The position numbers and the translations under genes were made by a program. The notes beneath the pieces were generated by a model. The model did no database searches. It worked only from the letters and a program-made list of their open reading frames with translations, and had not been told where the DNA came from. Positions 1 to 64,000 of a DNA stretch of 64,000 nt are shown in pieces. This stretch comes from Methylobacterium radiodurans (GTDB taxonomy: Bacteria > Pseudomonadota > Alphaproteobacteria > Rhizobiales > Beijerinckiaceae). The DNA is taken from positions 4,231,001 through 4,295,000 of the forward strand of contig NZ_CP029551.1 of NCBI RefSeq assembly GCF_003173735.1, written 5' to 3'. The first letter of the stretch is position 1. Each line of letters opens with the position of its first letter.

Positions 1-863
1 CGGAGCCGTCGCTGCTGCCGCGCTTGATCCCGCCGCGGGGAGGAAGTTTCGTCGAACGGCCTGCCGTTGCCGTCGCACGATCGATCCGCGGCGGATTCGA
101 CCTGACGATCGTCGATGCCGGTACCGGCAACCTCCCGCGATTGGGCGCCCTCCCCTTCGATGCGGTGCTCGTCGGTGCCGGACCCTGCGATATCGAGGAG
201 CGTCGCGCGGCGTCGTTTGCCGGATCGCTGCCCGGACACCTCTCGCGGGTCACGTGGTTGCTCGGGCTGGACCGCGACGGAGGCGAGCCCGAGCTGAGGC
301 GCTTCGAGCACGGCGTGCGTTCGGCGCTCTCCGAGACGGGCACGCTTCGGACCCCGCGCATCCTGCCCGCACTCGCGCCGATCCTGCGTCGCGCCGACAC
401 GGACAGGCTCCTCGCCGGCCGGCCGTCCGCCCGGGTGCTCGGGGCCGGGGTCGCCCTCCTCGCCTCGATCGCCTCGGCGGTCGACGCCGAGCGGGGCGGA
501 ACCCTCGAGGGCCCATGGTCGAGTCTCGCCGAGGCCGTGGGGGGTACGCGCCCATGCGATCGGCGGGACGAGGCCGAGACGCTCCGGGCGCTGGCCGACG
601 ACCTGGAGCGCATCGCGGACGGCGGCGGCCCGACGGCCGAGGACCTCGCGCACGCGCCCGTGCTTGAGCAGTGGGAGAGCGCCGCGCGGATAACCCGGTG
701 CCTCGTCGGCGTCGTGGGCGGTCATCCCAACCTCCCGTCCGGGAAGCAGGTTCGGACGTCGGAGGTCTATGCCACCGACGGACGTTCCTGGGCGCGAACC
801 CTTTCGCGCTTCTACGTGCTTCGTACCCCCCGGCAGGAGCTTCCGTCCGTCAACGTGCACTGA
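1..863 (+). CDS. ParA-like / DUF6634 protein, 5' end outside window
   Basis: The reading frame is open to the left edge, so the N-terminus is missing; the TTG at 24 is only the first possible start inside the window. The N-terminal half reads like the back half of a ParA/MinD-type ATPase (FDLTIVDAG near residue 25, then FDAVLVGAGP), but any P-loop would lie upstream. The last ~90 residues (from about LRALADDLERIAD to WARTLSRFYVLRT) resemble the DUF6634 family of alphaproteobacteria, whose function is unknown. A perfect hairpin follows the stop. The coding frame is clear; the family calls are recognition by eye. Confidence 0.7.
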   Translation, partial: EPSLLPRLIPPRGGSFVERPAVAVARSIRGGFDLTIVDAGTGNLPRLGALPFDAVLVGAGPCDIEERRAASFAGSLPGHLSRVTWLLGLDRDGGEPELRRFEHGVRSALSETGTLRTPRILPALAPILRRADTDRLLAGRPSARVLGAGVALLASIASAVDAERGGTLEGPWSSLAEAVGGTRPCDRRDEAETLRALADDLERIADGGGPTAEDLAHAPVLEQWESAARITRCLVGVVGGHPNLPSGKQVRTSEVYATDGRSWARTLSRFYVLRTPRQELPSVNVH

Positions 864-908
864 CGCGCGTCGCGTCCCGCGCGCCCGGCCCCTCGCGGGG
901 TTCGCCGA

Positions 909-936
909 GGACGGGCGGCGGCGACGCCGCCCGTCC
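909..936. terminator. Perfect 12-bp hairpin between convergent genes
   Basis: Arms 909-920 and 925-936 are exact reverse complements around a GCGA tetraloop. The hairpin lies 46 nt after the stop at 863 and 45 nt past the end of the opposing gene at 981, so it could serve both as a bidirectional terminator. There is no clear U-tract. Confidence 0.6.
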
Positions 937-980
937 GGGTGAGCCGGGCACCCTGATCGTCACGAGGTGGCTTCCGCGGC

Positions 981-1298
981 TCACCAGCCCTCTTCGTCAA
1001 GGTAACCCTGCCGGACGCTCAGGTGTAGGCGCACGCCGTCGGATTGGTCGCGATAGAAGTCCTCGCCCCCTTCCCGCTCGTCGAAGGACATGTCGAGCAG
1101 CTCGGGCCCGGTCGCCGCCTCCTCGTCCGGCCAGGTCTCCTCGTGATCGTGGAACGCGGCGTCGGACAGGTTGCCCTCCGCGGCCGCAAGTCGGCCGGGG
1201 CGGTTCCTGGCCGCCGGCAACCTGCGACGCGCCGTGGCCGGCGGCCTCGGGCGGCGCCGGGGCGCGGCGTCGGACGTATTGGATCTCGCTTGCCTCAT
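981..1298 (-). CDS. Small protein with acidic C-terminal half, unknown function
   Basis: 105 residues if started at the ATG at 1298, which has GAGAGGAGA about 8 nt upstream; a longer frame starts at 1334 without such support. The N-terminal third is Arg/Pro/Ala-rich. The rest is acidic, with EETWPDEEAA, LLDMSFDERE and a C-terminus ending in YLDEEGW. No domain, signal peptide or membrane segment is visible. It runs on the minus strand behind the gene starting at 2117. I do not recognise a family. Confidence 0.5.
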   Translation of the reverse strand: MRQARSNTSDAAPRRRPRPPATARRRLPAARNRPGRLAAAEGNLSDAAFHDHEETWPDEEAATGPELLDMSFDEREGGEDFYRDQSDGVRLHLSVRQGYLDEEGW

Positions 1299-1337
1299 GT
1301 CGCGCGTCTCCTCTCGTCTGGATGGTCCGGCCATGCG

Positions 1338-2117
1338 TCAGGCCCCGAGTTGGCGCCCGATCCGCAACGACCGGTCGACTGCGAACTCGCCCACGCGCTT
1401 CCTGCAGGTTTCAGGCGCGGGGGGCCGGGTCAGCGACCTGCAACGGGGGCGCCGGCGGGCCGCGTCATCCCGGAAACGGCCGCCGCCCGCCCGGGCGCGC
1501 GCCTGAAGGCGTCGTCCGACGACGCGCAGGCACTCCTCGACCTGTACCCATCGGCCGCTCGCGTCCCCGGGGCCGATACCGGAGCACGCCGCGGCTAGGA
1601 CGTCGGTGGTCAGCAGGAGCGAACGGTGCAGCAGGGGCTCGCCCGGCCTTCCCTTCAGCAGGTCCGCTTGGCAAAGGCGGCCAGGCCTCGGCACCCCGAT
1701 CGAGGCGATCATGCCGGAGCCGATCTCGGGACCCGGCCCTTCGATCCGTGACGCGAGGGCATGGATCCGGGAACGCGGATCGGCGTCAGCCTCCGGTGCG
1801 CCGCGGACCGGATCGACGTAGGCGGTCGGCATCGCGATTGCGTCGAGGTCACGGGCCGCGTCCGGGCTGCGGAGCGCCACGAGGACATCGTCATGGCGGT
1901 CGCGCCCGAATATCGCGAGGACGCGTCGGCGCAGGAAGCGCGCCGGTACCCGGACGACCCGCATGCCTCGTGCGGTCGGCCGCGCGGCGACGTCGACGGG
2001 CACGACGCCCGCCTCGACGACGATGGCGGGGCGGCGCCCCGCGAGCGTCAGGCCGTTCGCCACCATGAGCGCCGACCAGAACGATGAGCAGTCCTTGGAG
2101 TGGAACACGATGACCAT
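1338..2117 (-). CDS. Hypothetical protein, weakly ParA/MinD-like without a P-loop
   Basis: 259 residues. The start is supported by GGCGGAGG 9 nt upstream. The beginning (MVIVFHSKD, then ANGLTLAGRRPAIVVEAG) follows the beta-loop-helix-beta pattern of ParA/MinD ATPases, but the expected GKT/GKS P-loop is replaced by HSKDCSSFWS, so ATP binding is doubtful. The C-terminal ~60 residues are Arg-rich and may be read past the true domain. A near-perfect palindrome with a TATAAT sequence lies 26-42 nt upstream. With the partial gene at the left edge, this could be a second relic of a partition-like module; that is inference. Confidence 0.45.
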   Translation of the reverse strand: MVIVFHSKDCSSFWSALMVANGLTLAGRRPAIVVEAGVVPVDVAARPTARGMRVVRVPARFLRRRVLAIFGRDRHDDVLVALRSPDAARDLDAIAMPTAYVDPVRGAPEADADPRSRIHALASRIEGPGPEIGSGMIASIGVPRPGRLCQADLLKGRPGEPLLHRSLLLTTDVLAAACSGIGPGDASGRWVQVEECLRVVGRRLQARARAGGGRFRDDAARRRPRCRSLTRPPAPETCRKRVGEFAVDRSLRIGRQLGA

Positions 2118-3015
2118 CGTATCTGGGCCTCCGCCGTTCGATTTGTATCATTGATATAATATCGCGATCGGTGCGGACCTCCAATCCCCGGAACCATCTT
2201 GCCGGTCCCTTTTCCTCGGATTGGTTTGCGAAACGTGATCGTTCCATATCCGGACCAAGCCGAGGACTGTATGGCGTTAGGTTATCTTCGCGGCTCGTGC
2301 ATAGTATTCATCTCTAGACTTAGGTTCATCTCGTGCCCGGCGCGAAAGTCTCGCGGTGCCGCCGATCGAAGCTCTGCGGCAGAGGCAGTCCTGTGCGTCT
2401 ACAGTGGCCGGGGTGGATCATGGGAGACGCCAACGACATCGCCGCCGGTCGCCCGTGGTCCGACGAAGTCCTGACCGTTCCTGCGCGCGTCGTGCGCGAG
2501 AGTTGCGATGGCCGACACGGGTCCATCGAGATCGCGCGGGATTTTCCGGGCATAGCGTGCAGCGCTTGGCTGATCCTGCGCCCTCAGCGCGCTTCGCGCC
2601 GGCGGCTTGGGTCCCTCGGGACGGAAGCGTGGACCGGCGGAGGGGAGATGCAGAGCAGAGTGAAGCCCCGATCACTGCGCGCAAGCACTTCGTCGCGGGT
2701 GTGCCGTGCCTTGGGGTGACGCGCCGTCCGGGGCACCCGGCGAAAGGCAGGGACGCCCGTCACCGAAGCCTGCGATGCGGGGGCAACCTCTCATCTTCGA
2801 CGTCGAGGGAAGTTCGATCCTGGCGATGCTTCGTACTTCGGGCAGGGCGAGCCCGCTCGATCATCGGCGTTCGCGTGGCTCGACCACCGCCCGCCCTGAC
2901 GCTCGGTGAACTCGGCTGAATCCAAGCGCTGGCCGTCGGCGGCGTCAGCGCGGGGTCGGCACCGTTTGGCACCGGTCCCGCGGGGGCCTGAAATAATCGC
3001 GCTTCGGGAGAGGTC
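2118..3015. other. About 0.9 kb without a confident gene
   Basis: Apart from the palindrome at 2143 nothing is secure. A weak plus-strand frame, 2420-2719, begins MGDANDIAAG after a GGGGTGG sequence, but its second half has Arg/Ser-rich composition typical of chance frames. Confidence 0.4.
2143..2159. promoter_or_regulatory. Palindromic operator-like site upstream of the 2117 gene
   Basis: TTGTATCA-T-TGATATAA, 8-bp arms with one mismatch. It overlaps the AT-rich segment that would be the promoter of the minus-strand gene starting at 2117. TATAAT at 2155-2160 reads on the plus strand, with no good -35. A repressor site is inferred. Confidence 0.4.
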
Positions 3016-3043
3016 GGTCCGCCCCGAACGAACGGGGCGGACC
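3016..3043 (-). terminator. GC-rich hairpin after the chemoreceptor gene
   Basis: Perfect 11-bp stem (GGTCCGCCCCG at 3016-3026 pairing with 3033-3043) and a 6-nt loop, 9 nt beyond the stop of the chemoreceptor gene. No U-run follows on the minus strand. Confidence 0.55.
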
Positions 3044-3052
3044 GCGATCCGG

Positions 3053-4744
3053 TCAAGCCGCCTTCACGCCGGCCAGGAAGTGGGAGACCTCCCGCGTCAG
3101 GCCCTCGGAGTGCCCAGCCAGCTCCTGGGCCGCGCTCAGCACCTGCGAGGCGGCCGCGCTCGTCTGGCCGGCGCCCGTCTGCACCGCGCCGATGTTCCGG
3201 GTCACCTGTTCGGTACCTTGTGCGGCCTGCTGCACGTTGCGAGTGATCTCCTGGGTCGCCGCACCCTGCTCCTCCATGGCCGCCGCGATGCTCGCGGCGT
3301 AGGCCGACATCTCGCCGATCACCCGGCCGATCTGCTGGATGTCCGCCACGGCCTCCCGGGTGGCGGCCTGGATCTCCGCGATGCGCTCGCCGATCTCGCC
3401 GGTGGCGCGGCCGGTCTGGCCTGCCAGCTCCTTCACCTCGGCGGCCACCACCGCGAAGCCGCGGCCGGCCTCGCCCGCGCGCGCCGCCTCGATGGTGGCG
3501 TTCAGCGCCAGCAGGTTGGTCTGGCTCGCTATGTCCGAGATCAGCGACACGGCCGTGCTGATGCGCTCGGCGGAGCCTGCGAGCCTCTGCACCGTCGCGT
3601 CCGTCCGATGCGCCGTCTCCACCGCACGATCCGCGATCCGGGCCGACTGGCTGACCTGCTGCACGATCTCGGCGACGGAAGCCGACATCTCCTCGCTGGC
3701 CGCAGCAACCGTCTGCACGTTGGCCGAAGTCTGCTGCGCGGCGCCCGCCACCGACACGCTCTGCTGCGTCGTCTCGTCGGCCGTGGCGGTCATGGAGCGG
3801 GCGGTCGCCTCCATTTCCGTGGCGGCGCCAGCGAGCCCCTGCGTCAGCACCGAGACGCTGCCCTCGAAGGCCTTGGTCAGCTCGTCGAGCAGGTTGGCAC
3901 GACGCATCTTGGCCTGGTTCTCGGCCTCCCGGGCCGCGTCCATGTCGCGAGAGCGGATGGCATTGTCCTTGAACACCTGGAGCGAGCGGGCCAGCGAACC
4001 GATCTCGTCGAGCCGCTCGGTCCCGGTCACGGGGACGTCGAGATCGCCCGCCGCGAGACGGCCCATGGCGGCCGTCATGCCGTTCAGGGGCCGGGTGACG
4101 CCCAGGACCGAGATGGCCGCGAGAAGGCCCGTAGCCGCGATCAAGCCGGCCGCCGCGATCGCCGTGAGCGTCGCCGTGGCCGATGCCGCCACCTCGGACG
4201 CGCGCTCCTGCGCGGCCTTCAACTCGCGCAGGTTCGCCGCCACACGCGTGTTGATCTCGGCGTTCAGCCTCACACGAGCCTCGCGGCTCGTGCCGCCCGA
4301 GATCCTGGCGGCCGTGTCCTTGTCGCCCTTCATGCCGTAGGCGATGCCCTTCTCGACCGACGCGATGTATTCGGCCAGAAGGCGTTTGATCCCTTCGTTC
4401 ACGACCCGGCGCTCCGGAGTGCCGGAGAGGGCGATCAGCTCGTCGGCGGTGGCGAGCGCCCTCCCCTGGTCCTCCTTCAGCTGCCCGCTCTGCTTGGCCA
4501 GGACGGCGGGATCCGCTTCGATGACGATGTTCTTGTCCCGGATCGTGATCTCGTTCACGGCGAAGGCGAGCTGCTGTATCTTCACGACGCGCGCCACGTT
4601 GAAGTCCACGATGTCGCGCGTATTCTGATCCAGCGAATCGAGATTGGCCCGGGCCAGCAGGATCATCGCGACGGAGACCGCGATCAGGAGGGCTACCGGG
4701 AGCGCCAGCTTGACCGGTAGCCGAAGGTTGTTGAAGAGATTCAT
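3053..4744 (-). CDS. Methyl-accepting chemotaxis protein
   Basis: 563 residues from the ATG at 4744; a TTG at 4774 would add ten residues. It is an inner-membrane chemoreceptor that would signal to CheA/CheW. Visible parts: short cytoplasmic N-terminus, TM1 about 11-30, a periplasmic four-helix-type sensor about 31-190, TM2 about 192-216, HAMP about 217-270, then a long signalling coiled coil. The conserved hairpin tip is at about 402-441 ([20 protein letters not shown], then [14 protein letters not shown]). There is no C-terminal CheR-docking pentapeptide. The ligand is unknown. It stands alone, with no che genes in the window. Confidence 0.95.
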
Positions 4745-4774
4745 CGGGCTCGTCGCACGGGACCAAGTCTGCAA

Positions 4775-5621
4775 GCCCGAGGGCCGTCCCGGAACCGCTG
4801 GGCGCTCCCTATCTCGATACTTAGCCTTACCGCGGCATTAAGACGCGCCGAGCTGCAGGCCTGCCATGCAGCGAGGACGTAGCCGCGCCTATGATGCGGT
4901 GATGACCCACGCGTCTTTCGGCAAAACGACATGGACCCATGTCTGCCTGAGCGTCTTTCGACATCATCGAGGGCACCACCCACCCCTAGCGATGCTTCCA
5001 GCCGACATGGCAGGCGTGTGCTCGCCGGGCGACCTCCGTTCCGCGGCTCCCATCCATTTCGCGATCGGCCCTGGTCGAGTCGTTGCCCGGGAATTAGCGG
5101 TCGAGTCTTGAAGCCTCTCGCTCCTACCGTAACGAACGCCCGTCGCCGTTCGACGTTGCGCATTTGGACGACGTCGAATTTCCGGTCGGAAGACAGCGGA
5201 GCGGTCGCCCCGTCGCGCCTGTCTTGGGGCATGTCGACCGCTCGGTGGCGGTCATCTTCAACGTCGTCAGGAAGTGCGATCCAGTGCTCGGCAAGGCGCG
5301 ACCGGGTCCGAGATCATCAAGCGCGACCAGTCGACCGCCTCGGATGTGCCGTCGTCGACCGTGCCGACGGTTTTGCTGGGCGAATTCAGCCGGTGGCACG
5401 GCACCCGCGAGGCTGGGTGCGCTCAGATCGAGTGCATCGGAAACCGGTGCGATAAGGCAAAGGGGATCGTCCGCGGCAACGTGGTCGTCCAGGCGTCCGA
5501 GAGAGCACGCGTCACGCCGACGGCCCACCCTTGGAGGGCAACCGCGGGCCGTGAGGGAGCATCCAGGTACCAACCTCTTCCCCCGCGCCGAACGTGGCCC
5601 GAACCTCAAGCGAGCGCGGGC
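4775..5621. other. About 0.85 kb without a recognisable gene
   Basis: Several frames cross this stretch on both strands but none has a convincing start, domain or steady codon bias. It lies between the chemoreceptor promoter side and the 3' end of the XRE regulator gene. Confidence 0.5.
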
Positions 5622-6134
5622 TTATCCCGCGTGCCCGTCCCCGAGGTTTCCGACCGGCTTGGCGCGTGGGGCATGCGCCGGCGCCTTCCTCGGAGAGCGC
5701 GATCGCCCCTGCTCGTCATCGCGGCTCGCCGAAGCCACGACGCCGACGAAGCCGGGTCCGGTGACGAGGCGCGCGCCCTGTTCACGCAGGGTGGCGGCTA
5801 TCCGTTCGATCAGCGGGGGGCGCAGGACCGCGAACCCGTTCTCGTAGTCGTTGATGCTCTTCTTCGAGACGCGCGAGAGGAGGTGAAGCTCCTGCTGCGA
5901 CAGGCCGATCAGGTTTCGAGCGGCTTGGCACAGGTATCCCGGCACCGCCTTTTCCGAAGGCCACTCGCCGAACGTGGAAGGGTCCAGTGCCGTGACCGGG
6001 GTCCGAGTGGCATGGAACAGCTTCATGACGGTCGTGTAGTTCCATCCTGCCTCGGGCGAAGCGGGCAACCCGGCTCCCGCCGACGCACCCTCCTCGCCCG
6101 TGGCGGATGCCAGCCGACGTTTGGACACTGCCAT
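5622..6134 (-). CDS. XRE-family helix-turn-helix regulator
   Basis: 170 residues; the start is set by AAAGG 7 nt before the ATG. A helix-turn-helix sits at about residues 68-120: CQAARNLIGLSQQELHLLS, then SKKSINDYENGF as recognition helix and turn, followed by IERIAATLREQGARL. The ~45-residue N-terminus and the basic C-terminal tail (from DDEQGRSRSPRK) look disordered. It is probably a DNA-binding repressor of unknown target. It lies alone between two long gene-free stretches, so no operon partner helps assign its role. Confidence 0.75.
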   Translation of the reverse strand: MAVSKRRLASATGEEGASAGAGLPASPEAGWNYTTVMKLFHATRTPVTALDPSTFGEWPSEKAVPGYLCQAARNLIGLSQQELHLLSRVSKKSINDYENGFAVLRPPLIERIAATLREQGARLVTGPGFVGVVASASRDDEQGRSRSPRKAPAHAPRAKPVGNLGDGHAG

Positions 6135-6451
6135 GACCTTTGTCTTCTTCGGCGTCCCTACCGGTCCGGCTCCGCCAGACGCCCCCGGACCCTTCCGAAT
6201 CCCCTAACGGCTCGCGAAGTTGCCGGATGCGCCGCGCGTTGTCGAGCATCATTGCCGCCCGGCAATCCCGTCCCGGGTTGCTCCGTCGCGCGCCGTCCGG
6301 CTCGCGACCGCGTCGGCGGCAGCTGCGGTCCCGGGGTCCGGCACGATCTCCGAGGCCGGGCGAACGGTGCTCGATGCCGTCCGTGTGCACGGGTCTGCAT
6401 CGGCGTCGGAACGCCGTCCGCTCCTCCGGTCGCCGTTTGGGACCGGGCCGT

Positions 6452-6880
6452 TCAGCCCAGCGCCGGGACGACGGACCGGTGACGGGGTGGCTCGCCTTCC
6501 GTCCGATATTCGGCCGGGATGTCCCGCAACGAGAGCATCCCGACGGGCTCCCCGTCCGAAAGGACCGGCAGGTGCCGAAAGCGACCGTGCATCATGGCCC
6601 GAAGCGCCGCCGGGATCGGTTCGTGCGCCGGGACCGTCCGGGGTCGGGGGGTCATCACCTCGCGCACGAGGGTTAGCATGGGGTCGCGATGACCGGCGAT
6701 CACCCGGACGGCGATGTCCCGCTCGCTGAGGATGCCGACGAGCTTGCCGTCGTCGAGGACGGCCAGCGCGCCGACGCCATGCTCGCGCATGCGATGGCAG
6801 GCTGCCGCCACCGTGAAGCTGGCGCCGATGCTGCGCAGCGTTCGACCCGCGAGGAGGTCCGATACGGTCCGCGCTGTCAT
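6452..6880 (-). CDS. CBS-domain pair protein
   Basis: 142 residues from the ATG at 6880, with GGAGG 8 nt upstream; the frame is open farther upstream but unsupported. Two CBS motifs fill the protein: residues ~1-60 (SDLLAGR, then VGALAVLDDGKLVGILSERD) and ~65-130 (VMTPRPRTVPAHEPIP, then FRHLPVLSDGEPVGMLSLRD). Such stand-alone CBS pairs bind adenine nucleotides and act as energy or redox sensors. A perfect FNR/FixK box lies 168 nt upstream, suggesting induction at low oxygen with a leader of about 130 nt. The partner protein is unknown. Confidence 0.9.
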   Translation of the reverse strand: MTARTVSDLLAGRTLRSIGASFTVAAACHRMREHGVGALAVLDDGKLVGILSERDIAVRVIAGHRDPMLTLVREVMTPRPRTVPAHEPIPAALRAMMHGRFRHLPVLSDGEPVGMLSLRDIPAEYRTEGEPPRHRSVVPALG

Positions 6881-7047
6881 GCCTTGCCTCCGCTGAAGGT
6901 TCGTGAACGACCGACGGGCCCGGCCGACCGAGCGGGACGGGTACCCCTGCCGAGACCTACTCCGGCCGTCATCCCGAACGCGGTACGCCGCGGCGCGAGC
7001 CGTGACCGGTCGGGCACGTGTCCGTACCTCGTTGCACACGGCCGGCA

Positions 7048-7061
7048 TTGATCCGGATCAA
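7048..7061 (-). promoter_or_regulatory. Perfect FNR/FixK box upstream of the CBS-domain gene
   Basis: TTGATCCGGATCAA is an exact palindrome matching the FNR/FixK consensus TTGAT-N4-ATCAA. The nearest gene it could serve is the CBS-domain gene starting at 6880; no gene begins on the plus strand for more than 600 nt. Assignment to that gene is inference. Confidence 0.65.
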
Positions 7062-7702
7062 CGCGCGGGGCGCAGACGGGACCGTCGATCCGAATCTGCC
7101 GCGACCGAGCGCCGGGGGCGGCGTTGCACGGACGCGGGAATCGCGGATGCCGGCCAGGCCGCCGATCTCGGCGGGCGCTCCGGCCCTCTTGTCCCATGAT
7201 CGAGCCCGCCATCGCTAGCGCCTGACCGCGGAACGGGAAAAGGCGACGTCAGGGACATCCGCTTAGCCCAGCCACGGGATCGCTGCGCCTCGGGGGGCAT
7301 GCCCGGCGCGGGCCATGAAGGGAATCGTCCGCGTCGCGAGGCTTGAACTTCCGTGACGCAGAGGGTGCCTGGCCTCGCCGTCAGCTGATCGAGCCGTCCG
7401 AAGATGATCAGGGCCGAGGTCGAACACTTGAACGAGCGGTGCGGGGCGGACCGGAGACCTCGAACCGGCCCGGATCGGCGCCGCGCTCCCCGGGTGCGCG
7501 GGCGACGCGGCCGCGCCGGGACGCTTCGGAATGCCGTCGTCTTGGCGCCCCATCGGCCCGGGGAAGCCTACGTCCGACCGGCTCGCGAACCCTCCGGCGC
7601 GGCCTCGGCTCCGCCCCTTTCGGCCGGCCCCGGCGGCGGGACGGCGATCCCCGTGGCAAGCGGCGCACAGCAACGTCCTCCCGGACGTGCCAAGCTGCGC
7701 GC
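7062..7702. other. About 0.64 kb without a recognisable gene
   Basis: Frames exist on both strands, but their Arg/Pro/Gly-rich translations look like shadows of GC-rich DNA. No repeat or element was seen besides the FNR-type box at its edge. Confidence 0.4.
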
Positions 7703-7957
7703 ATGCAGACCGGTTCACCCTTCATGTGCGAAGCCAGGATCCATGGGGAGTGGTGCGGGATAACCCTCATGGAGGCGTTGAGCGTCCATCGGTCCGCGGC
7801 GAAACGGTGCCTAGCTTGCCATGGGGCCGTCAACGTCCACGGCGGCTATGGCGGACAGACGCCCGCTACCGTGCATCGCAAGGCGCATGACGGGTGTCCC
7901 CGCTCGCCGCGAACCTTCCGCGGGACGGTCTCGCCCCATCCGAACGCCCTGCCCTGA
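7703..7957 (+). CDS. Small Cys/His-containing protein, unknown function
   Basis: 84 residues from the ATG at 7703 (a second ATG at 7724 gives 77). The segment CEARIHGEWCGITLMEAL, then KRCLACHGAVNVH and AHDGCPRS, fits a family of short alphaproteobacterial proteins with a single CxxCH and a trailing His...Cys. That arrangement could be a small zinc knuckle (C-x2-C-H...H-x3-C), though no metal site is proven. Upstream sequence gives no good Shine-Dalgarno for either start. Function unknown. Confidence 0.55.
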   Translation: MQTGSPFMCEARIHGEWCGITLMEALSVHRSAAKRCLACHGAVNVHGGYGGQTPATVHRKAHDGCPRSPRTFRGTVSPHPNALP

Positions 7958-8123
7958 TCCGCGACGCGACTGTCGCGCTACCGGTCCGGTCGATCAACCC
8001 TGCTCCGGCATGGCATGACCCGCGTCCCCATTCGGCCGCCGGACGCGGGCACGGACCGACTCCTCAAGGTGCTTACGACGCTGACCATGTCGCGCCGGAC
8101 GGAGCGGTCGCAGGGGCACGCGG

Positions 8124-8152
8124 TTGCGGCGTTATTTTACCTCTGGTATAAT
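8124..8152 (+). promoter_or_regulatory. Sigma70-type promoter of the AAA-protease cluster
   Basis: TTGCGG (8124-8129), a 17-nt spacer and a consensus TATAAT (8147-8152). Predicted start of transcription is near 8159, giving a leader of about 135 nt before the ATG at 8293. It is the best consensus promoter I found in the window. Confidence 0.55.
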
Positions 8153-8155
8153 AAC
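8131..8155. promoter_or_regulatory. Palindromic operator overlapping the -10 element
   Basis: Two 11-bp arms, GTTATTTTACC (8131-8141) and GGTATAATAAC (8145-8155), pair with one mismatch around TCT. The right arm contains the whole -10 box, so a protein bound here would block RNA polymerase. No regulator gene lies adjacent. Confidence 0.55.
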
Positions 8156-8292
8156 CGGCGTTCCGACATCGTGTGGCGAATGAGAGCGCCGGCCGCTCGC
8201 GGGCTCCGGGCCGGGGACGGTCCGCGACCTGCGAACGCCCGCGGGGGAAGCCAGCGGGTCGCGCACGCCCCTCGCCGGAAGGACGGTAACTC

Positions 8293-8796
8293 ATGTCTCG
8301 AACGCGTACCAGGACGGAGGATCGCGATGGGCAACGTCGCATGGTCGGACCGGGGCAAGCGCCGGGGATGCACGGATTGAGACCTGGACGGCATCGGGGG
8401 CCCCTGTCCGTCTGGCGCAGGAGGGATCCGGCAAGCCTCACGGGCAACGACCTGTCGGGCCTCGTGACGCTGGTCGGATCCACGGCGATGTGGGGCGAGC
8501 CCCGTTGGGCAGCCGCCAGGCGCGGGGATCCCGCGGCCGCCGCCGCCGTGGCGCTGGATCATGTCCGTCGTTGCGGTGCCGATTCGACCGCGTCCGACCT
8601 CGTCATGTGCAATCTCGTCCTGCTCGCCGCGGCCGGTGACGCGACCGCTCCCGTCGTGATCGCCCATGCCCTCGCGGCCCTCGCGCGACGACGCCCCGGG
8701 GACGCCGCGCTGCCCGCTCTCGCCGCGGGATGGGTCCGTCGCCCTCCTGCCGGACGGGGCGGCCACGCCCGGCGTCCCCGGCGGCCCCGGGGCTAG
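8293..8796 (+). CDS. Hypothetical protein, first gene of the protease-exonuclease cluster
   Basis: 167 residues; GGAAGGACGG precedes the ATG. The first ~40 residues are basic. Residues ~46-140 look like a folded helical domain (NDLSGLVTLVGSTAMWG, AAAVALDHVRRCG, VIAHALAALARR). The tail is Arg/Gly-rich and may be disordered. No signal peptide or catalytic motif is seen. It is 47 nt upstream of the AAA+ protease gene on the same strand and behind the only clear promoter, so cotranscription is likely. I do not recognise a family. Confidence 0.5.
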   Translation: MSRTRTRTEDRDGQRRMVGPGQAPGMHGLRPGRHRGPLSVWRRRDPASLTGNDLSGLVTLVGSTAMWGEPRWAAARRGDPAAAAAVALDHVRRCGADSTASDLVMCNLVLLAAAGDATAPVVIAHALAALARRRPGDAALPALAAGWVRRPPAGRGGHARRPRRPRG

Positions 8797-8843
8797 GCGC
8801 GCGCCGGACACGATGACCGAACATTCGCAAGCACGGAGGTCAC

Positions 8844-10922
8844 ATGGGCGCGGCTGGGAGCGGGAACGGGGGCGGGAACAGGGCGAGGGCCTTCATCGCG
8901 TCCCTTCGGGCCGAGGCCCGGTCCAGGAACGCGCCCTTCGACCTGGCCGGTCCGGAATTCGATGCCTGGATCGAGGCGAGTCCGAAGGTCGGGGCCGAGC
9001 CGCCCGCGCGCGTGGCCGCCGACGTCGCCGGCGCCGCGGTCGTCTTGGCGAAGGGCCTCGGACGCGATCTTCCGGGCCTTGCCTGCGACGCTCCCCCGGC
9101 GATCGTCGTGCAGGTCGCTTCCGCCGAGTGGGTCGAGCCGATGCGGCGCGCCCTCGGGCCCTGCCTGCTCGGGCCCGGGGGCAAGGTGCTCGACGGGTCC
9201 GCCATGAGGCGCTCGTTCGACGACGACACGAAGGGCGGCCTCGTCGTCTTCGCGTGCGACGGCAACTCGCGGGAGCACCGTCCCGACCGTGGCAACGACA
9301 TCGTCGGCGCGGCCCTGCTGGCGGGTCACGCTGTCGTGGGCATCAGCCCGAGTCCCGCCACCCTGCTGCCCGCGGACATCGTCGCGGCGGCCGACCTCAG
9401 GGTGCGCGCCGGGCCGCTCGACGGCGAGGGTCTGGCCCTCGTCATCGAGGCCGTGACCGGGACCGTCCCGTCCGATCCGGTGCCCGACGCGCTCGCGCGG
9501 TCGTGCGGTCCGGGCGATCTCAGGGCCTGCGTCCGACATGGCAGGGACGCCGATGCCGCCGTCGCGAGGCTGGAAGGGCGGGACGGTCCGGGCACCCGCG
9601 CGGCCGACGCATGCCCGAAGCTCGAGGACATGCACGGCTACGGCAAGGCAAGGGATTGGGGACTCGCGCTCGTCGCCGACCTGCGACTCTGGCTTTCCGG
9701 CACCATCCCTTTCTCGGCCTGCGAGTCGGCGGCCCTGGTCAGCGGGCCGCCCGGATGCGGGAAGACGCGCTTCGCGATGGCGCTCGCCCGCAGCGCCGGG
9801 CTGCCCCTGCTCGCGGGGTCGCTCGGCCAGTGGCAGTCCGCGAGGGACGGTCATCTTGGGCATACCTTGGGGGCGATGCGGCAGTTCTTCGAACTCGCCC
9901 GCCGCGCGCCTTGCGTGGCCCTGATCGACGAGCTGGATTCCTTCGGGGATCGCGCGGCGTTCGCCTCCGAGCACCGCGACTACTCCGTCCAAGTCGTGAA
10001 CGCCCTGTTGGAGCATCTCGACGGAGCGGTCGCCCGCGAGGGCGTGGTGGTCATCGGGACCACCAACCATCCGTCCAGGATCGATCCGGCCATCCTGCGT
10101 TCCGGGCGGCTGGATCGCCACTTCGAGATCGGGTTGCCAAACCTGGACGCCCTGGTCGGAATGCTCCGCCTCCACCTCGGGACCGACGGCGAGGGCTTCG
10201 ATCTCGCACCGATCGCGGCACTCGTCCGCGGCAGGACGGGCGCCGACGTGGAGGCATTGGTCCGGCGCGCCCGCGGGATCGCGCGCCGGGCCGGCAGGCC
10301 GCTCGTCCGCGACGACCTGCTCCACGCCGCGGCGGACGGCGTCCCGCAGCTCGGCGCGGGGTTGCGCATGCGCTGCGCGGTGCACGAGGCCGGCCACGCC
10401 GTGGCGCTCCTGTCCGGCGGCGCGCAGGACACGGTGACCCTCTCCATCACCGCGGCCGGGGGGCTGACCGAATGGGTGCGCGACGAGCCGTACGGAGGCA
10501 TGACCGAGCCCGACATCGAGCGCTTCCTCATCGTGGCGTTGGCCGGCCGGGCGGCCGAGGAGGTGCTGCTCGGAAACGTGTCGTCCGGGTCGGCCGACGA
10601 CCTGGCCGTCGCGACCCGGTGCGCCGCCGCCATGGAGGGGAGCTGGGGCTTCTCGTCCGAGTTCCCCCTGGTCTCCCTGGCCCAAGGGCGGGACGTCGAT
10701 CTCGCGCGGATGCCCTGGCTGCTGCGGCCGGTGCACGAGCGCCTCCGCCAGGCCTACGAGCTGGCCTGCGACCTGATGCGGGTCGAGCGCCTCGCCCTCG
10801 AACGGCTGGCGGAAGGCCTGTTCCGAGACGGTTACCTCGATGACGCCCGGACCCGTGCCCTGTTCGCCGGTCGCCCGGCGCGCCGGGCGCATGGCCGTAC
10901 CGGCGGTTCCGGCCGATCCTGA
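8844..10922 (+). CDS. Soluble FtsH-like AAA+ ATPase with M41 metallopeptidase domain
   Basis: 692 residues, GGAGG 5 nt before the ATG. Residues ~1-270 match no known domain by eye and contain no transmembrane segment, unlike true FtsH, whose N-terminus crosses the membrane twice. The AAA+ module has Walker A GPPGCGKT (301-308), Walker B VALIDELDS (358-366), sensor-1 TTN (406-408) and Arg-finger region SGRLDRHFE (420-428). A peptidase M41 domain follows with the zinc motif HEAGH (514-518), ALAGRAAEEVLLG (567-577) and the likely third-ligand region SADDLAVAT (583-591). All parts for ATP-driven proteolysis seem intact, in the cytoplasm. The substrate is unknown. Confidence 0.92.
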   Translation: MGAAGSGNGGGNRARAFIASLRAEARSRNAPFDLAGPEFDAWIEASPKVGAEPPARVAADVAGAAVVLAKGLGRDLPGLACDAPPAIVVQVASAEWVEPMRRALGPCLLGPGGKVLDGSAMRRSFDDDTKGGLVVFACDGNSREHRPDRGNDIVGAALLAGHAVVGISPSPATLLPADIVAAADLRVRAGPLDGEGLALVIEAVTGTVPSDPVPDALARSCGPGDLRACVRHGRDADAAVARLEGRDGPGTRAADACPKLEDMHGYGKARDWGLALVADLRLWLSGTIPFSACESAALVSGPPGCGKTRFAMALARSAGLPLLAGSLGQWQSARDGHLGHTLGAMRQFFELARRAPCVALIDELDSFGDRAAFASEHRDYSVQVVNALLEHLDGAVAREGVVVIGTTNHPSRIDPAILRSGRLDRHFEIGLPNLDALVGMLRLHLGTDGEGFDLAPIAALVRGRTGADVEALVRRARGIARRAGRPLVRDDLLHAAADGVPQLGAGLRMRCAVHEAGHAVALLSGGAQDTVTLSITAAGGLTEWVRDEPYGGMTEPDIERFLIVALAGRAAEEVLLGNVSSGSADDLAVATRCAAAMEGSWGFSSEFPLVSLAQGRDVDLARMPWLLRPVHERLRQAYELACDLMRVERLALERLAEGLFRDGYLDDARTRALFAGRPARRAHGRTGGSGRS

Positions 10923-10937
10923 AGAGCGGGAGGATTC

Positions 10938-11912
10938 ATGCTCGACCAGCACCGCGGTGGCACCCAGCCGCGTCTTCCGGGCGTCGCCCGCCCTGCCGGG
11001 CGGCACGGCCCGGGCGTCCTGTCGTCCGACCCCGCCCGAGGTCGGCAGCACCCGCACTCGGGCGCGTCCCGGACCTCGATGCGCTCTCACAATGGGGAGG
11101 AGCACCCGAACGACACCTTGCTGATGCTCGACGTCGAGACCGTGCCGGACCCCGCGCTGATGCCGGGGGATTGGCCCGCGGACCGGTTCCCGAAGCCGCT
11201 CTGGCACAAGGTGGTCGCCATCTCCGTCGTCGAGGCCGCGGTCGGCAGGGATCCCGGGACGCGTTCGGAGACCTACGAGGTCCGCTCCTGTCGCAGCGGC
11301 GGTGAACCGGATTGGGACGAGGTCCGGCTCCTACGGGCGTTCTGGAAGCTCTTCGAGGGTGCCCGGCACAGGGTCGTCACCTGGAACGGTCGCGCGTTCG
11401 ACATGCCGGTCATCCTCGCCCGCTCCCTCGTGCATGGCCTCTCGGCGCCCGCCTGGTTCCAGAGAGGCACCAGATGGGCCAACTACGGGCAGCGCCACGC
11501 CCAGGAGTGGCACCTCGACCTCATGGACGCGATGTCCTCGTTCGGCGCCGCGCCGCGCCTCACGCTGGAGGAGGCCGCCGCCGCGGTCGGCGCGCCGGGC
11601 AAGATGGGCGAGCACGGGTCCTGCGTCGCGGATCTCGTGTCCCGCGGCGAGATCGCGCGCGTGCGCGCCTACTGCGAGACCGACGTCGCGAACCTCTTCG
11701 TCGTCTTCCTCAGATGGGCCCACCTCACCGGTCGGGTGGACGCGGGCTCCCACGACGAGGCGATCGACGGCCTCTTGCGCCGCCTGGACGAGGACGGCGC
11801 GGAAAGGCCGCACCTTGCGGCCTTCGCCCGGGAATGGCGCAGTAACGCGGAACGCGTGCCGCCTTACGTGGGACGGCGATCGCAGGACGGCCTGCGTCCC
11901 CGCGGGGGGTAG
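10938..11912 (+). CDS. PolB-type 3'-5' exonuclease (DEDDy fold)
   Basis: 324 residues; GGGAGG lies 5 nt before the ATG, only 15 nt after the previous stop. Residues ~1-58 are a basic, low-complexity lead. The exonuclease core begins at about 60 with ExoI LDVETVPD (D65, E67), ExoII VVTWNGRAFDMP (D155) and ExoIII YCETD (Y245, D249), so all four DEDDy acidic residues and the Tyr are present. The family is the predicted 3'-5' exonuclease related to DNA polymerase B (PF10108 type). It should trim single-stranded DNA or RNA ends; no polymerase domain is attached. Its coupling to the AAA+ protease gene is the unusual part. Confidence 0.88.
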   Translation: MLDQHRGGTQPRLPGVARPAGRHGPGVLSSDPARGRQHPHSGASRTSMRSHNGEEHPNDTLLMLDVETVPDPALMPGDWPADRFPKPLWHKVVAISVVEAAVGRDPGTRSETYEVRSCRSGGEPDWDEVRLLRAFWKLFEGARHRVVTWNGRAFDMPVILARSLVHGLSAPAWFQRGTRWANYGQRHAQEWHLDLMDAMSSFGAAPRLTLEEAAAAVGAPGKMGEHGSCVADLVSRGEIARVRAYCETDVANLFVVFLRWAHLTGRVDAGSHDEAIDGLLRRLDEDGAERPHLAAFAREWRSNAERVPPYVGRRSQDGLRPRGG

Positions 11913-12096
11913 GCACCCGCTCCCCCGAGCCCCGCCGCGGCCATCGCGCGGCCTTGGGCGTACCCCCAGGTCGCCACGGCCCGGGCAGGGCCGCGATCGT
12001 CCTCCGGCCGGCAATGTCCGTTGACGGATCCGCTCAAGCATGACCGCGCCCCCGTCTCCCGACGCCGGGACGTTTCGCCCTGCCCGGAGGCCAAGG

Positions 12097-12885
12097 ATGA
12101 AGCTCTGGATCTTCTCGGACCTGCACCGCGACGTCGGCCGTCCCTGGACCCCGCCGGCCATCCCTCCGGCCGACGTGGCAGTCGTCGCGGGCGATCTCGG
12201 CGGATGCCTCGCCGACGGCGTGGCATGGCTCGCGCGGGTGGTTCGCCCCCACATGCCGGTCGTGCTCGTCGCCGGGAACTGCGATTTCCACGGGAGGTGC
12301 CATCCGGAGGAGCTGAGACGGGCGCGGGCGGCCGCCCGCGATCGGGGCATCGACCTCCTGGAAAACCGGAGCGTGGTGATCGGCGACGTAGCCTTCTCGG
12401 GCTGCACCTTGTGGACGGATTACGACCTCGAAGGCGAGCGCTGGCGCGCGGACGCCATGCGCGAGGCCGCCGATGGCTTGAACGACCACAGGTTGATCGC
12501 CGCGCGGCGCGAGCCGCGGCGGCAGCCTTTCCGACCGGAACATGCGGCGGAGCTTCATCGGGACTCCCGTGCCTTCCTGCAGGCCGCCCTCGCGGCCAGG
12601 TCGGGCGAGGCCCGCGCCCGCGTCGTCGTCTCGCATCATGCCCCGAGCGGACGCTCCGTCGCCAAGCGGTATCTCGGACGGCCGATGAACCCGAGCTTCG
12701 CCTCGCGCCTCGATAGCTTGGTCGCAGCCGCGGCTCCCGGGATCTGGGTGCACGGCCACGCCCATGCGTCCTTCGATTACCGCTGCGGCGATACCCGCGT
12801 GCTGTGCAATCCGAAGGGATACGGGGCCGAGAACCCGGATTTCGATCCTGCCATGTTGGTCGATGTCCCCTCGGCGGAGAGCTGA
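12097..12885 (+). CDS. Calcineurin-like metallophosphoesterase
   Basis: 262 residues from the ATG at 12097, which has GGAGG 8 nt upstream; an ATG at 12040 would add 19 residues without a similar site. Motifs of a two-metal phosphoesterase are complete: FSDLH (D8, H10), AGDLGG (D33), AGNCDFH (N61, with Cys in place of the usual His of GNH), VVSHHAPSG and HGHAH near the C-terminus. The reaction is hydrolysis of a phosphomonoester or phosphodiester; the substrate is unknown. It lies 184 nt after the exonuclease gene and is followed by a degenerate paralogue. Confidence 0.9.
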   Translation: MKLWIFSDLHRDVGRPWTPPAIPPADVAVVAGDLGGCLADGVAWLARVVRPHMPVVLVAGNCDFHGRCHPEELRRARAAARDRGIDLLENRSVVIGDVAFSGCTLWTDYDLEGERWRADAMREAADGLNDHRLIAARREPRRQPFRPEHAAELHRDSRAFLQAALAARSGEARARVVVSHHAPSGRSVAKRYLGRPMNPSFASRLDSLVAAAAPGIWVHGHAHASFDYRCGDTRVLCNPKGYGAENPDFDPAMLVDVPSAES

Positions 12886-12958
12886 CGTCCCGCCGGCGAC
12901 GGCAGGCCATTCCGGTACCGACCCCTTTCCTACCGACCCGGTCCCGCAGGAGGACGCC

Positions 12959-13936
12959 ATGCCGAAGGTTGCCCTGGATCCCTTCGATGACGCACCCGCG
13001 CCGCTGCCGCGGCGCGGGAACCTTCCGGCCCCGGCCGACCGGTCGCGCGATGCGTCCGGCGACGCGCCTGCGCCGGTGAGGCGGCCGATGCGGATCTGGA
13101 TCCTCTCGGACCTGCAAACCGATCGCGAGGTGCTGCCCGCCCTTCCCGTCGTGGCGCCCGACTTCGACGTGCTCGTCCTGGCGGGCGGCATCGCCCCGAG
13201 CCTGGAAGCCTGCTTGCGCTGGATCGCCGCGGAGCGGGATGGGCTCATCGCGGGCAAGCCGGTCATCCTCGTGGCCGGCAGCGCGGAGTTCGGAACGGCC
13301 GCCCCGGACCCGGACGGGATCGCGCGGGCGCGCGAGCTCGCCGTCGGCATGGGCGTCAGGCTCCTGTCGGACGAGACCGCGCGACTGGAGGCACCGGACG
13401 GCACCGCCGTCCACGTCGTGGGGGCCACGCTGTGGACCGATTGGTGCCTCATGGGCCCGTTCCAGGGGCAAGGCGCCCGGGTCCAGGCCCGGCGTATGTG
13501 GTCGGCCGACGGCTCCCACCCGGTCCGCCCGCCAGGCTGGTCGCCGCACGACGCATTGGCCGCCCACGCGCGATCGCGGGCATACATCGAGGACGCCCTC
13601 GCAGCGATCGTCCAACAAGGCCTCGGCTTCAGGCCGGGACCTCAAACCTTGGTTCCCGGCGTCCGTCCCGAGGACCGTGCCGTCGTGGTCACGCACCACG
13701 CGCCGTCCCGCCGATGCCTGCCCGAGCTTTGGAAGGGGTGGAGTTACGAGCGATGGTTGCCGGCGACGTATGCTTCCGACCTGGAAGCGATCATGCTGTC
13801 CTGGGGTGCCCCGGCCCTCTGGATCCATGGCGCCGTCCCCGAGGCGGTCGACATCCGCGTCGGCAAGACCCGCGTGGTCGCCAATCCCAGAGGCGTGGGC
13901 AACGGCTTCGACCCGTCGCTGGTCGTGGAAGTGTGA
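12959..13936 (+). CDS. Degenerate metallophosphoesterase paralogue (probable pseudoenzyme)
   Basis: 325 residues; GCAGGAGG precedes the ATG at 12959. From residue ~44 it parallels the preceding gene: MRIWILSDLQTD, VLVLAGGIAP, ILVAGSAEFG, VTLWTDW-type region, VVVTHHAPSRR, WIHGAVPEAVD. The metal ligands are replaced: SDLH to SDLQ, GDL to GGI, GNCD to GSAE, HGHAH to HGAVP. Only the HHAP motif stays. The frame is intact, so it looks selected without catalysis, perhaps as a partner or regulator of its neighbour. The N-terminal ~43 residues are Pro/Arg-rich. A hairpin follows the stop. Confidence 0.88.
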   Translation: MPKVALDPFDDAPAPLPRRGNLPAPADRSRDASGDAPAPVRRPMRIWILSDLQTDREVLPALPVVAPDFDVLVLAGGIAPSLEACLRWIAAERDGLIAGKPVILVAGSAEFGTAAPDPDGIARARELAVGMGVRLLSDETARLEAPDGTAVHVVGATLWTDWCLMGPFQGQGARVQARRMWSADGSHPVRPPGWSPHDALAAHARSRAYIEDALAAIVQQGLGFRPGPQTLVPGVRPEDRAVVVTHHAPSRRCLPELWKGWSYERWLPATYASDLEAIMLSWGAPALWIHGAVPEAVDIRVGKTRVVANPRGVGNGFDPSLVVEV

Positions 13937-13957
13937 GCCGACGGTTCACGTCCCCTA

Positions 13958-13980
13958 CCCCGGTTCCGGAGCCACCGGGG
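13958..13980 (+). terminator. Hairpin at the end of the protease-exonuclease cluster
   Basis: CCCCGGT pairs with ACCGGGG around a 9-nt loop, 21 nt after the stop of the second phosphoesterase. The stem is short (7 bp) and no U-tract follows. Confidence 0.35.
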
Positions 13981-14071
13981 CCCATCTCCTCCCAGCGCCG
14001 GTGTCGCCTACGTGGATCGGGGCCACTCCGAGGCAGTGGCCGCCTTGCCACGGCAGGACCGTGCGGCCGCG

Positions 14072-14260
14072 TCGGCGGCGGGGCGGATCCGGGCACGCCT
14101 CGGCAGGCAGCGCCTCGTCGACGAAGGTTCGGGCGACCCGACTGGCCGGATCACGGTATCGATCGCCGACGTGGAGTATCGACCGGAGGAGGGCATCGCG
14201 AGCCTGGTCGAGCGCGCCGACCAAGGCCTCCGCGCCGCGAAGGGGGCGGAACGGAATCGC
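14072..14260 (+). pseudogene. Fragment of a GGDEF (diguanylate cyclase) domain
   Basis: The translation AAGRIRARLGRQRL, then GRITVSIADVEYRPEEGIASLVERAD and GLRAAKGAERNR follows the C-terminal third of GGDEF domains (usual pattern TVSIG...Y...E....LL.RAD.AL..AK..GRN). The GGDEF motif and everything N-terminal are absent. The usual Gly of SIG and the Tyr of ALYxAK are changed. It is a relic with no start of its own. Confidence 0.6.
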
Positions 14261-14294
14261 GCGTGCGAGGGACCCTGCCCCGCTCCTCGCGTCC

Positions 14295-14308
14295 TTGCGC
14301 TGGATCAA
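14295..14308 (+). promoter_or_regulatory. FNR/FixK-like site TTGCGCTGGATCAA
   Basis: This 14-mer has one perfect half (ATCAA) and the TTGCGC variant half used by some FixK-type sites. It ends 58 nt before the ATG at 14367. If centred at -41.5, transcription would start near 14343. The same 14-mer recurs before two other small genes. Confidence 0.5.
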
Positions 14309-14366
14309 GGCACGACCTGCGAACCCCGTCCAGAATTGCCTGGTCCAACGATGCGGGAGCCGAGCG

Positions 14367-14582
14367 ATGAGGATGTTCCTGGTAACGTTCCGTAGGACCG
14401 TCACCGATGGCAGGGGGCACGACCATCGGGTCGTACAGCGCCGACTTCCCGTGGCGGCGGTATCCGAGACGGCTGCGACTTGGGAAGCGAAGGCGCGGTT
14501 CTGCCAGGACCTGGGCATCCCCGACTGGCGTTTCCGGGCCGACGAGTGCGCAGTGGACGAGATGCGGGCCACGGCGGCTTGA
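14367..14582 (+). CDS. Small hypothetical protein with FNR-like upstream site
   Basis: 71 residues; GGGAG precedes the ATG. The sequence MRMFLVTFRRTV, HRVVQRRLPVAA, then WEAKARFCQDLGIPDWRFRADECAV fits a short alphaproteobacterial family seen mainly in Methylobacterium-type genomes. It looks like a compact alpha/beta protein with two Cys. No function is known to me. The TTGCGCTGGATCAA site upstream suggests control by oxygen or another Crp/FNR-type signal. Confidence 0.65.
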   Translation: MRMFLVTFRRTVTDGRGHDHRVVQRRLPVAAVSETAATWEAKARFCQDLGIPDWRFRADECAVDEMRATAA

Positions 14583-15264
14583 CCGACGGATCCACGGGCA
14601 ACTTTGGACTCCTTCGACCGACATTCTCGGGGACGGCACGTCCTCTCTCGTTCTTCGGGCTGGTAGCGCGGTCCGGGCCGGCGGTCCGCGTTTAGGGCGT
14701 ACCTCCACAGCTATCGACAGGTGCGGCTTCCGGCCTGACTTCTTTGATAAGACTTACGTCCGAACCCTGGCCGTCCCGCGCGGGGAAGCCCCGGTCAACG
14801 AGCCGGCCCACGAACGACGTGATCGAGCGAGCGCAGTACCGACGCGATACACGGGAAGCGCTTGCTGGTGCTCGTCGCCCTTCCGGTCCTCGCTGCCGTT
14901 CGCGACCTCGATAAGGGGACACGACCGGTCGGGAGGAGGATGGCAGGATCGTCGTGCCAGGGCCTGCGCCGTGGCTGCTGAGCCAACGCCGCTGATGATC
15001 AGCAACGGCACCGTCACCCTCGATCACCAGTTCGTCGGCACCTTAGCCGTCCGCGAGCGCGACATGGCAGGGCGTCCGCATGCTCAGCAACCTTACCGAT
15101 GCAATTTGTGGAAGGAATGTGGCGCAGCCCTCTTCCCAATCGCCAGGCAATGGCTAAGCTACGTTCGGCCCCGATCCGAACTCAGTGCATCATGGCTGAG
15201 GATTGGGGTGCGCGGCGACCGGACGGACTTTAGTGCGTCCATGTATGAGATCGGGGAATAATCG
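14583..15264. other. About 0.68 kb without a recognisable gene
   Basis: GC content falls toward the right end of the stretch, leading into the lower-GC segment at 15.2-16.8 kb. No frame has domain character and no repeat was noticed. Confidence 0.4.
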
Positions 15265-15606
15265 ATGCTGATGCGTAGTTCACTCACGGCAGCTATGCTC
15301 GCGTCGTTTGCTCTCACTTTCATTCCAGCGAAAGCGCAAGCGCAGAATGCAGGATCGGTGCTCGGTGGTGTGCTTGGCGGCGTGATTGCCGGCGCGATCA
15401 TTGCCAATGCTCAACCTCGCCCGGTAGTTGTCTATGGACGGCGCCATTATGTGCGTCCGGCTCCTCGGGCGCGCGTGGCTCGCGTTCGTGCCCCCGCGCG
15501 CCAGCAAGGCGCCCCTCAAGGCGTCGCAGTCATCAGCGCCTCCGCCGATCCGTTCTCCAAGACGAAGGGTCCGTCAGCGACAACGGCAGTGAGCAACCGT
15601 CCCTGA
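15265..15606 (+). CDS. Small secreted Gly-zipper protein
   Basis: 113 residues. A signal peptide is clear: MLMRSSLTAAMLASFALTF, then PAKAQAQNA with a likely cleavage after AQA near residue 26. A Gly-rich hydrophobic stretch follows (VLGGVLGGVIAGAIIA), typical of glycine-zipper membrane-associated segments. Then come a Tyr/His/Arg/Pro-rich part and a polar tail. It is 35 nt upstream of the protease gene and has the same lower-GC composition, so the two may be acquired together. The function is unknown. Confidence 0.65.
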   Translation: MLMRSSLTAAMLASFALTFIPAKAQAQNAGSVLGGVLGGVIAGAIIANAQPRPVVVYGRRHYVRPAPRARVARVRAPARQQGAPQGVAVISASADPFSKTKGPSATTAVSNRP

Positions 15607-15641
15607 GGCTTCTGGAACGACGTCGTAGGAAGCTGCACACG

Positions 15642-16832
15642 ATGCTGGCACGTCTCATCGCCACCACAAGCGCGATCGTCATCATGCACTTGGGCGCTCA
15701 ATCCGCGCTAGCGGCGCCCCTGCCGCCGACCCTTACGGTCGATAAGACGGTCGGAAAAGTCGCTGGCTGGTCGATCGGCTACAGCGAAAGCCTCGACGGG
15801 TGTCTGGCCGCCGCGACCTATGGCGATGGAACTACGATGTGGTTCGGCATCAACGGCAAGCGGGGGACGACCTACATCGCATTCACGAACGAGAAATGGC
15901 GTTCCATCGAGATCGGCGAAGAGTACGAAATACGAATGACGACTCGCGGGCGCGCGGCGTGGCGCGGTCTGTTTACCGGCTTCGCCCGCGACGATGAGCG
16001 CGGTTTGTTCCAAGCAGGATTGAAAGACAAATTCATTGACGATCTTGCAAGCGCCGGATCTGTGTCGGTGCTTTTCAAAGGGCGCCAAATAGCTCAGCTT
16101 TCGCTCGTCGGATCAACGGAAGCGTTCGAAGCGGTCATAGGCTGCCAGAAGGACGTAAGAACCGCTTCTGCAAAGGCTGATGGAGCAGGTCCGGCAAAGC
16201 CTCACAAGAGAGCCGAAGGGAGCTTTAGCACCGGTACCGGGTTCTTCGTATCTGAACGGGGGCACATCCTAACGAACAACCATGTTGTCGAAGGATGCTC
16301 TGATTACATCGTTCAGCAACCCGGGAATCCTTCAATTAAAGCTCGCCTCGTGGCGCGAGACGCTAACAACGATCTTGCGGTGCTCAGCACCGACCTACCC
16401 CAAAAGGTTGTCCCGCCCCTGTCGGTCAGAGCGCGCTTGGGTGAGCCGGTCTACGTTTATGGCTTTCCCCAAACAGACGTACTGTCATCTACCGGGAACT
16501 TCACGATCGGCAACGTAACAGCGACCGCCGGATCGAACAATGATACCCGGAACATCCAAATTTCCGCTCCCATCCACGGCGGCAACAGCGGTGGCCCAGT
16601 GCTGGACCAATACGCAAACGTCGTCGGCGTCATTCAATCGAAGCAGGTTGCTTTCGCGTCTGGCGATATCCCGCAGAACGTCAACTTCGCGATCAAGACA
16701 TCGGTAGCCCTGAGCTTCCTCGACGCGAACGCAATCGAAGCACCGATCAACGTTCGGACGAGCGATGCGATGGATGGGTCCACGATCGCGGAGAAGGCTC
16801 GTGACTTCACCGTGCAAGTCGTCTGTCGCTGA
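15642..16832 (+). CDS. Secreted trypsin-like serine protease
   Basis: 396 residues with a signal peptide (about 1-25, ending SALAA). Residues ~35-168 form a separate domain with two Cys. A linker rich in Lys/Ala leads to a S1-type protease from ~193: FSTGTGFFVSERGHILTNNHVV (His214), NNDLAVL (Asp244), HGGNSGGPVLD (Ser316). The triad is complete, so it should be an active periplasmic or secreted endopeptidase. There is no PDZ domain, unlike DegP/HtrA. GC is visibly lower than in flanking genes and codon use differs, which suggests horizontal transfer. The target is unknown. Confidence 0.9.
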   Translation: MLARLIATTSAIVIMHLGAQSALAAPLPPTLTVDKTVGKVAGWSIGYSESLDGCLAAATYGDGTTMWFGINGKRGTTYIAFTNEKWRSIEIGEEYEIRMTTRGRAAWRGLFTGFARDDERGLFQAGLKDKFIDDLASAGSVSVLFKGRQIAQLSLVGSTEAFEAVIGCQKDVRTASAKADGAGPAKPHKRAEGSFSTGTGFFVSERGHILTNNHVVEGCSDYIVQQPGNPSIKARLVARDANNDLAVLSTDLPQKVVPPLSVRARLGEPVYVYGFPQTDVLSSTGNFTIGNVTATAGSNNDTRNIQISAPIHGGNSGGPVLDQYANVVGVIQSKQVAFASGDIPQNVNFAIKTSVALSFLDANAIEAPINVRTSDAMDGSTIAEKARDFTVQVVCR

Positions 16833-16960
16833 TCGGCCGAGAAATCGTGCGCTCTGGCAGTCGGCGGACGGTCCGATGCCGCCATCACCATGACGGCTCC
16901 CCTCCCCTCCGAGCTGTGCCGCCATATCCGGCCGCACGTATCCAGGGGTTGAAACGGGTC

Positions 16961-17033
16961 GACCGGGAGAGGAGACGAAGCCGCCCTAGCCGACCCGCGA
17001 CCCCGAACCCACGGGTTGAGACCTAGGCGGGGC
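16961..17033. repeat. Dispersed ~70-bp repeat, copy A
   Basis: The segment from GGGAGAGGAGACGAAGCCGC to GGTTGAGACCTAGGCGGGGC nearly matches 41216-41288, with about 8 differences in 70 bp. Both copies are intergenic. It has no open frame, so it may be a small mobile repeat or a conserved non-coding element. Confidence 0.55.
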
Positions 17034-17591
17034 ATGCCACCTATCGCACGGCATATGCCACATTACGACGACAGATGTACCGGGAATGGTACGGGGAGTA
17101 TCCGACGCCCAGCGTACAGTAATTCGGAGTCAGCGGGGGGCTCAAGAAGCGCAAGTCTGGTCTCACGCCACTCGTCGATCCCACAAAGATGGAAATCGAA
17201 ACCTATGACCTAGAATGAATCAAATCCAATAAATTGTTCCTGCTAAAATCATCAGTATATCATTATATGTCGAGTGTTGATCTAATATTTTCCGATGCAA
17301 GCGGGGTCGTATTGTCCTCGGACGTGTCTTGTCGTAGGCGGATCATAGGAATTAGTGCACCTGTATTTCGATATTCGGGTAGCCATCCGCTGCGCCGGGT
17401 TTTTGTTGTTCTATCTCTCTCTTTCCGCATTCACGGAGAGATCGCTATGTCTACTTGGCCTGCTTCCTGGAAGATGGTCTTCCATGTGGTATGGCTTTGC
17501 GCCATGTGGAGGAGGTTTTGATGCGTCGGAAAGCGCCTCCGCGGTAGGCGTTCGGCCTCGAGTCAAGAATCCGATCCGAACGTAGGGTGCT
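17034..17591. other. AT-rich gene-free stretch
   Basis: About 0.55 kb; 17200-17300 is unusually AT-rich for this genome (runs such as TAAATTGTTCCTGCTAAAAT). Frames here lack coding character. It may be acquired DNA or a promoter-rich remnant. Confidence 0.4.
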
Positions 17592-17873
17592 TCACGATGA
17601 TCCAGCGCCTGCGTGCCCACGAGCGCCCTTCGCCAGGAAGCGGACACCAAGATCTCTCTGTTTGCGCCAGACGACATCGCAAGAGAAGGTCAGGCCGGTG
17701 CCTTCGATCTTAAGCGAAAAACTTTCTGGTGCCTGCTGCTCGCCATGCACCGTCAGGCGGGCACCGGCAATTGAGATGTCCCTGACATCACAGAGGATCT
17801 CGCCTCCTTCATGAGTGATACGGCCAAGGCTGTCGCTCGCGCGGCGCTTCGAGCGGATGCTGATGGAAGACAT
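17592..17873 (-). CDS. PilZ-domain protein
   Basis: 93 residues from the ATG at 17873; a TTG at 17903 would add ten. The whole protein is one PilZ domain: the Arg-rich c-di-GMP loop RSKRRAS near the N-terminus, then CDVRDISIAGARLTV (the DxSxxG part) and FSCDVVWRKQRDLGVRFL. The RxxxR and (D/N)xSxxG ligands appear present, so it probably binds cyclic di-GMP and relays the signal to an unknown partner. The diguanylate cyclase at the right edge of the window could belong to the same signalling network. Confidence 0.85.
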   Translation of the reverse strand: MSSISIRSKRRASDSLGRITHEGGEILCDVRDISIAGARLTVHGEQQAPESFSLKIEGTGLTFSCDVVWRKQRDLGVRFLAKGARGHAGAGSS

Positions 17874-17903
17874 GATGGGCCGTGCTTGTGGTGTAGTGCG
17901 CAA

Positions 17904-18440
17904 CGCTTATCGCGCAGGCGTGCTGAACAACGACTTACGTCCGCTGGCGTGACCGCCTTTGGTTGCTGCGTGCGCCGCCAAGAGGTGGTCAGCCGCATCG
18001 GATCCCTTGGTGGTTGGCGAGACTGGGCTCGCCGCCGTTGGCGTTCGGAATGACTTGGTCGAAGCGGTAGGAGGGGGGGGCGGAGCGCGCACAGGCAGCG
18101 CGTCCCGTCCGCCAGGGCGGCCTCGCACTGGCCCGTATTTCTTCTACAGCATAGATTTTGGCTGGGTTGCAGGCATGAGCGAGCGCTTTATCGGGATAGA
18201 AGGTGGACCGGAGGCATACCCCCAGAGAGAAAGCTCGTTTCGCCCTCGCGCCGTCCCTCCGTCTGTGCTTGGTTTGATGCCGTTCCGTCCCCGCGATGCT
18301 GATCAGGAGGGAACGAATCAGAACGAGCTCGGCACGACCTGAACGTTCGACCGGACGAGGGGCTCGCAACGGTAGGACCTGAGCGTACAGCAGAGCGCAC
18401 AGAATGACAGGGCAATCCAATCTGCGAAGCTCAGCACAAG
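17904..18440. other. About 0.54 kb without a recognisable gene
   Basis: Upstream of the PilZ gene. A long minus-strand frame (17989-18498) crosses it but lacks domain features and runs through the hairpin at 18441, so I do not accept it. Confidence 0.4.
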
Positions 18441-18478
18441 AAACCCCGCTCTCCCTGACTTTGCAGAGAGCGGGGTTT
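18441..18478. terminator. Strong 13-bp hairpin, rho-independent-type terminator
   Basis: AAACCCCGCTCTC (18441-18453) pairs perfectly with GAGAGCGGGGTTT (18466-18478) around a 12-nt loop. Read in either direction the stem ends in a T-run, so it could terminate in both. No secure gene ends at it, which hints at an unannotated transcript nearby. Confidence 0.7.
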
Positions 18479-18735
18479 CCCGTCCGAGAGACGTGCATAC
18501 CATCATGTGTCGGTGGTTTGATACCGACATATGATCAATCTCCTGCGTGCTTCTAGGTTCCGACCGAAAAAGTTGCGGCTCATCCTGAGGGATCATGCGT
18601 CGAAGGCGTAAGGTCCCCGGGACGCGGGAGCAGTCTTGTGCGTCTTGGAGGCCGGTCCACACCCCTCTCCTCAGCCATGACAGGTTCGGCGTCTCGCCTG
18701 GAGCGAACCTGCCTTCTGGTACCGCGTTGAGATGC

Positions 18736-18966
18736 ATGGTGCCTGCGGCCTTCAGCATCGTGATCACCGGCCCAAGCTATGCGTGTCGCGTCACAGGCGG
18801 CACCGAAGGCGAGGCAGCTGACACGGCCGAGCGTATCCTGCGGCATCTCCAGCAGGAGAAGCCGGTTCGACCTCTGCACGTCTTGATCGAGTGCGAGGAC
18901 CTAGCTGCCGGGGAGCGCCTGGCGGTCTATCTGGCTGACGTCACCGTGGAGCCTGGCCTGGGCTGA
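18736..18966 (+). CDS. Small hypothetical protein
   Basis: 76 residues from the ATG at 18736; the frame is open upstream but without coding character. FSIVITGPSYACRVTGGTEGEA, then AERILRHLQQEKPVRPLHVL and GERLAVYLADV look like a compact alpha/beta protein. Similar short proteins seem restricted to Methylobacterium-type genomes. No function is known to me. The Shine-Dalgarno is weak. Confidence 0.5.
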   Translation: MVPAAFSIVITGPSYACRVTGGTEGEAADTAERILRHLQQEKPVRPLHVLIECEDLAAGERLAVYLADVTVEPGLG

Positions 18967-19139
18967 GGAAGTCGTTCACTGCCTTGCCTCAGTTCCTCCC
19001 AGGCCGCTCGCGCGTCGTGCCCCTCCGCTAGCCATGTCCAAGCCACGGCCGCGCGAACCACGTGCGCGAACGTGCGTCCCACGCCTTTGTTGCCAATTTG
19101 TTCTTGCCGACGAAGCTTGGCCGTAGCATAACGAGCGTC

Positions 19140-19532
19140 ATGCGCTCGCTCCTACTCCTTCCGGTTTTGCTGACCCTCAGCTCGACCCCCGGCGAGGCGA
19201 AGGCCGACACGGGAACCACGGACCTGCCGGCGTTGGAGCGGACCTGGCACGCCTGCGTGCGCGGTGCCTTCGTCCAGCATTCCCTGGCGGGGAGCAAGCT
19301 GGCGGCTCAGCTCAGCGCTCTGGATGAGTGCAGAGAGCATGAGGACGTCTACGTCGCGGCCCTTATGGCGACGCGGATCGCCGAGGATGAAGCCAGGTGG
19401 ATGCGGGATCGGCCTGTACCTTCGACCGCGGCAGCTTGGCTGGAGACGGTCACCTCCCACGTCGTATACCCTGTGTCCTACTGGCTCGGCGGCCGGAAGC
19501 GCAGCCGCATCGGAAGCGGCCTCACGCAGTAA
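19140..19532 (+). CDS. Secreted hypothetical protein
   Basis: 130 residues from the ATG at 19140, chosen because the signal peptide starts there (MRSLLLLPVLLTLSSTPG, cleavage near AKA at ~22). The mature part is helical with three Cys (WHACVRGAF, LDECREH) and a Trp-rich end (ARWMRDR, YPVSYWLGG). It is probably periplasmic. A longer frame from 19062 would bury the signal peptide. Function unknown. Confidence 0.6.
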   Translation: MRSLLLLPVLLTLSSTPGEAKADTGTTDLPALERTWHACVRGAFVQHSLAGSKLAAQLSALDECREHEDVYVAALMATRIAEDEARWMRDRPVPSTAAAWLETVTSHVVYPVSYWLGGRKRSRIGSGLTQ

Positions 19533-20281
19533 GGGTGCCGTCACTGGTTGCCGGTCGGGTAACCGGGAAATCCGGGAACGACTTTCCCCCAGGATATCAA
19601 GCGGCTTGGATGAGCGCCTCCGCATGGCGCACGGTGCGGCTTGGCGTTGTAGCACGGCGAACTGTAGCGCAGTGCAGGCGCGAGCGACGCCGGCACGGGT
19701 TTGGACCCCGCATCGGCGTTCCACTCCCGTCAGGAAGGGGTCGGACGGATCCTCTATGGCGGCCGGACCGCTCGCTCCTGCCCTGCCAGGTTGCGTACCT
19801 TGCTCCTGGTCGACGATCCGGCAGGCGCGACGTCGTTCGGGAGCTACAGCTTTCCATCGCGACGTCCTCGAGCGTTTGCTTTTCCAGGGGCAGATCGGCC
19901 GCGAGCCGCCGCAACCGTGCGTTGCGCCCTGGAGACCCTTCATCCGACGCGTCCGATCGACCTGAAGGCCGCCGCACTCCTTGCGCCAGCGTGAGTCATT
20001 CTGCTCCGAGACCCCAGCCTCCGTTGAGCCAGCGCCAAGCTCTTGCCCTTTGCCGTCAGCATATCGATCTGCCTCAGTGTCAGCACCGCCTGCACCATGC
20101 TCGTCTTCCGACCTCGACGCAGCTCCGTCTCCTTCGGTCCTGGCTGATCCTTTCAAACAGCTTGGTCCGAAATCGACCGGTCAGGTCAGAGAGATGTCCG
20201 TCCGACGTCGCCACGAAGGGTGAGCCAACGACCCATGACGGCCACGGGACATTCGCTCGGTTGGATGGGTCGAGCGAAGCC
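19533..20281. other. Gene-poor stretch holding the IS3 remnant
   Basis: Apart from the transposase relic nothing is supported. Long overlapping frames on both strands here are shadows in GC-rich DNA. Confidence 0.45.
19690..20105 (-). pseudogene. IS3-family transposase remnant with several frameshifts
   Basis: Reading the minus strand, pieces of an IS407-type orfA appear in different frames: VLTLRQIDMLTAKGKSLA near 20090, then TEAGVSEQN and SRWRKECGGLQVDR, then NARLRRLAADLPLEKQTLEDVA near 19900, and a start of orfB (PERRRACRIVDQ). The usual family text is YYRWRKEYGGL and ENARLRRLVADL. At least two frameshifts break it and the rest of orfB is unrecognisable. No terminal inverted repeats were found. 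Confidence 0.65.
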
Positions 20282-20295
20282 TTGATCCAGCGCAA
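20282..20295 (+). promoter_or_regulatory. FNR/FixK-like site (reverse of TTGCGCTGGATCAA)
   Basis: TTGATCCAGCGCAA is the exact reverse complement of the sites at 14295 and 44521. Centring it at -41.5 puts transcription start near 20330, which fits the GTG start at 20382 (about 50-nt leader) better than the ATG at 20319. Confidence 0.5.
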
Positions 20296-20381
20296 TGCAC
20301 TGCCGTGTCGGAGCGGCGATGACCGTGGCCGTGGGACCTTCCGATAGTCCAGTCGGTCGGTTGTTCGCGAAGGATGACACG

Positions 20382-20684
20382 GTGCCGAACGTGCTCAGGA
20401 CCGCAGGCGGCGCCTATGCCGTGACGGAGAACGGCCTCTGGTGGCCGGGCCTGTACGAAAGCCCGGAAGCCGCGCGGCGCGCGACTGGATTTCGGGAAGA
20501 GGTTCTCTCTGGTCTTCAGAAGCGCAAGAACGTCGAGACCTGCAACTCCCCCGGGATCATCACCGCGGCCGATCTCGACGCACTCGTCCGGCCGCGGCCC
20601 GTGGGGTGTTCCGCGTGCCAGGATCGGACGGCCGGCATGGGAGCCGTTCCCGATCGAGCCCGGCCGGACGCGTCGGGCGCATGA
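20382..20684 (+). CDS. Small hypothetical protein with FNR-like upstream site
   Basis: 100 residues from the GTG at 20382 (AAGGA 8 nt upstream). An ATG at 20319 with GGAG would add 21 residues. The core reads VLRTAGGAYAVTENGLWWPGLYESPEAARRATG, given here as two parts: VLRTAGGAYAVTENGLWWPG and LYESPEAARRATG. It then continues with a helix and SPGIITAADLDAL. The pattern fits a short alphaproteobacterial family of unknown role. The second half is more polar. The FNR-like site suggests control together with the genes at 14367 and 44614. Confidence 0.6.
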   Translation: MPNVLRTAGGAYAVTENGLWWPGLYESPEAARRATGFREEVLSGLQKRKNVETCNSPGIITAADLDALVRPRPVGCSACQDRTAGMGAVPDRARPDASGA

Positions 20685-20694
20685 TGCGGATGTC

Positions 20695-20940
20695 ATGACG
20701 AGCAAGCGTGACAAGCATGCCCACGAGTTGGGACTCGCCATCGCGAGGGCCGAGATGCTGACGACGATTTGCGCCACGTCCCTGGCGGAAATGGTCAAGG
20801 CGGGTCACGACACCCGCGAGGCCGAGCTGCGGTTCTGGTCCGAGATGGACAATCTCGCGGAGCTGCGGGCCCGAAACTACGAACTTCGCGAGGAGCTGGC
20901 GTCCGGGAGGCCGGCCATCCGGGTACCGAAGCAGGATTGA
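20695..20940 (+). CDS. Small hypothetical protein, predicted coiled coil
   Basis: 81 residues, starting 10 nt after the previous stop, so probably in the same transcript. It is almost wholly helical and charged (HAHELGLAIARAEML, FWSEMDNLAELRARNYELRE), consistent with a short coiled coil. There is no signal peptide. I do not recognise a family. Confidence 0.55.
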   Translation: MTSKRDKHAHELGLAIARAEMLTTICATSLAEMVKAGHDTREAELRFWSEMDNLAELRARNYELREELASGRPAIRVPKQD

Positions 20941-22584
20941 TCCGGGTTGCCGTTGGCGTGAACAGGGCGGCCCGTGCTCTCCCGGGGAGATGAAAGGACG
21001 AGAAGCCTTCGTGTCGCGCCACGACCGCCCGGGAATCCGACGACGCGAGCGTACCCGATGCGACACCGGGTATCCGGAAGGGGTCAGCTCATCGGCATCT
21101 CGATGGGGCAGCCCAGCTGCGCCTCGCCAAGTTCATAGCTGGTCCGTACCTCCAGCGCGTATGGCAACGCCTTCTCGATCAGCTCACGTCCATAGCCGCG
21201 TCGGGCCGGGCCATCCGCTCGTCGGCTGCTGGCACCATCCTCCAACCACGTCAGCGAGAGCCACCGCTCGCCGCCCGTGCGGTAGGTCTCCCAGCGCATC
21301 CGCAACCCTCCTTGCCCACCCACCAGTGCGCCGTACTTGCGGGCGTTGGTGGCCAACTGATGAAGGGCGAGGGCAAGCATCTGCACGCTTGTCTTGCGCA
21401 GCGCCGCGGGCGGCCCGTCGAGCTCTACCCGTACCTTCCCCGGCATGACCCCGATCGCGTCGAGTTCCGCCTGGATCAGCGCGCGGATGGTGATCGGCTC
21501 ACGGGCGGAACGCGAGGGCAGGCCCTGAACGCGCGAGAGAGCGGCAAACCGGTCGTTGGAGCGGGGCTGGAAGGCGACCGGCATCGCACTCGCCCCCATG
21601 ATCTGACAAGCAATTGAGCGCACCACGGCAACCAGGTTTCGGGTGCGGTACTGCAGTTCGTCAACCATCATGGCCTGCCGTTCCTAAAGCCGGCGCAGGT
21701 CGTCGATGTCGGTGACGGCCCCGTGGCACTGGCTGACCCGTCCGTCGTCGTCGTGGACGGATCCGGCCCGGACCAGGAACCAGCGGTAGGAGCCGTCGAT
21801 AGACCGGCTGCGGTAATCGTGACCGTACACCCGGCCTTGCTCCACGACCGAGCGAAGGCGGGCCATGGCAGGCTCGCGATCATCCGGATGGATCACTTCC
21901 TGCCAGCCGTGGCAGAGGACCTCGATCTCGGATTGGCCCATATACGCGTACCGGCGCTCGCTGAACCACGTCGCCCGGCCATCGGGATCGCTGCTCCAGA
22001 GGAAGTCCGGCCCCAGGTTCGCCACGGCCCTGAGCCGCTCCTCGCTCCTGCGCAGCGCCGCCTCGGCTTGCTTGCGGGCGGTGACGTCGCTGGCGGTGCC
22101 CAGCCATTCCATGATCCGGCCCTTCTCTCTGAGGATCGGGACCGCGCGCGAGTGGATCCATCCCAGGTTGCCGCTGGCCTGCCGGACACGGTGCTCCGGC
22201 TCGAACATGGTCCTGCCGCGGATCGCCCGCTCGCCGGCCGCCTTTACCCGGGCCTGATCGTCGGCGTGAAGACAGCGATCCACCCATGCTTCGATCGGTT
22301 GGGGCGTGTCGGGCAGGATCCCGCGACCGTCGAGCTGCCGCATCACCCTCCAATCGGGATTCCTCCGGTACATCCGGTCCGAACTCGCCGCGACGAAGGC
22401 GCGGAAGCGCTGCTCGCTCTCATGGTAAGGCTCGCCTTGTTTGGCATCCGTGACGTCCAGGGGCGTACCCAAGACGTGCACGGCCCAGCGCTGCGTCCCG
22501 CCGCTTTCGAGGACGGATTGCGCCCGGATCTGCACTCGGTCGGAACCGGATCCGGCCGCAGGTCGGAGAAGCGAGCGAACCCGT

Positions 22585-26961
<4,377 letters not shown>

Positions 26962-27467
26962 CAATGGCAAGTCTCGAAATCCAGGCGAGGAGGGTTTTCC
27001 CTGCCTTATCGCGGCGATGCTCAAGGAACCATGAAGCGGCAGGGCGGAGCCGGAAAATGCCGTTCGCGTGGCCGCGGTGCCACGAAGGGCCGCTTCGCCG
27101 CGGGATCCTGCTCTCCCTGACCTGATCGTCCCGGCTACCCGCTCGTGGGAGCCGATATCGTGCGGCCGACAACGATCGGGATCCATGGGGCGGGGCAAGC
27201 CGCAGATCCGGCCAGAACCCTGAAGTGTTCGCTGTGGGACGGAGCGACGCGGCTTCGGGTGGTGACTGACCCCATCTGCCGCCGCGCCGCGTCCTTCATC
27301 CCTTCGGCCTCGGCGTCGACGACGCCCGGGACGGCCCCATCGTGGTCCGCGCTCCGCGGCCGGGATGGCCTGATGCGGCTTCGCCTCCTCGGCCCTTGGT
27401 GTCGCCTGACCATGTCCCGCGCATCGTTCCCGATCTGCTCCCGCACCTAACCCTTCCCGCTGCCGAG
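26962..27467. other. About 0.5 kb without a gene
   Basis: Upstream region of the large hybrid kinase. It probably holds its promoter, but I see no consensus elements or coding frame. Confidence 0.4.
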
Positions 27468-27740
27468 TCAGTCCTTCCCCTGACCGGCAGCGGCCTGCCT
27501 GTGGGCGGCCGTTATTCGTTCGATGGTACTAATAGTTCCTTGGTCGGGCTCGTGAACGCCAAGCTCCTTCGTCGGTTTCGGCTGCCGCAACGTGAATAGC
27601 AGCCTCTCCGTATCGGTAAGATCGATGCCCGCCTTCTTCATCGACCCCGTCATTTGGCAGGGCGCTGTGAAGGTCCGACGCCCGGAAGCCACCGCTTCCG
27701 CAGCGATCAGCGCCGCCCTAGACGTAGGCACGGCCACCAC
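27468..27740 (-). CDS. Possible small hypothetical protein
   Basis: 90 residues from a GTG. The composition is balanced (SRAALIAAEAVASG, KAGIDLTDTERLLFTLRQP, then a polar tail), unlike the Arg-rich shadows around it. No domain recognised and no clear Shine-Dalgarno. It follows the gene at 27775 on the same strand by 34 nt, which is mild support. Confidence 0.35.
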   Translation of the reverse strand: MVAVPTSRAALIAAEAVASGRRTFTAPCQMTGSMKKAGIDLTDTERLLFTLRQPKPTKELGVHEPDQGTISTIERITAAHRQAAAGQGKD

Positions 27741-27774
27741 ATGGACCTGCCATTCAGATCAGGGCTTCATGTCA

Positions 27775-28017
27775 TCATGCTGCACGATTGCAGCAAGCCA
27801 GGTCACCGCTGCCAATCCGTGCGCGCTTGGCTGGAGGCTCGAACAGGCTCCGATAGGCCATGGCAGGCGTCGACACTTGGCCGTCTCGGTCCGCGATGAG
27901 CACGTCCGACATGCCGGCAGCCAGCAGCGTCATGGCCTGATCGAGGGCACCGATCATCGACACATGCTGGAAGAACACCGGCCGCCCGTCGACGCGGGCA
28001 CTAACGGTCAAGCTCAC
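27775..28017 (-). CDS. Small hypothetical protein
   Basis: 80 residues from a GTG with AGGA 8 nt upstream. RVDGRPVFFQHVSMIGALDQAMTLL, split here as RVDGRPVFFQHV and GALDQAMTLL, then AGMSDVLIADRDGQVSTPAMAYRSLFEP, fits a short family seen in Methylobacterium-type genomes, with a beta-helix-beta pattern. The last ~15 residues look like read-through. Function unknown. Confidence 0.5.
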   Translation of the reverse strand: MSLTVSARVDGRPVFFQHVSMIGALDQAMTLLAAGMSDVLIADRDGQVSTPAMAYRSLFEPPAKRARIGSGDLACCNRAA

Positions 28018-28703
28018 GGGAAATCCTGATTGTACTGCCTATGATGAACGGCAGGCTTCGGCCGAAAGCAAATGTTCGGCTGTAAGCGCTGATTGGCCAT
28101 CTGCTGGCTCTTCGTGGCTGTTCGTTGGCGGATTTCGAGCGATTGTGAGCCGCAGCCGAGATGGGCGCTTGAAATTGCAGACGCTGGTGCGGGTGCTGTC
28201 ATCTCATGACGTGCCCGTGCACGAGGTCGTGGACGAAGCCGAGTTTGGCCGCCGCGCGCATCGCTTGCAGGTCCGGTTCTCGAAGTAGAGGACGTTGCTG
28301 CATTTTGCACTCAAACAGCCGCACCGCGAGCCTCCTCGCTCGGAGCTTGTCGCAACAAGCCGACACCCCCGATGCAAGTCCGGCTTCAAAAGAGCGAGTT
28401 CCCGTATCCGGAACAGGTCGCGCCACCAGCGGGCTTCGACACCGAGCCAGGACGCGGACCTTCGCATCTGCGCCCATCTCGGCCGCTCAGCAGGCTCCCG
28501 TGGCTTCCCCGAAGCGGGCCATGCAGCAGATCAACTTGTCGGCCTCAATTGCGCCAGGACCCGACATCAGCGCGCTGCCTAAAACCGGACCTTCGGATTT
28601 GTGCTCCATCTCGGCCGTTCAGCAGGCTTTCGCGGCTTCTCCGGCGCGGACGCTACAGCAGCTCAACTTGTGGTTCTTAGCTGCACCACCTGCGGACTGC
28701 GCA
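28018..28703. other. Gene-free stretch with a direct repeat
   Basis: No frame is credible. It contains two diverged copies of an ~86-bp unit (see the repeat entry) and lies between the small gene at 28017 and the 3' end of the MarC gene. Confidence 0.5.
28454..28671. repeat. Tandem-like direct repeat, two ~86-bp copies
   Basis: Copy 1 (28454-28539) and copy 2 (28585-28671) share CATCTCGGCCG-TCAGCAGGCT and GCAG-TCAACTTGT blocks, about 80% identical, with a period of ~132 bp. Either strand could be an old coding repeat, now decayed. Confidence 0.5.
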
Positions 28704-29345
28704 TCAACTCGAAAGCCCGGGAAAGGCTATCCGGAGGCTCGTGACGATCATCTCCACGCCAAGAGCTGCGAGGATCATGCCCATGAGCCGGCGCGTGATC
28801 GCTACCGCTTCGGGTGGAAGGTGACGGCCCAGGAAGGGAGCCGAAAGGAGCGTGGCTGCGAGCAGCACGAGGAATGCGCCCATACCGAACGCCAGCTCGG
28901 TGATCCTGTCTTGCGTCCTCGCAGTCTCCCCAAAGACGATAAGCGTGGCAATCGTTCCAGGCCCCACCAGCAACGGAACTGTCAGAGGGTAGATCGCAAC
29001 GCTCGCTGGGTCGAGATCTTCGACTTTCTCTTTCGGCGTCCTTGCGTGGACGTGACTGTCCGATCCTTGCAGCATCGTGATGGCGATCAGCAGGATGAGA
29101 AGCCCACCAGCCAGTCGAAAATCGTTCACGTCGGTGTCGAAGAGCGTGAGGATTAGCTTTCCGGCGAGCGCGCTGACGAGACAGCCAATCACTGTCCCGA
29201 GACTGGCCGTGAATGCCACTCTCCTCTGGATGCCGTCGGAAGTTCCCTCGGTGAGGGAGAGGAAGACCGGCACGTTGGCGAACGGGTTCATGATCGCGAA
29301 AAGGGCGGCGAAGACCTTGGTCGCAAAGGCCAGATCGAACTCCAT
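28704..29345 (-). CDS. MarC-family integral membrane protein
   Basis: 213 residues from the ATG at 29345, with GAGG 6 nt upstream; a GTG at 29351 is possible. Six hydrophobic segments: FAALFAIMNPFANVPVFL, FTASLGTVIGCLVSALAG, LAGGLLILLIAITML, then three after the loop KEKVEDLDPASVAIYPLTVP. The motifs NPFANVPVFL and IYPLTVPLLVGPGTIATLI are family hallmarks. The family (UPF0056) sits in the inner membrane; its transport role is unproven, and the old link to multiple antibiotic resistance was withdrawn. Confidence 0.92.
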   Translation of the reverse strand: MEFDLAFATKVFAALFAIMNPFANVPVFLSLTEGTSDGIQRRVAFTASLGTVIGCLVSALAGKLILTLFDTDVNDFRLAGGLLILLIAITMLQGSDSHVHARTPKEKVEDLDPASVAIYPLTVPLLVGPGTIATLIVFGETARTQDRITELAFGMGAFLVLLAATLLSAPFLGRHLPPEAVAITRRLMGMILAALGVEMIVTSLRIAFPGLSS

Positions 29346-29378
29346 CGCCACCCTCGCTCGCGTGTCACAGCTCTGCCG

Positions 29379-29657
29379 CTACCGCGCGCCTCCGCCGCCA
29401 TGCTCGTCGGCGAACTCGACCCCGGCTTGCGTCTGCTCGATGGCCTGCTGCACCAGGGCCATCGCCTTGACGCGGTGTCCGCCCTTGTTCGAGGAGGCCT
29501 CACGCAGCGATGCCAAAGCATCGAACAGGGACGATAAGGCCCGTTCCATGTTGCCCTGGTAGGCTTCGGCGCTTGTCGCCCCCATCGTTGCGCCCGCCGC
29601 AACGGCGCCTGCCGCGACGGCGACGAGTTGGCGGCGGTTCATCTTATCTGTACCCAT
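29379..29657 (-). CDS. Small exported protein
   Basis: 92 residues; GGGAGAAG precedes the ATG. The leader has a twin-Arg-like start (MNRRQLVAVAAGAVAAG) ending at ATSAEA, so export by Tat or Sec is likely. The mature ~60 residues are helical (ERALSSLFDALASLREASS, KAMALVQQAIEQTQAG) with a Gly/His tail. Its stop lies 34 nt upstream of the marC start on the same strand, so the two may be cotranscribed. No function recognised. Confidence 0.65.
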   Translation of the reverse strand: MGTDKMNRRQLVAVAAGAVAAGATMGATSAEAYQGNMERALSSLFDALASLREASSNKGGHRVKAMALVQQAIEQTQAGVEFADEHGGGGAR

Positions 29658-29761
29658 CTTCGTCTTCTCCCGTTACTGATGAGAGGACCACTTTAGCTAT
29701 GTCCGCTGATCGGCAGACAGCGTCGGCAGCGGGCCTGTGAAAAGCCGACGGACGCACAGCA

Positions 29762-30046
29762 TCATTTGATGTCCGCATCGGCCGGTGAGCCGGGCGGCAG
29801 CGGCCCGGCGTCGATGTTGTTTTCCGGTATGCCTGGCGGCCCATCGAAGCCGACAACACCATCCGGGTTGTCAGGAGACACGTTCGGATCAGCCGTCGGC
29901 GGCGCGTTCCGGTCGAGACGGCGCTCGACGTCAAGGTCTCGCTGTATCGGAACCTCTCGCGAGACTTGCGCCCTCGCCGCGTCCGCCGTGACGAGGCCTG
30001 CGCTGAGCAGCGCCAGGACCAGGGGACTGGGTTTCGGTCTCGTCAC
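29762..30046 (-). CDS. Small secreted Pro/Asp-rich protein
   Basis: 94 residues from the GTG at 30046, supported by GGAGGG and by a 4-nt overlap (GTGA) with the stop of the upstream monooxygenase gene, so translation is probably coupled. A signal peptide (LVLALLSAGLVTADAARAQ) precedes a low-complexity mature part rich in Pro, Asp and Asn (NAPPTADPNVSPDNPDG, PPGIPENNIDAGPLPPG). It is probably unstructured in the periplasm. Function unknown. Confidence 0.6.
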   Translation of the reverse strand: MTRPKPSPLVLALLSAGLVTADAARAQVSREVPIQRDLDVERRLDRNAPPTADPNVSPDNPDGVVGFDGPPGIPENNIDAGPLPPGSPADADIK

Positions 30047-31533
30047 GATGCATGCCCTCCGGTGTGTCCGTCGCTCTGCGTGAGCAACCGGAGATACCGC
30101 TCCGCATCGTCCCAATCGGCTTCGTCCGCCGAGAGGCCGACGTAGCCGTCGGGCCGGATGATGAAGAGACCGGACGCGTCCGGTGGCGACCGGAGTCTCG
30201 GCTCCAGGAGGTCGGGGAAGCGCCCCGTCAGCGCGCTCCCGCGCGCCGCGTCTGCGGCATAGAGCACGAAGCGCGGCTCGCCTCCTGCCCCCGGGGGCAT
30301 CCCCTCATAGCTCTCAGGATCCCAGCGTGAGCCAGCTTCGCGCCCTTTCGACAGTGGACTGCCGGCATAGGCGATCTCAATCTCGCTCATCTGCGTCGCC
30401 ATCCTGTCGCGAACCGCGTGGAAGCCGAGCAGGACGCGCAGCGCGAGGTTGCGTGCCGCCTGCGCCGCGGGGTTCGTCAGCGTCGCCATGTCGGTGAGGC
30501 GGCCGGCGTTGCGAAGCACTAGGTCGCCGACCGCGCTCCGCTCGGGGCTGTAACTGTCGAGTAGGATCTCGCCGGCTTGCCCATGGAGAACCATCGCCAG
30601 CTTCCAGGCGAGGTTCACCGCGTCCTGCATGCCGGTGTTCATGCCCTGACCGCCGGCAGGGCTATGGATGTGGGCCGCGTCGCCAGCCAGGAAGACGCAC
30701 CCGCGCCGGTACTCGGCCACCTTGCGCTCGTTGATGCGGAAGTGCGTCAGCCAGACCGGATCGGAGGCGCGGAAGTTACCGCCGGTGCGCTGGTCAATGA
30801 GTGCCTGGACGTCGGTGAGGGTAGGATCGGGCCGTGGGTGCGCCGCATCCGTCTTACCGACCGTCGCGACGACGCGGGCGCGCCCACCCGGAATGGGAAA
30901 GATCACGAAGGGGCCGTCGCGGTGCAGGTAGGTCGCGATCTCGTCCGGCGGCGGTGCGCCCGAACCGTCGAGGCGCACGTCGGCGAGCAGCCAGTCGTCG
31001 CCCTGGGCCGAGCCCTCGAAGGCAAGGCCGAGCCTGTGCCGCACCGTGCTGTGGGCGCCGTCGCAGCCGATCAGCCAGGGCGTTCGCACCCGCTCCTCGC
31101 TACCGTCGGCGTGCCGCAGACGCACCTCGACGCCGTCCACCGCCTCGGTGAAATCGACCAGCTCCACCTGCCGCTCGACCTCGACGCCGAAGGACAGGAG
31201 ATGCTCGGCCAGGAGGCGCTCGGTGTCGCGCTGGGGGATCATCAGCGCGAAGTTGTAGGTGCTGGCGATGTCGTCGAAACGCGGGTTGCCGAGGACCTTC
31301 CCGGCGCTGCGGATCGAGGCGCCGGGGGCACGCAGCCCCGCCTTCAGGAAGGCCTGGGTACAGCCCATGCGGTCCGTGAGTTCGAGCGTGCGCGACCAGA
31401 CCACGAGAGCCTTCGAGGTCTCTGTGGCGTGCGGCGCGCGGTCGATCAAACGCACGCCGACGCCGTAGCGGGCGAGTTCGGCTGCCATGGTCAGGCCCAC
31501 GGGCCCGGCGCCGACGATGAGTACATCCGTCAT
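30043..31533 (-). CDS. FAD-dependent aromatic monooxygenase (PHBH class A type)
   Basis: 496 residues from the ATG at 31533, with AGGAGG 5 nt upstream. It has the FAD fold: GAGPVGLTMAAELAR (GxGxxG, residues ~8-22), the middle motif LIGCDGAHSTVRHRLGL, and FLAGDAAHIHSPAGGQGMNTG near ~290, which binds the FAD ribityl chain. The thioredoxin-like C-terminal domain (FIIRPDGYVGLSAD) is typical of phenol- or polyketide-type hydroxylases such as MhpA or TetX relatives. It would hydroxylate a phenolic substrate using NAD(P)H and O2. A frameshifted paralogue lies just upstream on the same strand. Confidence 0.9.
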   Translation of the reverse strand: MTDVLIVGAGPVGLTMAAELARYGVGVRLIDRAPHATETSKALVVWSRTLELTDRMGCTQAFLKAGLRAPGASIRSAGKVLGNPRFDDIASTYNFALMIPQRDTERLLAEHLLSFGVEVERQVELVDFTEAVDGVEVRLRHADGSEERVRTPWLIGCDGAHSTVRHRLGLAFEGSAQGDDWLLADVRLDGSGAPPPDEIATYLHRDGPFVIFPIPGGRARVVATVGKTDAAHPRPDPTLTDVQALIDQRTGGNFRASDPVWLTHFRINERKVAEYRRGCVFLAGDAAHIHSPAGGQGMNTGMQDAVNLAWKLAMVLHGQAGEILLDSYSPERSAVGDLVLRNAGRLTDMATLTNPAAQAARNLALRVLLGFHAVRDRMATQMSEIEIAYAGSPLSKGREAGSRWDPESYEGMPPGAGGEPRFVLYAADAARGSALTGRFPDLLEPRLRSPPDASGLFIIRPDGYVGLSADEADWDDAERYLRLLTQSDGHTGGHAS

Positions 31534-31590
31534 CTGGCCTCCTCTCATGCTGCAAGGTCGCCGCGCGTCAGATGTCCTCACAAAGTTGGC

Positions 31591-33184
31591 TCAGGCGGCC
31601 GGGAACAGCCTCCGGAGGTGCTCCTGGAAGCTGGCGTCTCGCCACGAGCGGCCGCGCCAGCCGAGATGACCGTCGGGCCGCACGAGGCAGCTCATCGCCT
31701 GATCTCCGTACACCTCGGTGAACGCTCTCGCGCGGTCTTCGAGAAGCTCGGCTCCCGGAAGCGTGTGGCCCGCCGCGTCGTGCGCGACGACGACCACGCG
31801 CAGGTGATCCTGCAGCGAATAGGCCTGGTGCTGCATCCAGTCGGATAGTTCCTGCACCATCGCGCGCTCGCAGGCTCCGTTCAGGTGAACCACCAGGACG
31901 TGCTCCGTACCGCGCAAGACGTCGAAGAGGCGCACTGGGAAGCCGAGACCCTGCCGCATGAGGCCGTTTGCGTCCGGCGCGCGGTCGCCGGCCGCGGGTC
32001 CGACGCCGTCCGACTCGCCCTTGACCCAATCCGTTCCCCGGTAGGAGATCGAGACCTGGGCGTCGGCGGCCCGGTCGGGCGCACCGCCCTGTTCGCGGCC
32101 GTATCCCTCGCTCGCCTTGCGAGTCCGCGCGATCACGTCCGCCCCGACTGGGCGGCGTTCGCTCTCGTAGCTGTCGAGGAGGTCGCCTGGGCTCGCGCCC
32201 TTCAGGACCAGCGCCAGCTTCCAGGCCAGGTTGTAGGCGTCTTGGATTCCGGTGTTCATGCCCTGACCACCGGTGGGCGGATGGATGTGGGCAGCATCCC
32301 CCGCGATGAAGCACCGGCCCTGGCGATAGGCGGCGGCCAGGCGCATGCCGATGCGGTAGACGGAGGACCAGCGCAGGTCGGACAGCGGTGCGTGATCGGG
32401 TAGTAGGTCGTCGGCCACCGCCTGCAGGTCGGCGAGTGATGGCCCCGTGAGCTCGGCTTGGATGCCGTGATCCGTGCCGCCGGCCGGAACGAGGTGAGGG
32501 GCTGCGAGCATCGAGACGCGGTAGCGGCCGGGCTCCGGCAGCGGGATGGCGATGAACATGTCGGGTGGGCCACCCTCCACCAGCCGAAGGGCGCGCACGG
32601 ACATACCGTAGGGCACGTCCCAATCGATCCGGACGTCGCCGAGCATGAACGGCCAGGGATAGGCCGCACCCTCGAAACCGATCCCGAGCAGACGCCGGAC
32701 TGCGCTGTGCGCGCCGTCACAGCCGACCACGTAGCGCGTGCGAACCTCCTCGGCCGGCTCACCCGTGCGCTCGACGCGCGCTGACGCCCTCGGTGTCTTG
32801 GCTCAGCGCGGTCAGGGCCGCACCCTGCTCGATCCTGATGCCGAAGCGGGTGAGGTGCCGGGTGAGGATGCGCTCGGTCTCGTATTGTGGCAGGCCGAGC
32901 GAGGCGTAGGGCAGCCCCATGTCGGGCTGGGTGGCATCGTCCATGCGCTGACCGTTGATGATGGAGCGCAGGCCCGTCAGCCAGAGGCCCGCATCGACCA
33001 TCTCGCGGGCGACGCCCATGTCGTCCCAGACCTCCAGCGTCCGCGGCGTGACACCGAGGGCGCGGCAGTAGGCGGAGGGCTGCGGCGCGCTGTCGATGAT
33101 CCGGGGGCGCACCCCATGCCGGGCCAGCTCGCAGGCGAGCGTCAGCCCGACCGGGCCGGCTCCGACCACGAGGACCTCCGCCAT
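31591..33184 (-). pseudogene. FAD-dependent monooxygenase with a -1 frameshift
   Basis: The N-terminal part (to ~32759) has VVGAGPVGLTLACELARHG; the C-terminal part (from ~32790 in another frame) has VVGCDGAHSAVRRLLG, FIAGDAAHIHPPTGGQGMNTG and CLVRPDGHLGWRG. Joined they make a normal ~530-residue class A monooxygenase. The junction reads GTCAGCGCGCGTCGAGCGC near 32780: restoring one base in the CGCGCG tract rejoins GVSAR to VERTGEPAEEVRTRYV. It may be a true inactivation or a sequencing error in the GC tract. The gene runs toward the intact paralogue and shares its orientation. Confidence 0.85.
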
Positions 33185-33226
33185 CGGCTCCTCCTCACGC
33201 TTATGCTCTTGGCGCGAACCCCGGTG

Positions 33227-34414
33227 TTACTGGGCTCCGCAATTGCTCGGCGCGGGCTCGCCCGCGAAGCGGTCGCCGATCCAGTCGAGGGCAGCGGGTG
33301 CCGCATCCTTGGCGATGGAGAGATGCCCGACGCCCGGCACAAGATCGAACTCGACGCGACTGCCGGCCCGACACAGGCGCGCCCGGTAGTCCTGCGTCAC
33401 CCGTGGCAGCACCAGGGTGTCGGCGGCACCTTGCGCCAGGAAGATCGGGATGCGCGGCGGCAGCGTGCCGGGCGTGTTGCGGGCGAGCAGAGAGCGCCAG
33501 GGTTCCCGGTCGGCGAGGTCGTTGACCGAGAGGAAGCTGCGGTCGAGCGCCTTCGACGGCCCGCGCCGTTCCAGCACGTCTAAGATCGTCTCGATGCAGT
33601 CGTTGGCCAACTCGTCGATCACCGGGAGCGCGGCCGGCACGACGACCTTCGTCATGGGCGCGCCGTAGACCTGGGACCACGACCACAGGGTCATGGCAGT
33701 GAGGTTCTTGCCGCCCGAGGTGTCGAGGTCGGCCATCATCAGGGTAGCGAGCTCGGTGGCGGGTGCCGCGGCCGCCACACCCACCAGGGTCAGGTCCGGT
33801 GCGTAGCCCTGAGCTAAGATACCGGTGAACAGAGCTGCATGACCGCCCTGCGAGTGCCCCCAGACGGCGAAGGCGCTCGTGGCGCCCCCGGGTCCGGCGA
33901 GTTGACGGGCGGCGCGTACCGAGTCGAGCACGGCGCGGCCCTCGCTGATGCCAACGAGGTAGGGGTGAACGCCGGGCGTGCCAAGGCCGGGGTAGTCCGT
34001 GGCGGCTACGATGTAGCCGCGCGCCAACATCTCGTTAAGGCCTTGGATCGAGCGGTAAAGCACGCGGGCCAATGAGGGCGCGCACTTGTCGACGACGCCG
34101 GTGGTCGGGTGTGCCCAGGCGACGATGGGACGGCCGCCGGGCGGCACCGGTCCCGCCGGCACGATGATGGCGCCCGAGACCGCGATCGGCTCGCCGCGCA
34201 GGCCGGTGGAGCGGTAGAGCACCCGGTAGGCCGCGGCGCCGTCGGGTGCGTTCGGGAGAGGTTGATAGTCGAGCAAAGTTCCAGGGGCTGCGCGACCGGA
34301 TGCTGGACGTGCCTCGGCGGGGCATTCTGCCGAGGCGAGGCCCCACACGATCAGGAGGGTCCCGACCAGCCGGGCACACCGCGAGGCCGACGCTTGCTTC
34401 GAAGTCTTCAGCAC
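33227..34414 (-). CDS. Secreted lipase/esterase (alpha/beta hydrolase, fungal-type LIP family)
   Basis: 395 residues; GGAGAG precedes the ATG. A signal peptide covers ~1-35. The hydrolase has the nucleophile elbow VWGHSQGGHAALF (Ser ~200), an acid in GAADTLVLP and His in VPGVGHLSI. AHPTTGV and TDYPGLGTPG fit the secretory lipase family (PF03583). Two or more Cys pairs are likely (DKCAPS, NDCIET, ARLCRAGS). It should hydrolyse esters outside the cytoplasm. It is 43 nt upstream of the broken monooxygenase gene and points the same way, so it may lead that transcript. Confidence 0.9.
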   Translation of the reverse strand: MLKTSKQASASRCARLVGTLLIVWGLASAECPAEARPASGRAAPGTLLDYQPLPNAPDGAAAYRVLYRSTGLRGEPIAVSGAIIVPAGPVPPGGRPIVAWAHPTTGVVDKCAPSLARVLYRSIQGLNEMLARGYIVAATDYPGLGTPGVHPYLVGISEGRAVLDSVRAARQLAGPGGATSAFAVWGHSQGGHAALFTGILAQGYAPDLTLVGVAAAAPATELATLMMADLDTSGGKNLTAMTLWSWSQVYGAPMTKVVVPAALPVIDELANDCIETILDVLERRGPSKALDRSFLSVNDLADREPWRSLLARNTPGTLPPRIPIFLAQGAADTLVLPRVTQDYRARLCRAGSRVEFDLVPGVGHLSIAKDAAPAALDWIGDRFAGEPAPSNCGAQ

Positions 34415-34465
34415 GTCGCTCTCCGGTCATGCTCGGTTCGACAGGACGTTGCTTCGCGCGATCAG

Positions 34466-34786
34466 CTACGGCTTCCAGCCACCACCCGGCAGGCGGCCGT
34501 GATAGGGCGTGTTGCGGCAGTGGCCCCAGGGCCCGCGCCAGTAGCCCGGAGGGCAGCCGTTGCCTGCGCGCGCCTGGTACCAGCCGCCGGGCAGCGGCCC
34601 GACATAGGGCGTGCTGCGACAGTTGCCCCAAGGTCCGCGCCACCGACCGGGCCCGCACCCTCCTGCAACGAACTCAATCGGTGCTGTAGCCCCAGGATTG
34701 ATTATCGCCGGCAGAGCCTGGGCTGGTCTCAGCATAGGCGTGGCGACGAGAAAAAAGGCAGCAAAGAGGAGAGTTGCGCGACGCAT
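34466..34786 (-). CDS. Small secreted GCG/CRP-motif protein
   Basis: 106 residues from the ATG at 34786 (AGGAGGT 8 nt upstream). After a signal peptide (MRRATLLFAAFFLVATP to AQA) two repeats follow: GCGPGRWRGPWGNCRSTPY and GCPPGYWRGPWGHCRNTPY, each ending in PLPGG or LPGGG. This matches the GCG_CRPN group of short, Gly/Cys/Trp-rich exported proteins known from Methylobacterium and Bradyrhizobium-type genomes. The four repeat Cys probably form disulfides. Function unknown. Confidence 0.8.
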   Translation of the reverse strand: MRRATLLFAAFFLVATPMLRPAQALPAIINPGATAPIEFVAGGCGPGRWRGPWGNCRSTPYVGPLPGGWYQARAGNGCPPGYWRGPWGHCRNTPYHGRLPGGGWKP

Positions 34787-35122
34787 GATGCCGGACCTCC
34801 TGAGGCGCACGGCAGTCAAGCAGAAAACCGCCCAGCTTGGCAAGTGTCGTCATCGAGCGTTTAGTAAATGCAATATCGACAAAGGCCGCACAATTGACAA
34901 TCAGTTCAGTTTGTTATCATTCTAAAATTGCGCACAATCGTCTTTGCGGGCACGTCTATGCACGAACTGCGAGAGCGCTATTGCCGGAAGCTGGGCGTTT
35001 ACAGTAGGGGATAGATGCAGCGCTCGCCTCCCGAAGGCGCCATCGATGTTGCGCCTCCTGTTGCCCTACCGGGGGAACATCGCAATCGGTGCTATGTCAG
35101 ACTTGATCGTAGGACTGGTGCC

Positions 35123-36694
35123 ATGCTGCCAACGATCGCATCGAAAACATTGGCCGAACCAACCGTACGACGAGAGGCATGTTCTGGGGAGCAGGTGCTT
35201 TACATCGAGCGCCTGATCTCGAAGCTCCGCGATGCCGGTCCGAGAGTGGTCCTGCAGCATCGCGATGCGGATCTCACAGGCGAGGCGTTTCTCACCACGA
35301 TCTTCCGCTATGCCCGGGCACTGCGCAACATCGCTATCGGTCCCGAGACCCTGGTGGCCTTGCTCGCTCCGAACCATCCTGACGCGCTCGCGATCCGGTA
35401 CGCCGCCAACCTGCTCGGAGCGGCGGCCACCTTCCTCTCGATTCCGACGTCGGACGCGGCACGGACTGAACTACTCCGTCAGATCGCCCCTGACGTGCTC
35501 GTCGTCTTCCCCACGACGGCCGCATCGGTTTCAGGCAGCTGCGAGGCGACGGTCGTCGCCGTGGGGCGGACCGGTGACCCCGCGTTGAGCAGGCTCGACG
35601 AACTCGCCGCCGTTCAGGCGGACACGCCGGTTCCCTGTCAGGCTTGTCCTGATGACCTTGCGGTCGTCGTGTCCTCGGGCGGCAGCACGGGGGGCCCGAA
35701 GGGTAGTTGGCGGAGCTTCGCGGCCTACACGGCCATGGTCGGTGTGCCGAGCCCCACAGATCGGCGGCAACTCGTCAACGGGCGACTTGCCTATCTGTCC
35801 CAGGTTCTGGTCGACATCACGCTGCTCGGCGGTGGCTGCATTGTTTTGCAGGATACCTTCGATCCTGCCACCACCCTTGCCACGATCGAGCAGGAGCACA
35901 TCACCGACCTCTTCCTCGTCGAGCCGCAGCTCTTCGAACTGATGGACCATCCGGACCTGATGCGTCGGGATCTCTCGTCGCTTCGCAGCCTCACGCATAT
36001 CGGAGCCTCGGCTCCGCCGACGCTGCGCCGGCGCGCGCGAGAGCGCCTCGGACCCGTCCTCGCCCACACCTACGGCGCCAGCGAGATGGGCCTCGTCAGC
36101 CTCCTGCCGCCGGGTGCCTACGATCCGGCGGATTTGGACGCGTTGACCTGCGCGGGCCGTGTCCTACCGACTGTCGAGATCAGGTTTCGGACTGGCGACG
36201 GCAGCTTGGTGGATCCTCACGAAGGCGGCTCCATCGAAGTTCGATCACCGGCCATGGCAGGCGGCTATCTGAACCGGCCCGACCTCGAAGCAGCGGCCTT
36301 CCGCGAGGGTTGGTATCGCTCTGGGGACCTCGGACGGCTCGACGCGGAGGGCCGCCTCCAGATCCTGGGACGTGCCGTGGACGTTCTTGCGGTCGGCGAC
36401 CTGAGACTCACCCCGATGATGATCGAGGACGTTCTCTGTCAGGAGCCCTCCGTTCGATACGCCGTCGTTGTCACCGACCACACCGCGAAGACGTGGCTTG
36501 CGGCTTCGGAAGGGTGGCCTGGCTCTGCCGTAGACGTCGCCCGGTGCATCGAGGCCGTCGCGGCCATGTACGGTCCCGACGTGGCTTCCAGGCTCAGGGT
36601 GCATCCCATCGCGCGTGTACCCTGCACCGAGCAGGGGAAGCCGGATCGGGAGGCGATCCGTCGGCTGGAAGGCCTCACACCCGCCGAAGCTTGA
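35123..36694 (+). CDS. ANL-superfamily AMP-binding enzyme (acyl-CoA synthetase-like)
   Basis: 523 residues from the ATG at 35123 (AGGA 8 nt upstream); a frame to 35015 exists but lacks support. Adenylation motifs: SSGGSTGGPKGS (A3, diverged from SGTTGxPKG), THIGASAPP, YGASEMG (A5), YRSGDLGRLDAEGRLQILGR (A7-A8) and the catalytic Lys in EQGKPDREA (A10). So the carboxylate-activating chemistry should be intact. Whether the acceptor is CoA or a carrier protein is not evident; no carrier domain is attached or adjacent. The diverged A3 and short length set it apart from typical fatty-acid ligases. Confidence 0.85.
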   Translation: MLPTIASKTLAEPTVRREACSGEQVLYIERLISKLRDAGPRVVLQHRDADLTGEAFLTTIFRYARALRNIAIGPETLVALLAPNHPDALAIRYAANLLGAAATFLSIPTSDAARTELLRQIAPDVLVVFPTTAASVSGSCEATVVAVGRTGDPALSRLDELAAVQADTPVPCQACPDDLAVVVSSGGSTGGPKGSWRSFAAYTAMVGVPSPTDRRQLVNGRLAYLSQVLVDITLLGGGCIVLQDTFDPATTLATIEQEHITDLFLVEPQLFELMDHPDLMRRDLSSLRSLTHIGASAPPTLRRRARERLGPVLAHTYGASEMGLVSLLPPGAYDPADLDALTCAGRVLPTVEIRFRTGDGSLVDPHEGGSIEVRSPAMAGGYLNRPDLEAAAFREGWYRSGDLGRLDAEGRLQILGRAVDVLAVGDLRLTPMMIEDVLCQEPSVRYAVVVTDHTAKTWLAASEGWPGSAVDVARCIEAVAAMYGPDVASRLRVHPIARVPCTEQGKPDREAIRRLEGLTPAEA

Positions 36695-36777
36695 GAGTTG
36701 TGTCCAAGGGCTGTCCACGAACTGGAAACTCGAAGCGCCTCGTCACCTGTCACCAACCCGGAAGCAAGGTCGTCCCT

Positions 36778-37023
36778 ATGCGCATCACTCTGGTTGCGGT
36801 CGCGTTCATCGCCGTCTCGACGAGCGCGGCTCCTGCAAACGAGCCTCCGATTCAGGGGCCGGCGGATGCGGCCTGCCGTGAGCAGGCCCGGGCGCAGGTC
36901 TTCACGGCCCCCAATCCGAACCGCCTGAGCCTCTGGGACCTCGGGTCTCAGATCTGGCACACCTGCATGGCGTCCTATCATGCGGGCGGGCCCAACCCTG
37001 GCCGTCAGGAGCAACGCTTCTGA
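36778..37023 (+). CDS. Small secreted protein
   Basis: 81 residues; AAGG precedes the ATG. A signal peptide (MRITLVAVAFIAVSTSAAPA) is followed by a ~60-residue mature part with two Cys (DAACREQARAQ and IWHTCMASYH) that could pair. It follows the AMP-binding gene by 83 nt on the same strand. Function unknown. Confidence 0.65.
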   Translation: MRITLVAVAFIAVSTSAAPANEPPIQGPADAACREQARAQVFTAPNPNRLSLWDLGSQIWHTCMASYHAGGPNPGRQEQRF

Positions 37024-37046
37024 TCCGTCGCCGCGCCGAGTGGGTC

Positions 37047-37418
37047 ATGCTCGGGCCAGCCCGACACTTCTGGACGCAGGCTTTCCGGCGGGGAGGTCTC
37101 CTCCGTCGCAGAGCGGATGCGGGCGGGCTCTCGCGACACATCCTGCCGAGCGCCGCGACCATGATCGGCGTGTGCACGACTCTGATCGGCCTGGTGAAGA
37201 TACTCGAGGCGCGCATCGGCCCGAGCCATGTCGACGAGTACGCCGCCCTGACGGCGCTCCTCTTCCTTGCGAGCTCGGCCGCATCCTACCTCTCGATGCG
37301 CTGGTCGTCCGAGACGGTCGTGTCGGTACGGCTTGAGGATGTGGCCGACAGCTGCTTCGTTCTCGGCCTGCTGTGCCTGTGCCTGATCTCGCTCCTGTTC
37401 GCCTACGAGGCGGTCTGA
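37047..37418 (+). CDS. Small inner-membrane protein
   Basis: 123 residues. Three hydrophobic helices: TMIGVCTTLIGLVKILE, LTALLFLASSAASYL and CFVLGLLCLCLISLLFAY; the N-terminal ~30 residues are basic and cytoplasmic. It starts 23 nt after the previous stop. The Cys-rich last helix is unusual. No family recognised. Confidence 0.65.
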   Translation: MLGPARHFWTQAFRRGGLLRRRADAGGLSRHILPSAATMIGVCTTLIGLVKILEARIGPSHVDEYAALTALLFLASSAASYLSMRWSSETVVSVRLEDVADSCFVLGLLCLCLISLLFAYEAV

Positions 37419-37548
37419 TGTGACGTCGGCTTTCGCACAGGGCACACCATGCTGCCAGCCGCGCCAGGAGAGTGCATTGTCCATCCTGGGCCAGTTGTGA
37501 GGTCCCTGCACCCCGCAAACCGATTTCTCCCAGTCGCAAGGAGGTGAC

Positions 37549-37926
37549 ATGACCCATTCCCCAGCGCCATCTCGCCTCGCCGTCCACGGCATCATCGCGC
37601 CGGGCTTCGGTGCGGCATTGCTCCTCTGCGGTGCGCCTTTTCTCGCTCCGGAAGTGCAGGCTGCCCTGTATCCCGTCCGGCGCATCATCTTCACCTGCCC
37701 GGCCGGGCAGACCCTGACAGTCGAGTTCGTCACGTCCGATTTCAGCGCGCCGGCCACCGTCCATCCACCCGAGGGACCCGCTATTGCTCTGCCGGCGCTG
37801 CCGAGCGGTGACGGTTTCCGGTACGGCGACGCCGACCACGACCTTCGCGGCAGGGGGAGCCGGGTGACCTGGACGGAGAGAGACAAGCCTCCACTCACCT
37901 GCAAGGAGGCTCACTCCGACCAGTGA
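37549..37926 (+). CDS. MliC-like lysozyme-inhibitor-family protein
   Basis: 125 residues; a perfect AAGGAGGTGAC precedes the ATG. An N-terminal signal or anchor segment (GFGAALLLCGAPFLAPEVQA) is followed by a beta-rich domain: IIFTCPAGQTLTVEF, ALPALPSGDGFRYGDADHDLRGRG, VTWTERDKPPLTC. The first Cys (FTCPAG) and last Cys (LTCKE) match the disulfide of MliC/PliC C-type lysozyme inhibitors (PF09864). It is probably periplasmic or outer-membrane-attached, protecting the wall against lysozyme. A clear lipobox is not visible. Confidence 0.75.
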   Translation: MTHSPAPSRLAVHGIIAPGFGAALLLCGAPFLAPEVQAALYPVRRIIFTCPAGQTLTVEFVTSDFSAPATVHPPEGPAIALPALPSGDGFRYGDADHDLRGRGSRVTWTERDKPPLTCKEAHSDQ

Positions 37927-37995
37927 CGCCATGAAAGCAGAGTTCGCCACTTCACCATTTGGGTCCCTGGCATCCCCGACGCCGGCGCGGGACCG

Positions 37996-39342
37996 ATGAG
38001 AGGTCGTGCGGTCACGCTCCTGATCGTGGGCTTGGTCATCGTGGGGTCAGCGGCGGCCGCCGCAATCATCCACCTCCTCCTGGGATTGCTCACCCTCGAC
38101 ATCGCGGTGCCCGCCAACCAGGACGGCCGGCGCGCCGCGTCGGCGCTCGCCCAGGTCTTCGCGGCCGAGCACCCGCGCGTCCGGATACGAACTCAGCAGG
38201 TTCCCGATCTCGCAGCCGCAGCGGCCACACTCGACGCGGGCGGCAACGGCCTCGCCATCGTGCGCAGCGACGCCGCCGGCCAGAACAGCCAGACGCTGGC
38301 CATTCTGCGCCGGGATGCCGTGATCTTTATCGCGCTGGACGCGCGGATCGTGGGCGTACGCTCCCTGCGTGGGCATACGGTCGGCCTGCTCGACGGCAGT
38401 CCGCTCGACACCAAGCTTCTGGACCTCATCCTGCAACACTATGCCATGCCCCCGGACGCCGTCCGCCGTCGGGTGCTTACCCTCGATCAGGTCCCGGAGG
38501 CTGTGCGGCGGCGCGAAGTCGACGCGCTTTTCGTGGTGGCGCCTGCCGCGAGCGCATCTTGGCTCACACTCTTCGCAGCACTGCGCAAGGGCGGCAAGGG
38601 GCGGCCGAAATCGTTTGAGATCGACGAGGCCGCGGGCATCGCCAAGGAGCACCCGACCTTGGAGACGCTCGACGTCCCAAAAGGCACTTTCCAGGGCTCT
38701 CTGCCGTCGCCGGCCGATGACGTCACCACGCTGTCCGTGAGCTACCGCCTGGCCGCCTCGGCTGCGATGCCGGACTGGCTCGCCGGCGAGATCACGCGCG
38801 AGGTGCTGACGAGCAAGTCCAGGCTCGCGACCCTCGACGGTGACCTCGCTGGCATCGAAGCGCCCGATCCCGACGACAAGACGCAGGCCCTTCCAATCCA
38901 TACAGGCACCGCCGCCTACCTGTCGGGAAGCCTGCCGAGCCTGTCCGACCAGATGCAGGGTGCGGTCTACTGGCTTGGGCTGGTCGCGAGCGGCCTGGCC
39001 TCGCTGTGTGCGGCGGGAGCCGCCCTGTACCAGCGCATCCGCCCGCGGCAGCCTTCGACCCGAGTGATGCGCTTGCTGGAGATCTGGATCGCGGTGCCCG
39101 CCTCGGATGCAGAAGAACTCGGGATTCTCGAAGGCGAGGCAGACGGGCTCGCGGCAGCAGCGATCCGCGCCGAGGCGCTCGGGCGGGTGGAAAGCACCGA
39201 GATGCGCCTCGTCACCCTTCTGGTGTCGCACGTGCGAGAGGCGGTGCGGCGGAGGCACCAGGCCATCGGAAACATGCGCACGAACGGGGCTGATGCGGGC
39301 GACCGATCGATGGCCCGGAACGATGCTGCCCCGGACGTATAG
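37996..39342 (+). CDS. TAXI-family periplasmic receptor with C-terminal membrane anchor
   Basis: 448 residues. An N-terminal TM helix (~8-33) precedes a type 2 periplasmic-binding fold: GGNGLAIVRSD, LRGHTVGLLDGSPLDTK, VPEAVRRREVDALFVVAP. This is the NMT1/TAXI-like group of TRAP-transporter solute receptors. A second TM helix (AVYWLGLVASGLASLCAAGAAL, ~327-345) and a ~90-residue cytoplasmic helical tail follow, so it is anchored at both ends rather than free. No TRAP permease is nearby, so a signalling or unlinked transport role is possible. Confidence 0.8.
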   Translation: MRGRAVTLLIVGLVIVGSAAAAAIIHLLLGLLTLDIAVPANQDGRRAASALAQVFAAEHPRVRIRTQQVPDLAAAAATLDAGGNGLAIVRSDAAGQNSQTLAILRRDAVIFIALDARIVGVRSLRGHTVGLLDGSPLDTKLLDLILQHYAMPPDAVRRRVLTLDQVPEAVRRREVDALFVVAPAASASWLTLFAALRKGGKGRPKSFEIDEAAGIAKEHPTLETLDVPKGTFQGSLPSPADDVTTLSVSYRLAASAAMPDWLAGEITREVLTSKSRLATLDGDLAGIEAPDPDDKTQALPIHTGTAAYLSGSLPSLSDQMQGAVYWLGLVASGLASLCAAGAALYQRIRPRQPSTRVMRLLEIWIAVPASDAEELGILEGEADGLAAAAIRAEALGRVESTEMRLVTLLVSHVREAVRRRHQAIGNMRTNGADAGDRSMARNDAAPDV

Positions 39343-39978
39343 CGCACGGGCGCTCATCGAACAGCCAAGGCGGACCCGCCCCGAGAACGAGGAATGAGAG
39401 ATGCGTGAGATTGATCGCCAGCCGGACTCAAAGACAGAGCTGCCTCTCCTAACCGCGCCTCCGCAACCCGAAGAATTGAGTTCAAGGCTTGCGAGAGATC
39501 ATTTGCCCCCTCGGCTTTGCGCCGGACGTCCGCTCTCCCAACCCTCAAGCCTCGTAGCGGGCATTCCGCAAACGGCCACCATCAGTCGCTTTGGCCGCTC
39601 ATCAGAATGCCCGTAAGCGGACCTTACGAAGGTCTGCAAGGGGTCAGGGGTTCGCCCGCCGCTTGTTCGGCTGTGCGCCGATTTTGTTGGAAGACTCGGG
39701 CTTGGGTGGAGGCAGCACCTCCGACTGGGCTGACCGGAGAAGGGTCTCCTATCGTGCCGTTCAGAACTGGCCACATTTGCGGGACTAAATAGCCAATGAG
39801 AGTTGGAATTTCTACGAAGCTTTGCCTTGTATGACACCGGAGGCGCTGCCTTGGAGTTTTTCAACAAAATCGACCTAAAGCGGGTGCTGAAGTCGAGATT
39901 GGACCTGGTGATTGGATAGCAAGAAACGGGATGCGGCGTGTCGCATGGTGCTTTAAGGCGCGCTCAGGAGGTGTGCGC
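39343..39978. other. About 0.64 kb of decayed-looking intergenic DNA
   Basis: No credible frame. Short segments such as CCCGTAAGCGGACCTTACG resemble fragments of intergenic repeats. GC drops from ~39.75 kb. Confidence 0.4.
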
Positions 39979-40462
39979 ATGAAGGACTTTCGATGCGTTG
40001 CGATTGCAACAGAGACGGCTGATCGCTTTCGGCTAACCGGAGTAGACGATCAAGGCAATAAAGTTCGAAGGGTCATGGCAACTGCGAGTGGTGGTTTCCC
40101 ATGCAGGCACTGTCTGCAACTGGCTCGGCCAGGTGAGGGTATCCTACTAGGGTCCTACAGTTTGCCGCTGCCGCTCGGCATTTATTGGACACCAAGCCCG
40201 ATTTTTTTTGCATGAGGCAGATTGTTCACGTAGTGAGACCACCAACGAAGTCGTTCCCATTGTGCGAGCAAACCCACTTGTGTCAGTTAGAGCATATGAT
40301 GCCGATCATCAATGCATCTATGATCTTGGGCAAGTTTGTTCGGGTGAAGACGTCGACGATCCCCTCCAGCGGGCGTTCAATGACTCGAGGACTATGTTCG
40401 TGAACATCCACACTGCACGGCCGGGCTGCTTGTTATCGCTTGTGGAACGAGTGCACGCCTGA
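39979..40462 (+). pseudogene. DUF1203 gene with a frameshift in a poly-T tract
   Basis: CAGGAGG precedes the ATG at 39979. The first part (MKDFRCVAIATETADRF, VMATASGGFPCRHCLQLARPG, LLGSYSLPLPLG) and the second (HEADCSRSE, ANPLVSVRAYDADHQCIYDLG, MFVNIHTARPGCLLSLVER) are the two halves of a DUF1203 protein. They are split by a run of eight T at 40202-40209. Removing one T restores SPIF-LHEADCS. The gene may be inactive, phase-variable by slippage, or carry a sequencing error. DUF1203 function is unknown. GC is lower than in neighbours. Confidence 0.8.
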
Positions 40463-40756
40463 GGGTGAACGTTCGCTGCTCGTGCTGTCCAGCGGCGCCT
40501 CGGTCAGCCGGAAGGGAGCCTCGGCCACGGGCGCCGCCGCGCTCGCCGGCGCTGCGGCCGTGGCCGGGCCGGACTGCCAGCGCCACGCGGCGAGTGCGGC
40601 CACGGCGCAAACCGCCAGGATCGCGATCTGGATCGGACGACCGAGGCGGCCGGGCGTCGGGTCTGAGCCGTGCGATGCGGTCGTTCGGTCTGTCGTACCC
40701 GGTTCGGTCGCGCGACAAGGCCCCGAGGCCCGCCGCCGGGGGAACTGCCGTCCCAC
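40433..40756 (-). CDS. Possible truncated efflux-adaptor N-terminus
   Basis: 107 residues overlapping the end of the DUF1203 gene tail to tail. A single membrane helix (IQIAILAVCAVAALAAWRW) is followed by an Ala/Pro linker and EAPFRLTEA, which looks like the start of an RND-type periplasmic adaptor (often FRLTxxQ). The frame then ends in an unrelated tail, so it is probably a 5' fragment cut by recombination. The call is tentative. Confidence 0.3.
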   Translation of the reverse strand: MGRQFPRRRASGPCRATEPGTTDRTTASHGSDPTPGRLGRPIQIAILAVCAVAALAAWRWQSGPATAAAPASAAAPVAEAPFRLTEAPLDSTSSERSPSGVHSFHKR

Positions 40757-40933
40757 AATCCTTGAGCGCGTAGATGGTTCTGCAGAAATCGCAATTAATG
40801 CGCGCGGTTTGGACAGATTGAACTTTTATGACATTTGTATTACAGAAACAAATCACCACGGCCGCATGTTGATGCGACGGGCCGGACTACGGACCTTTCT
40901 GGCCTCATGATCTCCGACACCATCGAGGCTCCC

Positions 40934-41149
40934 ATGCCTGATCGGCCGACGCGAGACGTGCAGCGCATGATCGCCGACCATCAGGCCGCCCGTGCGGCCG
41001 CAACGGAAGCCGAGCACGGCTACGGCATGGCGAAGGAGCCTGGGATGTCGAACAAGCCCCTGCCGATCAGCGGCGAGACGGATGGGATCAACCTGTCCCA
41101 GATCGGGGACGGGCCGGATGCCGTGCTGAAGCGCGAGACCGATATCTGA
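40934..41149 (+). CDS. Small hypothetical protein
   Basis: 71 residues from the ATG at 40934 (GAGG 6 nt upstream); upstream in-frame ATGs at 40835 and 40907 lack support. It is polar and helical at first (DVQRMIADHQAARAAATEAEHG), then extended (PLPISGETDGINLSQIGDGPDAV). No signal peptide or domain. Function unknown. Confidence 0.5.
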   Translation: MPDRPTRDVQRMIADHQAARAAATEAEHGYGMAKEPGMSNKPLPISGETDGINLSQIGDGPDAVLKRETDI

Positions 41150-41215
41150 GCGCGATCGACAGCCGCATCCGCGGCAACCGGCACCGTGCTCTGCGATGCC
41201 CGGCTCACGACGGGC

Positions 41216-41288
41216 CGGCCGGAAGAGGAGACGAAGCCGCTCCGGCCGACCCGCGACCCCGAAACCCTCGGTTGAGACCTGGGCGGGA
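41216..41288. repeat. Dispersed ~70-bp repeat, copy B
   Basis: Pairs with 16961-17033 (about 8 differences in 70 bp). It lies in the gap between two small genes, 67 nt after the stop at 41149. Same orientation as copy A. Confidence 0.55.
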
Positions 41289-41547
41289 CGCGGACGAGTT
41301 TGCACACGGCATGCCACGGCCTCGTGACAGCGCGGCTTGCCGTGGGCGGACCGGCAACATGGAAGCAAAGACTGTAACACCTCGTGCCGGATCACGCTCG
41401 ACTTCGTCTCGCGACCATCGTGCCGGCTATAGAGGCGCGTCCGATCTGAATCGTCGCACCTGCGGGACATCCCGATATTTGGAGGTTCTCCTTGATGTCG
41501 GCGGTACCGCATCTCGGTGCCGCCGCGAAGCAAGCGAGAGGACGACG

Positions 41548-42099
41548 ATGAACAACGACGCTCTCAGGACGCTCGTGGCGCAGGGGCTCGCCGCCATGAA
41601 GAACGGTGGCAAGGTCGCGGCGGCGGCCACAGGCGAGATCCGGAACGACGCGCGCCATCGCGACCTCAAGGCGGCGCTGGAGCAGGGCAACCAGACGTCG
41701 CAGGACTGGGCGCAGCGCATCGACCAGGCCCTGCAGGAGGCCGGCGGCAGCGGCGAGCAGAAGAACCCGGTGCTGGAGGGCCTCTACGAAGTCAGCCGCC
41801 AGATTCGGCAGCAGGCGCCCGACGACGCCTCCCGCGACCTCGGCATCGTCGCCAACGGGCAACTGGCGCTGCACTACTGGATCGCGGCTTTCGGGACGAT
41901 CCGCACCTACGCCGAGCAGCTCGGCCTGAGCGGGATCGCGCAGGCGATGCAGACCTCCCTGGATGAGGCCAAGGCGGCCGACGAACGGCACAACCAGATC
42001 GCCGCCACGATCCATGGACGCCTGAGCGACCGACCAACCCTTGGGTTCCCTCGACGCGCGGCATGCGGCTCCAACGCATGCTGCGCGAAGCCGATGTGA
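41548..42099 (+). CDS. YciE/DUF892-type ferritin-like protein
   Basis: 183 residues; GAGAGGA precedes the ATG. Helical: LRTLVAQGLAAMKNGGKVA, LKAALEQGNQTSQDWAQRIDQALQEAGG, VLEGLYEVSRQIRQQAP, QLALHYWIAAFGTIRTYAEQLG, SLDEAKAADERHNQIA. It follows the four-helix plan of the DUF892 stress proteins (YciE/YciF type). The Glu/His iron ligands are only partly visible, so metal binding is uncertain. The last ~28 residues (from GRLSDRP) have a different character and may come from a late frameshift. A true DUF892 protein lies at 54 kb. Confidence 0.65.
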   Translation: MNNDALRTLVAQGLAAMKNGGKVAAAATGEIRNDARHRDLKAALEQGNQTSQDWAQRIDQALQEAGGSGEQKNPVLEGLYEVSRQIRQQAPDDASRDLGIVANGQLALHYWIAAFGTIRTYAEQLGLSGIAQAMQTSLDEAKAADERHNQIAATIHGRLSDRPTLGFPRRAACGSNACCAKPM

Positions 42100-42152
42100 T
42101 CCATCGGGTAAGCCGACACCGCTCGATACGCTTGAGCCGGCGCTAGGCCGCC

Positions 42153-42626
42153 TCAAAGCGATGACCGGTGCCTTTTCGTCTCTGCGGATGCGACCACCAA
42201 AGCGGCGAGGCCGACGGCGGCGACGTCCTCGGCAAGACCCCGGGCTCGTCCTGTCGATGTCCGCGAGTCCCCGCCTCGTGCGCCCCGCCCGAGGAGCGTG
42301 CCGGCGACCGCGCCGGCTACGCCGGCCAGGGCGCCGTACTCGGGCGATGCACGTTGGCCGGACAAGGCCCAGCCTCCGACCGCCCCGGTGGCGAGCCTGA
42401 GCGCGAAGGAGGGCGGGATGCGGCGGTCGGGGGCGAACGGCATCTTGTCGCCGGCCATCTCGGCCGCGGCGGCTGTCGTGGCGAGCGCCCGCGCGCCCGG
42501 CCCGGTGGGGATCAGGTCGCCGCGCGTCCGGCCCTGCGATGCCGCCCACGTCAGCGCGGCGCAGGCGGACATGCTGCGCATCCCCGCCACGAACCCGATG
42601 CCGAACGAGGCTCCGTATCCCCGCAT
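42153..42626 (-). CDS. DUF4126-like membrane protein
   Basis: 157 residues; AAGGGGCGG precedes the ATG. GIGFVAGMRSMSACAALTWAA at the N-terminus is the hallmark of DUF4126 proteins (often GVVAGLRSMTAPAAL). Further hydrophobic stretches are ALATTAAAAEMAG, RLATGAVGGWAL, and GALAGVAGAVAGTLLG; a last helix (VAAVGLAALVVASA) ends the protein. It lies in the inner membrane and its function is unknown. It converges on the ferritin-like gene. Confidence 0.75.
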   Translation of the reverse strand: MRGYGASFGIGFVAGMRSMSACAALTWAASQGRTRGDLIPTGPGARALATTAAAAEMAGDKMPFAPDRRIPPSFALRLATGAVGGWALSGQRASPEYGALAGVAGAVAGTLLGRGARGGDSRTSTGRARGLAEDVAAVGLAALVVASAETKRHRSSL

Positions 42627-43964
42627 GTTCGCCGCCCCTTGCCCGAGATGCCCCGACCGGAGGGCAAAGCGGCTGCGTCGGCTGGTGTTCCGCGCGGGCG
42701 ACGCCGGGCGTCATCAAGGACGGAGGCGGGACGCCCTCCGACCGGGCGCGGTCGCAAGCCTGACCCGCGACCGCCGGCTTGTGCCGATTGGGGGCGTTCC
42801 CCGTCCGGTCACGGCCCGCCTTGTCATGCGACTGCGCGAACGCTGCAGAACGAAGCACGCCTACGCAGCAAGCTTCGGGGCCGCAGCGGAAACGTCTACT
42901 CGGATCGGCCTCGATCCCATGTGCAGGGATGACGGCCCCACGAGGGGCGGTAGGACAGCCACGGAGTAGCAAGTCGCAGGCAGCATTGCATTCCGACCGG
43001 AACAGCAGCCCCACGAAGGGCGTCGGATTGCACGGCGTACCGTGTGCCCCCGGCCTGCAGCGGAGAGCTCGTCCGAAGGTCCCTCCACCAAGTGCCGTGG
43101 GCCACTGGATCATGGAGACCGGAAGCCGGCCCGGACCGGGAATTGTGGCCCCATGAAGTCTCCCTCGTCGGACGGTTTCGCCGTCGGGCACGGCTTGCCT
43201 GGGATCGCGGATTCAAGGCCGAGACCGTGGACAAAGGGAATTGCAGCCCCATGAACCCCGCTCGGCCGAACGGCCGGAGGGGTCAGACCGGTTCGTTCAG
43301 GGGGCCGGTTCCGGTTCGGACGTGCCGGGCTCCACATGGGCATCCTCCGCAGGAGCCTCTTGGTCGGTCCGGACCGCAAGGTCGGCCACCTCGGGGCGGC
43401 GCGCCTCGTGCTACGTCGGCAGCGCCGCAGAACCCGGAAGGTCGAACATCTCGTAGAAGCGCGTGTCCGCCGTCCATGTCATCGCGCTGATCCCAGGCGC
43501 CGTGCCTGACCTCGCAATCGTCGGCGCGGCCCCGATGCTGCCGGCGGTCACCCCGGCAGGCGCTTCATCGCGACGATTCCATCGCGCAGTGCCGGTTGTT
43601 CGGTGCGGAAGGAGCGCTCGGCTTGCTGGTGGGGGCCGCCTTCCCGGCAGATCAGCCATGCGTACCACCCTGTCGGACGGAAAAGCCAAGACACTCGCGA
43701 CCCAAACCCAGGCCTGCGAATGTGGCGTGGTTCCGGACCGGTATGTTGCCGCAGTGACGGTCGGGCATCGGCGGTCTCATGAGCCGGAACATGGCCCTCG
43801 GGACACAAGCCGGCGGGTTGCCGCATAGCTGTCCCGAGAAGCCGCCTGCTTCAGCGGGCAGGGTTGTGACGGTCCTGAGATGCCACCGACCCTGTACGGA
43901 TGCGGCCACGAAGCCCTCGAGGAGGACGCGCTTCGTCGGCGAGTGAGCTTCGATATAATCGACG
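42627..43964. other. 1.3-kb gene-free stretch with irregular short repeats
   Basis: No frame is credible on either strand. It holds four copies of a ~20-bp motif at 42926, 42998, 43138 and 43236 (next entry). The rest is GC-rich sequence without visible structure. Confidence 0.5.
42926..43255. repeat. Four irregularly spaced copies of a GGGAATTGCAGCCCCATGAA-like motif
   Basis: Copies: 43236-43255 (reference), 43138-43157 (two changes), 42999-43017 and 42926-42945 (more diverged, ending CCCCACGA). Start spacings are about 72, 140 and 98 bp. The irregular spacing and drift argue against CRISPR. Confidence 0.5.
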
Positions 43965-44504
43965 ATGTCGTACGCTCCCGCGCACATCGGTCCCATGCTC
44001 CTCACCCTGTCCGCCAGCGTCGTCCTCGTGATCGTCACCATCCTGGTGCTCTACGAGACCCTGCGGCTCACCTCGGAGCACCTCGCCGAGCTGCCGGTGC
44101 CGCCGCGTTGGCGCATCGTCGCCGTGGTGCTCGCCGCCTTCGCCGGTCACACGGTCGCGGTTTGGACTTACGCGGGCGCCTACTGGCTGCTCGTGCTCCG
44201 GCTCAGGCTCGGAGCGTTCGCCGGTGTGCCGGTCGAGACCTTCGAGGACTGCCTCTTCGTCTCGGTGGTTGCTTACACCTCCCTGGGCTACGGCGACCAC
44301 GTGCCCCTCGGCCACGCCCGCCTCCTGACCGGCGTCGAGGCGCTCAACGGTCTCGTTCTGATCGGCTGGTCGGCCTCGTTCACCTACTTGGCCATAGAAC
44401 GTCACTGGTCGATGCATGGCAAGGACCGGACGCGTCGGGCCGATCGCCGGCCTGACGAGGAATCAGGCCGCGAACGCCTCTTCCCCCCGACAAAGGATTC
44501 CTGA
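43965..44504 (+). CDS. Potassium-channel-type ion channel protein
   Basis: 179 residues from the ATG at 43965; the ATG at 43995 is an alternative, since a TATAAT at 43954-43959 would put the transcript start between them. Helices: MLLTLSASVVLVIVTILVLYE, IVAVVLAAFAGHTVAVWTYAGAYWLLVL, and after the pore LLTGVEALNGLVLIGWSASFTYL. The pore loop VVAYTSLGYGDHVPL carries the selectivity filter TSLGYGD of the Ion_trans_2 family. The C-terminal ~40 residues are charged and cytoplasmic. It probably conducts K+ in the inner membrane as a tetramer. Confidence 0.85.
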   Translation: MSYAPAHIGPMLLTLSASVVLVIVTILVLYETLRLTSEHLAELPVPPRWRIVAVVLAAFAGHTVAVWTYAGAYWLLVLRLRLGAFAGVPVETFEDCLFVSVVAYTSLGYGDHVPLGHARLLTGVEALNGLVLIGWSASFTYLAIERHWSMHGKDRTRRADRRPDEESGRERLFPPTKDS

Positions 44505-44520
44505 TCGCGCGACTTGTGGC

Positions 44521-44534
44521 TTGCGCTGGATCAA
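44521..44534 (+). promoter_or_regulatory. FNR/FixK-like site TTGCGCTGGATCAA
   Basis: Identical to the site at 14295. It ends 79 nt before the ATG at 44614; with the centre at -41.5 the transcript would start near 44569, giving a ~45-nt leader. Confidence 0.5.
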
Positions 44535-44613
44535 GGTGTCCGGTCTCGACCCGCCCCATGATCCGTCCTGCAAACGCCGGCGGGGGTTGCGCCCGTCGCA
44601 GGAGGAGATTGAG

Positions 44614-44871
44614 ATGAGCTACGCACTCACCCAGCCTGTGCATTGGCAAGGTCGGCAGTGGGCCGTCACCGGGTATGGCATCGAAGCCCTCGACGGGAGG
44701 TACCACGTCCCGTTCTCCGAGATCCAGGACGTCGAAGATGGACGCCCGTCGTGGATTGACGGTCTCTGCCGCCGCTACGGGACGGACCGCGATGACTTGA
44801 TGGCGGCTTTGACTGCGGCGCGCGCGATCCTTCGTCGATCCGTCGAAACCGCGCTGAGCGCGGCAGCCTGA
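44614..44871 (+). CDS. Small hypothetical protein with FNR-like upstream site
   Basis: 85 residues; GGAGGAGA precedes the ATG, a strong start. WQGRQWAVTGYGIEALDGRYHVP, given as WQGRQWAVTGYGIEAL and DGRYHVPFSEI, then SWIDGLCRRYGTDRDDLMAALTAAR, shows a short beta part followed by helices. I know of no function. The upstream FNR-like site links it to the genes at 14367 and 20382. Confidence 0.65.
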   Translation: MSYALTQPVHWQGRQWAVTGYGIEALDGRYHVPFSEIQDVEDGRPSWIDGLCRRYGTDRDDLMAALTAARAILRRSVETALSAAA

Positions 44872-45244
44872 GCGCATCGCCGCAACGCGCTGCCGTCCCG
44901 GGCGACACCAGGGGCCGGCAATCGGAGACCATCCCTGCCGATCGTGCCCGGACGGCCCCCATCCGCGACGCGATTTGCGGCATGAGCGGCATCGTCCCCG
45001 GGGCGAACTCCGACACGCGACTTCGACCACGGGTGCCGGACCCAGGCATGGTCGGCACCTGAAGGCGTGACATCGCGTGGGATGCGTACCTTGGGCGCGG
45101 CAAGGATTATCACGTGGACCCCCTGCCGCAGCGATCGGGATCGCTTGGTTGACGCATCGTCCGATGGTTTCGCCCGCACGGGAACCGGACGCGGCGCGCC
45201 CACCGGCACCCTCGCCCACCGTGCAGAGAGCCAACGTTGAGGTA
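44872..45244. other. About 0.37 kb without a gene
   Basis: Between the small gene and the 3' end of ompW. No frame, hairpin or repeat stood out. Confidence 0.4.
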
Positions 45245-45931
45245 TCAGAATTTGTAGGTGACGCCAGTGCCGACGATCCAAGGGTCGATATCGACGCGGC
45301 CCCGGATCGCCCCCGCGTTGAGCTTCACCTTGGTATCGAGGAAGAGCTTCTTGACGTCGACGTTCACGCCCCAGTGCTCGTCGAGCATGTAGTCGAAGCC
45401 GGCCTGTAGGGCCGGCGCGACGCTGTCCGTGAGGCGGAAGCCGGTGAAGCCACCCCGTTGCCGCTCGCCGAAGAAGATCGTGTAGTTCACGCCCGCGCCG
45501 ACGTAGGGCTTGAACGCGCCGAAATCGGTGAAGTGGTACTGGAAGGTGAGCGTCGGCGGCAGGAGCCAGGTGCTGCCTATGCGCGTCCCGGCCAGCGTGC
45601 CGGAGCCCTCGATGCCGTGCCTAGTGACGCCTAGGATGAGCTCGGCCGCGAAGTTTCGAGTGAAGAAATAGGAGATGTCGAGTTCCGGGACGACGGCATC
45701 CGTGACGGACACCGCTGCACCGGCTACGGGGGCACCCGCGGCCGACAGGCGGGCACCGGGTTCGGGAAGAATGCCGAGAGCGCGCACGCGTACCAGCCAA
45801 GGCGAGCGAAGCGCGAGGACCGGTTCGGGCGCGGGTGCGCTCGCGAAGGCAGGGAGATCGGCGGCGAGCACGCCGGGGGAGCCGAATAGGGGAATCGCGG
45901 TTGCGGCGAGGGCGATGGTTCTCTTGCGCAT
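45245..45931 (-). CDS. ompW: OmpW-family outer-membrane protein
   Basis: 228 residues. A signal peptide (MRKRTIALAATAIPLFGSPG, cleavage near VLAAD) precedes an eight-stranded beta-barrel: SPWLVRVRALGILPEPG, VPELDISYFFTRNFAAELIL, PPTLTFQYHF, FKPYVGAGVNYTIFF, GFDYMLDEHWGVNVDVKKLFL and the terminal VGTGVTYKF with the C-terminal Phe. This is the OmpW plan, a small hydrophobic-compound channel. In several bacteria ompW responds to FNR, and a perfect FNR box lies 66-79 nt upstream here. Confidence 0.93.
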   Translation of the reverse strand: MRKRTIALAATAIPLFGSPGVLAADLPAFASAPAPEPVLALRSPWLVRVRALGILPEPGARLSAAGAPVAGAAVSVTDAVVPELDISYFFTRNFAAELILGVTRHGIEGSGTLAGTRIGSTWLLPPTLTFQYHFTDFGAFKPYVGAGVNYTIFFGERQRGGFTGFRLTDSVAPALQAGFDYMLDEHWGVNVDVKKLFLDTKVKLNAGAIRGRVDIDPWIVGTGVTYKF

Positions 45932-45996
45932 GGTTTCGATCCAGGTGGCCGCGGCAGGCCGACGCGCCCACTCGCGGATTTTGGCCGAAACCGTCG

Positions 45997-46010
45997 TTGA
46001 TCGAGATCAA
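45997..46010 (-). promoter_or_regulatory. FNR/FixK box of ompW
   Basis: TTGATCGAGATCAA matches the consensus TTGAT-N4-ATCAA perfectly. It lies 65 nt upstream of the ompW ATG, so a start of transcription ~41 nt downstream gives a ~30-nt leader. Confidence 0.75.
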
Positions 46011-46492
46011 ACGGCGAAGCTTCGTCGGACCCCGGGGGTTCATCTCGGCAACGTTGGGGAACGACGCGTCGGTTTCCGTCGCGCGTAGCGGCCGGCTTTC
46101 TCGCCTCCTGACAACCTGCCGGTGTTGTGCATGGGGCGCGGTGACGTCGTGGAGGGATCGGGGCGCCCGCCCCTCCCACCGACGTTCCGCTACGATCGAA
46201 AGCTCGGTTTCTTCGGAATCCGGTATCCCGGCTCGAACAATGGCTATGGATGGCCGATCCGTCAGCGACTTGGCTCAAGGCCGCGGTTGCCGGGACCGAC
46301 CATATAGACCGGACGAGGTGCCGCAACGTCTGACGCGGACGCCGAGGCAAGACGCGGCGTGACGGGAGAGGCGTGGGTCAGGTAGAGCCTCCGGCCTGTC
46401 GACCATGTCTCCTAGGGTGTGGACCGAACCAAGCCGTAGCAAGGTTTATGGTTTTATGATTCAGGGCCGCCGTTTGCAACGTGGAGGCGGCG
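46011..46492. other. About 0.48 kb without a gene
   Basis: Upstream of ompW and of the IS5-type fragment. GGTGTGGACCGAACCAAG near 46413 could be a terminus of that element, but no partner repeat was found. Confidence 0.35.
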
Positions 46493-46560
46493 ATGGCGAA
46501 CCTGTTCTGGCTCTCGGATGAGCACCCAGCGCTCCTCCGGCGCCTTCTCGCGCGCTCCAA
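46493..46560 (+). pseudogene. IS5-type transposase N-terminal fragment
   Basis: MANLFWLSDEHPALLRRLL is the N-terminal text of IS5-family transposases (usually MxNLFWLSDEQMARL), but it breaks off after ~20 residues and runs into unrelated sequence. So an insertion was deleted or recombined here. The frame stays open to 46747 without domain character. Confidence 0.6.
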
Positions 46561-46797
46561 GAGGCGGTTGGCGAACCGGGGCCCACTGATGTCGGTAGCA
46601 GGCATGTCACTAGAGCATGGGTCGTCCGGAATATGTTTGCCGACGAAACTATTCGCTTCGGAAACCGCGGGTCGGAGCATAGGTGCCGCTCCGTGGCTGC
46701 ACGAATGGGATGCTAGCCGGTTAGAAGACATTCGTTTTTTTGTTTGACTGGGCCTATATTTAACTGTCTACTTCCTTCACTTAGAGGGGTTTGATAC

Positions 46798-47073
46798 TTG
46801 GTGCATCAGGTTATTGGCTTCTTTGCAATCTCGCTTACCTTTGTATTTCTTCTGAGCGGCTGGGGAGCCCCGAGGTCTATCACCTATCTTTGCGGGATTC
46901 TCGGGCTCGTCGGAACGGTGCTCATGGCCGCATCCATTGGCAGCCGCAGGGTAGAGCCGCGCGGACTCGGAGGTCCGGACCAACCGCTACAGATGCCACC
47001 CACCGAGGGCTTCGTCGCACCGCTAAACCGTAGTCGTGGTAGCCGAACAGGGGTCGAGGCATTCTTTCCGTAG
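46798..47073 (+). CDS. Small membrane protein
   Basis: 91 residues from the TTG at 46798 (GAGGGG 10 nt upstream); the GTG at 46801 is equally possible. Two hydrophobic helices (VIGFFAISLTFVFLLSGWG and YLCGILGLVGTVLMAASIG) are followed by a polar ~45-residue tail. No family recognised; probably in the inner membrane. Confidence 0.5.
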   Translation: MVHQVIGFFAISLTFVFLLSGWGAPRSITYLCGILGLVGTVLMAASIGSRRVEPRGLGGPDQPLQMPPTEGFVAPLNRSRGSRTGVEAFFP

Positions 47074-47364
47074 AAGGCAGACCAAGGCGCGGAAGTCTCG
47101 GCGTGCCGCTGGTTCTCGCCGCAGGAGGAGGCACGCGCGCAAGCGGAGGATAACCTGTGCCGCCGGCAACGCCTGCTCGGCGGCTTGATGTTCCGCGCCC
47201 GAGAGCCCGCGAACCTCGGCTCCCCGCACGATGACATCGTTGAAGCGGTTGGACGGTTTCTCAAAACGGGCGGCCCCTGCGCTCCAGTCATGCGGGGCAC
47301 TGAGGGCGGCGAGCAGGCGCCAACCTAGCTCTGGTCGAGCGTGGTCGAGCTCGCCGGACGCCAC
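47023..47364 (-). CDS. Possible hypothetical protein
   Basis: 113 residues from a GTG. Third codon positions are about 70% G/C and the text (LGWRLLAALSAPHDW, GAEVRGLSGAEHQAAEQAL, ILRLRACLLLRREPAARRD) is helical and balanced, better than typical shadows. The C-terminus ends in TTTTV and overlaps the previous gene's 3' end. No domain recognised and no clear Shine-Dalgarno. Confidence 0.35.
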   Translation of the reverse strand: MASGELDHARPELGWRLLAALSAPHDWSAGAARFEKPSNRFNDVIVRGAEVRGLSGAEHQAAEQALPAAQVILRLRACLLLRREPAARRDFRALVCLLRKECLDPCSATTTTV

Positions 47365-47567
47365 GAGATCGGATACCTACAGCACTGCCGGCGTTACGCC
47401 ATCCCAGAAGCGGCCTAGGCTCCCGGCTCGGCGAGTGTCGTGGCTTCCCGAAGGAAGGGGTGGCGCTTGGCGCCGAGCAAGGCCTGCGGGACGTTCGCTT
47501 ACCGCCGGATTCCCGGCCTGGAGAGTACAGCCCGGAACCGTCGAGGGTCACGCACCGCTACTACGGC

Positions 47568-47831
47568 ATGGATACGCTCGACGACACCATGCGCTCGATC
47601 CTCGCCCTCGCGGCAACCTACAGGCCGGGCACCATCATCAAGGCCGAGCAGGTCGTGGACGCCTACCTCGACGAGTTCCAGGGCTACCGGGCGCGTCGGG
47701 CCGCGATGGACGCACTGCTTCACGAACTCGCCCTGCCCTCGCATCGCGCGCGCAATAGGGGCGGCCTGTTCGAGCTGATCGGACTGCACCTGAAGCGACG
47801 GCACCGTGACATGGCCCGCTGGTTTCAGTGA
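47568..47831 (+). CDS. Small hypothetical protein
   Basis: 87 residues from the ATG at 47568; no good Shine-Dalgarno, and the frame is open upstream. DDTMRSILALAATYRPGTII, then AEQVVDAYLDEFQGYRARRAA and LHELALPSHRARN, reads like a small helical protein. The end (HLKRRHRDMARWFQ) is basic and could contact nucleic acid. Function unknown. Confidence 0.45.
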   Translation: MDTLDDTMRSILALAATYRPGTIIKAEQVVDAYLDEFQGYRARRAAMDALLHELALPSHRARNRGGLFELIGLHLKRRHRDMARWFQ

Positions 47832-48130
47832 CCGCCGAGCGCTCGGGAGCCGGTCGCCGTCGTTGCTCGCCGCCCGTTGCACCGAGAACTGGCCGCGCCC
47901 GACGGGCGTCGCCTCCGCAGCAGCGCCGGGTGCACGTGCCAGAGCCCGACGAGCAAGGCGAGAGACGCGATGGCCGCAGACGCGGCGGAGACCACGGCGC
48001 TTGAGAAGGCCGCACGCGCCACCGAGAGGTCGAGCTGAGGTTCGTGCAAGCCGGGAGAACCGCCCTCTCCTCTCAGGAGCCGATTTGGGTATCCGGGTTC
48101 GCCACGCGCGGGCGGAAGGGGCAGCGCCAC
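47825..48130 (-). CDS. Doubtful single-span membrane protein
   Basis: 101 residues. One plausible segment (FSSAVVSAASAAIASLALLVGLWHV) could cross the membrane, but the flanks are Arg/Gly/Pro-rich and the frame overlaps the YqcI/YcgG gene's 3' end. The start is unknown. Listed only because of the hydrophobic helix. Confidence 0.2.
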   Translation of the reverse strand: MALPLPPARGEPGYPNRLLRGEGGSPGLHEPQLDLSVARAAFSSAVVSAASAAIASLALLVGLWHVHPALLRRRRPSGAASSRCNGRRATTATGSRALGGH

Positions 48131-48777
48131 TCCTCGCCGACGACCCGGCCGCTGTACTGGCGCGCCTCGGACGCCTCGCCGTGGCGCGCCAGCATCGGGT
48201 TCACCGAGCCGGCCAGCGCCTCGTCCCGCTGCAGGATAGACGAGCGCAACTTCTCGTAGCGGCCCGCCTCGCGCAGCTGCTCGAACTGAGCGTGCAGGTT
48301 GAACACCAAGGCGGGTGAGGAGAACCGGCGCGCCGGCCGGCTTGCGTTCGGGTGCAGGCCGACCACGAAGAACGCCTCGCCGGCGAAGCTCAGCGAGAAG
48401 TGCGGGCTGTCCGGCTCCTGGGCCACCCGTCCGTCCCAGGGATGCCCGAGCCAGGCGTCCTTGTCGGAGAGCGACTGCACCCGGTCCCAGAGGTAACGCT
48501 CGAAACCTTCCTCATCGAGGTCACCCGGTCCCTCGAAGATGACGGCGAAGCTCTGGAACAGGTCCGGCCGCCTCCGATAGCGCGCCGCGAAAGCCATCAG
48601 CGCCGGGTAGATGCGCATGTCGTCCCAGGCCGAGGTGATGTCGCGGGCGACCAGGACGCGCATCTGGCCCTTGGTCAGGGCCGACTTGGCGCCGACGCAC
48701 GGGAAGCCGGCGTCGCGGATGAAGGCGCGGAAGGCTTCGGCCTGCGGATGGCGGGTGTCGTCTCGGGGCAATTGCAT
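48073..48777 (-). CDS. YqcI/YcgG-family protein (GntA-like)
   Basis: 234 residues. The conserved text is FRAFIRDAGFPCVGAKSAL, DDMRIYPALMAFAARY, SFAVIFEGP, GHPWDGRVAQEPDSPHFSLS, FFVVGLHPNASRPARRF, LVFNLHAQFEQLREAGRYEK and SEARQYSGR. This is the YqcI/YcgG family (PF08892). One member, GntA, is a heme-dependent N-hydroxylase of arginine derivatives in guanitoxin synthesis; His residues in HPWD, SPHF and GLHP could serve the heme. The local partner genes of that pathway are absent, so the substrate is unknown. Confidence 0.88.
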   Translation of the reverse strand: MQLPRDDTRHPQAEAFRAFIRDAGFPCVGAKSALTKGQMRVLVARDITSAWDDMRIYPALMAFAARYRRRPDLFQSFAVIFEGPGDLDEEGFERYLWDRVQSLSDKDAWLGHPWDGRVAQEPDSPHFSLSFAGEAFFVVGLHPNASRPARRFSSPALVFNLHAQFEQLREAGRYEKLRSSILQRDEALAGSVNPMLARHGEASEARQYSGRVVGEEWRCPFRPRVANPDTQIGS

Positions 48778-48932
48778 CGGAACTTGTCACGCACGTCGCA
48801 CGGATGACCACGAAACCGCGCCAAGTGGCGCGGCCTCGGGCAACGACGCCGCCCTTGCCGCGTTCCGCGTCGCGGCCGGCCGGAGCGGCTTACCCACAAC
48901 CTGCGGGTCGCCGCGACGGGCGCGGCCTGCAC

Positions 48933-49070
48933 TCACTGGCTCTTGCCGCCCTTCTTGCCGAGCTCGGCCTGGGCCGACGACGAGGTGCGGGGATTGGACT
49001 TGCCCTCGTGGCTCGCCTTGGCGTTCGCCTTCTTGGCCGTCGCGCTGCCGTGGCCCTTCTTCTCACTCAT
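48933..49070 (-). CDS. 45-residue Lys/Gly-rich protein (KGG-like)
   Basis: A perfect AGGAGG lies 5 nt before the ATG at 49070. The translation starts MSEKKGHGSATAKKANAKAS, continues HEGKSNPRTSSSAQAELG and ends KKGGKSQ. The Lys/Gly/Ser-rich composition and the KKGGKS end resemble KGG-type stress proteins, which are intrinsically disordered. It is short and easily missed by gene callers. Alone on its strand; function unknown. Confidence 0.7.
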   Translation of the reverse strand: MSEKKGHGSATAKKANAKASHEGKSNPRTSSSAQAELGKKGGKSQ

Positions 49071-49285
49071 GCTCGCCTCCTACGGTTCCAACGGCAAGCC
49101 AGAGAGGTCCCCCTCGTTCCGACCCACCCGCGCGACCGCACGCGGATTCCTCTCGAACCGGTCCGCCTGGGACGATGCGGCGCAGCCCTGGCCGCCGTCC
49201 GCGGCAACCCGGCACGCCGTCGTCGGTTAAGCAGCGTACGCCCGGTCGCCATCGGGGATGCAGGCCGGGCGGATGACGGCCGTGG

Positions 49286-50308
49286 GTGGAGAGTGCGTTG
49301 CCGGGCTTGGACGAGACGAGGGTCGGGCGGGTCGACCTCAGGCTGCTGCGTGCCGCGGTCGAGGCGTCCGGCGAGGCCATCCTGATTACCTCCGCCGAGC
49401 TCGACGAGCCGGGCCCGCGCATCGAGTACGCCAACCCGGCCTTCAGCCGCATGACCGGCTACGAGTTCGACGAGGTCGTCGGGCGCTCGCCGCGTCTCCT
49501 GCAAGGCCCGGAGACGGACCGCGCGACCCTCGTCCGGGTGCGTGCGGCCCTGGAGGCCGGCGAGGCCGTGCGCGACGAGGTGCTCAACTATCGCAAGGAC
49601 GGCTCTACCTACCGGGTCGAGTGGGTGATCACGCCGGTGTGCGATGGGGACGGGCGCATCGCGCACTGGGTGTCGACCCAGCGCGACGTCACCGAACGGC
49701 GCGCCTACGAGGACCGGCAGGCGCTCATGGTGCGCGAGTTGCACCACCGGGTGAAGAACACGCTCGCCACCGTCCAGGCCGTGCTGAACGCGACCGTGCG
49801 GTCCTCGCTCACCATCCCGGAGTTCACCCGTGCCCTGTCGGGCCGCATCGCCTCGCTGGCGCGCACACACGCGCTGATCACCGAGGATGTCGCTCAGGCC
49901 GCCTCGTTCGACGGCCTGCTGCGGGCCGAGTTGAGCCCCTACGACGAGCGTGGGCGCTTGTCGCTGGACGGGCCTCGGGTCGCGCTGCCGTCGGAGGCCG
50001 CGGTGCCGGTGGGCATGGCCCTGCACGAGCTGACCACGAACGCGCTACGGCACGGCTCGCTCGCCGACCCGAACGGACGGCTGCAGGTGACCTGGTGGGT
50101 CGAGGAGGGCTCGGCCGGCCGCGCTCTGCGGTGGGACTGGACGGAGCACGACGGGCCGCCCGCCCCGTACCCCACGCGCGAGGGCTTCGGCCACCGCCTC
50201 CTGAACAAGGTCCTGGCCACGCAGACGGGCGCTGAGGTGGACGTGGACTTCGCCGCGGACGGCCTGCGGGTGTCCGTCCGCATGCCCCTCCCGCCGTCAC
50301 ACCCTTAA
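49286..50308 (+). CDS. PAS/LOV-like HWE histidine kinase (Cys-less)
   Basis: 340 residues from the GTG at 49286. A LOV-type PAS domain (~25-138) carries IEYANPAFSRMTGY, GRSPRLLQGPETD, NYRKDGSTYRVEW; the photoactive Cys of GRNCRFLQ is replaced by Pro69, so blue-light adduct chemistry is not expected. The kinase part has the phosphoacceptor His154 (ELHHRVKNTLATVQAVL), N-box ALHELTTNALRHGSL and the HWE-type WDWTEHDGP. It is cytoplasmic with no TM segment. It has a 340-residue paralogue at 61878-62900. No response regulator is adjacent. Confidence 0.9.
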   Translation: MESALPGLDETRVGRVDLRLLRAAVEASGEAILITSAELDEPGPRIEYANPAFSRMTGYEFDEVVGRSPRLLQGPETDRATLVRVRAALEAGEAVRDEVLNYRKDGSTYRVEWVITPVCDGDGRIAHWVSTQRDVTERRAYEDRQALMVRELHHRVKNTLATVQAVLNATVRSSLTIPEFTRALSGRIASLARTHALITEDVAQAASFDGLLRAELSPYDERGRLSLDGPRVALPSEAAVPVGMALHELTTNALRHGSLADPNGRLQVTWWVEEGSAGRALRWDWTEHDGPPAPYPTREGFGHRLLNKVLATQTGAEVDVDFAADGLRVSVRMPLPPSHP

Positions 50309-50333
50309 GGAGCGTCGGGCGCGACCGGGAGGC

Positions 50334-50585
50334 TCAGCCCTTCCTACGGCCCTTCTCGTGCCTGTCGATCTCCGCGCGGCAGGCAGGTGAGAGGTTCGCC
50401 ATGTTCTTGCGGAAGCAGGCTTGGACCTCGTCGCCGTCCGGAGGAAGGTCGCCGCAGTAAGTCGTGTAGTCGCCGCCGCAGCGCTGTTTCAAGGCGTCTC
50501 GACCGCCTTCGGCAAGGGCAGTGGTCCAGCTTAGGCCGAAAACGGTCAGGGCGGAGAGGGCGCATCGCGGAAACGAGCGGGCCAT
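50334..50585 (-). CDS. Small secreted Cys-rich-repeat protein
   Basis: 83 residues from the ATG at 50585 (AAGGATG upstream), chosen because the signal peptide begins there (MARSFPRCALSALTVFGLSW, cleavage near ALA). The mature part reads QRCGGDYTTYCGDLPPDGDE, then VQACFRKNMANLSPACRAEI, one Cys-rich repeat like those in Golgi apparatus protein 1. Four Cys probably form two disulfides in the periplasm. Function unknown. Confidence 0.75.
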   Translation of the reverse strand: MARSFPRCALSALTVFGLSWTTALAEGGRDALKQRCGGDYTTYCGDLPPDGDEVQACFRKNMANLSPACRAEIDRHEKGRRKG

Positions 50586-50800
50586 GCAACATCCTTGTAC
50601 GCACGGGAAGTAGCTCGCAAACGCGCGAGCCATCGTGCAGTTCATCGCGGGCTAGCTGCCGAAGACTATTTCCAATCCCCGTCGCGGGATGCGCCTGATC
50701 TGCATAAGTTTCGGAGCTCCATTGCACGCTTTGAGCCAAACCCTGGCGCGGCTTTCCCGTTTCATCATCCGGCCGGTCGGCTCGCTGAGCTCCCCGCCGC

Positions 50801-51250
50801 TCAACCTCCCGCCGCCCTGGACGCGGCGCGTGCCGCCTTCTCGCGGGCACGCAACTCGGCTTCGTCGGCGGCTTCCCTGACATCGTCCAGGCGCTCCGCC
50901 CTGGCGCGGGTCTCGCAACGTCGGCGGAGGTCGTCGAGCTCCGCCTCGGTCAGGTGTTCGATGCCGATGTAGCGGTTCTGGGCCGCGCTCGCCCGGATGA
51001 GTTCATCGAGCTTGGCCTGGATGGCCGCCCCGTCCCGGTTCTGCGAGTTCTGGATCAGGAACACCATCAGGAAGGTCACGATGGTGGTGCCCGTGTTGAT
51101 GATGAGCTGCCAAGTCTCCGAGTAGCCGAAGAACGGGCCGCTCACCGCCCAGCCCGCGACGACGGCCGCGCCCGTCGCGAAGGCGAGCGGGTGGCCGGCC
51201 CACTTGGCGACCTTGCCGGCGAAGGCGGTGAACGCGCGCGAAGCGGACAT
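50801..51250 (-). CDS. Low-affinity iron permease-family protein
   Basis: 149 residues. Two helices (HPLAFATGAAVVAGWAVSG and WQLIINTGTTIVTFLMVFLIQ) with GPFFGYSETWQ between them, then NSQNRDGAAIQAKLDELIRA and a charged coiled-coil tail (EHLTEAELDDLRRRCE). WQLIINTGTTIVTFLMVFL and NRD match PF04120. The name comes from fungal Fet4 similarity; bacterial members are short and their iron transport role is unproven. Confidence 0.88.
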   Translation of the reverse strand: MSASRAFTAFAGKVAKWAGHPLAFATGAAVVAGWAVSGPFFGYSETWQLIINTGTTIVTFLMVFLIQNSQNRDGAAIQAKLDELIRASAAQNRYIGIEHLTEAELDDLRRRCETRARAERLDDVREAADEAELRAREKAARAASRAAGG

Positions 51251-51715
51251 GAACGAGGCTCCTGCCCAGGGGGCCGCCCGGGACCGATATCAGGCAAGAA
51301 ACGCCCAGCTTCCGGGCACGGCTCCTTCGCGAGGTAGACCGGCAAGCCTGGCATGAGCTGATCGCAGGGCCGGTGGTCAGTGACCATCGGGGCGGATCTC
51401 ATCTCACCTGAAGGCATGCTGCGAGCGCTTGCTGCCTGATGGGGGTGGGGGCCGCTCACGAGGCGCCGGAATACCGCACCGCAGGCGCTTACGCTGTCGG
51501 CAGTCTCGGGCAGTGAGACCGAAGCAGATGCCCATTGCATCCGGCTGGGACGAGGATGCGCGGCCTGGACGGCAGGCCCCATCCGGATGCCGGCGCCTGG
51601 GGCTTGTCTCTGAGTGTTACCGCATCCTTCAGGCCGGGAGCGATGCCATTCCGGTGATCCGCGACGCGTGCAGGGTACCGTGGACGAGCGACCAAGGCAG
51701 TCGGCGTAGGCCGCT
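51251..51715. other. About 0.46 kb without a gene
   Basis: Upstream of the permease-like gene and after the flavodoxin gene's 3' end. No frame, repeat or strong hairpin noticed. Confidence 0.4.
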
Positions 51716-52633
51716 TCACGTCGTAGATCGGGCGCCGCGCTCGGCCTCCGTCGTACCGGGCACGATGCCCTTCCGTATCACGTGTTCGACGAAGGCGTCG
51801 GTCCAAGCATCGAAGCAGGCCATCGCCGCCGCCTCGCGGGCCATATCGTCGGACTGGTCGTCGGCATAAGGCTGACCGATGCCGACGGAGGCGTGACGCC
51901 AGAGTTCATCCGGCACCTCGATGCCGCTGTAGCGGCACTGCCAGACGAGCCCCTGGTAGGCTTGGCGCTCTTCTCCCTGGTAGGGCTCCTGGGCAGGATC
52001 GAACCATGCCTTGTGCTTGAGGATGCGCGGTCGACGGTCCGCGTCGAGCTCGTTGCCACCCTCGTTGCCGTAACAGAAGAAGGCGGCGGTTCGGCCTTCG
52101 AGGTGGTTCTTCGTCAACTCCTTCCAGAGCGGGGACTTTTCCAGCGCCTGCGCCTTCAACGTGCTCTTCTTGTCGATGAGGTCCGGCCGCGGGTTGCCGC
52201 CGCTCATGCAAACGAGACGGTCAAACATCGCCTTCAGATTGGTGGTGGGGCCGTACCACCAGACCGGGCCGATGACCGCCCAGGCGTCGGCCCGGGCGAG
52301 CCGCTGGTAGAGCTTCTCGTTCCACATCAGGTCGGGTTGGTGGTCGCTGTTCGGCCCGTAGCAGTTGCACGGCCAAACGCAGAGCGCCATCGAGGTGCCG
52401 ACGCAGCCATTGCAGCCCTGGATCTTGGGCTTGCCGTGCTCGTTGCCGATGTCCACGGCGTCGGTCTGCCAGCGGGCCGGCAGCCGACCGAGCATCCGGT
52501 GCATCAGGAAGCGTGCCTTGCCGTCGAGGCCGGGACAGCCGTCGAGGCGGCGAGCGGAGCCGGCAATCAGGAGCACCTGCAGCGGCCGCTCCTCCAGCGT
52601 CAGAGCGTCGACCTCGGCTTCCAGCTTGTCCAA
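51716..52633 (-). CDS. Flavodoxin-family NAD(P)H-dependent oxidoreductase
   Basis: 305 residues if started at the TTG at 52633; no ATG or good Shine-Dalgarno exists near the domain start. The frame stays open to 52903, but that would overlap the divergent barrel gene. The domain begins PLQVLLIAGSARR (FMN-phosphate loop) and continues with CNGCVGTSMALCVWPCN, a five-Cys cluster region, and PVWWYGPTTNLKAMFDRLVC, the NADPH-dependent FMN reductase hallmark. The C-terminal half is unusual. The Cys cluster may hold an Fe-S centre or metal; that is inference. Confidence 0.75.
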   Translation of the reverse strand: MDKLEAEVDALTLEERPLQVLLIAGSARRLDGCPGLDGKARFLMHRMLGRLPARWQTDAVDIGNEHGKPKIQGCNGCVGTSMALCVWPCNCYGPNSDHQPDLMWNEKLYQRLARADAWAVIGPVWWYGPTTNLKAMFDRLVCMSGGNPRPDLIDKKSTLKAQALEKSPLWKELTKNHLEGRTAAFFCYGNEGGNELDADRRPRILKHKAWFDPAQEPYQGEERQAYQGLVWQCRYSGIEVPDELWRHASVGIGQPYADDQSDDMAREAAAMACFDAWTDAFVEHVIRKGIVPGTTEAERGARSTT

Positions 52634-52824
52634 CTCAGGGCAGTCCCGTCTCGGGCGGCGAGACCATCCCGCGGCAAGGCTCAAACCTAACCTCGCACGG
52701 TTGGTTCCTGGACCTAATCCAGGGCGCGCGTCGCTCGCGTGCGTTTGCGCCGGGGGTGTGGCGATGCGGCAGCATCCGAGGCGGCACCTGTCGGATACGC
52801 TATGTGCCTCTTCCGGACACAGGC

Positions 52825-53796
52825 ATGCGGATCTTCTCTCATTCGGCTTCGCCGTGGCCTCTCGCGGCGACCCTCCTCGGGATCTCCTTGGCCACCTCCA
52901 CACCCATCCTTGCCGAGCCGAGTGCGGCGCGCGGCGACCAGGAGGAGGCCGGGGCGAAGAAGAAGGGCGACGAGCCCGACAAGATCGACACCGAGAACCT
53001 GTTCGGCTTCACCGAGGGCACCGACGTCGGCAAGAAGGGCGAGCAGGAGATCCTAGTCGACACCATCGGCCGCTTCAGCAAGCGCCGCGACGGCCCCGGC
53101 CGCTCGGGCTACGGCGCCGCTCAGCCCATCGTCAGCTACCAGTACGACCTAACCGACAACTTCAGCATCGAGCCGGGCCTCTGGTTCGACGCGCGCGACA
53201 GCCGCAACATCGCGGGCGTTCCGGACAAGTCCTTCGGCACCTTCAACGGCGGCTCGCTGGAGCTGAAGTACCAGTTCTTCAAGCGCACCGCCGAGCGACC
53301 GTTCAGCCTCGCCCTTCAGGCCGAGCCGCAATACGCCCGCATCACGCCCATCGAGGGCCAGGGCGCCGACGTGTACAGCTTCGAGACCCGCCTCATCGCC
53401 GACGCCCGGCTCGTGCCGGACCGGCTCTGGGGTGGCATCAACCTGATCTACGACCCGCAGGTCGCGCGCCTGAAGGGCTCGGGCGAGGTCGACCGATCCT
53501 CGACGCTGTCTGTCTCGGGCACGCTGATGGCGAAGGTGGCGGGCGACCTCTACCTCGGGCCGGAGGCCCGGTACATGCGCGCCTACGAGGGCGCGTTCCT
53601 GAACCGCTTCGAAGGGCATGCGGTGTTCGTCGGACCCGTGCTGCACTACCAAGTCATGGAGAAGGGCTACCTCACCCTGGCCTACTCGACGCAGGTGTTT
53701 GGGCACGACCGCGACCCGGATTTCGCGGACCGGGCGTTCAACCTCAACCAGTTCTCACGCCACAACCTGCGCGTCCGTTTCGGCATCGAGTTCTGA
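52825..53796 (+). CDS. Outer-membrane beta-barrel protein
   Basis: 323 residues from the ATG at 52825. A signal peptide (about 1-30, ending ILA) precedes a Lys/Glu-rich segment and then a barrel: QPIVSYQYDLTDNFSIEPGL, LELKYQFFKR, FSLALQAEPQYARI, FETRLIADARLV, WGGINLIYDPQV, STLSVSGTLMAKV, LYLGPEARYMRAYEG, VFVGPVLHYQVMEKGYLTLA and the final HNLRVRFGIEF with terminal Phe. About 12 strands. No porin family name recognised. It is transcribed divergently from the flavodoxin gene. Confidence 0.8.
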   Translation: MRIFSHSASPWPLAATLLGISLATSTPILAEPSAARGDQEEAGAKKKGDEPDKIDTENLFGFTEGTDVGKKGEQEILVDTIGRFSKRRDGPGRSGYGAAQPIVSYQYDLTDNFSIEPGLWFDARDSRNIAGVPDKSFGTFNGGSLELKYQFFKRTAERPFSLALQAEPQYARITPIEGQGADVYSFETRLIADARLVPDRLWGGINLIYDPQVARLKGSGEVDRSSTLSVSGTLMAKVAGDLYLGPEARYMRAYEGAFLNRFEGHAVFVGPVLHYQVMEKGYLTLAYSTQVFGHDRDPDFADRAFNLNQFSRHNLRVRFGIEF

Positions 53797-53892
53797 GGAG
53801 ACCGCCTAAGTGCCGGTTCGATCTTCGGACAGACGCGGCGAACGCCTACCAGCACGCCGCGTCCGCCGCTCCGGGTCAGACTTGGCACACGG

Positions 53893-54387
53893 TCAGGCCG
53901 CCACGTGCTCCAGGCTCTCGGCGAGCTGGCTCGCGATCTCGTCGCCCTTGTAGATCTCCGCAACCGCCTGCTTCAACTTCTGCTCGTCCTCGGAGCGGCC
54001 GAGGGCCTTGGCGTAGGCCGCCGCCGAACCGAATCCGGCCAGGCCGTAGTGCGACATGCGCTGGTACTGGGCGATGATCACCACGTCGCGCAGCTTGGCG
54101 TCGCTCGGTGCCTCCTCGATGCCGTGCTTTTTGGCCTCCGTGACCAAGCCTTCCATGCCCTTGCAATACTCGGGCTCGGACTCGCCGCCGTTCTGCTGGA
54201 TCAGGTTCTTGAGGATGTCGGTGTGCTTCTGGATGCCGCCGATGGAGTGCTCCAGCATCTGCTTGAGCTTCGGGTCGCCGGCGTGACCGCCAAGTTCCTT
54301 CACGGTCTTGATCATCTGGTCGTTGGCCGACCAAAGATCCTTCATCTCGTCGAGATAGACTTCCTTGAGGCTGCTCGGTGCTGACAT
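53893..54387 (-). CDS. DUF892 ferritin-like stress protein (YciE/YciF type)
   Basis: 164 residues from the ATG at 54387 (GGGAG 6 nt upstream). The family text is complete: SLKEVYLDEMKDLWSANDQM, KQMLEHSIGGIQKHTDIL, LVTEAKKHGIEEAPSDAKLR, DVVIIAQYQRMSHYGLAGFG, AYAKALGRSEDEQKLKQAV. Glu and His on four helices (EHSIG, QKHTD, QRMSHYG) are likely di-iron ligands. Such proteins appear under osmotic and oxidative stress. Cytoplasmic. Confidence 0.92.
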   Translation of the reverse strand: MSAPSSLKEVYLDEMKDLWSANDQMIKTVKELGGHAGDPKLKQMLEHSIGGIQKHTDILKNLIQQNGGESEPEYCKGMEGLVTEAKKHGIEEAPSDAKLRDVVIIAQYQRMSHYGLAGFGSAAAYAKALGRSEDEQKLKQAVAEIYKGDEIASQLAESLEHVAA

Positions 54388-54545
54388 CGATGGCTCCCAT
54401 TGGTCGCCTCCTGGCAACACGACCTCGCGCGCGATGTTCCTGCTCGGTTTGCCGCGTCGGGCCCATACCGACGGGCTGTCCGCTTCGACTTCTGTCCGCG
54501 GCGCCCGCTAGCGCCCTCCGACCCGGAAGCGTGTAGTCTGACCGG

Positions 54546-54761
54546 ATGGAAGCAGGGGAAACCGAGCTCGAAATGGTCAGGCGGCATGTCCGGCAGGGGG
54601 CCGAGCATGTGGCCAAGCAGCGCGCGCTCGTGATCCGGCTCCGCGCGTCCGGTCTGCCGGTCGAGGAGGCCGAGGCGCTCCTCGGCACCTTCGAGGATTT
54701 CCAGCGCCAGCACGAGGCGCATCTCGCCAAGGCTGAGGGAAAGGCGGGTCAGCCGGGCTAG
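54546..54761 (+). CDS. Small coiled-coil hypothetical protein
   Basis: 71 residues. Fully helical and charged: ELEMVRRHVRQGAEHVAKQR, LVIRLRASGLPVEEAEALLG, FEDFQRQHEAHLAKAE. It is a common short family in Methylobacterium-type genomes with no known role. It converges on the hybrid kinase gene. Confidence 0.6.
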   Translation: MEAGETELEMVRRHVRQGAEHVAKQRALVIRLRASGLPVEEAEALLGTFEDFQRQHEAHLAKAEGKAGQPG

Positions 54762-54804
54762 GCGGCTGCGATCCGGGCGCCGACGCCCGGCGCCGGTACC
54801 CCTT

Positions 54805-57030
54805 TCAGACGTCTCGTCTCGGCCTGAGCTCCACCACCTTGCCGGGCTCCCTTGGCTCGGACGCGGACACCCCGAGCACCTCGGCGACCTTGCGGGCGAG
54901 CTGCTCGCGCTTGAACGGCTTGCCGATGAGTTGCACGCCGTCGTCGAGGCGCCCGTGGTGCACGATGGAGTTCTCGGTGTAGCCCGACATGAACAGCACC
55001 CGCACCTCCGGCCGGACAGCTCGCACGCGCTCGGAGAGCTCCCGGCCGCGCACACGCCCGGGAAGCACCACGTCGGTCAGCAGCAGGTCGATGGCGCTCG
55101 TGTTCTGCCCGAAGACGCGCAGCGCCTCCTCGCCATCGGCAGCCTCCAGCACGCGGTAGCCCAGGTCGGAGAGAATCGCGCAGGCGATCTCGCGCACAGC
55201 CGCCTCGTCCTCGACTACCAGAACCGTGCCCGAGCCACGCGGCAGCTCGACCGGCGAACCGGTGCGCTGTTGGGCGGTAGCCGCCCTGACCGCGCGTGGC
55301 AGGTACAGCTTCACCGTTGTGCCCTCGCCGGCCTCCGAGTAGATCTTCACGTGCCCGCCCGACTGCTTGACGAAGCCGAACACCATCGCGAGGCCTAGCC
55401 CCGTGCCCTTGCCGTCGGGCTTGGTCGTGAAGAACGGCTCGAACACGCGCGCGACCACCTCCGGCGTCATGCCGTGTCCGGTGTCGGAGACCGCCACCAT
55501 GGCGTAGTCGCCGGGCACGACCTCGGCGTGGTGCCGCGCGTACTCCTCGTCGAGCACCTTGTTGCCGAGCTCGATGGTGAGCCGACCGCCGCCTGGCATC
55601 GCATCGCGCGCGTTCAAAGCGAGGTTCAGAACCGCGCTCTCTAACTGCGCCGGGTCGGCCATGGCTGGCCACAAACCGGCGGTCTCGACGTAGCGCACCT
55701 CGATGTGCTCGCCCAGCGTCCGGCGGAGCAGCGGGATCAGGTCCGGCATGGTCGCCGCAAGGTCGATGGCGGCGGGCGCCAGCGGCTGCTTGCGGGCGAA
55801 GGCGAGGAGCTGGCCGGTCAGCGTCGCTCCGCGCTGGGCCGCCCAGGACGCGCGCTCGACCCGCTGCTGCAGCTTAGCGTCGCCGTCGAGCTTGGCCCGG
55901 ACGAACTCCAGGTTCCCGAGGATGACCTGCAGAAGGTTGTTGAAGTCGTGCGCGATGCCGCCGGTGAGCTGCCCGATGGCCTGCATCTTCTGGGCCTCGC
56001 GCAGCACGCCCTCGGCCTGGGCGCGCTTGGTCATGTCGGAGATGGTCAGCACGAAGCCGCCGTCCGGCATCGGGGTCCGGCGGATCTCCAGGTGGTGCCC
56101 GTCGGCCCGCTCGCGCTCGTAGGTTACCGCCTCGCGCGGGTTGCGGCTGCCGTGCCGGATCTGGTCCTCGGTCTCCAGCGCCGGACGGCCCGGCTCGCCC
56201 GTGTGCTCGACGAAGGCGGCATAGGTGGTGCTTGGCCGGAGCATCGCCTCCGGCAGGTCGAGCAGGACCTGGAAGCACTCGTTCCAGCTCGCGAGCTTGC
56301 GGTCGGGCCCGAACACCGCGACGCCCTGGCTGAGGCTGTCCAGCGTGGTGCGCAGGCGCAGCGCCAGGTCGCGCTGCTCGGCCTCCGTCTTGTGAGAGCG
56401 CGACCACGCCTGGTTCAGAAGGCGCGCCGCCCAGAGCAAGGTCAAGACGGCCAGCGCCGAGCCACCGATGACGAGCCAGCGCACCCACCGGGCGCGGGCG
56501 TCGTTCTGGGCGAGGCGCGCGTCGAGCAGCCGCTGCTCGTCGACGAGCATGGCGGCGAGCACGTTCTCCGCCATGCGCATGTCGTTGCGGCCGGTGTCGG
56601 CGTTGACGATGCGCAAGGCCGTCTCCAGGCCGCTGTCGCGACGCGCCTGCACGGTCTGGGCGAGCTCCTCCAACTTGTGCTGCAGGAGCGGCGCCAGCGC
56701 CCGCAGGCGCTCCTGCTGGGCGCCGTTGTCGGCGGTCAGCTTCTGGAGTTCGCCCTGGAGCAGGCCGATGCGGTCGCGCGCCGTGTTGTAGGGTCCGAGG
56801 TACTCGTCCCGGCCGGTGAGCAGGTAGCCGCGCTGGCCGCGCTCGGCGTCGCGCAGGGCGATGGCGAGGTCCTTCGTGGTTCCGAGCACCCGGTAGCTGT
56901 GCTGCGACCACTCGCGTGCGGCGCGCGACGCGTTGAGCCGCTCCCAGGTCACCGCGCCGACGAGCGCCAGGATGACCACGAGCACGCCGAAGACCAGCAG
57001 GTTGGCGCGCGTGACGAGGTAGCGGGTCAT
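54805..57030 (-). CDS. CHASE3-PAS hybrid sensor histidine kinase
   Basis: 741 residues from the ATG at 57030 (GGAG upstream). TM1 about 9-28 (LLVFGVLVVILALVGAVTW), a CHASE3-type periplasmic domain with RDAERGQRGYLLTGRDEYL, TM2 at ~188-210, a PAS domain (LDSLSQGVAVFGPDRKL to VLTISDMTKRAQ), HisKA with His361 (GGIAHDFNNLLQVI), HATPase with LNLALNARDAMPGGG and DTGHGMTPEV, then a receiver domain with Asp653 (LLLTDVVLPGRVRG) and KPFKREQL. The HisKA/HATPase type is the NtrB-like HDFNN group. It senses an external signal; no partner regulator is adjacent. Confidence 0.95.
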   Translation of the reverse strand: MTRYLVTRANLLVFGVLVVILALVGAVTWERLNASRAAREWSQHSYRVLGTTKDLAIALRDAERGQRGYLLTGRDEYLGPYNTARDRIGLLQGELQKLTADNGAQQERLRALAPLLQHKLEELAQTVQARRDSGLETALRIVNADTGRNDMRMAENVLAAMLVDEQRLLDARLAQNDARARWVRWLVIGGSALAVLTLLWAARLLNQAWSRSHKTEAEQRDLALRLRTTLDSLSQGVAVFGPDRKLASWNECFQVLLDLPEAMLRPSTTYAAFVEHTGEPGRPALETEDQIRHGSRNPREAVTYERERADGHHLEIRRTPMPDGGFVLTISDMTKRAQAEGVLREAQKMQAIGQLTGGIAHDFNNLLQVILGNLEFVRAKLDGDAKLQQRVERASWAAQRGATLTGQLLAFARKQPLAPAAIDLAATMPDLIPLLRRTLGEHIEVRYVETAGLWPAMADPAQLESAVLNLALNARDAMPGGGRLTIELGNKVLDEEYARHHAEVVPGDYAMVAVSDTGHGMTPEVVARVFEPFFTTKPDGKGTGLGLAMVFGFVKQSGGHVKIYSEAGEGTTVKLYLPRAVRAATAQQRTGSPVELPRGSGTVLVVEDEAAVREIACAILSDLGYRVLEAADGEEALRVFGQNTSAIDLLLTDVVLPGRVRGRELSERVRAVRPEVRVLFMSGYTENSIVHHGRLDDGVQLIGKPFKREQLARKVAEVLGVSASEPREPGKVVELRPRRDV

Positions 57031-57159
57031 CGTGCTCCGGGTGGGCGAACGGCGGGAAGAGGCGGCTTGCGCGCCAGGAGGTGGATCACGCGCGCTTGCG
57101 TCCGAACCGTGGAGGCTTCGCACGCGATTGCGGGATTGTTGGGGCCGCGGCCTCGAGCC

Positions 57160-57465
57160 CTACGTCCGCTTCGTCGCGTTGCGTGCACGGGCAAGCAGGC
57201 TTTTGCGCACCTCCGGGTCCTCGATGCGGATGAACGCCTGCAGCAGCGCGGATGCTTCGGCCAGGCTGGCCGAGCTTCCCATCATCGGAACCTCCGCGCC
57301 ACCGCCTTGCTTCAGCAGGGTCGTGGCGACCCCGAGGGCGTCGGCGATTTGGTCCAGCGTCCGTTGGGCCTTGGCCGGAAACTCGATCCCGTTGGCTTCA
57401 TCGCCATCCAAGGAGGAAGCGCCGTCCATCGTCTTGTTCGTGTCATCGGGGTCGGAACAGGTCAC
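57160..57465 (-). CDS. Hypothetical protein resembling the C-terminal half of XRE regulators
   Basis: 101 residues from the GTG at 57465 (GGGAAG upstream). The middle (RTLDQIADALGVATTLLKQG) and the end (EASALLQAFIRIEDPEVRKS) resemble the segment after the helix-turn-helix in alphaproteobacterial XRE proteins (LADALGVPVxxLF then AELLRAFxRIxDPxxR). The DNA-binding helices are absent, so it may be a dominant partner or a relic. It lies 102 nt downstream of the large HWE kinase's 3' end on the same strand. Confidence 0.5.
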   Translation of the reverse strand: MTCSDPDDTNKTMDGASSLDGDEANGIEFPAKAQRTLDQIADALGVATTLLKQGGGAEVPMMGSSASLAEASALLQAFIRIEDPEVRKSLLARARNATKRT

Positions 57466-57567
57466 GTGCGCTTCCCGCAGCTGTGCTTGGCGAAGGTGTT
57501 GCCGATGCCGTCGAAGGGCAGGAGCCGATGCGCGCGAGACGCCACGCTCGCGCCCGGGATGCAGCGT

Positions 57568-60261
57568 CTAGGCCGCTGCCTCGCCCCGCCGCTCCTGCAT
57601 GGAGGCGAGCGGCGCTTCCAGGCGACAGACGAGCCCCGTCGGCGCGTAGGTGAGCCGGACCTCGCCACCGACATCGGCCGCGAAGCTGCGCTCGATCAGG
57701 CGCGAGCCGAAGCCGCGTCGGACGGGTGGGCTCAGAATCGGCGGTCCGCCTTGCTCGGACCAGGTCAGGCAGAAGCGGGGCGCGTCGGCCGCGTGCACCA
57801 CGTGCCAGCGCAGGTCGACCACGCCGCCCTCGTTCGACAGCGACCCGTACTTGGCGGCGTTCGTGGCGAGCTCGTGCAGCGCCAGCGCCAGCGAGAGCGC
57901 GGCCTTGGCGGACAGGAGTACGTTGGGCCCGCTGATCCGGATGCGCGAGGGATCGACCTGGCGGTGCACGCAGAGCGCGCCCTCGGCCACCTCTCCGATG
58001 GGCGCCTCCGTCCAGCTTGCCTGGGTCAGGATGTCGTGGGCGCGACCGAGCGAGATCAGGCGCGCGGCGAACGCCTCCCGCATCTCGGCGACGTCGCTCG
58101 CCCCGCGCAGGGTCTGGCTGGCGATGGCCTGCACCAGGGCGAGCGTGTTCTTGACCCGATGCTCCAGCTCGCCGGTGAGCAGACGCTGGTGTTCCTCGGC
58201 CCGCTTGCGCTCGCTGATGTCGAGCATGGCGCCAATCATGCGGACCGCCCGGCCGCCCTCGTCCCGGATGAGGTAGCCACGGTCGAGGATGTCGGCGTAG
58301 GAGCCGTCGGCGCGCAGGAAGCGGTACTCGTCGGTCCAGACCGTGCCCGTGCCGTCGATGACCGCGTGGATGGAGGCGTTGATGCGGGCGCGGTCGTCGG
58401 GGTGGATGTGGCCGATCCACCAGTCCCCGGTCGGTTCTACGGTCTCGGGCCGGTGGCCGTGGGCGGTCTGAAGTGCCTCGCTCCAGAGCACGTGGTTGGT
58501 GGCGAGGTTCCAGTCCCAGATCGCGTCGTTGGTGGCGCGCGAGACCAGCCGGTAGCGTTCCTCGGTCTCGCGCAGCGCCTGCTCGGCGCGTCGGCTCTCG
58601 GTGACGTCGCGCGCGAAGCCGATGAGGCGCACCGGCCGCCCGTCCGCGAACAGGGTCTGGCCCTTGGCGGACACCCAGCGCTCGGTCCCGTCTTCCGGGG
58701 CCACCGTGCGGTACGTGACGTCGTAGATGCCGTCGCCGGCCGGATCGACCGCGGCGCGCACCGCCTCGTCAGCCCGCTCCCGGTCGTCCGGGTGCACGCG
58801 GGCTAGGTGCACGGAGAGGTCGACGGCGGTGTCCGGCGGCAACCCGTAGAGGGCGAGGATACGGGCGTCCCACTTCAGCTCGTCCGAGACGAGGTCGTAG
58901 TCGAACACGCCGGTCCCAGTCGCCTCGACGGCGAGCCGCAGCTGCTCGCGGGCTTGGCGCAGGTCGTCCTCGGCCTGACGCCGGTCGTGGATGTCGATGG
59001 CGATGCCGATCCAGCTCTCGACGGTGCCGGCCTCGCCGCGCACGGGCCTGCCGCGCGCCAGGAACCAGCGGTACGCACCGTCCGAAGCCCGGCGGAACGG
59101 GATCTCGACCTCGTAGGGCCCCTCGGTCGCGACCGCATGCCTCCAGACGCCGAGCACCCGCTCGCGGTGGTCGGGATGGATCGCGCCGGCCCAGCCGTCG
59201 CCGCTCGTGTCGCCCGGGGTGAGCCCTGTGTACGCATACCAGGTCGGGTTGCAGTAGGTGATCTCGCCGGCCGCGTCGCCGAACCAGACCACCTGCGGGC
59301 TGACCTCGACGAGCGAGCGGAAGCGCAGCTCGCTCGCGTTGCGCTCCGCGGCTTCCGCGCGCTGCCGGGTGCGGTCGCGCAGGATCTTGACGAAACCCTG
59401 GACCGTGCCGTCCGCGGCCTTCAGCGGCATGAGCTCGCCATTGGCCCAGAACCGCTCGCCGCCCTTGCGCAGATGCCAACGCTCGTCGGGCGCGAAACCC
59501 TGCTCCAGCGCCAGCGCCATCTCGGCCTCGGGGCACCCTGCCTCACGGTCCTCGGGCGTGAAGAACACGTGGGCGGGGTCGCCCAGCATCTCCTCCTCGC
59601 GCCAGCCGAGGATGCGCTCGGCTCCTGCGCTCCAGCGGGTGACGCGGCCGGCCCGGTCCATCGCGATGATGGCGTAGTCCGTCGCGCTCTCCAGGATGCG
59701 CTCGTGCAGCTCTCTCTGAACCTGCTCGGCGCGGGCGCTGCGGCGCGCCTCCAGCAGCGCCATGCTTTGGCGCGCCAAACGTCGGAGGCTGGCCTGCTGC
59801 CTCTCCGTGAGCTCGCGCGGCCGGGTGTCGAGCACGCAGACCGTGCCGACCGGGTACCCGTCCTCGGTCCTGAGCAGGGCGCCCGCGTAGAAGCGCAAGC
59901 CCGGTTCGCCGGTCACGAGCGGGTTGTCGGTGAAGCGCGGATCCCGCGCCGCGTCGGGCACGTAGAGGAAGTCGCTCTGCAGGATGGCTTGGCGGCAGAA
60001 CGAAGTCTCTAGCGGGGTCTCGCGCACCCCGAGGCCCACCTCGGCCTTGAAGAACTGCCGCCCGTGCCCGATGAAATTCACTACCGCGATGGGCGTGCCG
60101 CAGATCTCGGCCGCCAACTCGGCGATGTCGTCGAACTCCCGCTCGCGCGGCGTGCCGAGGATGTCGTAGCCGGCAAGCGCCCGCAGGCGCGCGAATTCGT
60201 TGGTCGTTTGGCTGGGCCGCCCCATGGCAGGGTCACGTCCGAGGCCCGCTTTCCGTTCCAT
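57568..60261 (-). CDS. GAF-PAS-HWE sensor histidine kinase
   Basis: 897 residues; GAGGGCGG precedes the ATG. Order: GAF (~20-175, VVNFIGHGRQFFKAEVGL, RFYAGALLRTEDGYPVGTVC), four PAS/PAC domains (e.g. SATDYAIIAMDRAGRVTRWS, WYAYTGLTPGDTSGDGW, AVEATGTGVFDYDLVSDELK, WDWNLATNHVLWSEALQ), then the HWE core: His701 (GELEHRVKNTLALVQAIASQ), ALALHELATNAAKYGSLS and LTWSEQGGPP. No TM segment and no receiver, so it is cytoplasmic and needs a separate regulator. It starts 16 nt after the Crp/Fnr gene's stop, a likely operon. Confidence 0.95.
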   Translation of the reverse strand: MERKAGLGRDPAMGRPSQTTNEFARLRALAGYDILGTPREREFDDIAELAAEICGTPIAVVNFIGHGRQFFKAEVGLGVRETPLETSFCRQAILQSDFLYVPDAARDPRFTDNPLVTGEPGLRFYAGALLRTEDGYPVGTVCVLDTRPRELTERQQASLRRLARQSMALLEARRSARAEQVQRELHERILESATDYAIIAMDRAGRVTRWSAGAERILGWREEEMLGDPAHVFFTPEDREAGCPEAEMALALEQGFAPDERWHLRKGGERFWANGELMPLKAADGTVQGFVKILRDRTRQRAEAAERNASELRFRSLVEVSPQVVWFGDAAGEITYCNPTWYAYTGLTPGDTSGDGWAGAIHPDHRERVLGVWRHAVATEGPYEVEIPFRRASDGAYRWFLARGRPVRGEAGTVESWIGIAIDIHDRRQAEDDLRQAREQLRLAVEATGTGVFDYDLVSDELKWDARILALYGLPPDTAVDLSVHLARVHPDDRERADEAVRAAVDPAGDGIYDVTYRTVAPEDGTERWVSAKGQTLFADGRPVRLIGFARDVTESRRAEQALRETEERYRLVSRATNDAIWDWNLATNHVLWSEALQTAHGHRPETVEPTGDWWIGHIHPDDRARINASIHAVIDGTGTVWTDEYRFLRADGSYADILDRGYLIRDEGGRAVRMIGAMLDISERKRAEEHQRLLTGELEHRVKNTLALVQAIASQTLRGASDVAEMREAFAARLISLGRAHDILTQASWTEAPIGEVAEGALCVHRQVDPSRIRISGPNVLLSAKAALSLALALHELATNAAKYGSLSNEGGVVDLRWHVVHAADAPRFCLTWSEQGGPPILSPPVRRGFGSRLIERSFAADVGGEVRLTYAPTGLVCRLEAPLASMQERRGEAAA

Positions 60262-60276
60262 TTCGGTTCCGCCCTC

Positions 60277-61068
60277 TCAGACGGCCTGGGACATCTGCTT
60301 GTCGCCTGCCGGCGCGGGTCTCAGGGACACCAGCGTGCCGGACGAGTTATACACCGCGCCCAGCACGGTCTCGAAGTGGCGCTTGACCGCGCCGTGGCAC
60401 TCGCAGGCCGCCGCCTCCACCGCGGAGCGGCTCTGGATGATGATGCGCCCGCGCCGGACCTGGATCAGTCCCTGCTGCTGCAGGGTCCGCAGCGTGCGCG
60501 TCAGGTAGGAGCGCTGCACGCCGAGCAACTCGGCCAGCACCTCGTGGGTGACCGGCAGGACGTCGCTGCCGAGCCGGTCCTGCAGGCCGAGCAGCCAGCG
60601 GGCGCAGCGCGCCTCGATGGTGTGGCTGGCGTTGCAGGCCACCGACTGCAGAACCTGGGCGAGCAGGCAGTCGGAGTATCGGGTGATCATGTTGCGCAGG
60701 CCCGGCGAGGTCTGCTTGACCTGCTGCAGCACCGCCGCCTCGACGCGCAGCACCGAGCCGGGGATCTGCACCACGGCCCGGCTGAAGGCCGGCAGGGAGC
60801 CCTGGCTCACCACGCCGCCGACCGCGCCCTCGCGCCCGACGGTCGCCGTCTCCACGGCGCGTCCGTCCCGCAGCCCGATGACGAGGGCGGCCACGCACTG
60901 GCCGAGCGGAAAGGTAATGTGGCCGACGTCCTCGCCCGCCTCGAACAGCACGTCGCCGCGCCGGTACTCCCGCAGCTCCAGGTGCGGCTTGAGCAAGGCC
61001 TGGTCGGGCAGGCGCAGGGCGCCGAGGAGCAGGTTGCCGCTGAGGGGAGCGTCGACGTCGGAAGACAT
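60277..61068 (-). CDS. Crp/Fnr-family transcriptional regulator
   Basis: 263 residues. The cyclic-nucleotide-binding-like domain covers ~15-135 (EYRRGDVLFEAGEDVGHITF, GREGAVGGVVSQGS); the HTH is at ~175-220 (PVTHEVLAELLGVQRSYLTR, TLRTLQQQGLIQVRRGRIII). It lacks the N-terminal Cys cluster of true FNR; Cys residues sit in the middle and tail. The tail (~220-263) is long. It is the first gene of a pair with the GAF-PAS-HWE kinase and may be controlled with it. Whether it binds the FNR-like boxes in this window cannot be told. Confidence 0.92.
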   Translation of the reverse strand: MSSDVDAPLSGNLLLGALRLPDQALLKPHLELREYRRGDVLFEAGEDVGHITFPLGQCVAALVIGLRDGRAVETATVGREGAVGGVVSQGSLPAFSRAVVQIPGSVLRVEAAVLQQVKQTSPGLRNMITRYSDCLLAQVLQSVACNASHTIEARCARWLLGLQDRLGSDVLPVTHEVLAELLGVQRSYLTRTLRTLQQQGLIQVRRGRIIIQSRSAVEAAACECHGAVKRHFETVLGAVYNSSGTLVSLRPAPAGDKQMSQAV

Positions 61069-61287
61069 GGGTCAGAAGCGGCAGGTTCGGGTCTGAAGGG
61101 CTCGTCGGCAAGCTCTACCGCGGCGCTTGTCGCGATGTCTGTTCATATGTGCACAAAAGAGCGCAAGGCCGGCGAACTTCATCGGCTTACGGCGCGCCCG
61201 GCGCCGCCTGCGTTAACCCATGCAACCATCGGCGCCCGAAGGGTTTCTAGGTTCGTACGAACCCACCCCAACAGCACCTGCGTCGCG

Positions 61288-61545
61288 ATGCCCCGCTACT
61301 ACCTCGACTTCCAGGACGGTGAGATGTGGCTGAAGGACGAGGAGGGCCAGGACTACGAGAACCTGCAGGCCGCGCGCGACGCGGCGATTGCGGCCCTGCC
61401 CGACATCGGCCGGGAGGCGCCGCCCGCGGATGGGCGCCGGGCGTTCGTGGCCTACGTCCGCGACGAGGGCGGCGCACGGCTTTGCACCATACGGCTGGAT
61501 CTCGCCGCCGAGTGTGATCCCCGCGGCCAAGCCTCGGACCGATAG
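61288..61545 (+). CDS. DUF6894-family small protein
   Basis: 85 residues from the ATG at 61288. MPRYYLDFQDGEMWLKDEEG, then NLQAARDAAIAALPDIGREA and FVAYVRDEGGARLCTIRLDL, match the short DUF6894 family (MPRYFFDVxDG start), common in Methylobacterium and Bradyrhizobium. It folds as a small alpha/beta unit with no known activity. The divergent Crp/Fnr gene starts 219 nt upstream. Confidence 0.8.
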   Translation: MPRYYLDFQDGEMWLKDEEGQDYENLQAARDAAIAALPDIGREAPPADGRRAFVAYVRDEGGARLCTIRLDLAAECDPRGQASDR

Positions 61546-61877
61546 AGGCCGAGCGCCGCCCAAGCCGGCTCCATGTCGTCGGGTCGTCCACGGGATCGGA
61601 CGGACGGCTTCCACTCGACATCGCGGACCGCCTGCAGCCTGGAGCAACCCCATGGTGCCCGGCGGCCGACGGTACGGGGAGGCGCGCGTATATGCCGACA
61701 CGCTGAGCCGTATCCTTAGACCGGGCCGCTCAAGAGGTGGGAACTTCGCTGGGCCCGCCGGGAAAGCCCGCTTCCTGGCGAACCTGATACCTTGGACGCC
61801 GTTGGACTCGGGAGCCCGCCGGCGAGGTTCGAGGACCTCCGACCGGGCGGGAGCGTGTCGGTCAGGAGGCGAGTGCC

Positions 61878-62900
61878 TTGGAAGTCTGCGGCGAAGCAGG
61901 ATCTGCCGATCCGGATCTCAAGGTGCTCCTTGCCGCGGTCGAGGCGTCCGGCGAGGCCATCCTCGTCACCTCCGCCGACCTCGACGATCCGGGTCCGCGC
62001 ATCGAGTACGTCAACCCCGCCTTCACCCGCATGACCGGCTACGCGGCCCACGAAATCCTGGGCCGGACGCCGCGCCTGCTCCAAGGCCCCGGCACCGAGC
62101 GCGCAGTGCTCGATCGCATGCGCGCGGCGCTCGCGGCCGGCGAGACCTTTCAGGCCGAGACCCTGAACTACCGCAAGGACGGCTCCGCCTACGTCGTGGA
62201 ATGGCTCATTGCGCCTGTCCGGCAGGCGGACGGGCGGATCACGCGCTGGGTCGCGGCCCAACGCGACGTCACCGAGCGGCGCAAGGCCGAGGACCGCCGG
62301 AACCTGATGGTCGCCGAACTGCACCACCGCGTGAGGAACACGCTGGCGACCGTGCAGGCCGTGCTCGAAGCCACGCTGGATTCGACCGTCGACCCGGACG
62401 AGTTCCGCCAAGCCTTCGGTGACCGTATCGCATCGCTGGCCAAGACCCACACCCTGATCACCGCGGACGAGGAACAGGCCGTGCCGTTCGAGGGGCTGCT
62501 GCGCTCGGAGCTGGAAGCGTATGCCGGGCCCGGATGGTCACGCGTGTCGTTGCGCGGCCCTCCGGTCCCCCTCGCCTCGGAACAGGCGGTACCCCTCGGG
62601 ATGGTGTTGCACGAACTGACCGTCAACGCGATCCGGCACGGTTCGTTGAGGGACCCGAACGGACACCTTGAGGTCCGTTGGTCGGTGGAGGAAGGCCCGA
62701 CCGGGCTCGTCCTGCATTGGACATGGGACGAGCACGACGGACCGCCGGTCGCACTGCCGACGCGGGAGGGCTTCGGCATGGAGTTGCTGCAGCGGCTTCT
62801 CACCTTTCGGATCGGGGCAAGGGTCGACATCGCCTTCGACCCCGACGGCCTCAAGGTGACTGCCGCGGTGCCCCTGGGCGAAGCCACGTCCCGAGCCTGA
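61878..62900 (+). CDS. PAS/LOV-like HWE histidine kinase (Cys-less paralogue)
   Basis: 340 residues from the TTG at 61878, supported by AGGAGG 9 nt upstream. A LOV-type PAS (IEYVNPAFTRMTGY, GRTPRLLQGPGTE, NYRKDGSAYVVEW) has Pro65 in place of the photoactive Cys. Kinase: ELHHRVRNTLATVQAVLEAT with the phosphoacceptor His, VLHELTVNAIRHGSL, and HWTWDEHDGPP. It is similar throughout to the kinase at 49286-50308 and has the same length; the two are paralogues 12 kb apart. Cytoplasmic. Confidence 0.9.
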   Translation: MEVCGEAGSADPDLKVLLAAVEASGEAILVTSADLDDPGPRIEYVNPAFTRMTGYAAHEILGRTPRLLQGPGTERAVLDRMRAALAAGETFQAETLNYRKDGSAYVVEWLIAPVRQADGRITRWVAAQRDVTERRKAEDRRNLMVAELHHRVRNTLATVQAVLEATLDSTVDPDEFRQAFGDRIASLAKTHTLITADEEQAVPFEGLLRSELEAYAGPGWSRVSLRGPPVPLASEQAVPLGMVLHELTVNAIRHGSLRDPNGHLEVRWSVEEGPTGLVLHWTWDEHDGPPVALPTREGFGMELLQRLLTFRIGARVDIAFDPDGLKVTAAVPLGEATSRA

Positions 62901-62945
62901 CGGGGCGGCAGCCATCCGACTACAGGGACGGCGCCGACCTTGCCT

Positions 62946-64000
62946 TCAGCACCGCGGAGGGTGGCGGGCGCCGACGAGACGGCCCGCCTCCATCGACGGG
63001 TCGCCGTCCCGGACGCCGTCGGCGCAACGGGTTCGGTTCCTGCCGCACGCCTTCGCCTCGTAGAGCGCCCCGTCGGCCCTACGATAGAGGTCGCCCATGT
63101 CGAGCCCGACGCCGGCATCGACCGCCAAGCCGATGCTGACCGTGACCGAGCCTGCGCCGAGGCCGGCCGATGCGACCGTCAGCGCCGCGACGGCCCGGTG
63201 GATGGCCCGCGCGACGCGCAGGGCGCCATCCTCGTCCGTGTCCGGCAAGAGGACGGCAAACTCCTCGCCGCCGATGCGCGCCGCGAGGTCGCCCGGGCGA
63301 CGTACGCTCGCCGATAGGCAGCGGCCCAGCCCCCTTAGCACCTCGTCGCCGACTGCGTGGCCGTAGCGGTCGTTCCAGCGCTTGAAGTGGTCGGCGTCGA
63401 CGATGAGCAGCGACAGCGGCCTGGCCGTGCGCCCGGCGCCCTTCCGGGCGCGCACGAACTCCTCCTCGAAGCGGCGCCGGTTGGCCAACCCGGTCAGGCC
63501 GTCCGTGCGCGCCAGGTGGGTAAGCTCGGCTTGCATGGCGGCGCGGCGCCGGAGTTCGCGGCCGAACAGCAGCGAGAGGAAGGCCGTCAGGCCGCACAGG
63601 ACGAGCACGAGCGTGCCGATGACCGCTGCCTTCGCTCGCCAGCCCGCCTCGATGTCGGCGGTCGCGAGGGCGACGTTGAGCACCAGCGGCAAGTCGCCGA
63701 CCTGGGTGAAGGCGTAGTGCCGTTCGACCCCGTCGCGCACCGAGGTGCCGACGAAGGTCCCGGACCGCTCGGCCACGAATCGCCGGAAGGTCGGAGCACC
63801 GACGATGCTCACTCCGACGTCCACCTCCTCGTAGGGGTGGCGCATGATGCGTGTGCCGTCACGCAGGTAGAGGTTTATGGCGCCGTCCCGCCCGAGGCCG
63901 AGCTGGTCGAACAGGCGCGAGAAGTAGCTGAGCTTGAGGGTCCCGAGCGCCACTCCGCCGAAGGACCCGTCCGGCTTGTCGATGCGGCGGCTGAAGGGGA
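62946..64000 (-). CDS. dCache-GGDEF diguanylate cyclase, cut by the right edge
   Basis: The frame is open to the window edge; the missing part is the start. Visible are the distal half of a periplasmic dCache domain (SRRIDKPDGSFGGVALGTLK, LYLRDGTRIMRHPYEE, HYAFTQVGDLPLVLNVALA), a TM helix (VIGTLVLVLCGLTAFLSLLF) and a GGDEF domain: DGLTGLANRRRFEEEF, DADHFKRWND, RIGGEEFAVLLPDTD. The active site is GGEEF, and RPGD lies five residues before it, a good inhibitory I-site. It should make cyclic di-GMP with product feedback. The C-terminal ~20 residues after GRNRT are poorly conserved. Confidence 0.93.
   Translation of the reverse strand, partial: PFSRRIDKPDGSFGGVALGTLKLSYFSRLFDQLGLGRDGAINLYLRDGTRIMRHPYEEVDVGVSIVGAPTFRRFVAERSGTFVGTSVRDGVERHYAFTQVGDLPLVLNVALATADIEAGWRAKAAVIGTLVLVLCGLTAFLSLLFGRELRRRAAMQAELTHLARTDGLTGLANRRRFEEEFVRARKGAGRTARPLSLLIVDADHFKRWNDRYGHAVGDEVLRGLGRCLSASVRRPGDLAARIGGEEFAVLLPDTDEDGALRVARAIHRAVAALTVASAGLGAGSVTVSIGLAVDAGVGLDMGDLYRRADGALYEAKACGRNRTRCADGVRDGDPSMEAGRLVGARHPPRC

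Follow-up and report, generated by a model that had tools for sequence, protein, structure and literature searches.

A possibly undescribed AAA-M41 protease, exonuclease and phosphoesterase module behind a putative operator on Methylobacterium islands

Five co-oriented genes of Methylobacterium radiodurans, encoding a small protein, an AAA-M41 protease, a DEDDy 3'-5' exonuclease (exo) and two phosphoesterase-type proteins (mpe1 and mpe2), are, by comparison of gene neighbourhoods across the genus, part of a conserved module. The module appears to be an undescribed system, with defence against invading DNA as its possible role. An initial annotation of the 64-kb stretch analysed here (the window) had described this gene set; the genes and their upstream palindrome were recovered, whereas its "best consensus promoter" and its closing hairpin were not supported. 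The features considered are:

24 to 863, plus strand: DUF6634 (PF20339-type) gene, homology match at 156-860, PF20339 assigned via the pCMU01 homologue; the gene probably starts left of the window edge
1338 to 2117, minus strand: geneY, an ORF behind the weaker operator-like site
2143 to 2160, plus strand: weaker operator-like site with 3 mismatches, 26 nt upstream of minus-strand geneY
5622 to 6134, minus strand: HTH regulator, homologous to the Xre-type (HTH_3) gene that diverges from the module in relatives
8124 to 8155, plus strand: promoter and putative operator, with a -35-like TTGCGG and TATAAT inside the palindrome
8293 to 8796, plus strand: small protein without Pfam family, 17 aligned relatives from module loci
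8844 to 10922, plus strand: AAA-M41 protease with a degenerate N-terminal AAA-like domain, an active AAA domain and an M41 HExxH
10938 to 11912, plus strand: DEDDy 3'-5' exonuclease (exo) of PF10108, Pfam E = 3.7e-55
12040 to 12885, plus strand: mpe1, putative metallophosphoesterase, Metallophos E = 1.4e-6, Cys instead of the GNH His
12959 to 13936, plus strand: mpe2, phosphoesterase pseudoenzyme without Pfam match, family-wide ligand loss

All five plus-strand ORFs are present. Judged from relatives, the likely start of mpe1 is ATG 12097, and the gap upstream of mpe1 amounts to 127-184 nt. The small protein may begin at a later ATG, 8341 or 8365, while mpe2, listed as an ORF from 12764, has an in-frame ATG at 12959.

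The AAA-M41 protein matches the Pfam families AAA (E = 4.5e-28) and Peptidase_M41 (E = 2.6e-17; 63.8 bits against a cut-off of 29.9). Its Walker A Lys, Walker B acidic residues and HExxH are invariant across 18 aligned AAA-M41 proteins, in agreement with the intact HEAGH-type motif described earlier. An AAA-like domain (~52-252) without a P-loop precedes the active AAA domain (~256-500), which is followed by M41; the N-terminus was modelled as an alpha/beta domain. The protein appears to consist of a degenerate AAA domain, an active AAA domain and an M41 domain. No membrane helix is evident in the M. radiodurans protein, consistent with its initial description, the 19-residue Kyte-Doolittle mean reaching at most 1.43 in a scan without a valid FtsH control; the usual membrane cut-off is about 1.6, and the relative at locus L034 peaks at 1.66. 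FtsH is the best Foldseek match (E = 6.8e-25), and the module protein shares AAA, M41, the Walker motifs and HExxH with FtsH and the M41 AAA proteases. Unlike FtsH, it falls below the cut-off of the FtsH equivalog TIGR01241 (167.3 bits against 600), shows no evident membrane helix and carries the extra N-terminal AAA-like domain. It also differs from the two-ring AAA machines p97/Cdc48, Rix7, NVL and Drg1 in that its first domain lacks a P-loop and a protease follows the second.

The assignment as a DEDDy (PolB-type) exonuclease was confirmed by a full-length match to PF10108 (187 bits, cut-off 24), with the acidic residues and the Y..C..D pattern invariant in 19 sequences. In open-access full text, PF10108 was found in a single paper, PMC3985635. 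The function of this family is a prediction contained in its Pfam name, and the module exo differs from PF10108 exonucleases in being one part of a multi-gene set. The fourth gene encodes a putative phosphoesterase, in line with the first annotation, its Metallophos match lying over the Pfam cut-off; the other motifs are kept, but the GNH His is replaced by Cys in the M. radiodurans copy, and its activity is therefore in doubt. Most mpe1 relatives retain the His of GNH(E/D). The pseudoenzyme call for the fifth gene extends to its whole family: among 47 members the last metal-ligand His is absent from all 47 and the first His is kept in 4. The small protein is mainly helical by composition, and no family for it was found in the Pfam, NCBIfam or PADLOC scans. 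Between loci L034 and L085, dN/dS for five genes compared is 0.13-0.29 (0.29 for the small protein, 0.15 for mpe2), which indicates purifying selection on all of them, pseudoenzyme included.

We surveyed 99 Methylobacterium genomes, which are not independent samples, eight having near-identical module matches. The exonuclease occurs in 43 of them, in some as several divergent copies. Across 60 exo places, an AAA-M41 gene lies within 10 kb at 43 (0.5 expected) and a phosphoesterase at no fewer than 46, the latter a lower bound because the 63 phosphoesterase places used were hand-picked from a longer, incomplete list. Gene content was compared at 42 exo loci, namely 41 fetched from the 60 places plus the M. 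radiodurans locus, itself one of the 60, with L100 (mpe2, no exo) left out. Exo, AAA, both phosphoesterases, the small protein and DUF6634 are found together at 23 of these loci, every core gene (162 of 162) lies on the strand of exo, and at 6 loci no other module gene was detected. A common plan in relatives is a divergent HTH gene, the operator, and then DUF6634, small protein, mpe1, AAA, mpe2 and exo. The M. radiodurans arrangement is a rearranged version, with DUF6634 and the HTH gene placed kilobases away on the upstream side. If the genes were hitch-hiking neighbours on islands, without joint function, one might expect what is seen in two respects: the M. radiodurans order was found once among the 42 loci, and at 86 of the 129 AAA-M41 places no exo lies within 10 kb. 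Nevertheless, homologues in Methylobacterium are not scattered without a conserved neighbourhood. The genes recur together in many orders, are strictly co-oriented and share an operator, and the pseudoenzyme partner is conserved, which makes such hitch-hiking very improbable.

The co-occurrence of AAA-M41 with PF10108 that the initial annotation proposed to look for holds within Methylobacterium. At E 1e-80, AAA-M41 is present in 11 of 289 genomes of the class, M. radiodurans among them, and no exo, mpe or DUF6634 gene of the module families was found beside it in 11 loci of the other 10. A single AAA-M41 protein used as query against named genomes returned only 2 loci. Plasmid records from Shinella, Rhizobium and Bosea carry AAA-M41 with phosphoesterases; in the Azospirillum exo and AAA-M41 records and the Rhodovastum record, the module genes are not together in the stretch covered. 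Named phages were considered as carriers and set aside: matches to AAA-M41 at E 1e-20 or better occur in 25 phage records, none of them covering 80% of the protein's length, and matches to exo in 3. From viral contigs, 35 exo loci were retained together with 80 of 175 AAA-M41 relatives. No other module gene was found near the 35 exo loci in the fetched stretch, whereas 13 of the 80 AAA-M41 loci have another module gene in theirs (a phosphoesterase in 12, DUF6634 in 3 of these or others, a second AAA type in 2). A host stress module, induced for protein quality control together with nucleic-acid repair or RNA turnover, would suit the chemistry of an FtsH-type protease and an exonuclease, but we judge it improbable given the patchy distribution (43 of 99 genomes), the divergent copies within single genomes, the ties to islands, plasmids and viral contigs, and the element-type operator.

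As initially described, the -10 element lies inside a 25-bp palindrome: TATAAT at 8147-8152 is contained in the palindrome at 8131-8155, with the -35-like TTGCGG at 8124-8129 across a 17-nt spacer. Calling this the best consensus promoter in the window was too strong, because the -35 agrees with TTGACA at only 3 of 6 positions and a standard promoter scan of 8000-14200 lists no promoter. A terminator closing the gene set was likewise rejected, the proposed hairpin folding no better than shuffled sequence (z 0.30; 121 of 200 shuffles equal or surpass it) and being absent from the terminator listing of 8000-14200.

The palindrome itself recurs. With up to one mismatch, the putative operator TTATACCnnnGGTATAAT is found at 49 places in 18 of the 99 genomes, where the reversed pattern used as control has no match. 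In the window, 3 matches with up to three mismatches compare with 0.04 expected, and the M. radiodurans genome holds 7 strand-hits at 4 places within 44 kb with up to two mismatches; in the scan of loci, which used one Markov randomisation, a few sites in overlapping loci are counted twice. Exo is present in all 18 operator genomes and in 25 of the remaining 81, the module places, like the integrase places below, being hand-listed for co-occurrence with the operator. The HTH regulator at 5622-6134 is 48.7% identical to a pCMU01 protein that matches HTH_3. All 12 HTH-bearing module loci contain the operator, compared with 1 of 14 DUF6634 loci without HTH (10 of 10 against 1 of 14 with L084-L086 merged), a comparison from which the AAA-M41 - DUF6634 - exo loci L099 and L112-L122 were excluded. 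At the level of sequence, the palindrome spanning the -10 is a conserved operator that tracks the divergent Xre-type regulator, and from this pairing we infer repression. Many modules have neither the HTH gene nor the operator. Together, the conserved neighbourhood and the co-occurrence of operator and module in Methylobacterium support the original reading, in which the genes make up one system and the promoter ahead of them is overlapped by an operator.

These results shift attention to mobile elements: the module sits on islands, plasmids and prophage-like contigs, and the same operator lies near recombinase genes. In M. radiodurans, a large serine recombinase has an operator site ~0.6 kb upstream, and a tyrosine integrase has one with 3 mismatches ~0.1 kb upstream. 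Across the genomes, 9 of 49 operator sites are within 3 kb of this integrase, mostly ~0.3 kb past its 3' end; 21 of 26 integrase genomes have exo; and in genome G218 homologues of the integrase and the recombinase adjoin pieces of the module. These observations are what would be expected if the module served the life cycle of a mobile element (excision, replication, re-establishment or stability), with the HTH protein as master repressor and the module switched on along with the recombinases. The operator shared with recombinase loci fits such element biology at least as well as it fits defence. However, a search for the serine recombinase found it, at the chosen cut-off, in no more than 5 of the 99 genomes; the integrase frequently lies 50-115 kb from the module and is missing from 22 of the 43 exo genomes; and the protease and the phosphoesterase pair are not known to act in excision. 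A life-cycle function is a real possibility, though somewhat less likely than our leading explanation below. Neither the window nor the island stretches yielded a tRNA that could serve as an integration site. The coupling protein PF02534, looked for as a mark of integrative conjugative elements, has no match in the M. radiodurans genome; at least one is present in 5 of 9 genomes, always off the module contig, although draft contigs leave linkage possible there. The combination of an Xre-type regulator with an HExxH protease within a single mobile element recalls the ImmR/ImmA control of ICEBs1-like elements. Unlike AAA-M41, ImmA is a small protease that has no AAA domain.

Turning to defence, TIR, S8, MBL and SIR2 genes lie beside the module on pCMU01, and the M. 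radiodurans island carries an Eco57I-type methylase, an S8 subtilase, an MBL protein and a patatin. A comparison for defence genes gave 24 families in 121 flank ORFs and 68 families in 121 ORFs from random regions, the control rows shown being mostly models of one helicase (121 of 133 flank ORFs of at least 150 aa, with 180 flank ORFs called at 30 loci, and 121 of 130 random-region ORFs were used). Ten flank proteins were scanned singly; two, near-identical, match LmuB models and one matches PDC-S37. Pfam families that are frequent in the flanks are of an ordinary kind. No known defence system was found by PADLOC, which gave domain-level matches only: IetA over the AAA part of AAA-M41 (E = 3.2e-24) and PDC-S10 on mpe1 (E = 2.4e-9). 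The NCBIfam model IteA_antiphage scores 84.2 bits on AAA-M41, below its cut-off of 510. The IetAS anti-phage system consists of an AAA ATPase and a subtilisin-type protease, and the module resembles it in coupling an AAA ATPase to proteolysis; it differs in that its protease is a fused M41 rather than a separate S8 partner, and in its additional exonuclease and phosphoesterases. No IetS-like S8 protease is among the five genes, and the nearest S8 gene found is ~29 kb away. The view that no described system has this combination stands as far as Pfam, NCBIfam, PADLOC and open-access full text reach: neither a description of the gene set nor a mention of DUF6634 was found in open-access full text, whose coverage excludes preprints and most subscription papers.

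We put forward, tentatively and as our leading explanation, an island-borne, nucleoprotein-degrading module that is silenced by its element's repressor and whose most likely purpose, in our view, would be defence. The five-gene cluster would be a co-oriented unit of a module that Methylobacterium-type bacteria carry on integrated islands and plasmids. The HTH protein would bind the palindrome over the -10 and keep the module silent, and other island genes with the same site would be silenced together with it. Once repression is lifted, the soluble pseudo-AAA, AAA and M41 protease would unfold and degrade its targets, probably proteins bound to nucleic acid, while the 3'-5' exonuclease and a pair of active and inactive phosphoesterases would process the nucleic acid so exposed. 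The leading guess at its purpose is that it protects the island-bearing cell from phage or competing mobile DNA. A combined form, which we consider rather unlikely, would be an undescribed immune or inter-element conflict system in which an AAA-gated metalloprotease, the exonuclease and the phosphoesterase pair strip foreign nucleoprotein and digest it, and in which the repressor also frees the recombinases, making defence and mobility one response.

The module offers a clean target, with one regulator, one site and one gene set; its protease is unusual in architecture, and its pseudoenzyme is conserved. Genes named "AAA family ATPase", "metallophosphoesterase" and "3'-5' exonuclease", for example on pCMU01, become readable as one unit. 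If the module acts in defence, nuclease-based immunity would gain an M41 proteolytic machine; if the module belongs to element biology, it would show what islands switch on alongside their recombinases.

The five plus-strand genes (8293-13936) of the initial annotation lie downstream of a palindrome at 8131-8155 in the window, which spans 4231001-4295000 of a single 5.54-Mb contig, in the order small protein, AAA-M41 protease, PF10108 exonuclease, metallophosphoesterase (mpe1) and phosphoesterase pseudoenzyme (mpe2), with DUF6634 and HTH regulator genes upstream. Model scans identified AAA and Peptidase_M41, PF10108 and Metallophos families among them; the small and fifth proteins matched none of the family and system models. 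No curated family or PADLOC system among those scanned covers the whole set, and no paper on it was found in the literature searched. The individual folds are already known. As far as we have seen, there is no description of their combination, of the operator-defined regulon or of the pseudo-AAA + AAA + M41 protein.

Within 99 sampled genomes of the genus, the exonuclease occurs in 43 (60 places). AAA-M41 proteins occur in 65 at a threshold of E 1e-40, and mpe2 relatives, mpe1 included, in 80. The co-occurrence of AAA-M41 and PF10108 genes, proposed earlier as a check, is borne out within this genus: 43 of the 60 exonuclease places have an AAA-M41 gene within 10 kb, against ~0.5 expected. A phosphoesterase lies within the same distance of at least 46 of these places, and one or the other of at least 52. 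AAA-M41 proteins are also found elsewhere, since 86 of their 129 places have no exonuclease within 10 kb. M. radiodurans itself carries a second AAA-M41 gene (genome 102767-104215; 40% identity), with no other module family detected in the 20-kb stretch covered there. At L203:7686-10219 and L151:7491-10015, AAA-M41 genes are directly followed by a 186-aa gene, which in L203 appears by eye to resemble another DEDD-type exonuclease and in L151 is annotated as a transcriptional regulator.

Gene content was counted in 42 exonuclease loci, the window among them. An AAA protein of either kind and DUF6634 were each present in 36, mpe1 in 28, mpe2 in 25, the small protein in 24 and HTH in 11; the set was complete in 23, and six had the exonuclease without other module genes. 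A second AAA type, which matched PF00004 and not M41 in the five proteins scanned, occurs in eight. All 162 core genes share the exonuclease's strand, and dN/dS is 0.13-0.29 for all five genes compared (L034 versus L085). Gene order varies freely, the window's being found in only one of the 42 loci; common plans are DUF6634 - small - mpe1 - AAA - mpe2 - exonuclease and DUF6634 - mpe1 - mpe2 - small - AAA-M41 - exonuclease. The short common plan, AAA-M41 - DUF6634 - exonuclease (L112-L122, with mpe1 upstream in some), may be the minimal core. Three exonuclease genes with in-frame stops and no other module genes nearby (L091, L092, L096) are probably decayed remnants.

The palindrome defines an operator, TTATACCnnnGGTATAAT. 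With a match required at no fewer than 12 of its 15 positions, the fetched loci (1.42 Mb) gave 50 strand-hits versus 4 in one first-order Markov randomisation. It was present in 12 of 12 HTH-bearing module loci versus 1 of 14 main-type loci lacking HTH, where different AT-rich stretches lie upstream. Where the HTH gene is divergent, the operator is found close to where the DUF6634 unit begins; in L034, L084, L085 and L086 it precedes the small - AAA-M41 unit. The HTH protein would be a repressor of the module. At one mismatch or fewer, the operator marks 49 distinct places in 18 of the 99 genomes, the control pattern none; the exonuclease is present in all 18 versus 25 of the remaining 81. For 41 of the 49 places, a listed module gene is no more than 15 kb away or a listed integrase no more than 3 kb away; the other eight have neither.

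In M. radiodurans, the operator gave 13 strand-hits at up to three mismatches versus 3 for the control; the 7 at up to two mismatches represent four places, all in 4195118-4239152. One of these precedes the five window genes; the remaining sites, including two with three mismatches, are:

Operator sites on the M. radiodurans island
4189333 (three mismatches), upstream of a tyrosine integrase
4195118, ~0.6 kb upstream of a large serine recombinase
4230430, upstream of geneX, then an extra mpe1
4230778, upstream of DUF6634
window 2143 (three mismatches), upstream of geneY

GeneX (L123:8493-9392) and geneY (window 1338-2117, minus strand) each lie directly behind an operator-like site. GeneX homologues occur close to the modules of L089, L094, L099 and L102; in L089 and L102 operator sites lie next to them. 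Because recombinase loci carry this operator too, we rank second, as a possible reading, that the module serves the mobile element's own life cycle. In most other cases the operator lies ~0.3 kb beyond the integrase 3' end, not ahead of the integrase. The tyrosine integrase occurs in 26 of the 99 genomes, 21 of which also have the exonuclease, and the serine recombinase in only 5.

Between integrase and module in M. radiodurans lie patatin, Eco57I-type methylase, S8 subtilase and MBL protein genes, together with genes judged by eye to be respiratory and sensory; no coupling protein was found in this genome. The subtilase adjoins the MBL-fold protein, which matches LmuA/Avs1a models (L290:3496-6544), and a similar pair lies near the module of pCMU01. 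This plasmid, typed conjugative, carries HTH - DUF6634 - small - mpe2 - AAA - exonuclease - mpe3, with TIR, S8, MBL and SIR2 genes as neighbours. A third phosphoesterase type, the short mpe3, at L289:6615-7241 (genome about 4190614-4191240), downstream of the island's serine recombinase, shares 63% identity with the pCMU01 phosphoesterase adjoining the exonuclease; on several viral contigs its relatives adjoin AAA-M41 genes. Of the 80 AAA-M41 relatives from viral contigs that were kept (of 175), 12 had a phosphoesterase in the fetched stretch.

The module is conserved, co-oriented, selectively maintained, under a common operator and on mobile DNA. Its phosphoesterases (mpe) may form a pair, and protease and nucleases would work jointly. 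In a comparison for defence genes, 24 families matched among 121 flank ORFs and 68 among 121 ORFs of random regions, where the rows shown were largely models of a single helicase. On the basis of its composition, patchiness, copy number and neighbours in two islands, we tentatively rank defence first as the purpose of this module.
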